A DNA stretch of 38,586 nt from an uncultured Gimesia sp. (GTDB lineage: Bacteria > Planctomycetota > Planctomycetia > Planctomycetales > Planctomycetaceae): positions 1 through 38,586 of the forward strand of contig NZ_CALFPF010000797.1 in the NCBI RefSeq assembly GCF_937919775.1, read 5' to 3'. The notes under the pieces are model-generated. The model ran no database searches and was not told the DNA's origin. It saw only the letters and a program-made list of their open reading frames with translations. Below, one piece after another: positions 1-38,586 of the stretch (its first letter is position 1; each line of letters begins with the position of its first letter). The position numbers and the translations under genes are program-made.

Positions 1-231
1 CCCCTTTGTGAAGATCCGGCGATTGTCATTGCTCGATCTGAGCCTCATTCGTCAGTCAATCAAAACGATGAAAAAACAGAAACTGGATTTCCCGGGATCA
101 GAAAAATATGCGAATCGACTTGAGATCTTGTGGAGAAGAGAGGAAAATCTCTGCCGTTAGCAATCGCTTAACAGGCGGGCATAAAACCAGCGCCTGTCAA
201 ATTCCACTCAAAGAAGTGAAAAGGGGCTGCC

Positions 232-963
232 ATGAAACAGGAAGACGTCGTTCGGGAATACCGAGAACAGGGCTTTGTGCATCTACCGAAATTCTATTCA
301 TCCGAAAAACTTGCGCAAATCAGAGCCGCTCTGGAACGCTACAATCGGGAAGTGGTTCCCGGCCTGCCCGAAAGTGATGTGGTGTATGAAGCCGATGGTC
401 AGGCGATTCGCAACTGCTGGCGGATGCACACCCACGACCCCTTCTTCGCAGAGCTTCATCAGGACGAACGGTTACAGACGCTCATCGCCGAACTGGTGAA
501 TGGCACGCCCCTCTGTCTGGGGGTGGAAACTTTCAATAAACCGGCCAAGGTGGGCTCGGGAGTTCCCCCGCATCAGGACAACGCGTATTTCTGCCAGGAA
601 CCCCCCGATGTATTAACCGTGTGGGTCGCCATGGATGATGTCACCCCGGAAAATGGTCCCGTACATTATCTGAGTGGTTCTCATCTGCGCGGTTTGCGGG
701 AGCATACGCCGTCCGGCGTGAAAGGGAATTCGTTCGGACTGGCGGAAGCGGTCGATGAAGAGAGCGCGTCAGCCGCGCTGTTAAAGCAAGGCGATATTCT
801 GATTCATCACTGCCAGACGATTCACTTCAGCGCACCGAATATCAGCGACCATCCGCGGCTGGGGTTGCTGCTGGTCTTTCGAGGCGCACATACCGAGGAC
901 TCTCCGGAGATGAAAGACGCGTATCACCGGGCGCGGGCTCTGATGGAATCGAGTCCGAGTTGA
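232..963 (+). CDS. Phytanoyl-CoA dioxygenase (PhyH) family Fe(II)/2OG oxygenase
   Basis: 243 aa ORF; HxD motif in PPHQDNAYF, distal His in QTIHFSAPNISDHPRLGLLL, PhyH-like VWVAMDDVTPENGPVHYLSGSH; SD-like AAGGGG upstream. Confidence 0.88.
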   Translation: MKQEDVVREYREQGFVHLPKFYSSEKLAQIRAALERYNREVVPGLPESDVVYEADGQAIRNCWRMHTHDPFFAELHQDERLQTLIAELVNGTPLCLGVETFNKPAKVGSGVPPHQDNAYFCQEPPDVLTVWVAMDDVTPENGPVHYLSGSHLRGLREHTPSGVKGNSFGLAEAVDEESASAALLKQGDILIHHCQTIHFSAPNISDHPRLGLLLVFRGAHTEDSPEMKDAYHRARALMESSPS

Positions 964-1195
964 CCCCGCGCACACTTCAACTCACAAACCGGGCTCGTTC
1001 AAGTGTTCACGCCTGAATGCGCTGTGGAAAGCGAGAAAACAGACCGATTCGCGAAGAATTCGGGAACGGAACTTACTTTCCCGCGATTTAAAGTGACTTG
1101 CGTACCCCGTTCTGCTTGATTTTCCGCCTTGTGACGCTTAGATAAGTTGAATACACGTGTCTTACGGGTTCCGTCAGGGTCTGTTCGTCCGTTTG

Positions 1196-1224
1196 TTGAC
1201 TTCGAAAAAATAGTGCCCTAAAAT
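1196..1224 (+). promoter_or_regulatory. Candidate sigma70-type promoter for acs (TTGACT-N17-TAAAAT)
   Basis: Hexamers at 1196-1201 and 1219-1224 with 17-nt spacer, about 130 nt upstream of acs. Confidence 0.5.
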
Positions 1225-1357
1225 CGCTAACTTAGCATTGTTTAATAACTCAACAGAAAGAAACAGGGAGAGAATCGAATCTTCGCGCCTGAGCGATCAG
1301 GTCGTTGATCCACATTTTTCGGTTCTTATTTCGCTCGCCAAATAAAACTAAAGGGGA

Positions 1358-3322
<1,965 letters not shown>

Positions 3323-3384
3323 TTTTCACGAATCCCTTTGTCATTAATCCGTAAAAGTTGTGCATGAGCACAATAACCGTTTTC

Positions 3385-3413
3385 GCAGGATGGCAGCTTG
3401 TACGCCATCCTGC
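3385..3413. terminator. Hairpin in acs-larB intergenic region (possible terminator or attenuator)
   Basis: GCAGGATGGC-agcttgtac-GCCATCCTGC, perfect 10-bp stem; no clear U-run. Confidence 0.4.
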
Positions 3414-3448
3414 TGTTCGTTGATATTAAGTAAATTGAAGGTGTCCTG

Positions 3449-4231
3449 ATGTCTGATGACCAACTCTCTCAACTCTTTGAGCAGGTACGTCAAGGGGCGC
3501 TTTCTGTGGAACAGGCGGTCTCGCATTTCACAAACCAGCAACATCACAAATCGGCGATGCTGCACTCGGCGAACATTGACCTCGATCGTCGTTCGCGCTG
3601 CGGTTATCCCGAGGTGATTTACTGCGAAGGAAAAACGGCTGCCTCACTGGTGGAAATATTTACGTTACTGCTGGATTCGGGAGAACGTTGTCTGGGCACC
3701 CGGATTTCGGAAGATCAGGCAGAAACGGTCCTCAAACAATTTCCGCAGGCGATTTACAATCAGAGTGCGCGTACGGTGCGTATTCCGGAAAAAGACGCCG
3801 CTATTGACGAAGAACTCATCGCCGGCGAAATCGCCGTTCTGACCGCAGGCACCAGTGATCGTCCTGTCGCTGAAGAAGCCATCGAAACTCTGATCTGGAT
3901 GGGTTACCAACCCGACTTCATCATTGATGTCGGCGTGGCAGGCCCGCATCGCCTGCAGGAACAGCTGCCTCGCATCCAGAATGTCTCCGCGATTGTGGTC
4001 GCCGCCGGTATGGAAGGGGCACTGCCTTCCGTCGTGGGAGGCTGGGTCTCCTGCCCGGTGATTGCAGTTCCCACCAGCGTCGGTTACGGCGCGAGCCTGG
4101 GCGGCATGGCGGCGCTGCTAGGCATGTTAAACAGTTGTGCTGCCAACGTGACTGTCGTGAATATTAATGCCGGCTTCAAAGCGGGCTTCGTTGCCGGCCT
4201 GATCGCCGACCAGAAACGTTCTACATCCTGA
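3449..4231 (+). CDS. larB: LarB-like nickel pincer cofactor biosynthesis protein / AIR carboxylase-like
   Basis: 260 aa; DLDRRSRCGYPEVIYCEGKT, TAGTSDRPVAEEA, VVAAGMEGALPSVVGGWVSCPVIAVPTSVGYGASLGG. Confidence 0.92.
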   Translation: MSDDQLSQLFEQVRQGALSVEQAVSHFTNQQHHKSAMLHSANIDLDRRSRCGYPEVIYCEGKTAASLVEIFTLLLDSGERCLGTRISEDQAETVLKQFPQAIYNQSARTVRIPEKDAAIDEELIAGEIAVLTAGTSDRPVAEEAIETLIWMGYQPDFIIDVGVAGPHRLQEQLPRIQNVSAIVVAAGMEGALPSVVGGWVSCPVIAVPTSVGYGASLGGMAALLGMLNSCAANVTVVNINAGFKAGFVAGLIADQKRSTS

Positions 4232-4264
4232 TATCCTGCCTGCTGATTCAAAGAGAGCCCTGCC

Positions 4265-5767
4265 ATGAAAATCTCCCCCCTGCGTTTTGTGTGCTGTATC
4301 ATTTTTCTCACTTTGCTCTGCGGCTCGAACATCAATCAGCCTGTTCTTGGATCTGAAGAACAACCGGCCTTACAGCCCATCGTGCGCGTCGTCGATTTAA
4401 ACGTCGGCGAAGAAACCACTGTGACACTTCATAACGGCGCACAGGTCAAAGTCAAACTGCGGGACCTGCAAGAGACCCGCGACCCGGTCCGGCAGGCGGT
4501 ACGCAGTGCCATCGTCACCGTTGAAGTCGATAGCGAAACGGTGAAACTGGAATCGGGCATGTATAATCTGCCACAAAAAATCGGCCGTGTGCAGATCGAC
4601 TGTTCGATTACCAAAGGTTACAACTCGAACGGTACGCCCGCCTTCTGGGGGCTGGATAAGGATGCCCGCCTGCGATTCTGGCCCGCCGACTCGCCGCTGA
4701 TCAAACCCGGCTCCTTTATTTATCCCGTAGAGCAACGCTGGTTCGCGACACGCACCTGGTATGATAATGAGCCTGTTGACGGCGGCACGAAAATTCTTCC
4801 CAAAATTTATTATCACAGCGGCCTCGATATCGGCGGCGCGGAGAAACTGACGAAAGTGATCGCGGCTACCGATGCCATCGTGGTTTCGTCGGGCGATGAT
4901 GTTCTGGATGCACACCGTAAAGATACGCCGGTCGCGCAGCGGTATGATGTCGTTTACTTACTCGATGCGCGAGGCTGGTATTACCGATATAGTCACCTCG
5001 ACAAAATCAACGACCGCATTCTCCCAGGCCGATTGATTAAACAGGGTGAAGAGATCGGCACCCTTGGGAAGAAAGGGGCCAGTGGCGGGTGGTCGCATCT
5101 GCATTTCGAAATCAAGAGCCGCCAGCCTTCGGGCAAATGGGGCACTGAAGCCGGTTACGCCTTTCTCTGGGAAGCGTACCGCAATCAGTATCATCCCCCC
5201 CTGGTCGCCAACACCCGCCGCAAACATTTTCTCACAGCCGGTGATTCCACGGTTCTGAAAGGAACTCAATCTTACAGCGTCGACAACAGCATTCAGAGTT
5301 ATGAATGGACCTTTACCGATGGCACGACGGCAACCGGTGCGGAAGTCAAACGAACTTACAACAAACCGGGCGCCTATAGTGAAATCCTGAAAGTCACCGA
5401 CAAAGCAGGCAACGTCGATTACGATTTTGCCGACGTCCACGTACTCGATCCGAAAAACCTGGAAGAGTATGTGCCACGCATCCACGCTTCGTACTGGCCT
5501 TCGCTCAAAAACAGAGTCGGCGAACCGATTACATTTAAAGTCCGTACGTTTGGAAACACCAGCGGCAACGAAGTCTGGAACTTCGGTGATGGAAGTCCGA
5601 CCGTCAGCGTGAAATCGGACGGAAATGTGAAACCGCTCGATGAAAACGGTTACGCGATCACCGAACACACTTACCAGAAACCGGGCGATTATCTGGTGAA
5701 AGTGGAACGCAGCCGCGACGATGGTGTTCGAGCAACGACACGCTTGCACGTGCGAGTTGATCCATAA
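4265..5767 (+). CDS. Secreted M23-family metallopeptidase with PKD-like domains
   Basis: Signal peptide; M23 motifs HSGLDIGG and HLHFEI; PKD-like YEWTFTDGTTATGAEVKRTYNKPGAY and VWNFGDGS...EHTYQKPGDY. Confidence 0.88.
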   Translation: MKISPLRFVCCIIFLTLLCGSNINQPVLGSEEQPALQPIVRVVDLNVGEETTVTLHNGAQVKVKLRDLQETRDPVRQAVRSAIVTVEVDSETVKLESGMYNLPQKIGRVQIDCSITKGYNSNGTPAFWGLDKDARLRFWPADSPLIKPGSFIYPVEQRWFATRTWYDNEPVDGGTKILPKIYYHSGLDIGGAEKLTKVIAATDAIVVSSGDDVLDAHRKDTPVAQRYDVVYLLDARGWYYRYSHLDKINDRILPGRLIKQGEEIGTLGKKGASGGWSHLHFEIKSRQPSGKWGTEAGYAFLWEAYRNQYHPPLVANTRRKHFLTAGDSTVLKGTQSYSVDNSIQSYEWTFTDGTTATGAEVKRTYNKPGAYSEILKVTDKAGNVDYDFADVHVLDPKNLEEYVPRIHASYWPSLKNRVGEPITFKVRTFGNTSGNEVWNFGDGSPTVSVKSDGNVKPLDENGYAITEHTYQKPGDYLVKVERSRDDGVRATTRLHVRVDP

Positions 5768-5776
5768 GTTGAAATT

Positions 5777-5916
5777 GTAGGGGCAACCCTGTGTGGTTGC
5801 CCGCGTTATCGATATGGTTTGTGTAATGATGTACGAAACGGTTTCACTGGTGCCTTTGAAATCGCGATACGAAATCGAATGCCGCCAGGCGGGTGGGCAC
5901 ATAGACCCACCCCTAC
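5777..5916. repeat. MITE/REP-like element with GTAGGGG...CCCCTAC termini and a hairpin at each end
   Basis: GTAGGGG at 5777-5783, CCCCTAC at 5910-5916; hairpins GGGCAACC/GGTTGCCC and GGGTGGG/CCCACCC. Confidence 0.55.
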
Positions 5917-5981
5917 GATTGGGTCTCATGGCGTGAGGATCAATACATCTGTTTTCTTAACACATTCTGCGCGCTGCGCTC

Positions 5982-6002
5982 GGCACGAAACGCATTCGTG
6001 CC
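5982..6002. repeat. Short hairpin GGCACGAA-ACGCA-TTCGTGCC
   Basis: Perfect 8-bp inverted repeat. Confidence 0.45.
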
Positions 6003-6149
6003 CACCAGATCGACGTGGGTCAAGTTCTGAATATTTTGAATCATTCTCTGCTGGCATTTGGTCAGAAGCGGTTTTACAATGGGCCTGTGACCATTGAACA
6101 CTGCTTAATTATCTTGCGCCTTTATTTCCCTGCCTGGATCCTGCCTTCC

Positions 6150-8009
6150 ATGAAATTTCATCTGCTGATTTCCTGTCTGACTCTTTTTTTGTTGAATCCC
6201 ATTTTGCTCAACACGCTTTCTGCGGCTCCCCTGGAAGCCGACAAGCCGGTTGAGACCGTTGATTTCAAATCGGCGGTTCAAAAACGACTGCAGCCGTTGC
6301 GAAAACAATCGGCACTCCTGCATTCGGCCATCGGCGTGACCCGTAAAGAGACACCGATCCCCTGTGTCTATTCCAAAGAGGACCTCAACTTCCACACCGG
6401 AAAAATTCGCATTCTACTGATTGGCGGTCTCGACGGATCAGAGGCATCGGCCGCTGCGGTCATCAACGCCGTCAACTGGTTTTATGGTTCACCAGAAGCA
6501 GAGCCGTTACGGGAAAAATTCTCGCTCTCTGCCGTTCCGATCGCGAACCCGGATGGCTGGGTTTTGCAACAGGGGCCGAAGAACGCGTCACACGGTAATC
6601 CGACGCGCGGCTATCCGCCAATGGGGCCCGCTTACCACAGCCCGACGAATCCCGAAGCAGAATATTTGTGGCGCTGGATTGGCATGCATGCTCCCGATTT
6701 AGTCGTCGATGTGCGGGAGGGCGATCAGTTTCAGTGGATCATCCCCGTCGATGCGCTTTCCTCGACGCGTTTGCTGGGCAAACAACTGCAGCCGCAAATT
6801 CGTCCGGTCTTCGGCTGGGAACTGGTTTCCAGCCTGGCGTATAAAGCTCCCGCGCAGATTGGTCGCCTGCCGGCGCTGGCACTGGAAGTGACGAAAGAAA
6901 AGACCCCCTCTTTTCTACCCGCACTGCTGGCAGCCATCGAACAAAGTTCGTTTCACGGCCCTTCTCCTGCCCGGCTGGAGATGATGCGTCGTTTGCAGCG
7001 CACGCCGATTCAAGTCGCCACTCAACTTTCGAAAGTGTATGGCAACGAACTGGGGCGCTTATCTTACCTGCCTGTGGTTTCACTCATCAGCCAGATTCGA
7101 CTGGGAGAACTGACGGGGGACCACAGCCGACTGCCTCATGTGGAAAAAATTACGCAGAACTATCTTGCGAAAACCCCAGACCCGCTCAGCGACAGTGGGG
7201 GCGGCAGTGTGATCGCCGGGCATTTACTGTTTTCCGAACTGGCGAAAGCGACCGGAAATCAGCAGTACATCGAGCTCGCGAAGCGGGCCGCCGATCTGGG
7301 ATTTGACGAGCAGGGAAATTTCCGGGAATCGATGCCCCATCATGTCGAAATGAGTGACGCCGTTTTCATGTCGTGCCCGATTCTCGCAGCCGTCGGTCGC
7401 TTGACGGGCGACCCCCGTTACTACGAAATGGCTTTGCGTCACTGGCGGTTCATTCAGAAACTGGATCAGCGACCGGATGGCGTCTATCGTAATTCACCAT
7501 TAAGCGATGCGGCCTGGGGACGCGGCAATGGTTTCCCCGCGCTGGGGCTGGCGCTGGTCCTGTCCGAGCTGCCTCTGAATTCTCCCTTGCGACAACAGTT
7601 CATCGACGGTCACCGTCAACATCTGGAAGCGTTGAGCCAGCATCAGGACCCGACAGGGATGTGGCATCAAGTGATTGATCACCCGGAAAGTTATCGTGAG
7701 ATGACCTGCACCTGCATGATTACGTTTGCGATGATTCGCGGTATCCGTGAAGGCTGGCTCGATGAAAAACAATACGCGCCGATTATTGAACGCGCCTGGA
7801 ACGCGATCAAAACCCGCGTGGCCTTTGATGGCACGCTCGTCGATGTCTGCACGGGAACGGGGAAACAGACCAGCGTGCGCGGTTATTTTGACCGCATGGC
7901 GATTCTCGGCAATGATACCCGCGGCGGCGCGATGGCATTTCTGGTTTCGAATGAAATGGCCCAGTGGCTCAATGAACGTGCCAATGCGGAACAGCAGAAA
8001 CTGGATTGA
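6150..8009 (+). CDS. Secreted protein: M14 carboxypeptidase-like N-terminal domain fused to GH88/GH105-like (unsaturated glucuronyl/rhamnogalacturonyl hydrolase) domain
   Basis: Signal peptide MKFHLLISCLTLFLLNPILLNTLSAAP favours start 6150 inside ORF 6015-8009; ILLIGGLDGSEAS...SAVPIANPDGW (M14-like); RPDGVYRNSPLSDAAWGRGNGFPALGLALVLSELP (GH88/105-like). Confidence 0.75.
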   Translation: MKFHLLISCLTLFLLNPILLNTLSAAPLEADKPVETVDFKSAVQKRLQPLRKQSALLHSAIGVTRKETPIPCVYSKEDLNFHTGKIRILLIGGLDGSEASAAAVINAVNWFYGSPEAEPLREKFSLSAVPIANPDGWVLQQGPKNASHGNPTRGYPPMGPAYHSPTNPEAEYLWRWIGMHAPDLVVDVREGDQFQWIIPVDALSSTRLLGKQLQPQIRPVFGWELVSSLAYKAPAQIGRLPALALEVTKEKTPSFLPALLAAIEQSSFHGPSPARLEMMRRLQRTPIQVATQLSKVYGNELGRLSYLPVVSLISQIRLGELTGDHSRLPHVEKITQNYLAKTPDPLSDSGGGSVIAGHLLFSELAKATGNQQYIELAKRAADLGFDEQGNFRESMPHHVEMSDAVFMSCPILAAVGRLTGDPRYYEMALRHWRFIQKLDQRPDGVYRNSPLSDAAWGRGNGFPALGLALVLSELPLNSPLRQQFIDGHRQHLEALSQHQDPTGMWHQVIDHPESYREMTCTCMITFAMIRGIREGWLDEKQYAPIIERAWNAIKTRVAFDGTLVDVCTGTGKQTSVRGYFDRMAILGNDTRGGAMAFLVSNEMAQWLNERANAEQQKLD

Positions 8010-8061
8010 CTGTCACTGGCACTCGTCATTTTATAAGAAATTGAAACGCAGATTGAAACAG

Positions 8062-8078
8062 TGTCGGGCCAGCCGACA
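8062..8078. repeat. Short REP-like hairpin TGTCGG-gccag-CCGACA
   Basis: Perfect 6-bp stem, 5-nt loop, in intergenic DNA. Confidence 0.35.
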
Positions 8079-8247
8079 GTGGCACACGCCAGCTTGATTT
8101 TTATTTGCTGCGCAGTTGAGTTGTCGTTTGTTTCAGTGATGAATCCTGGTTTAAATTTTCTGTTGTGTCTGGAAATCCTGCTGATTGATGGGTTATGCTG
8201 GAAGGCACGTTTTTCATTCAGCCGACGTTTTGTTCAAGAGGTCTCCC

Positions 8248-9684
8248 ATGCCATCGCGAATTGTCTGCCTGCTGCTCCTGCCGGTCTGTTGTCTGATTCA
8301 ACAACTATCAAACGTCGACGCCGAAGCTGCGGAATCCGGTCTGCGGGCTGGCGCTGCAGCCGTAGATATTACGCCGCCGGTCGGGGTCTCGCTGGATGGG
8401 GTGATTTCCAAAAATGGGCCGGTGACCGGGATTCACGACCGGATTTTTTCTCGCGCACTGGTGCTCGATGACGGCAAGACGCGCATCGCGATCTGTGTGA
8501 ATGATCTGTGCATGGTGGAGCGCAGCTATTTTGACAGGGTGAAGGAAATCGTGTTCCAGAAGACCGGTTTGCCTGTGAATCGAATCCTGATGACCAGCAC
8601 GCACACCCACGCTGCACCCCGCGTTCCCTATGGTCGTGTTAGCAAACTCGATGATGAATATTACAACACGCTGGTACAACAGATGGCGTCAGCCATCATA
8701 CAGGCAGAAAAGAATCTGAAACCGGCGCGTCTCGGCTGGGGCTCGTTCGATGCGGGTAAATATGCTGCCTGTCGGCGGTTTCTGGCGGAGAAAGGGAGCG
8801 TCTCATTGAATCCGTTTGGCGTTGCCGGCGAGCAGATCAAATCGGTTTCCGGTCGCAGCCAGCAGATCATTCAACCGGCGGCTCCCATTGATCCGCAGTG
8901 TTCGATTCTTTCGGTACAACATGCCGACGGCGCACCGCTGGCGATTTTAGGCAACATGAGCATTCACTATTGTGGCGGTTATCAGAAAGGGCAGATCAGT
9001 GCCGACTATTTCGGTGCTTATGCAAAACATCTCTCCGAAAAACTCTCGCAGAATAAAACGTATCCTCCCTTCGTGGGCATGCTGTCGAACGGAACGAGCG
9101 GCAACGTCGGCGGGGTCATGAAACAGAATCAAAATAAGTATGCGCCCTTTGAATGGATTGAAGAATCGGGAACACAGTTTGCCGAACAGACGTTGAAAGT
9201 CATTGACAAAATTGATCACAAGAACAATTTGAAGCTGGCGATGGTGGAACGGGAAATCGAGCTGGGTATCCGCCGACCAGATGCAGAACGGCTGGCATGG
9301 GCACAGGCGATATTAGCGAACCCAAAGCAGAAGACCGTGCATGGCTGGTCAAAAATTTACGCGAACGAAGCGGTGGAACTCAGCAGGTATCCCCAAACCG
9401 AGTCGATTAAAATCCAGGCGATTCGGATTGGTGACCTGGGAATTGTCGGGCTGCCTTGCGAAGTGTTTACGGAAACCGGTCTGGCGATTAAAGCAAAAAG
9501 TCCATTTGCTGCGACCTTTTCGATGGAGCTGGCCAACGGCTCCAGCGGCTATCTGCCGACACCGGAGCAGCATGCTTTAGGCGGATATGAAACCTGGCCC
9601 GCCCGCAGCAGTTATCTGGAAATTGATGCCGAAACACAGATTCGCCAGACGGCGCTGGAACTGCTGCGAAAGCTGCACGATTGA
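8248..9684 (+). CDS. Neutral/alkaline non-lysosomal ceramidase family protein (secreted)
   Basis: Signal peptide from ATG 8248; RAGAAAVDITPPVGVSLDGV, MTSTHTHAAPRVPYGR, GNMSIHYCGG. Confidence 0.85.
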   Translation: MPSRIVCLLLLPVCCLIQQLSNVDAEAAESGLRAGAAAVDITPPVGVSLDGVISKNGPVTGIHDRIFSRALVLDDGKTRIAICVNDLCMVERSYFDRVKEIVFQKTGLPVNRILMTSTHTHAAPRVPYGRVSKLDDEYYNTLVQQMASAIIQAEKNLKPARLGWGSFDAGKYAACRRFLAEKGSVSLNPFGVAGEQIKSVSGRSQQIIQPAAPIDPQCSILSVQHADGAPLAILGNMSIHYCGGYQKGQISADYFGAYAKHLSEKLSQNKTYPPFVGMLSNGTSGNVGGVMKQNQNKYAPFEWIEESGTQFAEQTLKVIDKIDHKNNLKLAMVEREIELGIRRPDAERLAWAQAILANPKQKTVHGWSKIYANEAVELSRYPQTESIKIQAIRIGDLGIVGLPCEVFTETGLAIKAKSPFAATFSMELANGSSGYLPTPEQHALGGYETWPARSSYLEIDAETQIRQTALELLRKLHD

Positions 9685-9696
9685 GCGTTGTGGCGT

Positions 9697-10662
9697 TTAT
9701 TTATCCAGCCAACTGCTGAGTGTGACCTTTAACGTCAGCGGCACCCCGTTTCGAATCAGTTCGACCTCGACGGTATCGCCGGCTATTTTTTTGCCAATCA
9801 GTTTTACCAGCGATTCAAAATTCTCGACTTTTTCGCCCTCGAATTCGATAATGAAATCATTTGTTTGAATGCCCGCTTTCTGGGCCGCCAGTCCCTCAGA
9901 CACATCACCGACAGTACATCCCCCTTGATCGGTTCCACTGCCACCGGAAATGCCGAGCATGGCATCACTCTCCCGCGTTTGAAAACGGGTGGCGGGCAGC
10001 GCTTTCATCAGGTCTTCTTGAGCCAGATCTGGTAAGCGATGTCCTTTGATCATATACAGGACCTCGAAATGACCAACGCGTTTGATAAAGCGCAGCCCCT
10101 GTTCCTGATCGTTCGCGTTCCACTTTGAACCCAGGGCAATATAGCGTACCTGTCCTGGCTGGGCTCTGTTTCCCAGTTGTGCTCTTGCAATCTCTTCTGC
10201 CGTCCACAATTTCACTATCCCGCCCCTTTTTCTGATTTCGCGAACGGCCCGTTTCTCCCGAATGTCGGTATGTCGATCGATGGCTTCTTCTGCCCGGATG
10301 GCAACGGAAGGGTTTGCGGCATGGGTTAACAGGTCGAGTGCATCTTCCGCGTCAGAAATGGAGTTTTCTTTGCCTTGGATATAAATGGCTTCGATGACGA
10401 GTATCGCACGGACGGCGGCTTCCAGACTGTCGCCGCGCGTGACTTTCAGCAGTGGTTCAATCACTGGCTGACCGTACGCGGGCAAGGCACGGGTGGCTTT
10501 TTCACGCTTTTGAAAATCGTCACTCTCCAGGTCGAGAATGTATTCGATTGCCTGTTGAGGAAGTTTGGCTGTTTCTTTTTCTTCTGCGGCCGATGTTTCG
10601 GAATGAAAAATCGATACCGCAATGAGAGCGCATCCCGCAATCAAAATCAAACGTGATGACAT
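9697..10662 (-). CDS. Exported HEAT-like/PDZ domain protein
   Basis: Signal peptide MSSRLILIAGCALIAVSIF supports start near 10662 in ORF 9697-10713; C-terminal PDZ-like MLGISGGSGTDQGGCTVGDVSEGLAAQKAGIQTNDFIIEFEGEKVENFESL. Confidence 0.78.
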   Translation of the reverse strand: MSSRLILIAGCALIAVSIFHSETSAAEEKETAKLPQQAIEYILDLESDDFQKREKATRALPAYGQPVIEPLLKVTRGDSLEAAVRAILVIEAIYIQGKENSISDAEDALDLLTHAANPSVAIRAEEAIDRHTDIREKRAVREIRKRGGIVKLWTAEEIARAQLGNRAQPGQVRYIALGSKWNANDQEQGLRFIKRVGHFEVLYMIKGHRLPDLAQEDLMKALPATRFQTRESDAMLGISGGSGTDQGGCTVGDVSEGLAAQKAGIQTNDFIIEFEGEKVENFESLVKLIGKKIAGDTVEVELIRNGVPLTLKVTLSSWLDK

Positions 10663-10773
10663 TTGGCCTGTACCTCTAAAAAAAGTTCGTCTGAAAAGGC
10701 GACTGTAGTCCATTTTCGAACAAAGCCGGCCTTAAATCAAGACGAGACTGATTGAGGAATACGGGAAAGGCCG

Positions 10774-11604
10774 CTATTTTTCCTGTTTCAAAGCGGAATT
10801 CAGCAAACCGGGCCGATCTGTCGTAATGCCGGCGACACCGATTTCAGCCAGTTTTTTCGCGTCTGCCACCTTATTGACCGTCCAGACATACACGGGCAGA
10901 CCGGCTGCTCTGGCCTGTTCGACAAACGCTTTGGTGACGAATTGATTATAGCCGAGATCCAGACCATCCAGGTTGGCCGCTTTGGCTTTTTGAATATAGT
11001 AACCCGCGTTGTGTTCCCATTTGCGTGTAATTTTATTCTGGTTGACCTTGAAGACCCAGATGACTTTCAGTTCGGGCATTAACTGTTTGGCCTGCTGCAT
11101 GGTTTCATAATCAAAACCGATGATGGCCGTCTGGGCGGAGGTTTTACCGGAAGCCGCCAGTTCTGTTTTCAGTTGCGGCAGTACTTCGGGGCCACATTTG
11201 ATTTCAATAAACAGCCGTTTCTGTTCCGGAATGGTCTGCAGAATCTGAGTCAGCGTGGGAATGCGTTCGGCTTTGTATTTCGCATTTTTCCAGGCGCCCA
11301 CATCCAGAGTCTGCAACTCGGCAAAAGTCTGTTCTTTCACAGCCCGATTGCGGCCGCCAATTCGTTTGGTGGTTTTGTCATGATAGGCAACGATGTGTCC
11401 ATCTTTCGAAAGGTAAATATCGATCTCGACCGCGTCCGCATTGCGCTGCCAGGCCAGATTGATCGAGGCCAGCGTATTTTCGGGCGCATCATACGAAGCG
11501 CCGCGATGGCCAATGATTTCGACAGCAGAAAGCGTGGAGGTCAGTGACACGATAGCTAAACCTGTCATAAAAAAAACGAACTGGGGTAAACGCATGCACG
11601 ACAT
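10774..11604 (-). CDS. Glycerophosphodiester phosphodiesterase (GDPD) family protein, exported
   Basis: EIIGHRGASYDAPENTLASINLAWQRNADAVEIDIYLSKDGHIVAYHD; C-terminal VYVWTVNKVADAKKLAEIGVAGITTDRPG. Confidence 0.93.
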   Translation of the reverse strand: MSCMRLPQFVFFMTGLAIVSLTSTLSAVEIIGHRGASYDAPENTLASINLAWQRNADAVEIDIYLSKDGHIVAYHDKTTKRIGGRNRAVKEQTFAELQTLDVGAWKNAKYKAERIPTLTQILQTIPEQKRLFIEIKCGPEVLPQLKTELAASGKTSAQTAIIGFDYETMQQAKQLMPELKVIWVFKVNQNKITRKWEHNAGYYIQKAKAANLDGLDLGYNQFVTKAFVEQARAAGLPVYVWTVNKVADAKKLAEIGVAGITTDRPGLLNSALKQEK

Positions 11605-11924
11605 CGTCTCTGGTCCTCGGTGAAAAATCCTGATTCCTTTGACAAACTTCTGTTCCTGACCTTCTGTTCCTGACTTAGTGCTTTGTCAAGCTTGGAATTG
11701 AGGGCTGGGGGTGTTGTTTACGTGCTCCGTTGTCGCACTCCCGTGATCTCGATCACCCCAAAATTCAAAAATGACACTCCATTAGTTATATAGAAGCATA
11801 TTAAAGACTTGTAAAGAAACAATGAAATCTGTTTCCGGAACCTAAGAAAGGCGGCTGGTGTCCCTGATTCAGAAAGTGCGAGGTTTTTCCTGCTGCAATT
11901 GTGTTTTGTTATTTTAGCCATTGC

Positions 11925-11953
11925 TTGACGATCGGCAGTATCACTTCTAAACT
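11925..11953 (+). promoter_or_regulatory. Candidate sigma70-type promoter for thiSG (TTGACG-N17-TAAACT)
   Basis: Hexamers with 17-nt spacer about 105 nt upstream of thiS. Confidence 0.45.
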
Positions 11954-12059
11954 CGTTTTTTGCAAACAATTTTCGAGACCGCGGTGAAATGTGTCTATTT
12001 TGATGCGTTCTCTCTGCCGTTGATAAAGCCAGAGACAGAACTCTTCAGAAGGAGCTTTA

Positions 12060-12263
12060 TTGGTGCAAATTCAGGTGAACGGTGAAGACCAGCAGGTCCC
12101 CGAAGATTTCACAGTCGCCGGACTTCTGGCGCAACTGGGTCTGCAGCCAAAGTATCTGGCAGTTGAACGAAATTTGATTTTAATTCCACGCGAGGAACAC
12201 GCCTCCTGTACACTGCAGGAGGGGGATCGTCTGGAAATTGTAACGCTGGTAGGCGGTGGGTAA
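12060..12263 (+). CDS. thiS: Sulfur carrier protein ThiS
   Basis: 67 aa, C-terminal [35 protein letters not shown]; start TTG 12060 or GTG 12063; immediately upstream of thiG. Confidence 0.92.
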
Positions 12264-12268
12264 GCATT

Positions 12269-13102
12269 ATGGTAACGATCGGCAGCACAGAATCCTCACT
12301 GATCCTGGGAACGCATCATCTCAACTCACGCCTGATTGTGGGAACGGGAAAGTATGCGACTTACGAACTGATGCAGGAAAGCCTGGAAGTCAGTGGCGCC
12401 GACGTGATTACCGTCGCCGTACGCCGCGAGCGTCTGATTGATTCGGACGGCCGCAATATCCTCGACTTCATCGATCTGGATAAATACACCATTCTGCCAA
12501 ACACCGCCGGCTGTTTTTCCGCAGAAGACGCCGTTCGCGTGGCGCGCATGGGCCGCGAAATATTGCGGGGTCTGGAAAATCCGGGCGCCGACTGGGTGAA
12601 GATTGAAGTGCTCGGCGACACGAAAACATTGCTCCCCGATCCGATCGCGACACTGGAAGCGACAAAGCAACTGGTGGACGAAGGCTTTTCCGTGCTCTGT
12701 TACTCGACCGATGATCCGATCACCGCGAAACGTCTGAAAGAAGCCGGCGCGACATCGGTGATGCCCGCAGGCAGTCCGATTGGCAGTGGTCAGGGCATTC
12801 TGAACCCGAATAACATTCGCATCTGTCTGGAGTACCTGAAAGAAAACGATCCCGATTATCCCGTCATCGTCGATGCCGGCGTGGGAACCGCCAGCGATGT
12901 GACCATCGCGATGGAACTGGGCTGCGACGGCGTACTGCTCAACACCGGCATTGCTGGCGCAAAAGACCCGGTGCGGATGGCGCGGGCGATGAAAAACGCA
13001 ATCGAAGCCGGACGCGACGCTTATCTCGCCGGCCGGATTCCGAAGAAGTTGTATGCGACTGCTTCGAGCCCCGAAACCGGCGTGATCGCACCGAAAAGCT
13101 AA
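12269..13102 (+). CDS. thiG: Thiazole synthase ThiG
   Basis: [25 protein letters not shown]-type motif, [63 protein letters not shown]. Confidence 0.96.
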
Positions 13103-13116
13103 GTTGTTTCCTGAGT

Positions 13117-13791
13117 TTATTTCTTTTTCTTCGGCTCGCTGGTCTCTGCTTTTTGCGGCCAGGGCGGCTGTCGTTCTGCGACAATCGTCACGCTGATCTG
13201 ATTCAGACCGGCAATGCCGCCGACCTGACCCGAGGTTTTGATGATCTTCCAGGTGGCGGTCGCATCCGCAACTTTCCCTTCTGAGACTGCATTATTCAGC
13301 TTGGCCACTGCAGCCGCTAATGCCTGTTCAAAGGAGCCGGCATTAGATGTTCCCGCAAATCGGCGACGGACCGGTTCCGGATCAAATTTGACAACAACAA
13401 TCCCGTCATCAATGCCATGCACGCGAATGCCTTTGACCCAGGATGGAAACTTCTTCCAAGTGTCTGAGGCATTGACTTGAGAAATCACGGTGATCGCCAG
13501 TCCTGTTGGCGGAGCGGCTTTCAGAAAATAGTCCTGAATCCCGTCTTTTGGCGGCATGACATAAACGGCTCTCTCCAGCTTGGCGTCGGTATAACCGCCG
13601 GTCGGAACTTCTCCGAGAACCTGAACCACCAGATTCGGCGGAAACGAGGTCTGTATCTGATGGGTGACTTTCAGAATTTTGGGAACAGTGACCGGCTTTG
13701 ATTTTTCTTCGTCTGCTTTCAGCAATGCCGCTCCGTTTAACACCAATGTCACCGCAAACAGAGTCGAACAGATCTGTGGTAAATAGTTCAT
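13117..13791 (-). CDS. Exported hypothetical protein
   Basis: ORF 13117-14064; start at 13791 gives signal peptide MNYLPQICSTLFAVTLVLNGAALLKA. Confidence 0.6.
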   Translation of the reverse strand: MNYLPQICSTLFAVTLVLNGAALLKADEEKSKPVTVPKILKVTHQIQTSFPPNLVVQVLGEVPTGGYTDAKLERAVYVMPPKDGIQDYFLKAAPPTGLAITVISQVNASDTWKKFPSWVKGIRVHGIDDGIVVVKFDPEPVRRRFAGTSNAGSFEQALAAAVAKLNNAVSEGKVADATATWKIIKTSGQVGGIAGLNQISVTIVAERQPPWPQKAETSEPKKKK

Positions 13792-13949
13792 TGAAAAACC
13801 TTTCCAGTTAAATGGGGTTGCACAAGAAACCGGGGCCGAAGCAGTATGATCATGCTGCCCCGTATCAGTAAGACCGCAAATGGAACCGTAACGATTCAGG
13901 AAAATGAAGCACTTTTTAAAAAAAGGGAAACTATCACAGCCCCTGCCCG

Positions 13950-14573
13950 CTATCTTGCTTCGATGGTCTTCCATTGGTCTTCGGCTGCGAAGGGATCGAT
14001 TAATTGCGCCAGACCGGCGTCGACGAGTTCCGGTCCGGAAACGAACCGGCCGGGCCGCGTCCATTTGTCGAGCAAACTCTGTTCGCAGCCGAACAATTCT
14101 GCCTGCAGCCGATCGAAATCGGTTTCCATGATCTTAAAGTGTCGCGCCCATTCGGCGGCTTCTTCGAAGCGCACATCGTCTTCACTTTGCCAGCGAACCG
14201 GGTGGAACAGCAGCGTCGTATAACAAGTGACAAAACGATGTTTGCAGGCGGCAAAGGGGAGAATCGCAGCGGAAGAACATTCACCCAATGCGACTCCGGC
14301 CACATTTAATTTACGCAGCCGGATTAAACTGGCCAGAGTGAGCCCGGAATAGACGGAGCCACCGGGCGAATCAAAATAGATCGTACCGCGGGTGCCGCGC
14401 GGCAAATCAACCAGGCGCGAGACGAGATCTGATTCTTTATCACCCAGATCACCTGAAATCGCAATTTCCCAGTCAGGCTCTTTTTCTCGCGCAGAGTGGC
14501 TGCGAAAAGAGGTTACTTTTTCAGGGTAAGATTTCAGTGATGAAGTGGTATTTAACCGTCGTCGTTTATTCAT
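13950..14573 (-). CDS. ClpP-like serine protease, divergent
   Basis: [11 protein letters not shown]..., [23 protein letters not shown], putative nucleophile in [13 protein letters not shown], His in LLFHPVRW. Confidence 0.75.
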
Positions 14574-14802
14574 TGTTTCGTTTATTTAATCTTCGCTGTG
14601 GTGGCCAACAAAAAACCTTTAATCCAGGCTGTTTAGGATAACAGAACAAAAGCCCTCTTCGCAAACAGAGTTTCGGTTCAGTTCGAGAAAAAGTCCGTGA
14701 AATTGCCTGTGCGACTTGGCGCAGAGAGGCTGTTCAGCACACAATAACTGATTGTTAATTACAAACCATCCACGATCGAATGTCATTTGAGGAATTTTCA
14801 CT

Positions 14803-15936
14803 GTGAAAATCGTATTCAGCATAATCTGCCTGTTTGTCGGCCTGTCTAGCGTAGCCGTTGCCAGCGATGCCTCCGTTCAAATCACACAGCAGGGAACGAA
14901 AGTTAATGTTTCCATCGATGGAAAACCTTTCACGACCTACCATACGGGAGGCGATCTTCCCAAACCGTTTTTCTCTCCCGTACGCGCCGCTGACGGAACC
15001 AGCATCACCCGTTCGCTGTCCGATCCGGAAGATCACCCGCATCATAAAGGGATCTGGGTCGCCGTCGATGAAGTCAACGAAGTCGATTTCTGGGCAGAAA
15101 AAGGGAAGATTAAAAACTCGAGCGTGAAAATTATCAAGGCGTCCGGCGATCCGGCTGTGATGCAAGTCACCAACGAATGGCTGGGGGCGGATCATAAACC
15201 GATCGTGACAGAAAACACGGTGATTTCCATTTACGCCAATCGCCTGTTGACGTACGACATCACCTTTACCGCCGGTGCAAAACCGGTTGTCTTTGAAGAC
15301 ACCAAAGAAGGTTTGTTTGGAATTCGTCTGCCGAACGGGATGCGAGAAAAAGAAGAAGGCACCGTCGAAGACAATAAAGGCGTTAAAGGGACCAAAGACA
15401 CCTGGGGTAAGCCCACCGAATGGATTGACTACTACGGCCCCTTGAACGGTAAAACTTATGGAGTGGCGCTGATGGACTCTCCGCAAAACTATAAGAAGTC
15501 CCGCTATCATGTGCGTAATTACGGTCTGTTTACCATCAGCCCGTTCGGCGATCATTCCTACACAAACAAGCAACAGCCTGCCGACCCGAAACACCTCAAA
15601 GCGGGTGAAACGCTGAATCTGAAATATGGAATTTACATTCACTCAGGCAATACACAACAGGGCAAAGTCGCTGACGCGTATCAGCAGTTTTTGAACGTCA
15701 CGAAAAATAATGTCGCTCAGAAAAAACCGGTGCAGCAACCTGAGACGGATAAAGTCTCAGCCGCACCAAAAAAACCGGTCGCGCCGCAAAAGAAGGTCGC
15801 CGCTGCTCCTTATGAGGAACAGAGCGACGCCCTTAAACCGATCCTGGCCACCGAAGCTGCCGTCAGTAATGAATGCAATACCTGCCCGGAGGGCAAACGA
15901 CGCGGTCTGTTTCGTCGCTTGCGTCGCCGCAATTAG
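14803..15936 (+). CDS. DUF6807/PmoA-like exported protein with basic C-terminal tail
   Basis: GTG start with GAGGA upstream; signal peptide; FTTYHTGGDLPKPFFSPVRAADGTSITRSLSDPEDHPHHKGIWVAVDEVNEVDFW. Confidence 0.75.
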   Translation: MKIVFSIICLFVGLSSVAVASDASVQITQQGTKVNVSIDGKPFTTYHTGGDLPKPFFSPVRAADGTSITRSLSDPEDHPHHKGIWVAVDEVNEVDFWAEKGKIKNSSVKIIKASGDPAVMQVTNEWLGADHKPIVTENTVISIYANRLLTYDITFTAGAKPVVFEDTKEGLFGIRLPNGMREKEEGTVEDNKGVKGTKDTWGKPTEWIDYYGPLNGKTYGVALMDSPQNYKKSRYHVRNYGLFTISPFGDHSYTNKQQPADPKHLKAGETLNLKYGIYIHSGNTQQGKVADAYQQFLNVTKNNVAQKKPVQQPETDKVSAAPKKPVAPQKKVAAAPYEEQSDALKPILATEAAVSNECNTCPEGKRRGLFRRLRRRN

Positions 15937-16069
15937 CTGAACATGCAACCACTTTTCAGATCCCCCGGCCGCCTTCCCGTCTGTATAATCGGGCAGAATG
16001 GAACACATAATGCGCGAGAACGGGCTGTACGCGTTCCTGTTCATTGCGAGCAGTCGCCCGCTCTAATAA

Positions 16070-16105
16070 GATCAGCACCATTGATTATCAACTGAGGTGC
16101 TGATC
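16070..16105. promoter_or_regulatory. Hairpin in aspS leader region
   Basis: GATCAGCACC (16070-16079) / GGTGCTGATC (16096-16105), perfect 10-bp stem. Confidence 0.4.
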
Positions 16106-16289
16106 GCGGCCCCCGGCCTTTCAGCATGAATAAAATTCAAGCCGGAAAGTCAGGATCTACCGGCGACGATTGCTCCCGAGATCGCTGCGGAATTCGAAGC
16201 GTTCCTCCGATCATTCTGCGGGCCTCAAGCGATCTTCAGACACGAAAATTATTTCAGAAAAGCAGCTTTTCAACCAAGGACTTATTACG

Positions 16290-18053
16290 GTGTTACGAAC
16301 ACATACCTGTGGCGAATTGAGAACAGACCATGTTGGGCAAACCGTCACTCTGGCAGGCTGGGTGATCCGAGGCCGCGATCATGGAGGTCTGGCTTTCATT
16401 GACCTGAGAGACCGCTACGGCGTTACGCAAATCGTATTCAACCCCGACCGTGATACCACCATGCACGAACTGTCACGCTCGCTGCGTGCGGAAGACGTGA
16501 TCCAGGTGACAGGAGAAGTGGTCCTGCGGGAAGATCGTGAAAATGAAAAGCTGGCGACCGGAAAAATTGAGATCCGCGCCCATCAGTTGAAAGTTCTCAA
16601 TAAAAGCAAAACGCCTCCATTCGAACCGGGAACCAGCGAACTGCCGAACGAAGAACTGCGTTTGACCTATCGTTTTATCGATCTGCGCAGCGAACGTCTG
16701 CAGGAAGCGCTGAAGTTAAGACATCGTTTGGCCAAATTGACCCGCGATTATTTTGATCAACTTCAGTTTCTGGAAATTGAAACCCCCATTCTGGGTCGCA
16801 GCACTCCCGAAGGCGCCCGCGATTATCTGGTTCCCAGTCGCGTGCATGAAGCCTGTTTTTACGCGCTGCCTCAATCGCCACAGATCTACAAACAGATCCT
16901 GATGATCTCCGGCTATGATCGCTACTTCCAGATTGCCCGCTGCTTTCGGGATGAAGATCTGCGGGCCGACCGCCAGCCGGAATTCACGCAAATCGACCTG
17001 GAAATGGCGTTTGTCGATCAGGAAGACATTCTGACTGTCGTCGACGGCTTAATCGAAACATTACTGAAAGACCTGCGGAACGAACAGGTTGCCCTGCCGC
17101 TCCCGCGTTATGATTATCATGATGTGATGGAAAAATACGGTTCGGATAAACCCGATTTACGCTTCGGTCTGGAGCTGATAGACATCGGCGAGATTGCCGC
17201 CAGCTGTGATTTCGCGGTCTTCAAGAAAACCATCGAATCGGGCGGACGCGTGCGGGGACTGAATGCGAAAGGTGCCGCCGACCGCTACAGTCGTAAAGAC
17301 ATCGACGGCCTCACAGAATTTGTGGGTGACTTCGGTGCCAAAGGACTGGCGTTCTTCAAAGTCACCGACGAAGGCCTGCATTCCCCGATCGCCAAGTTTT
17401 TCTCCGATGCCGACAAACAGAAGATTATGGACATCATGGGCGCTGAAGTGGGCGACCTGCTGTTTTTTGTTGCCGACCAGTGTTCTGTCACTTCGGCGGC
17501 TTTGTCTGCTCTGCGAAATCGTCTGGGCAAAGAACTGCAATTGTACGACCCCAAAGATTTCAAATGCTGCTGGGTGCTCAACTTCCCTCTGCTGTCCTAC
17601 AACGAAGAAGAAAAACGCTGGGACGCCGAACATCATCCGTTCTGCCAGCCGGTAGAAGAAGACCTGCCGTTTCTCGAAAGCGATCCTGCGAAAGTTCGGG
17701 CACAGTCGTACGACCTGGTCATCAATGGTTATGAATTAGCCAGCGGCAGTGTGCGTGTGCACGATCAGCGTGTGCAACAGCAGATCTTCGATCTGTTGGG
17801 TATCTCTGCAGAGGAAGCGGAAGAACGCTTCGGCTTTCTGTTGCAGGCGTTGCGCTACGGTGCGCCACCACACGCCGGAGCGGCCCTGGGACTGGACCGG
17901 CTGGTGATGCTGCTTTGCGGGAATGACAATATCCGCGATGTCGTCGCGTTCCCCAAAACACAGAAAGCGGCCGACCTGCTCAGCGGCGCTCCCTCTGAAG
18001 TGGATCCGCACCAGTTGCGAGACCTGCGAATCAAAGTTGACATTCCCCAATAA
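16290..18053 (+). CDS. aspS: Aspartyl-tRNA synthetase
   Basis: [93 protein letters not shown] 16290 with AAGGA upstream is the likely start inside ORF 16170-18053. Confidence 0.96.
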
Positions 18054-18099
18054 CCAGAGGGCGTGCATAATAGGGGTGACACCCATCAAGGAGAATCAC

Positions 18100-19362
18100 A
18101 TGAAGTCTGTCACTCTGTTGCTGTTGTTGATTGCCGGCCTGTTCGCTGCCACCTGTAGTGAGACAACGCCGACGGTCTCTGCTGAGACTCCCAAGCAGCA
18201 GCCGGTCAAAGACGGCTATTGGCCTCACTGGCTGGGCCCGGACTACAACGGCATTTCACCGGAAACCGACTGGCGCGCCGACTGGACGGACAAACCTCCG
18301 CAAGTTCTGTGGCGCAGCGAAGTAGGAACAGGCTACAGTTCGATTGCATCCGCCAACGGTCGTATCTACACCATGGGACACACAGCAGGCAACGAAACCG
18401 TATATTGCCTGGAGGCGGAGACGGGGAAAGAGATCTGGAAACAGTCTTATCCGGCCCAGTTAGTCAATCATCTGAATGCGGGCGGCCCCGGTGCGACCCC
18501 GACCATCGACGGAGAATTTCTCTACACGAACAGCCGTGACGGGAGATTGATCTGTTTTGAAATCAAGACCGGCAACATCGTCTGGCAAAAAAACCTGCCG
18601 GAGGTGTATCAGATGAAAGTTCCCGAATGGGGTTTTACCTGTTCTCCGCTGATTCGAGGCGAGAAATTGTTGATCGAAGCGGGACGTCTGGTAGCGCTCG
18701 ACAAAAAAACGGGGAACGAACTCTGGAAGTCCACGCCTCACATGCCCGGGTACGGCACGCCGGCTGCTTTTGAGAGCGAGGGTACCGTCTATCTGGCATT
18801 ACTGAATAACGACTGCCTGAGCGTGGCGCGCGAGGACGATGGAAAAGAGGTTGCGACATTCGACTGGCCTTCTCCGTTCGACACGAATTCCACCACGCCG
18901 ATCATCGACGGGAAAACGATCTTTATCTCTTCCGGTTATCGCAAGGGCTGCGCCTTACTCGATTTTGAAAATCAGAAATTAACCGCTCGTTACACGAACC
19001 AGGATCTGAAAAATCACTTCAACAACAGTGTGCTCTATCAAAAACATTATTATGGAATGGACGGCAATTCCAATCTGGGGCGCGTCGTCCGTTTAACGTG
19101 CCTGAATCAGGAGACCGGGAAGATCAAATGGCGCGAGGCCGGCTTTGGTTGCGGGTCGCTGCTGATCTCGAATGGCAAGCTGATTATTCTGTCCGATGAA
19201 GGGACGCTGGTAACCGCGCAGGCCTCTCCCGATTCGTACCAGGAAATTTCCCGCTTCAAAGTGCTCGACCACCAATGCTGGACGGTCCCCGTGTTGTGCG
19301 CAGGACGCATCTATTGCCGGGATTCAGCCGGAAACCTTGCCTGCCTCGATCTCCGGCTGTAA
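18100..19362 (+). CDS. Exported PQQ-like beta-propeller repeat protein
   Basis: Signal peptide MKSVTLLLLLIAGLFAATCSE; repeats VYCLEAETGKEIWKQSYP, LICFEIKTGNIVWQKNLP, LVALDKKTGNELWKSTP. Confidence 0.88.
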   Translation: MKSVTLLLLLIAGLFAATCSETTPTVSAETPKQQPVKDGYWPHWLGPDYNGISPETDWRADWTDKPPQVLWRSEVGTGYSSIASANGRIYTMGHTAGNETVYCLEAETGKEIWKQSYPAQLVNHLNAGGPGATPTIDGEFLYTNSRDGRLICFEIKTGNIVWQKNLPEVYQMKVPEWGFTCSPLIRGEKLLIEAGRLVALDKKTGNELWKSTPHMPGYGTPAAFESEGTVYLALLNNDCLSVAREDDGKEVATFDWPSPFDTNSTTPIIDGKTIFISSGYRKGCALLDFENQKLTARYTNQDLKNHFNNSVLYQKHYYGMDGNSNLGRVVRLTCLNQETGKIKWREAGFGCGSLLISNGKLIILSDEGTLVTAQASPDSYQEISRFKVLDHQCWTVPVLCAGRIYCRDSAGNLACLDLRL

Positions 19363-19382
19363 CCCGACATGAACTAAAATAT

Positions 19383-19955
19383 TTACGCCTGATAATGGCG
19401 GGTGATCAGATCGTTCTGCAGCCAGAGTAATTTGTTGAACGCGATTAACGTTTTGACTTCGGTTTCCCGATCCAGGTTCAAGCCCAGAATCGTGCTGACT
19501 AAAGCGTTCGAAACAAATCCCATCAACGCGTTCATCTGAACCAGCGGGACATTCAATTCCTTACTGCCGGCTTTGGGGGTATGGATCTTGCCGACCATGT
19601 CCAGATACTGCACCATTTTTTCGTCGTAGGGTTTTGTGACCAGTGTTTCCAGATAACGCCCCAGATGCTGTTTGCGAAACTGAATCATTTCGTGATCGAC
19701 GGTGAGCGTCTCAATGCTTTCAGGAATTTCGCCTTCATAACCATGTTGGCGTGGCACAAAATGGCGTTTTGTGCAATCATATCGGAAGAGTTGGTCATAA
19801 ACGGCATCAACCAGCGCAGGAACCAGTGGTGCGATGGCGCCGGCTGCTGAATGGATCGCCTGTAAATCGTCTTCATTGACTCCGATAAATTCGGTGAGAT
19901 ATTGAAATCGATAAGGCAGATCGGTTTCCAGTTTTTCTTCATCAATGTGTTTCAT
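19383..19955 (-). CDS. Protoglobin-domain protein (globin-coupled sensor globin fold, single domain)
   Basis: 190 aa; YRFQYLTEFIGVNEDDLQAIHSAAGAIAPLVPALVDAVYDQLF, FRKQHLGRYLETLVT (putative proximal His), YLDMVGKIHTPKAGSKELNVPLVQMNALMGFV. Confidence 0.85.
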   Translation of the reverse strand: MKHIDEEKLETDLPYRFQYLTEFIGVNEDDLQAIHSAAGAIAPLVPALVDAVYDQLFRYDCTKRHFVPRQHGYEGEIPESIETLTVDHEMIQFRKQHLGRYLETLVTKPYDEKMVQYLDMVGKIHTPKAGSKELNVPLVQMNALMGFVSNALVSTILGLNLDRETEVKTLIAFNKLLWLQNDLITRHYQA

Positions 19956-19980
19956 TTTTGGTTCCTAATTCAATTGAGCG

Positions 19981-20008
19981 ACTATAATTAACTGATTCGA
20001 ATATTCAA
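19981..20008 (-). promoter_or_regulatory. Candidate promoter for the protoglobin gene (TTGAAT-N16-TATAGT on minus strand)
   Basis: -35 complement at 20003-20008, -10 complement at 19981-19986; overlaps palindrome 19995-20022. Confidence 0.45.
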
Positions 20009-20022
20009 AAAATATCCTGAAT
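19995..20022. promoter_or_regulatory. Candidate Rrf2 operator palindrome ATTCGAATATTCAAAAAATATCCTGAAT
   Basis: Imperfect dyad in divergent intergenic region; core GAATATT/AATATCC and outer ATTC/GAAT. Confidence 0.45.
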
Positions 20023-20056
20023 TAATTTGATACGCAGAATAACAGACGCAATAATA

Positions 20057-20068
20057 GACATCAATGTC
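20057..20068. promoter_or_regulatory. Second small palindrome GACATCAATGTC upstream of the Rrf2 gene
   Basis: Perfect 5-bp half sites with 2-nt centre, about 27 nt before the ATG. Confidence 0.3.
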
Positions 20069-20094
20069 CAATTATCGTTTTCAAGGACTTTTTT

Positions 20095-20571
20095 ATGTTT
20101 TCCCAGACTGTTGAATATGCACTTAGAGCAATTGTCCATTTAGCAGACCAGTCCCCTAACCCGTGCACAACAGAACAAATTGCGAAAGCCACCAAGGTCC
20201 CGCAGGCATATCTTTCCAAAGTGCTGCAAAGTTTGCGACAGTCGAATGTGGTTCATTCGCAGCGGGGTATCGGTGGTGGTATCTCGCTGGTGAAGTTACC
20301 TGAAGAGTTGAATCTGCTTGAAGTGGTGAATGCCGTCGATCCGATTTGCCGGATTAAAACCTGTCCACTCGGGTTGAAAGGTCACGGCGCGAATTTATGT
20401 CCTTTGCACCGCAAGCTGGACGACGCCCTGCGTGAAACAGAAACTGCTTTTGCGAATACAACACTGGCTGAAATTCTGTCTTCCTCAACCAGCAGTTACC
20501 CGCTTTGCAACGAACCCCACGAACGACTGACTCCGTTGCAGGCTTTACCTGTTGTCCCCATTAAAAAGTGA
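20095..20571 (+). CDS. Rrf2-family transcriptional regulator with putative Fe-S cysteine cluster
   Basis: MFSQTVEYALRAIVHLAD, IAKATKVPQAYLSKVLQSLRQSNVVHSQRGIGGGISL; cysteines ICRIKTCPLGLKGHGANLCPLH. Confidence 0.93.
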   Translation: MFSQTVEYALRAIVHLADQSPNPCTTEQIAKATKVPQAYLSKVLQSLRQSNVVHSQRGIGGGISLVKLPEELNLLEVVNAVDPICRIKTCPLGLKGHGANLCPLHRKLDDALRETETAFANTTLAEILSSSTSSYPLCNEPHERLTPLQALPVVPIKK

Positions 20572-21612
20572 TTCCGCTGATTGGTTCACGCTGTCTGATG
20601 TTTCCCGGAAACTCTCCGGCTGCTCAAAATCGCGACGGAACACATCTTCTTCAAAGTGACTTTGCTGCTCCACGTTTTGCCTGGCTGTTTCCGGCTCTGA
20701 CTGAGGTTCATCGAGTTCCGTCGCAGAGACGTGCTGAATACCGGATCGGGAAAGACGCGCCAGTTGTTCCTGTTTGACTTCATTGGCTTTCCAGCGTCCG
20801 ACGATGTGCCCCGGAATCACGGCACCGGCTGTCACCGCGAGGTCACTGAAAGGCAGCAGAGGCGAGGCGGCACCTGCAATATACGTTGCATAAGCCGGGT
20901 ATAACACACGGTACGCTTCCTCTTCCTGTTCGTAATTTTCTTCCGCACGCAGGTACCCCAGGGCATCGTTCGTAGCGATCGACTCGGGCCAGAGAGACAA
21001 CACAGGCAGAGAGGTCGCCACAGCGTACGTGCCTTTATATTTGCGCGAGGAAAAATCCTTGGCGTGTCCCCCTTCATGCAGGGCAATCGCGGGGAGATCC
21101 GAATAGAGACTGATCGTGTTCGTAAACGGGTTGTAGTTGTCTCCACCAATGATGCGTCCCGGCAGTAACGTGTAAGATAATGCCGTCAACGTTCCCGCAG
21201 TATAACGCCAGCCCCAGCCTACCGATTTATTTTTTCGCAGCCGTCTCCACTCACCCAGCGGATCGTACTCATTGATGCGTACCTTGACCTGATCCAGACT
21301 GTTTTTTTCCAGATAGGCGGCAATCGCGGCTTCTGTTTCCGGGGAGACATCATGATTGTCGACGCGGCGGTTCCACAGCAGTATTTTTCCGGGAATCCCC
21401 ACGACCCAGCCGATCCCATCCAGAATCGGCTTTGGCTGCCCCCGCTCGATTTGCGATTCCCCCTCGGCGAATTCCATTTCGGGCTGCGGAACCAGATTCG
21501 TCTGATAAACATACGGAGTGGAAGCACAACCCGCGGCAATCGGGCACAAGATTAAAGCCGCAATCGCCAGCAGGATCTGTCGCTGCGCAACAGGCACGCA
21601 CGGTTGAGACAT
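20545..21612 (-). CDS. Predicted lipoprotein with HExxH zinc-peptidase-like motif
   Basis: Signal and lipobox-like ALILCPIAAGCAS; LPAIALHEGGHAKDFSSRKYKGTYAV; 3' end overlaps the Rrf2 gene convergently. Confidence 0.65.
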   Translation of the reverse strand: MSQPCVPVAQRQILLAIAALILCPIAAGCASTPYVYQTNLVPQPEMEFAEGESQIERGQPKPILDGIGWVVGIPGKILLWNRRVDNHDVSPETEAAIAAYLEKNSLDQVKVRINEYDPLGEWRRLRKNKSVGWGWRYTAGTLTALSYTLLPGRIIGGDNYNPFTNTISLYSDLPAIALHEGGHAKDFSSRKYKGTYAVATSLPVLSLWPESIATNDALGYLRAEENYEQEEEAYRVLYPAYATYIAGAASPLLPFSDLAVTAGAVIPGHIVGRWKANEVKQEQLARLSRSGIQHVSATELDEPQSEPETARQNVEQQSHFEEDVFRRDFEQPESFRETSDSVNQSAESLFNGDNR

Positions 21613-21753
21613 GACGGAATAACCATTGAAATAATGAGAGAAGTGAGAGAGGGGTGGTGGTTATTTATCAAAGATCTATTTATACAGCAAGATCAGGTTT
21701 CCAACGTAGAGGATTGACCCTGCGAAGCGGCAAAAACAGCCGAAATCCGGCTC

Positions 21754-22296
21754 TCACGCTTCCCGTCGGAATTTCCGGAACAGCGACCGGAACAGCGACC
21801 GGAACAGCGGGATGCCCGTCATGAGAATTCCCGGCCCCATGAACAGCCAGCCGAACAGATAATAGAAATACGTCGATTTGAATACACCCGGTTCCAGTAC
21901 CGCAGCCGCGGGATCTTGAGGGTCATAATAAACGGTTACTTTTTTATCGTTCGGATATTTCCCGACGGTCTCCTCTGCCAGAGATCGATTGGACGTCGAA
22001 AGATCACTGCCAAACCAGACTGTTTTACCTTCATGGTTTTGACCTTCGACCTGATATCGATAAATCACTTTCGCGGAATACGTCGAGGAGCTGGAGTTGC
22101 TGCTGCGATGAGTGACCACCTTTGAATTCAGCACCACGCCCTCCGTGGTCGGCCAGTTTTTACTGGCTTTCGCCTGTTCAATCAGAGGCAGTCCCAGGAG
22201 ATAGGTCACCAGAAAACCGACGCTCAGGAAAACCACGCCGAGACATAATACAAACATGCGGCCTGCTTTGAAGATCCTCAATTTATTTTTGACCAT
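21754..22296 (-). CDS. DUF3592-like membrane protein
   Basis: Two TM segments; KNWPTTEGVVLNSKVVTHRSS...YSAKVIYRYQVEGQNHEGKTVWFGSD...KVTVYYDPQDPAAAVLEPGV. Confidence 0.8.
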   Translation of the reverse strand: MVKNKLRIFKAGRMFVLCLGVVFLSVGFLVTYLLGLPLIEQAKASKNWPTTEGVVLNSKVVTHRSSNSSSSTYSAKVIYRYQVEGQNHEGKTVWFGSDLSTSNRSLAEETVGKYPNDKKVTVYYDPQDPAAAVLEPGVFKSTYFYYLFGWLFMGPGILMTGIPLFRSLFRSLFRKFRREA

Positions 22297-22470
22297 TGTT
22301 TTACCCCCCGTTTGATTACTGTGAGAAGTAGAGGCCTCGTTCCGTTTTCTCTATCGATTCAGCGGCGCCAGACAGATCCCCCTCCGCGCCTCGCAGCAAA
22401 TTCCCTCTGTCCTGTCATACATGGTTTCACCTCATATTTTACGCAAGATAATGCGCACTTCGCTGCACCA

Positions 22471-22488
22471 GATTCACAACCGTGAATC
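22471..22488. repeat. Intergenic hairpin GATTCAC-aacc-GTGAATC
   Basis: Perfect 7-bp stem, 4-nt loop. Confidence 0.35.
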
Positions 22489-22708
22489 ATTAATGAGAAC
22501 GTCTAAGACCTCCTGCAGGATTAAAGAATCCGTTTTGCCTCCGAATTCCTGGCAATCTTTTCCGAATAAGCGAAGTTTGCCGATTTAGAGTGAAGAACTA
22601 AATTTCATTAAGTCGATTGAATGATTTATGGGGAATTCACTCCAGAAAATTGTGACAGTTCATTTTTGATGAACAAATTATCAGACTACGGGGCTTTGTT
22701 AACCAGAA

Positions 22709-23602
22709 ATGTCAGGCTTTAGCCAGGAAAATGTAGAAGAGATTTTCGCCCTTGCCGGCGAAAGTATGCCTGCACTTTCTGACTCATTCAACCAGTGTTT
22801 TGATTTTAATTATCGACTGGAAATGGGGGAGTCGGGTGTCTGGTCTCCGGAGGAATTAGAGGATGCGTTTCGGGGTCCCGGTCTGGTGGCCCTGTTTCGA
22901 ATGGGTGAGGAAGCAATGGTCGGGCTCATCCCGGCAAGTATTCCTTTACCAGACTGGTATCAGAGTCCCGGAGATTCGCAATCGTCCCGGTTGCAAACAT
23001 TATCTCTGGAATGGTCAATGAACCTGATCCCGATGGATTTAGGAGATGTTGATGAATTTAAAACGTATTATGTCGATAACTTACTGACAGAAGTCTCGCA
23101 ATGTGCTCCCGCTGACTGGGCTGCCCTGTTGCGAATTAAACTATTCCAGACTGAAGATGAAAGCGACGGCCAGAGCCCGAGTGCTGTGATCCCTGTAATT
23201 TGGCCACTGACGAAACTGCCAGTTACAGATTCCGCGGAAGCGGAAACAGATCCAGCTCCTCAGCCGGCCGCTTCATCTGCAAGCTCCTCTAACTCCGCGC
23301 CAACAATGGGTCAAACGACTAATTCCAATTCGATTTACAATCCGTTAAACCGCATCAGTAAACTGCCCGTACAGGCGATTGTGAAACTGGCTACTAAGAA
23401 AATTGAATTGAAGCAACTGCTTTCAATCTGCCCCGGTTCGCTGATTACCTTCGACAAGCCTTGTGAAGATCCGCTCGAATTGTATATCAACAACCAGGTT
23501 TACTGTCAGGGAGAGGCAGTCAAGATTGGGGAAAACTTTGGTTTGAAAATTGATCGGGTCGGCTTCAAAAAGGAATTCGAAACGAAGATTATCGAATTTT
23601 AG
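22709..23602 (+). CDS. SpoA/FliN-domain (flagellar motor switch-like) protein with unassigned N-terminal domain
   Basis: C-terminal LPVQAIVKLATKKIELKQLLSICPGSLITFDKPCEDPLELYINNQVYCQGEAVKIGENFGLKIDRVG matches the FliN/FliM C-terminal (SpoA) pattern. Confidence 0.82.
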   Translation: MSGFSQENVEEIFALAGESMPALSDSFNQCFDFNYRLEMGESGVWSPEELEDAFRGPGLVALFRMGEEAMVGLIPASIPLPDWYQSPGDSQSSRLQTLSLEWSMNLIPMDLGDVDEFKTYYVDNLLTEVSQCAPADWAALLRIKLFQTEDESDGQSPSAVIPVIWPLTKLPVTDSAEAETDPAPQPAASSASSSNSAPTMGQTTNSNSIYNPLNRISKLPVQAIVKLATKKIELKQLLSICPGSLITFDKPCEDPLELYINNQVYCQGEAVKIGENFGLKIDRVGFKKEFETKIIEF

Positions 23603-23873
23603 TCTGACGCCAGGCAGGTACTCTCCGGCTTTCTTCCGGCTGCCCTTCCCGTATCAGCCCGCTTTTCAAGCGCTTCCAAAGATCGGCCGCGAACGACACC
23701 GGACAGAAGCACCTCAGCCATCTCCGGATACAAAAAAATGGATGAAAATCGGCGAAATTGGCTTTTTATGAGAACCTACTGCGGCTTCAACACGTATTAT
23801 AGAAGCAGGCTTGATTGATAAAAAACAAATTCCTTTCTGTGAGCGTCGCACCATTCTTTTTTTCGAGTCTGCA

Positions 23874-23896
23874 TTTGCGATATCTGATGTCGCAAA
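23874..23896. promoter_or_regulatory. Inverted repeat TTTGCGA-N9-TCGCAAA upstream of kinase gene, next to AT-rich TATAAAATAT
   Basis: Perfect 7-bp arms at 23874-23880 and 23890-23896. Confidence 0.4.
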
Positions 23897-23978
23897 AGAA
23901 CCTTAAACTACTATAAAATATAGGCTTAGGGCTCTTGATTTTCATACGGTACTCAACAAGTCATTTCGAAAGACGTCT

Positions 23979-24014
23979 ATTGTACGAAAGTATCCGGTTT
24001 TTATTTCGTACAAT
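23979..24014. promoter_or_regulatory. Inverted repeat ATTGTACGAAA-N14-TTTCGTACAAT in kinase leader
   Basis: Perfect 11-bp arms at 23979-23989 and 24004-24014. Confidence 0.5.
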
Positions 24015-24110
24015 CGAAGTGAATTTGGATTAAGCTGTTGCCAGCACAAATAGACGTTCGATATCATTTCAAACGTGGAATCAAAGCTATTTTAAAGTGA
24101 ACTTTGCATT

Positions 24111-27074
24111 ATGAGTTCCGAGCCAAAATCTGACCGTTCAACGACAAATCAGGCACCGCTGCCTGAATTTTTTGCGCGGCCGATTCCAGAAGCAGACGGG
24201 CCGGAAACGATTATCAGTCCGCTCGAAGCAATTCCCGTTGCTGACTTTGGTCGCGACAGCAGCGGCTCGCAGAATCAGGCTGCCCGGTCTTCTGTCTGGA
24301 ATCGTCTGTTTCCACCCACTATTGATGATCCCGATGCGCAGACGGAGATTCCCAATCCCTCAGGCATGGAGCTGGAGCATTTCATCATTCGTGAGCGCAT
24401 CGGTCGGGGAGGGATGGGCGCTGTCTTTCGCGCCATTGATACCCGTCTGGACCGGGTTGTCGCGTTGAAGGTACTCAGCCCGGGACAATCGCGCGATCCG
24501 GGATCGGTCAAACGTTTTCAAAACGAAGCCAAATCAGCAGCACGTCTGGATCATGAAAATATCTCGCGTGTATTCTACATCGGCGAAGATCAGGGCTTGA
24601 ACTTCATTGCCTTCGAATATGTCAAAGGTACGAATGTCAGAGAGATCATCCAGTCGCGGGGCATCCTGCCGGCTGCGGAAGCGGTGAATTATGCGTTGCA
24701 GATTTCTTCTGCCCTCAAACATATCAACAAAGCAGGTGTGGTTCACCGGGATATCAAACCTTCCAATATCATTATTACCCCCGGCGGCAGAGCGAAGCTG
24801 GTTGACTTGGGACTCGCACGCAAAGAAAGTGACAACGCGTCCGCAGACCTCACCAGTGCCGGTACCACTTTAGGAACATTCGACTACATTTCTCCCGAAC
24901 AGGCGAAAGACCCGCGCAATGTGGATGTCCGCAGCGATATCTATTCGCTCGGTTGCACCCTGTACCACATGCTGACCGGCGAACCTCCCTACGGCGAAGG
25001 AACCGTGCTGCAAAAGCTGCTGGACCACAGCGGGAAAAATGTTCCCGATCCGGCCGTCATCAATAAACAACTGCCTCATGAACTTTCACTGATCGTTCAG
25101 AAAATGATGGCCAGTGATCCGGAAGAACGTTACCAGACTCCCGAAGAACTCATGTTTCATTTAATGCAGGTCGCCAGCCAGCTTGATCTGCGCGGAGTCA
25201 ACCCGGAAGGACTGGTCTGGACATCGCCTACCAGTTCACGACTCGGATTTCTTGAAAAACATGTCGGCTGGATTGCCACTGCAGCGGTTTTATTAATCGT
25301 GGTCGTGCTGCTGGATCGTTATCCGGCGTTCGATCCATCCAATGTGGTGCAAAACACCAATGCCAGGAAGGATACCGTCTCCGGTCAGCAGGCCATCGAC
25401 ACCAGACAGATCAATCCTGAAACCAGTGCCTCTCTGCCGGAAACAGACATCAGCAATTCAAAGCCGATCACAGGCGCCGAGACGATCGCTTCTGTTGATC
25501 CCTCCGGTCCTGCAAAAGAAATCACGGCCGTTCCTGCCCCCGATGCAGGCAAAACCGCTTCGGGTACAGAAAAATCCGAAGACGCGCATCTGGCAAAAAT
25601 GAATCTGGATGAGGAAGGAAAAGGTCTGAATGAAATTTTCGACATGCCGCTCCTCTCTTCTTCCAAGAATTCGATCAGCACATTACTCGAAGCCGGGAAT
25701 CCGCCCAAAAATAAAGTGCTCCTGGATAACGGTCCCGAAACGGAAGTTGCCTTATCAAACAGTAATGACCAGAAAAAGACGATGGTCCCCCTGGCGCCAG
25801 CGCCGGTACCTGACGGTCGTACCGAGATCGAGCCGGAACCATTCCCGAAAAAAAGCGATAACGAATTTCGAAAAATCGAGATCCCCGCAATTACCATTAT
25901 CAATCCGGATGGTACTCCGGGACAGGATTTCAAAACGCTGGATGCGGCATGTGCTGCCGCCGACGACGGAAGCATCATTGAACTTGGTTTTACCGGTATT
26001 CGCAAAGAAGCGCCGATTCACATCAATAACAAACGTGTGCGAATTCGGGCAGCGAAAGACCGTAAACCGGTTTTGCTGTTCGAATCTGTGGAAGAGCCGG
26101 CGGAAGGTTTTCAGACTCACATGATTCAGGTGGCCAACGGCTCTCTGGAACTGTTTGAGCTGGGTATTATAGTCGATGTGAAAGATCTGAATTCCGATTC
26201 CTGGGCGATCTTCTCTTTGAAAAATGCGCACGATATCCGCTTGCATCAGGTGACCGTGACCTGTTCCAACACCACACGTCAGCAGGTCGCGCTCTTTGAA
26301 ATGAACGAACCCATCAATCAGGGATTGAATGATGATTCCATGATGGGCAAACGACCGGTGAAAGAATCCACGTTCATCGAAGTGATGAATTCGATTCTCC
26401 GCTGCGACGGCTACGCGTTTTCAATTCGAGAAACGGCTCCCACGCGTCTGGAAATTACCAATTCCACATTGATGATCGCGCAATCCATGATGGAACTCAT
26501 TGGCTGCAACAACAAACCAACCGAAGGCGACCATCTGGAACTGATTTTGAATCATTCCACGTTTGTACTGGGGAAAGGGCTGGCTGTGATGGACAGTGGC
26601 TCCATTCCCCGGGAATTGATTCCACTCCATGTTTCTGCACGTAACAATGTTTTCTTTTCGCGAAGCAATGCACCCTTTGTGCTGATGAAAGGAAACACCA
26701 ACGAAAATGATTTTCGTCAGAAACTTTTAACCTGGCGCGGCTCCAACAATTATTACGATCGTTTTGAAACATTCTGGACGATTCAGTCTCAACAGGGAAC
26801 AACGGGAACACTTTCACTCGACGCACTCGACTGGAAGGATATCTGGGGACTTTCTTCCGAAGTGAACAGTTATCAAATGGAAATTCCCTGGATGGTGGAG
26901 CGTCAGAAACTGATCACCACCCCCTGCTCTGAAATACAGGCCGCTCAGTTGCAGTTCAATCAACCCACTGACGGCAGCCCGACCATCACCGCCATTGATC
27001 GTACCAACGCCGGTGCCGACCTGCTGGTACTACCGGAACTGCCACGCGCCATCAAAGCACCCAGAACGGAATAA
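24111..27074 (+). CDS. Serine/threonine protein kinase with TM segment and C-terminal beta-helix-like region
   Basis: RIGRGGMGAVFRAID, VVHRDIKPSNIIITPGGRAKLVDLGLARK, FDYISPEQAKDPRNVDVRSDIYSLGCTLYHMLTGEPPY; TM IATAAVLLIVVVLL; later TLDAACAAADDGSIIELGFTG... Confidence 0.92.
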   Translation: MSSEPKSDRSTTNQAPLPEFFARPIPEADGPETIISPLEAIPVADFGRDSSGSQNQAARSSVWNRLFPPTIDDPDAQTEIPNPSGMELEHFIIRERIGRGGMGAVFRAIDTRLDRVVALKVLSPGQSRDPGSVKRFQNEAKSAARLDHENISRVFYIGEDQGLNFIAFEYVKGTNVREIIQSRGILPAAEAVNYALQISSALKHINKAGVVHRDIKPSNIIITPGGRAKLVDLGLARKESDNASADLTSAGTTLGTFDYISPEQAKDPRNVDVRSDIYSLGCTLYHMLTGEPPYGEGTVLQKLLDHSGKNVPDPAVINKQLPHELSLIVQKMMASDPEERYQTPEELMFHLMQVASQLDLRGVNPEGLVWTSPTSSRLGFLEKHVGWIATAAVLLIVVVLLDRYPAFDPSNVVQNTNARKDTVSGQQAIDTRQINPETSASLPETDISNSKPITGAETIASVDPSGPAKEITAVPAPDAGKTASGTEKSEDAHLAKMNLDEEGKGLNEIFDMPLLSSSKNSISTLLEAGNPPKNKVLLDNGPETEVALSNSNDQKKTMVPLAPAPVPDGRTEIEPEPFPKKSDNEFRKIEIPAITIINPDGTPGQDFKTLDAACAAADDGSIIELGFTGIRKEAPIHINNKRVRIRAAKDRKPVLLFESVEEPAEGFQTHMIQVANGSLELFELGIIVDVKDLNSDSWAIFSLKNAHDIRLHQVTVTCSNTTRQQVALFEMNEPINQGLNDDSMMGKRPVKESTFIEVMNSILRCDGYAFSIRETAPTRLEITNSTLMIAQSMMELIGCNNKPTEGDHLELILNHSTFVLGKGLAVMDSGSIPRELIPLHVSARNNVFFSRSNAPFVLMKGNTNENDFRQKLLTWRGSNNYYDRFETFWTIQSQQGTTGTLSLDALDWKDIWGLSSEVNSYQMEIPWMVERQKLITTPCSEIQAAQLQFNQPTDGSPTITAIDRTNAGADLLVLPELPRAIKAPRTE

Positions 27075-27224
27075 GCGAGTTCTCCGTTTCGACTTCCAGC
27101 AGACTCTGGAATATCAGGCCTGTGAGAAAGGGCCTGTAATGTGTATGATGACACCTGTCCGTCCGCTTGAACTGAAACAGGACTGCCGTGGTCCCTGTCT
27201 AACTCTGCCTGCTCGATTTGTCTC

Positions 27225-29855
27225 ATGCATTGTCGATCAAAACAACCTGAAACATCAGCCCAGTCGATCCCGCGTCAGCGGTCTCCCCGGCGAGGGATTT
27301 CCTGTTTCCTCGTTGCGATGTTTGTTTCCGTCAATTTTTGTGCGGCAGACGACCCTGCGGCTTCCTATTTTGACGGTTTGCGACAAAGACATCTGTTCGG
27401 GATCGCCGAAGGATATTGTCTGAATCAGCTGGCGCAGCCCCGGCTTTCCGACGCGGATCGTGCCCGTTATACGCTGGAACTGGCGCGCACCCTGTCCGCA
27501 CACGCAATGGTCGCAGAAGGCGATGAACAAACCGAACTCTGGAGCCGCGCCGAAAATACGCTCGCTCAGGTTTTAAAGGATTATCCGAACTGGGCCGATG
27601 CGCCGGTCTTCGAGGCCGAACGTGCCCGCATCGCCGCCCGCAAAGCAGATATCTTCTACTGGCAATCGAAAGCAGTCCCCCATAATGAAACGCTCAGAAA
27701 GTCGGCGATTGCAAACCTGACGCAGGCCGCCTCTGAGTTGGTCAAGGCGGAGAACCAGTTGAATCAGCTCTTAAAAAAATACGGCACGCATTCGAACTTT
27801 ACCGTACTCAAAACGGCCGTCATTCGAGACACGTTGCTGGATTTTCAATTGCTGATCGGGCAGACCTCTATGAAACTCGCCGATTTGTACGGCGATCAAC
27901 TTGCCCAAAAACAGGCGGCTCTCAAAACCGCCAGAGAATGGCTCGAGCCACTGTCCCGGCGGGCCTCCACGCTGCAGGTGACCTGGCTCAGCAAACTGGC
28001 GCTGATTCACGCTGATCGCATTGACGGAGATTTCGCTGCCGCCTCACGTGCGATTCAGGCACTCGTCAAAGAGGACCCGCCGGCTTACCTCAATGAGCCA
28101 ATCTTCGTGGAATCAATGTGGGTGCTGCTGGCGGAAAACAAAGTACAACTGGCGGCGACGCAAATCATCAACTTCCGACAGAAACACGGCAGTTACTCCA
28201 GTGAACTCGGCTACCTGGAAGTCGATGCCCTGATCAGACTCAGAAAAGTGGCGCTGGACAAAAAGCAGGAAGCCCTCGCGGAAGAAATCTGGGAGCAAAT
28301 CGAAACGCGCACGCAACACCTGGGCCTGTCACAGCCCGGCTACTGGGCGCAGCGCACCCGCATGCTGGTCAACCAGCAACATCAGGTAGACCAGTATGGC
28401 AGTGATCTTTCTCAAAGCCTGAAACAGGCACAGTTATTGTATTCCCAGGGAAAAATCGAGCAGGCCATCGCCGCCTACGAGCAAACCGCAACACAGGCCG
28501 CCGAGCAGGGAAAAATCGATCTGGCATTCGATCTCGGTTTTACCAGTGCCTCGCTGCAGTTAAAGGCCAAAGAGTACAAACAGGCGGCGGCCCGGTTTCA
28601 ATCGCTGGCCCTGCGCTATGATGCGAATCCCAAAGCCGACGACGCCAGCCTGCTCGCCGCATGGTGTCTGGGGCAACTCTATACGCAAAGCCGTACGAAG
28701 TCGCGCAGGCTCGCCTACACTACGGCGCTGGAAGATCTGCGAAAACGTTTTCCCGGCGGCAGCAGTTATCATGAAGCTGGCTGGATGTTGGCGCGGCTGG
28801 AAGAATCGCGGCTGCAATACTCAAAAGCACTCATCCTGTATTCGGAAATTCCGGACAACCACCCCAAAGCAGCCGACGCGCATCTGGGCATTGCCCGCTG
28901 TTATGAAAATATTCTGCTGCGACTGGTGGCGCTGAATCAGCCAACCAAAGCCTGGCGGCAGGAAGCCATTGATGTGCTGGAGAAATATCTGGCCGGTTTT
29001 CCCGATCAGACGAAACAGGAAATTCTGCTCTCTCAGGCGGAAATCGCGTTGCGGCTGACACGCATCTATTTGAATGACAGCCCCCCTTTGTACGCGAAAG
29101 CGAATCGGCTGCTGGAACTGATCGCTCACACGGCAACCAGCATCGTGGCGCAAATAAAAAGAAACAACGAACGTTCAGAAAGCAGCGTTTCTCAGACGGC
29201 AAAAGACATTCAAGACTGGAATGAGATTTCCAACCAGGCGCTGCGATTACAGATTATCGCGCTCGCTGGACAGGGTAAACCGTCTGCCGCTCAGTCGCTG
29301 GTGGAAAATCTGGAAACCGCGGGCACCGATGAACTGCTCTCCGTGTTGAATGGCGTTTCCCGGATTAACCTGGAACTTACGCCGGAAGTCCGCCGGGAAC
29401 TGGGAATGCTGCAGCTCAAGTCGGCCGAGAAGCTGGCAGCCCGCCGCGACGAATTGAACCCGCAACAGATCCAGCGGCTGGACCTCTGTCTGGCAGAAGC
29501 CTATCTGGCGGTCGACCAGCCGATCAGAGCGCTCGAATTCTATCAGGGTCTGTTAAAACAGTCTCCGAACGACACCTCGCTCGTTAAACAGGTGGCACTG
29601 CTGCTGGAACGTTGCGGCACCAAAGCCTGCCTGCGACAGGCAACACAAAAGTGGCGACAACTCGAAGCAGCCGAAAAACCGGGCACCGTTCCCTGGCTGG
29701 AGGCACGACTGCACATCATCCAGACCGCACTCGATTCCGGCGACGAAGCCGAAGCCAAAAAACTGCTCGGCGTAACAAAACTACTCTACCCCGAACTAGG
29801 CAACGATGATCTGCAGACCCGCTACCGGGAAGTGGAAACCCGGATCAAGAAGTAA
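27225..29855 (+). CDS. Exported TPR-repeat protein
   Basis: 876 aa with hydrophobic N-terminal segment CFLVAMFVSVNFCAA; many helical repeats, e.g. AYLAVDQPIRALEFYQGLLKQSPNDTSLVKQVALLLERCG. Confidence 0.72.
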   Translation: MHCRSKQPETSAQSIPRQRSPRRGISCFLVAMFVSVNFCAADDPAASYFDGLRQRHLFGIAEGYCLNQLAQPRLSDADRARYTLELARTLSAHAMVAEGDEQTELWSRAENTLAQVLKDYPNWADAPVFEAERARIAARKADIFYWQSKAVPHNETLRKSAIANLTQAASELVKAENQLNQLLKKYGTHSNFTVLKTAVIRDTLLDFQLLIGQTSMKLADLYGDQLAQKQAALKTAREWLEPLSRRASTLQVTWLSKLALIHADRIDGDFAAASRAIQALVKEDPPAYLNEPIFVESMWVLLAENKVQLAATQIINFRQKHGSYSSELGYLEVDALIRLRKVALDKKQEALAEEIWEQIETRTQHLGLSQPGYWAQRTRMLVNQQHQVDQYGSDLSQSLKQAQLLYSQGKIEQAIAAYEQTATQAAEQGKIDLAFDLGFTSASLQLKAKEYKQAAARFQSLALRYDANPKADDASLLAAWCLGQLYTQSRTKSRRLAYTTALEDLRKRFPGGSSYHEAGWMLARLEESRLQYSKALILYSEIPDNHPKAADAHLGIARCYENILLRLVALNQPTKAWRQEAIDVLEKYLAGFPDQTKQEILLSQAEIALRLTRIYLNDSPPLYAKANRLLELIAHTATSIVAQIKRNNERSESSVSQTAKDIQDWNEISNQALRLQIIALAGQGKPSAAQSLVENLETAGTDELLSVLNGVSRINLELTPEVRRELGMLQLKSAEKLAARRDELNPQQIQRLDLCLAEAYLAVDQPIRALEFYQGLLKQSPNDTSLVKQVALLLERCGTKACLRQATQKWRQLEAAEKPGTVPWLEARLHIIQTALDSGDEAEAKKLLGVTKLLYPELGNDDLQTRYREVETRIKK

Positions 29856-29909
29856 CAAGGAAGCTGGATCAGGCGTTTCAATTAGCAAGGATTACAGGCC
29901 CCTTTCAAT

Positions 29910-30683
29910 TCATCGCCGCTTCTGTCGGGTGCGGGGAACGATGGTTGCTAAACCGCCGTCGATGCCCAGCACCTGGCCTGTGATCCAGTTATTCTCTGCC
30001 TGCAATAACCAGTCAATCATCGAAGCGACATCCGCGGGAGTACCGATTCGATTCAGTGCGTGCATCTCTAACGAAGCCGATTCCGCAGCCGGTGTTTCCC
30101 ACAGACTTTGTGTCATGTTCGATTTGATCAGTCCTGGCGCGACGGCGTTGACGCGGATTCCCCGATTCGCATAAGTCGCGGCAGCCGAAAGGGTCAGACC
30201 GATCACACCCGCCTTGGCGGCGGCAATCGCTTCGTGATTGGCAAGCCCGATCCGCGCCGCGGCGGAAGAAATCAGCACGATGGTTCCCCCCTGCCTGCCC
30301 ATCACTTTCGCCGCACTTCGCACCGTCGCAAATGCAGAAGTTAAATTCACGGCGAGCACCTCGGACCATTCGTGATCGGATGTCAGATGTGCCGGCTTGA
30401 GGAGCACCGACCCGATGCAGTTCACCACGCCATCCACGTGTCCCAATTTTTCGCAGGCACTCTGAATACACTGCTCGATCGATGTGGGATCGGTTCCCTC
30501 GACTGTCAGAGACGGCGCAGATAATTCCTCGGCGAGCAGTTGCAGCTGCCGCTTCTGTCGGCCGCCGAGAAAGACTTCATGGCCCGCTTGAACCAGGCGA
30601 CGGCTTAATTCGGAACCGATGGCCCCCGTCGCCCCCAGAATGACGAACTTTTGTGACTTCTGCTCAGCAGCGGCTGTACTCAT
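29910..30683 (-). CDS. SDR-family oxidoreductase
   Basis: VILGATGAIGSELSRRLVQAG, GVVNCIGSVLL, NHEAIAAAKAGVIGLTLSAAATYANRGIRVNAVAPGLIKSNM, GQVLGIDGGLATI. Confidence 0.93.
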   Translation of the reverse strand: MSTAAAEQKSQKFVILGATGAIGSELSRRLVQAGHEVFLGGRQKRQLQLLAEELSAPSLTVEGTDPTSIEQCIQSACEKLGHVDGVVNCIGSVLLKPAHLTSDHEWSEVLAVNLTSAFATVRSAAKVMGRQGGTIVLISSAAARIGLANHEAIAAAKAGVIGLTLSAAATYANRGIRVNAVAPGLIKSNMTQSLWETPAAESASLEMHALNRIGTPADVASMIDWLLQAENNWITGQVLGIDGGLATIVPRTRQKRR

Positions 30684-30870
30684 CGGTTCATTTCCTGCTC
30701 ATTTTTCAGAATCTACAAAAACAGCCATTCCTTTTGCGTTTTTGGAGACAATAATCATGCAATACGGAATCGGTTGATCCGCAGTCGCTTTCTTTCTTCT
30801 TAGTCATCAGGCCCGACATTTCAACCACCGCTTTTCAAATTTGGCGCATGACATTTTCGAGTCACACTCT

Positions 30871-31344
30871 ATGGTCAACATCAGCAGAACGCCGCAGGGA
30901 ATTTATGTGTTAGAGTCTGAAATTCTGATTCCGCATTCCATTACGGATGTCTTTGATTTTTTTGCGCGACCTGAGAACCTGGAATCGCTGACTCCCCCCT
31001 GGTTGCATTTTCAGATTGTGACTCCCAAACCCGTTCCCATTTACGAAGGGGCTTTCATCGACTATCGGCTCAAGCTGCACGGCTTTCCCATGAAATGGAA
31101 AACCAAAATCACCGACTGGGAACCGCCGGTCCGGTTTGTGGATCTTCAACTGAAAGGCCCGTATCGAATGTGGCGGCACGAACACACGTTTCTGGAACAG
31201 GACAACGGGACGCTGGTACGAGATAAAGTGGAGTATGCGGTCTTTGGTGGCGCCCTGATCAACCGGTTTTTCGTACAGAAGGATGTCGAACGCATTTTTC
31301 AATATCGGCTCGATCGACTGAAAACGTTTCCGCCAGCAGACTGA
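30871..31344 (+). CDS. SRPBCC-family protein
   Basis: YVLESEILIPHSITDVFDFFARPENLESLTPPWLHFQIVTP...FVDLQLKGPYRMWRHEHTF...DKVEYAVFGG; ORF opens at 30841, MVNIS at 30871 is a likely start. Confidence 0.85.
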   Translation: MVNISRTPQGIYVLESEILIPHSITDVFDFFARPENLESLTPPWLHFQIVTPKPVPIYEGAFIDYRLKLHGFPMKWKTKITDWEPPVRFVDLQLKGPYRMWRHEHTFLEQDNGTLVRDKVEYAVFGGALINRFFVQKDVERIFQYRLDRLKTFPPAD

Positions 31345-31375
31345 ATGAGCCACCTCAAGAACTATTCCTGTGATT

Positions 31376-31525
31376 TCATTTTTCTAGTAGCGAGATCATC
31401 TTTCGCATCCAATATTCGCCTGCTTCGTTGGTTTGATGGGCGACTTCTCCCTTGATATCCAGGCAGGTCAGCCAGCCGCCTCGGGCAGCATCGGCATCGA
31501 TACCAATGGCGTGTTTGAGATTCAC
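31376..31525 (-). pseudogene. Small ORF or gene remnant (49 aa from GTG), in frame directly downstream of a DUF1559 gene
   Basis: MNLKHAIGIDADAARGGWLTCLDIKGEVAHQTNEAGEYWMRKMISLLEK; not in the supplied ORF track, read manually. Confidence 0.25.
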
Positions 31526-31549
31526 AAGAATGCCTGATTTTGCACGAGC

Positions 31550-32638
31550 TTAATATTCCCCGACCGGTTCTCCCCCGTTGGGAGTGCTGAGGGCTTTGAG
31601 TACCTCCGGGTCGATGTCTTCGGAAATAAAACGGACGCTGCCGTCGCCGAGCAAAAAGATTACTCCGCCGATGAACGGGCTCTCAAAACCGTGCGGGCTG
31701 TGGTTGATGCCCAACGCCGGGTCGCGAAAGTTTGTGGGATCGCCCCAGGGTTTGATACTAGATTTGATTTCGCCAGCCAGTAGTGTATTGGAAGTGCCAT
31801 CGGTGATCTGTTTGAAATTCATAACCGAATTCACGTTGAGTACACGGCTGTTGGCGGCGTAATGGGCAGGTTGATATCCCTGAAACGCTGCCTGGCTGCT
31901 CTTCCCATCGTCATATTCCGATTTCATCCCGGGATTCTGAATCGCGTTGATTCTGGTTTGAAACGGCTTACGGTTTGCTTCCGCGGTCCAGGGCTGATGG
32001 AAGTCGATCTGTTGAAATAAGTCTTTTTCATCAAGATAGGGCAGCAGTTGTGAAACCCAGCTATGGTGCGGCTGGCCTGTGCTGCTGAACGTGCCACCAA
32101 TGGGGAGCTGGTGAAAGTCGTCATGATATTGCTCCAGCGCCAGACCGATCATTTTGAGATTATGTTTGGACGTACTGCGCCTGGCAGCTTCACGTGACCC
32201 AGAAATAACCAGTGCATCAGATGTTGTTATCCACCAGGCCTGATGCGTGATGCTGACCACGCAGATTCCGATCATCACCAGCATCAGAAACATCGTGACC
32301 AGAGAGACCGTCCAGCGCTTGTTCCAGCGGGATGCGGTCTGCAGCGTCGCAGGCTCTATTGCATTTCGATGATAAACTGTTCGACACGCGAAGTGAATGC
32401 CCACGGCAAACAGGATCAACGCACCAAAGAACCAGAGGGTGCGCTCCACGGAAATGGTGAGGCTGGGTATCGTGCGGCCCAGATACCAGATCCAGCCTGC
32501 AACCATTTGGAATGCCACAACAAAGGGAAATTCAATCCCCAGACAAAAAGCGAAGAAACACAATACGATGATCGATACCACCTTGATGGTTCTATGCGAG
32601 GTAGCCGGTTCAGCGGGAGTGCTGGGTTCTGTCGTCAT
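31550..32638 (-). CDS. DUF1559-domain protein with multi-TM N-terminus (paralogue 1)
   Basis: REAARRSTSKHNLKMIGLALEQYHDDFHQLPIGG...ITDGTSNTLLAGEIK...LLGDGSVRFIS; N-terminal TM segments, no prepilin signal. Confidence 0.85.
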   Translation of the reverse strand: MTTEPSTPAEPATSHRTIKVVSIIVLCFFAFCLGIEFPFVVAFQMVAGWIWYLGRTIPSLTISVERTLWFFGALILFAVGIHFACRTVYHRNAIEPATLQTASRWNKRWTVSLVTMFLMLVMIGICVVSITHQAWWITTSDALVISGSREAARRSTSKHNLKMIGLALEQYHDDFHQLPIGGTFSSTGQPHHSWVSQLLPYLDEKDLFQQIDFHQPWTAEANRKPFQTRINAIQNPGMKSEYDDGKSSQAAFQGYQPAHYAANSRVLNVNSVMNFKQITDGTSNTLLAGEIKSSIKPWGDPTNFRDPALGINHSPHGFESPFIGGVIFLLGDGSVRFISEDIDPEVLKALSTPNGGEPVGEY

Positions 32639-32665
32639 CGTTCAACCTGATCTGTTCATCGCTTC

Positions 32666-33775
32666 TTAAAAATCGCCAACCGGTTCGCCCCCAGCAGGAG
32701 TACTGAGAGTCTTCAGCAATTGCGGATCGACCTTGTCGGTAACAAAATGGACGCGGCCATCACAGAATAAAACGTGTGCCCCGCCTGCAAAGGGGCTGCC
32801 AAAACCGTGCGGGCTCTGATTGATGCCCAGCGTCGGGTCGCGAAAGTTTATGGGATCGCCCCAGGCCTTGATGTTGGATTTGATTTCGCCGGCCAAAATC
32901 GTGTGGGAGGTTCCATCGGTGATCTCCTTAAACTTCATCCCCGAATTCACATTCAACACCCGACTGTTGGCGGCGTAATGGGCGGGCTGATAGCCTTTCG
33001 CGTTTTCTTCCCTGCTTTTTCCATTATCAAAAGCGTAACCCATTCCGGGAATTTGCAATGCGTATAGCCTTGTTTCAAAAATTTTGCGATTCGCTTCTGC
33101 AGTCCACGGCTGGTGGAAATCGATTTGATTATACAGGGACGCCTGATCCAGAAAAGGTATGATACGCGTGATCCAGCTATGCTGCGGCAGCCCCGCCTGA
33201 CTGAAGGAGCCGCCACTGGGGAATTGCTCAAACGTATCATGATAATTATGCAACGCCAGACCGATTTGTTTGAGATTATTCCTGGACTGACTACGTCTGG
33301 CGGCCTCGCTAACACCCTGATGGGTCAGAGATTCATTCACTGTCGCTAACCAGACTGTCTGGTGAGCTACCCCCACAACGGCAAAACCGCCGGTGAAGGA
33401 GAGTACCACTAACGCGATCAAGGCAAACGTCCAGCGCACGCGCCACTGTTTCGGAACGGCGATTGTGTTTTGTGTTTGCAGACGCCGGAGGGCATAACCG
33501 CCCAGCAGTTGCATCACCACCGCCATGATCACGACCAGCAAGAAGGTCGTCACCAGACCGGAGACCGACACGGTCATCTGTGGGATGACACGGTTTAAAA
33601 ATGGGAGCCAGCCCAGGAAAGTATAAAACAGGATTTGAAGGGGAAAAACGGCCCCGGCGCAGGCCAGGAAGACTGCGAGAGCAATGACGACTACGAACAA
33701 TGTTGCGATGCCCACAAAGCACGCCACGATAGTACGCCTGTTCTTTTTCGGCGGCTCAACCGGGTCACTTTCCAT
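32666..33775 (-). CDS. DUF1559-domain protein with multi-TM N-terminus (paralogue 2)
   Basis: SEAARRSQSRNNLKQIGLALHNYHDTFEQFPSGG...ITDGTSHTILAGEIK...VLFCDGRVHFV; start 33775 (MESDPVEPPKK) slightly overlaps upstream gene. Confidence 0.85.
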   Translation of the reverse strand: MESDPVEPPKKNRRTIVACFVGIATLFVVVIALAVFLACAGAVFPLQILFYTFLGWLPFLNRVIPQMTVSVSGLVTTFLLVVIMAVVMQLLGGYALRRLQTQNTIAVPKQWRVRWTFALIALVVLSFTGGFAVVGVAHQTVWLATVNESLTHQGVSEAARRSQSRNNLKQIGLALHNYHDTFEQFPSGGSFSQAGLPQHSWITRIIPFLDQASLYNQIDFHQPWTAEANRKIFETRLYALQIPGMGYAFDNGKSREENAKGYQPAHYAANSRVLNVNSGMKFKEITDGTSHTILAGEIKSNIKAWGDPINFRDPTLGINQSPHGFGSPFAGGAHVLFCDGRVHFVTDKVDPQLLKTLSTPAGGEPVGDF

Positions 33776-34457
33776 TGAGCACCTCCTGTGCTGCTTTAAG
33801 CGGCAGCACCTTGATCGCTCCGTCGGTGAACAGCACCAGTTGTTGATCATCCCCATAAACGGCTTGCTCGAAGGCGAGCGGTTCGGCGGGCTCGGTTTTC
33901 TTGTCGCCGGTCACATAACCGTACTTCACCTGCAGATCGCCGGGCTGAAACCAGAACTCTTCCGCGAAGGTCGCATCGTCTGCTTTCTCGGGGAATTTTC
34001 CCTGGTGCGTGGCGACGTGCATGAACAGAGCCGAACGTAATTCGCCGAGCAGCTTTCGCCGTGCTTCCAGTAATGCCTCCGGCGTTTCCGTCTGTTCCGT
34101 CGCGGAATCAGCCAGTTGATAAGTACGGCCGTTTTTCTCCCACGCACCGGGTGTGAGCAGTTCCCGCGCCCCGGAGATCATCGTGAGCACAAACAGAAAC
34201 ATCAGCCCCCAGAGTACGGTTCCCGCCAATGCGGCTTTGTAGGAAAGTTCGGGCAGCTTCGGAAAATCACGCGCGAGGACATTCCAGAGTCGTTTAAAGA
34301 TCCAGGCACTGACCAGCAGCACCAGCAGAAAAAATGAAATCGACTGCAGACGCAGGCTGGCAATTTCGGTCAGACTGACGGAAGGCATCCCCGCCTGGGC
34401 GGTCTGGGACATCGCGCAGAAAAGAAAGCCGAATATCAAACCGATTCGAACCGTCAT
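33765..34457 (-). CDS. Membrane protein of unknown function, likely co-transcribed with the DUF1559 pair
   Basis: Signal/TM segments SISFFLLVLLVSAWIF and AALAGTVLWGLMFLFVLTM; C-terminal LVLFTDGAIKVLP. Confidence 0.65.
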   Translation of the reverse strand: MTVRIGLIFGFLFCAMSQTAQAGMPSVSLTEIASLRLQSISFFLLVLLVSAWIFKRLWNVLARDFPKLPELSYKAALAGTVLWGLMFLFVLTMISGARELLTPGAWEKNGRTYQLADSATEQTETPEALLEARRKLLGELRSALFMHVATHQGKFPEKADDATFAEEFWFQPGDLQVKYGYVTGDKKTEPAEPLAFEQAVYGDDQQLVLFTDGAIKVLPLKAAQEVLNGK

Positions 34458-34714
34458 GGCGATCTACTCCGCAGAAGTGAAAACAGTAAGGCCTTATCTC
34501 CATCATACAAAAGTCTATGCGATACGCGAGCCATTTTTTTCACGCCAGGTGATTTCGTTCCGTCAAAAATGAGGAGAGATCTGTTATCGGAAATCAAGAA
34601 ACCTGAGGCAGACTAATTTGTGTTATTTTTTGAGTTAAGTAGCCGCAAAATAATGTGAAGCATCCGCGACCCTCACGACCAGCAAGAGTTGGTTCAAAGA
34701 CAGCAGCATGTAGA

Positions 34715-34733
34715 GATCGCAAGAATTGCGATC
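34715..34733. terminator. Hairpin just downstream of the 34738-36438 minus-strand gene
   Basis: GATCGCAA-GAA-TTGCGATC, 8-bp perfect stem; no obvious U-run. Confidence 0.35.
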
Positions 34734-34737
34734 AGGG

Positions 34738-36438
34738 CTATTGATTTCGATTCCTGAGGGCGTCAAGTTCTGCCTGAAACTGCTGCATTTTTTTTAGATC
34801 TTCAGCAGGGATCGGTGGATCTGTTCGTTGCAGACGTTCATAGAGGGCTAATTTGCTGAGCCCTCCTGTTGTACCAATACTAAAAGAAGTACGGTTCGAG
34901 ACCAAATAATCAATGATTGCTCTCTGGGCTGCTGGGGAATTCACCTTTAACATCAATTCTGTTACATCGGAGTATACCACGGTCGCGTCAGCAATTGTTG
35001 TAGAGAACTCTTTGCTCCCGCCGAACCCGTAAAAATTCGTCACATCAAATCGCTCACGATTTTGCATCAGCGCAATCATCGGTTCTTCAGCCCAACGAAT
35101 TTCGGTTTTGCTCTGAGTCTGCTTTGAACCGAGTGAAGGAAACTCTCCCAGGCAATACAAGGCATTGGGTAAATTGTCCGTATCATGATCTTTGAGGCTC
35201 TCAATCAGGAAAGTCCTGCCTCGTTTGTCATTGAGATGTGCTAACATCGCTGCATAGATCAGCCGTACTATACGTGATACTTTCTCTTCGTTCATCCGAC
35301 GTGCCAAAACATCTCGCGTTTCAGTTGTAGTTTCCGTAAGAATCTGATTAATGACATCCTCGTTTCGCCTAACATAAAATACCGCGGCCGCTGGATTAAA
35401 TTGTCCATTCCCCCTGTGAGCGCATTCCGCTAGTAGTTCAGGGACTCCTTCGCTGACACGATGTAATGTGGCATAAATTGGTCCGCCGCCTTCATACTCA
35501 CCATAATCTTTTTCTAGAAATGTAACCTTTGCCTCTCGAATGACAAACCAGGGGGTAATCGGATTTTCTTCTTTCGGACCATTCCATTTCAATTCAGGGC
35601 GATCCTCCAACACCAATTTGCCGCTCACACACACTAGTCTGTCGCTAAAATATTTATCATACTTCGTGTGAGAGCCGTCAGGAGATGTCAAATACAGATA
35701 TTTCTTTCGGTACTCAAAAAATCCGGGACTTGAATCATTCGACAGAGTTCCTTCCAGCGAAACATTCTGGCCGACTAGTTCATAGAGGTCGGTAGGATGC
35801 CAGTTTATCGCATCGATGCGGAAGCCTTCTTGACTCTTTCGTACTGTACCGCGCACAAAGATTTGTTTGCCCGCAACGGATTCCGGCCATTCGGTCATAT
35901 TATCAATCTGTGCCTCACCCTCTTTGGTTTTAATGATCCCCCCAGGAGTTGCGACGCCTTCAAAAGTTGTTTCGCGATCAATCAGATCTGAGAATTCGAT
36001 CTCTCGCGGTGGCACGGCTTCAATGTGTTTTACGACCAGGGTGATTGCCTTATGCTCACAGTAGACGCGTCCTTCTATGATCTGTCCACGAATTTTGTAA
36101 AAGACGCCACGTTGGAGGGCTTTAAAGTCTTTGTAGGTGGGCCAGCCACCTGGTTCGGCGCGGCAGAGATGAAAATAGATTTTGTCCTGATTAGCCCTGC
36201 CATTAATCCAAATTCCTTGTAAAGCGGCATAACCTGAACTCATATGAAGTTTGTGGCCGGAAGATCTGATCGGGCCAATGACTTCGGTTTCACTGCCGAC
36301 GGGAATCTTCACGCCATCGATCACGAAATGGTTATCGCCGCGACTGACTTCTCCGTGCGTCTGCCTGATAAAACACACGGCGACGAAAAAGAGAGCCTGG
36401 ATCATGAATCGTGGTAGCTGGCTGCCTGTCATGGACAT
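34738..36438 (-). CDS. Exported protein of unknown function with repeated small beta-rich modules and a helical C-terminal half
   Basis: Signal peptide MIQALFFVAVCFIRQTHG; modules such as RETTFEGVATPGGIIKTKEG... and QNVSLEGTLSNDSSPGFFEYR...; start 36438 or 36432 after GGGAGG. Confidence 0.6.
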   Translation of the reverse strand: MSMTGSQLPRFMIQALFFVAVCFIRQTHGEVSRGDNHFVIDGVKIPVGSETEVIGPIRSSGHKLHMSSGYAALQGIWINGRANQDKIYFHLCRAEPGGWPTYKDFKALQRGVFYKIRGQIIEGRVYCEHKAITLVVKHIEAVPPREIEFSDLIDRETTFEGVATPGGIIKTKEGEAQIDNMTEWPESVAGKQIFVRGTVRKSQEGFRIDAINWHPTDLYELVGQNVSLEGTLSNDSSPGFFEYRKKYLYLTSPDGSHTKYDKYFSDRLVCVSGKLVLEDRPELKWNGPKEENPITPWFVIREAKVTFLEKDYGEYEGGGPIYATLHRVSEGVPELLAECAHRGNGQFNPAAAVFYVRRNEDVINQILTETTTETRDVLARRMNEEKVSRIVRLIYAAMLAHLNDKRGRTFLIESLKDHDTDNLPNALYCLGEFPSLGSKQTQSKTEIRWAEEPMIALMQNRERFDVTNFYGFGGSKEFSTTIADATVVYSDVTELMLKVNSPAAQRAIIDYLVSNRTSFSIGTTGGLSKLALYERLQRTDPPIPAEDLKKMQQFQAELDALRNRNQ

Positions 36439-36608
36439 CGTCCTCCCTGAATTATGTCATAATCGCTGATGATGGGGTAACGGATTATAGCAAACTCGAG
36501 AGAGCGATTTGGAACAGAAAAAGGTAATCCAAACCAAATTAGGACGTAATTGATTTAACTCGTGCTCTGACTATGCTTTCGATGCCGCGTGTTTGAGAAT
36601 CACTGAAC

Positions 36609-36995
36609 TCACCCTGCGGTTTTGTTTTCAGGTTCCAGCACCATCCATTCGGGGAGCGGGATCGATTTGCTGCGGGCGATGAGCAGTAAAACGCCGATTA
36701 CGATCACCAGAATCGGCACTTCGACGTCGAAGGAGAGTTGCCCTGTCTGACGCAGGACAGACAGACAACTGGCGATCAGAAAAAAGGGGCCCATCACGAC
36801 CGTGGATTTATCAATGCCGCTGACGGCAAACGCCAACAGACCGATGATCGCCAGACCGAGTACCCAGATCCAGTTAAGGCCGGGCATTACTTCTAATGTC
36901 GTCAACAGCCAGCCGCTGCCGATGCTGATGATGAGCAAAGGGAGAATCAGGGTTTTCTTGCTCGATTTGCTAGAAGCAGGCGATGTGGGGCTCAT
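36609..36995 (-). CDS. Small multi-TM membrane protein (LiaI/LiaF-TM-like)
   Basis: 128 aa, four hydrophobic segments, ILPLLIISIGSGWLL...IWVLGLAIIGLLAF. Confidence 0.6.
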   Translation of the reverse strand: MSPTSPASSKSSKKTLILPLLIISIGSGWLLTTLEVMPGLNWIWVLGLAIIGLLAFAVSGIDKSTVVMGPFFLIASCLSVLRQTGQLSFDVEVPILVIVIGVLLLIARSKSIPLPEWMVLEPENKTAG

Positions 36996-37139
36996 GGGTC
37001 TGACTTTCTGTTTTCTGGGTGCTATAAAAAACGGACTGCATACCTGAGAGGCGGCCAGAATCAGAAAATATCACGCCGTTTCCGATTTTTTTTTCGGAAC
37101 GACATCGCGGATGTGTGGCGGAAGGTAAGTTTTGAACTC

Positions 37140-37631
37140 TTACCAGAAAGCCCGCAGGCGTATCCTTTGCTTTATGGTAAGCCGTTCCCCGACCTCTGAC
37201 TTGATGATGAGAGTCTGATCGGTAATTTCGTACGAAAGTAACGGCAAATGAATCTCTGAAGCCTTGCGGTCTTCATCGAATGAAAACACTCCTTTGCGTG
37301 TTGTACCATCAGCCAGAGTCGCCTGAAACGTTATACTGCCAGAGGGTTTTAAATTATACAGGGTTCTGGAAAGGCGTTCGTTGGGAACCATCGATTCCGC
37401 ACGGAACAGTTCATGACCTTCTTGATCTAACAAAACACCGTGTTGCATCTCCTGCGAAGAACTATTGATGATGGTCAGGCTGGTTTCTGTGACGAACAGC
37501 CTGAAGCCCAGCACCACGATGAGTCCGATCGCGATCAGGCAGACCAGCCCGATTATCATGGCTTTCAGATACGGTCTGCTCACTTTGGCAGTGTTATCGG
37601 ATGTGTGATTCATGGGCGGATTGAGACTCAA
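37140..37631 (-). CDS. Single-TM anchored hypothetical protein
   Basis: 163 aa, TM AMIIGLVCLIAIGLIVVLGFRLF followed by beta-rich exported region. Confidence 0.55.
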   Translation of the reverse strand: MSLNPPMNHTSDNTAKVSRPYLKAMIIGLVCLIAIGLIVVLGFRLFVTETSLTIINSSSQEMQHGVLLDQEGHELFRAESMVPNERLSRTLYNLKPSGSITFQATLADGTTRKGVFSFDEDRKASEIHLPLLSYEITDQTLIIKSEVGERLTIKQRIRLRAFW

Positions 37632-37666
37632 ACAAGATAAAAGAACCGTTTCTCCCTGCGACTGTT

Positions 37667-38586
37667 TTATTTTTTAAGTTCGACGTTGCTCACGCCTTCG
37701 CGGCCCGGGTCGAGAATATTATTCGAAAAATGGACGTTGGTGGCTTTGCGATCGACGCGGACGGCGTAGACGTAGCGTGGTTGCTGGCTCTCTTTTGCGG
37801 CTTGAAAACGTCCCGAGTTCTGGACGATGTTGCCTTGAAGAATCACGTCGGTGAGCGGCGTGTTCTCTGGTTTTTGCCCGGAGTCGAATAGAATCGGGTT
37901 GCCGTGATCGCCCCAGATCCAATGCGCGTTGCCATAACCGAATTCCGAGATAATGTTATTGGCGATGATCGAGCCGCCGTCGCTGTTATCGTTTTTTGCC
38001 GGCTGGTCTTTGTCGGCTGCTTGTGCCGCATACGAAGCGGCGCCGGGCATCAGGCCGATACTCCAGAGATCGTTTTTGATGAACTGGTTACCGATAATGG
38101 AAATATGCCGCGAACCATGCATGGCTTTCATGCCGACGAAACAATTGGAGACGATGTTCTGCGCCACGATCACATGGTCGGCATGCAGATCGATGCCTTG
38201 CGCGCCGTTTTCGATGGTATTGCCCAGAATCTGTGTCCGGTCGCTGACACTGGGAGAGGTCACAATAATCGCCGACCCCTGATGCCAGTTCTTGACGGAT
38301 TCCTGTTCCCAGGTCTCGTTGCTGGTCAATGCACCTTTGGTGTCGTTCTTTTTGACGAATTGACCGAGCTGATATTTCTTCTGCACTTCGGATGTGGGCA
38401 GCAATTCGTTTTCGGTGATGCGGTTGCCCTGAATCAGCGTACCGGTGCTGGCGTTGACGACAATGCCGGTGCCGTCAATGCAATGGAAGGCGTAACCCCA
38501 GTCGGGCGAAGCGGTGCGGTCGTCGACAGCAATCCGCATGTAATTCGTAATCGTGCAATTGCGAATTGTCGCGTTTTTGCAGTTCA
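37667..38586 (-). CDS. Right-handed parallel beta-helix repeat protein (N-terminus beyond window edge)
   Basis: Repeats GNRITENELL, ILGNTIENGAQGIDL, IVAQNIVSNCFVGM, IIGNQFIKNDLW; reading frame stays open to the window edge (NCKNATIRNCTITNYMRIAV). Confidence 0.8.
   Translation of the reverse strand, partial: NCKNATIRNCTITNYMRIAVDDRTASPDWGYAFHCIDGTGIVVNASTGTLIQGNRITENELLPTSEVQKKYQLGQFVKKNDTKGALTSNETWEQESVKNWHQGSAIIVTSPSVSDRTQILGNTIENGAQGIDLHADHVIVAQNIVSNCFVGMKAMHGSRHISIIGNQFIKNDLWSIGLMPGAASYAAQAADKDQPAKNDNSDGGSIIANNIISEFGYGNAHWIWGDHGNPILFDSGQKPENTPLTDVILQGNIVQNSGRFQAAKESQQPRYVYAVRVDRKATNVHFSNNILDPGREGVSNVELKK

Follow-up and report, generated by a model that had tools for sequence, protein, structure and literature searches.

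A single-domain protoglobin gene and a gene for an Rrf2-family regulator stand back to back in the window, a term used here for the whole stretch of DNA that was analysed, 38,586 nucleotides from an uncultured Gimesia sp. The source contig is part of a draft genome (G000) of 5.76 Mb in 819 contigs. The arrangement raises the question of whether the regulator controls the protoglobin, and if so through which DNA site and in response to which signal. The two genes are:

19383 to 19955, minus strand: protoglobin open reading frame, 190 amino acids (PF11563, E 6e-37)
20095 to 20571, plus strand: Rrf2-family regulator open reading frame, 158 amino acids (PF02082, E 2e-28)

A first, sequence-only reading of this DNA had described a divergent single-domain protoglobin/Rrf2 pair across about 140 bp. 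This is confirmed: the start codons are 139 bp apart, and both domain scores lie far above the curated cut-offs. The pair recurs in each of the 16 genus genomes with a detected Rrf2 gene and more widely across Planctomycetia, and it is also present, in the divergent orientation, in 46 distinct intergenic regions from outside the genus. The Rrf2 protein of one Gimesia relative (L035) is 92% identical to that of the window. At two loci (L090 and L104) the Rrf2 gene is divergent from a Tll0287-like gene, which is found in place of the protoglobin. Elsewhere in the window, positions 22709-23602 encode a 297-amino acid protein with a FliM/FliN C-ring domain at its C-terminal end, just upstream of a large serine/threonine kinase-like open reading frame (24111-27074).

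The operator and the predicted promoters

The elements considered between the two genes are as follows:

20052 to 20073, no strand: 22-bp operator TAATAGACATCAATGTCCAATT, containing dyad 2 (20057 to 20068)
20059 to 20064, minus strand: predicted protoglobin -35, TTGATG, inside the operator and column-aligned with homologous TTGACA
20036 to 20041, minus strand: predicted protoglobin -10, TATTCT, separated from the -35 by 17 bp; genus mean identity 0.88
20027 to 20032, plus strand: predicted Rrf2 -35, TTGATA, read from the sequence; mean identity 0.83 in the genus
20050 to 20055, plus strand: predicted Rrf2 -10, AATAAT, 17 bp from the -35 and overlapping the operator; mean identity 0.92 in the genus
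19995 to 20022, no strand: dyad 1, present as letters and unsupported as an operator

Dyad 1 had been proposed as the site of Rrf2 action, and it is rejected on symmetry, conservation and matrix score. Five of its 14 positions are symmetric, and each of 1000 dinucleotide-shuffled versions of the intergenic region contains a 28-mer of equal or greater symmetry. All 28 of its bases vary among 16 genus genomes (mean identity 0.44), and the stretch is altogether missing from several relatives. It departs from the class-wide motif described below, and its score on the class operator matrix is negative. The protoglobin promoter drawn over it, TTGAAT-N16-TATAGT on the minus strand, can be read in the letters, but its -35 is not conserved. 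The TATAGT hexamer (19981-19986, minus strand) is largely conserved in the genus though its proposed -35 is not, and may mark an additional promoter of the protoglobin gene, as its -10, or be an element of another kind.

The second proposed palindrome, dyad 2 (GACATCAATGTC at 20057-20068), is likewise present in the letters, and its symmetry alone is at chance: it is 5/6 symmetric, a value equalled by 74% of shuffles. It is taken as real because of comparative evidence, as it forms the core of a conserved operator. Fifteen of the 22 bases of 20052-20073 are invariant among the 16 genus genomes, the mean identity is 0.97, and this is the most conserved of the blocks tested between the protoglobin and Rrf2 genes.

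The class consensus of the operator, AATTGGAY-N6-RTCCAATT, was initially read by eye from loci outside the genus, where the 22-bp element is usually found in two copies spaced 41-51 bp in the intergenic regions. A matrix was then trained on 76 sites from 46 non-genus intergenic regions, with the genus as the test set. This matrix detects 20052-20073 or its counterpart in all genus loci. The operator of the window scores 19.6 bits, and no other match of at least 12 bits is found in the window. Around 80 named loci, the 500 bp upstream of Rrf2 contain 95 matches at or above the same threshold, compared with 6 in the remaining 695 kb. At 14 bits over 1.17 Mb the matrix gives 217 matches, a number that includes the training loci, against a single match for the reversed-matrix control. 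The DNA site of the Rrf2 switch is therefore most likely, as judged by comparative sequence evidence, 20052-20073 and not 19995-20022.

This site lies over promoter-like hexamers. In 32 distinct homologous intergenic regions TTGACA is found inside the first operator in the protoglobin direction, with per-column values of 0.88-1.0, and a -10-like hexamer follows 16-17 bp beyond it. In the window the operator covers the predicted protoglobin -35 and the predicted Rrf2 -10; therefore one operator could block both promoters.

Properties of the regulator and the protoglobin

The regulator belongs to the Rrf2 superfamily, with 99.6 bits against PF02082 (cut-off 30) and 104.9 bits against TIGR00738 (cut-off 73.3). 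Its structure model (pLDDT 84) displays the winged-helix Rrf2 fold and is matched by Foldseek to RsrR, CymR, IscR and NsrR. Residues E7, R11, C90, H97, C102 and H105 are invariant in an alignment of 33 homologues. A C-X4-C-X11-C motif had been noted in the protein, and it is present in the letters as C85-X4-C90-X11-C102. C85 is found only within the genus, where even there it is replaced by Gln at one locus (L020). The three-cysteine NsrR/IscR motif is rejected for this reason: with a first cysteine that varies, the pattern counts as partly incidental.

The cluster residues of Streptomyces coelicolor NsrR, Asp8, Arg12, Cys93, Cys99 and Cys105, provide reference positions (PMC5411485). The N-terminal carboxylate and arginine of NsrR are represented by invariant E7 and R11 at Asp8 and Arg12, with Glu replacing Asp, and of the three cluster cysteines just two have invariant counterparts, C90 and C102. 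The NCBIfam NsrR model NF008240 gives 42.7 bits against a cut-off of 182, although the model is proteobacterial and might miss actinobacterial NsrR too. The IscR models give 47.2 bits against 207.55 and 34.5 against 275, and the RirA model is far under its cut-off. Of the RsrR positions Glu8 and His33, the first is matched by E7, and the second is occupied by an invariant threonine, T33. With two of three cysteines kept and the NsrR, IscR and RirA models far under cut-off, the protein is not filed as NsrR. By sequence it is not NsrR, yet it probably functions like one.

The protoglobin is a member of PF11563 (127.5 bits, cut-off 25) and has the globin fold as judged by Foldseek. A sequence search of the PDB, profile included, returned no match, and folds were compared for that reason. 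The structure model (pLDDT 91) resembles globin sensor domains and the protoglobin of Methanosarcina acetivorans, with a TM of ∼0.7 (Foldseek). H125 is invariant in 56 homologues and is the likely proximal haem histidine.

Genes under the operator and the likely signal

The genome of the window was searched for the operator by pattern rather than by a genome-wide matrix, and the target genes lie outside the matrix training. On contig C547, AATAGGATGTCAATATCCAATA precedes an operon that encodes a 180-amino acid Tll0287-like protein (PF11845) and a 741-amino acid quinol NO reductase (PF22085, COX1). The region upstream of this operon has two operators and the sequence TTGACA-N16-TATACT. The Tll0287-like/NO reductase operon is preceded by the operator in the genus as well, and paired operators before the Tll0287-like gene are also found in L131-L134 and, more distantly, in L145, L151 and L156. 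In several genomes a more distant Rrf2 gene adjoins the NO reductase or Tll0287-like gene, and there the latter lacks the operator. These operator-free genes lie beside other Rrf2 genes (L136-L139, L141-L143, L146, L148-L150, L241, L242 and L245-L247), and the distant Rrf2 genes are 26-48% identical. This suggests that another Rrf2 regulator has assumed control at such loci.

Two further groups of genes are linked to the operator. In all five genus genomes that have Hcp (hybrid cluster protein, PF03063), its gene and that of a second protoglobin lie under a common operator; this protoglobin paralogue (∼57% identical) is divergent from Hcp (L192:2539-3123, L193 and L230-L232). The genome of the window gave no match to Hcp. 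A cytochrome-c-like CxxCH protein of 440-450 amino acids has the operator in 15 of the 15 genus loci with upstream sequence, and in these operators the arms are almost constant and the six central bases vary. The CxxCH family (e.g. L197:2598-3944) has no Pfam match; in other planctomycetes its members also stand immediately after the protoglobin gene or under the same operator. In the genome of the window, contig C344 carries the CxxCH operator at its end, and the gene, C323:38-1276, begins at a contig edge. Among the genes encountered under the operator, none is for Fe-S assembly or iron uptake. As judged from the predicted products, with quinol NO reductase, Hcp and protoglobins under one operator, the gene content is that of an NsrR-type NO regulon.

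Some operator-like sites were set aside. Further sites in the genome of the window with 2-3 mismatches are near background and were used only if conserved in relatives. Sites at L202, L205, L219 and L224 have no plausible target gene and are probably due to chance. Pattern matches near G013, G016 and G012 (L194, L195, L196 and L200) score <10 bits on the matrix and were dropped.

A strict class-wide operator search was positive in 27 of 149 genomes, with 0 for the reversed control. All 27 encode an Rrf2 orthologue, which is present in 85 of the 149 genomes overall. The naive probability of this co-occurrence, 3e-8, ignores relatedness, and many of the matches are the Rrf2 promoter itself. For these reasons the co-occurrence supports the regulator-operator link without deciding it.

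The explanation that we consider rather likely is that the Rrf2 protein is an NsrR-like, NO-responsive Fe-S repressor that acts through 20052-20073 on both promoters and on a dispersed NO-removal regulon. The Rrf2 dimer, with its cluster intact, would bind the 22-bp operator and obstruct RNA polymerase at two elements, the protoglobin -35 and the Rrf2 -10, and both divergent promoters would be silenced. Nitrosylation or destruction of the cluster by NO would release the protein from the DNA. Derepression would then allow expression of the protoglobin together with the dispersed genes: in this genome the Tll0287-like protein with quinol NO reductase, and the cytochrome-c-like protein; in relatives, also Hcp with the second protoglobin. 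The sequence-only reading had the Rrf2 protein repress the protoglobin, with NO, O2 or redox change as the signal. That idea, with NO as the likely signal, has strong comparative support and is strengthened by the conserved pair, the shared operator, and the NO reductase and Hcp genes under the same operator, whereas the site 19995-20022 and its promoter do not stand. NO is favoured over O2, redox state and iron because a globin, NO reductase and Hcp are the genes that NsrR typically controls, and also because of the lack of Fe-S assembly and iron-uptake genes among those met under the operator.

A wider form of this explanation is possible and is put forward tentatively. There may be a class-wide planctomycete NO regulon governed by a new Rrf2 subfamily, in which the cluster is held by Glu/Cys/His/Cys, a histidine replaces one NsrR cysteine, and protoglobin is the main NO-removing globin.

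The same operator and regulator might instead serve a cluster that senses redox state or O2, with the regulon adapted to a low-oxygen shift. RsrR, the [2Fe-2S] redox regulator of Streptomyces venezuelae, is the closest solved structure to the Rrf2 protein by both sequence and fold (its best PDB match), the conserved Glu7 takes the place of RsrR residue 8 near the N-terminus of the alignment, and cytochrome-c-like proteins are among the targets. The target set is nevertheless the typical NO set, and the invariant T33 stands where RsrR has His33; this alternative is unlikely. Sensing of iron or Fe-S status through the same operator, in the manner of IscR or RirA, would fit the presence of haem and Fe-S proteins among the targets and the C102-X2-H105 pair, which resembles the Cys104/His107 ligand pair of IscR, the Fe-S status regulator (PMC5411485). 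Given that the protein has one cysteine fewer than IscR, that Fe-S assembly and iron-uptake genes were not seen under the operator, and that the IscR and RirA models are so far under cut-off, we regard it as improbable. Slightly lower still do we place the proposal that a different regulator reads the operator and that the Rrf2 gene is merely one of its targets. The operator does occur far from Rrf2 genes, and its binding by the Rrf2 protein is a prediction, but it is most often beside an Rrf2 gene and the strict search was positive only in Rrf2-bearing genomes. One genus genome (G002) has a single Rrf2 match but three further operator sites, which also argues against a different regulator. 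Action through dyad 1 over TTGAAT-N16-TATAGT has the largely conserved TATAGT hexamer on its side and is scarcely credible for a dyad of chance symmetry that is unconserved and differs from the class motif.

Comparison with known systems

The open-access literature searched, with subscription papers outside the search, provided nothing that links protoglobin with Rrf2, and nothing that combines Planctomycetes, Rrf2 and nitric oxide. If the favoured explanation, an NsrR-like NO-responsive repressor, is true, Planctomycetia gain a nitric-oxide response that is defined and testable and whose operator can be read, and bacterial protoglobins gain a physiological context. The regulator would be a natural NsrR variant with an altered ligand set, suitable for the study of how Rrf2 proteins choose among NO, redox state and iron. 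The finding widens from a single promoter to a regulon, within the known NsrR-type NO response.

The window's protoglobin shares Pfam family and fold with the M. acetivorans protoglobin, but the two are only 13-14% identical in the structural alignment. The M. acetivorans protein acts in vitro as a nitrite reductase and as a peroxynitrite isomerase (PMC4020757), and by analogy a role of the window's protoglobin in reactive-nitrogen chemistry is plausible.

The closest parallels are with NsrR. The Rrf2 fold is shared with S. coelicolor NsrR, and E7, R11, C90 and C102 are found at the positions of Asp8, Arg12, Cys93 and Cys105 (PMC5411485). The middle cysteine, Cys99, is missing, but the invariant H97 is nearby. 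The classic NsrR targets are hmp, hcp and norB (PMC1274295), and a globin, an NO reductase and Hcp are likewise predicted targets here, except that the globin is a protoglobin and not a flavohaemoglobin. The operators differ as well: the planctomycete element is a 22-bp symmetric sequence with AATTGGAY arms, whereas the proteobacterial consensus is gATGyAT-N5-ATrCATc. The S. coelicolor NsrR site AATTGGTAGATGATATTCGTGTT, on the other hand, shares the AATTGG half-site with the planctomycete operator and is still bound when its central 7 bp are altered (PMC9338935). This changeable centre fits the variable centre of the operator in planctomycetes.
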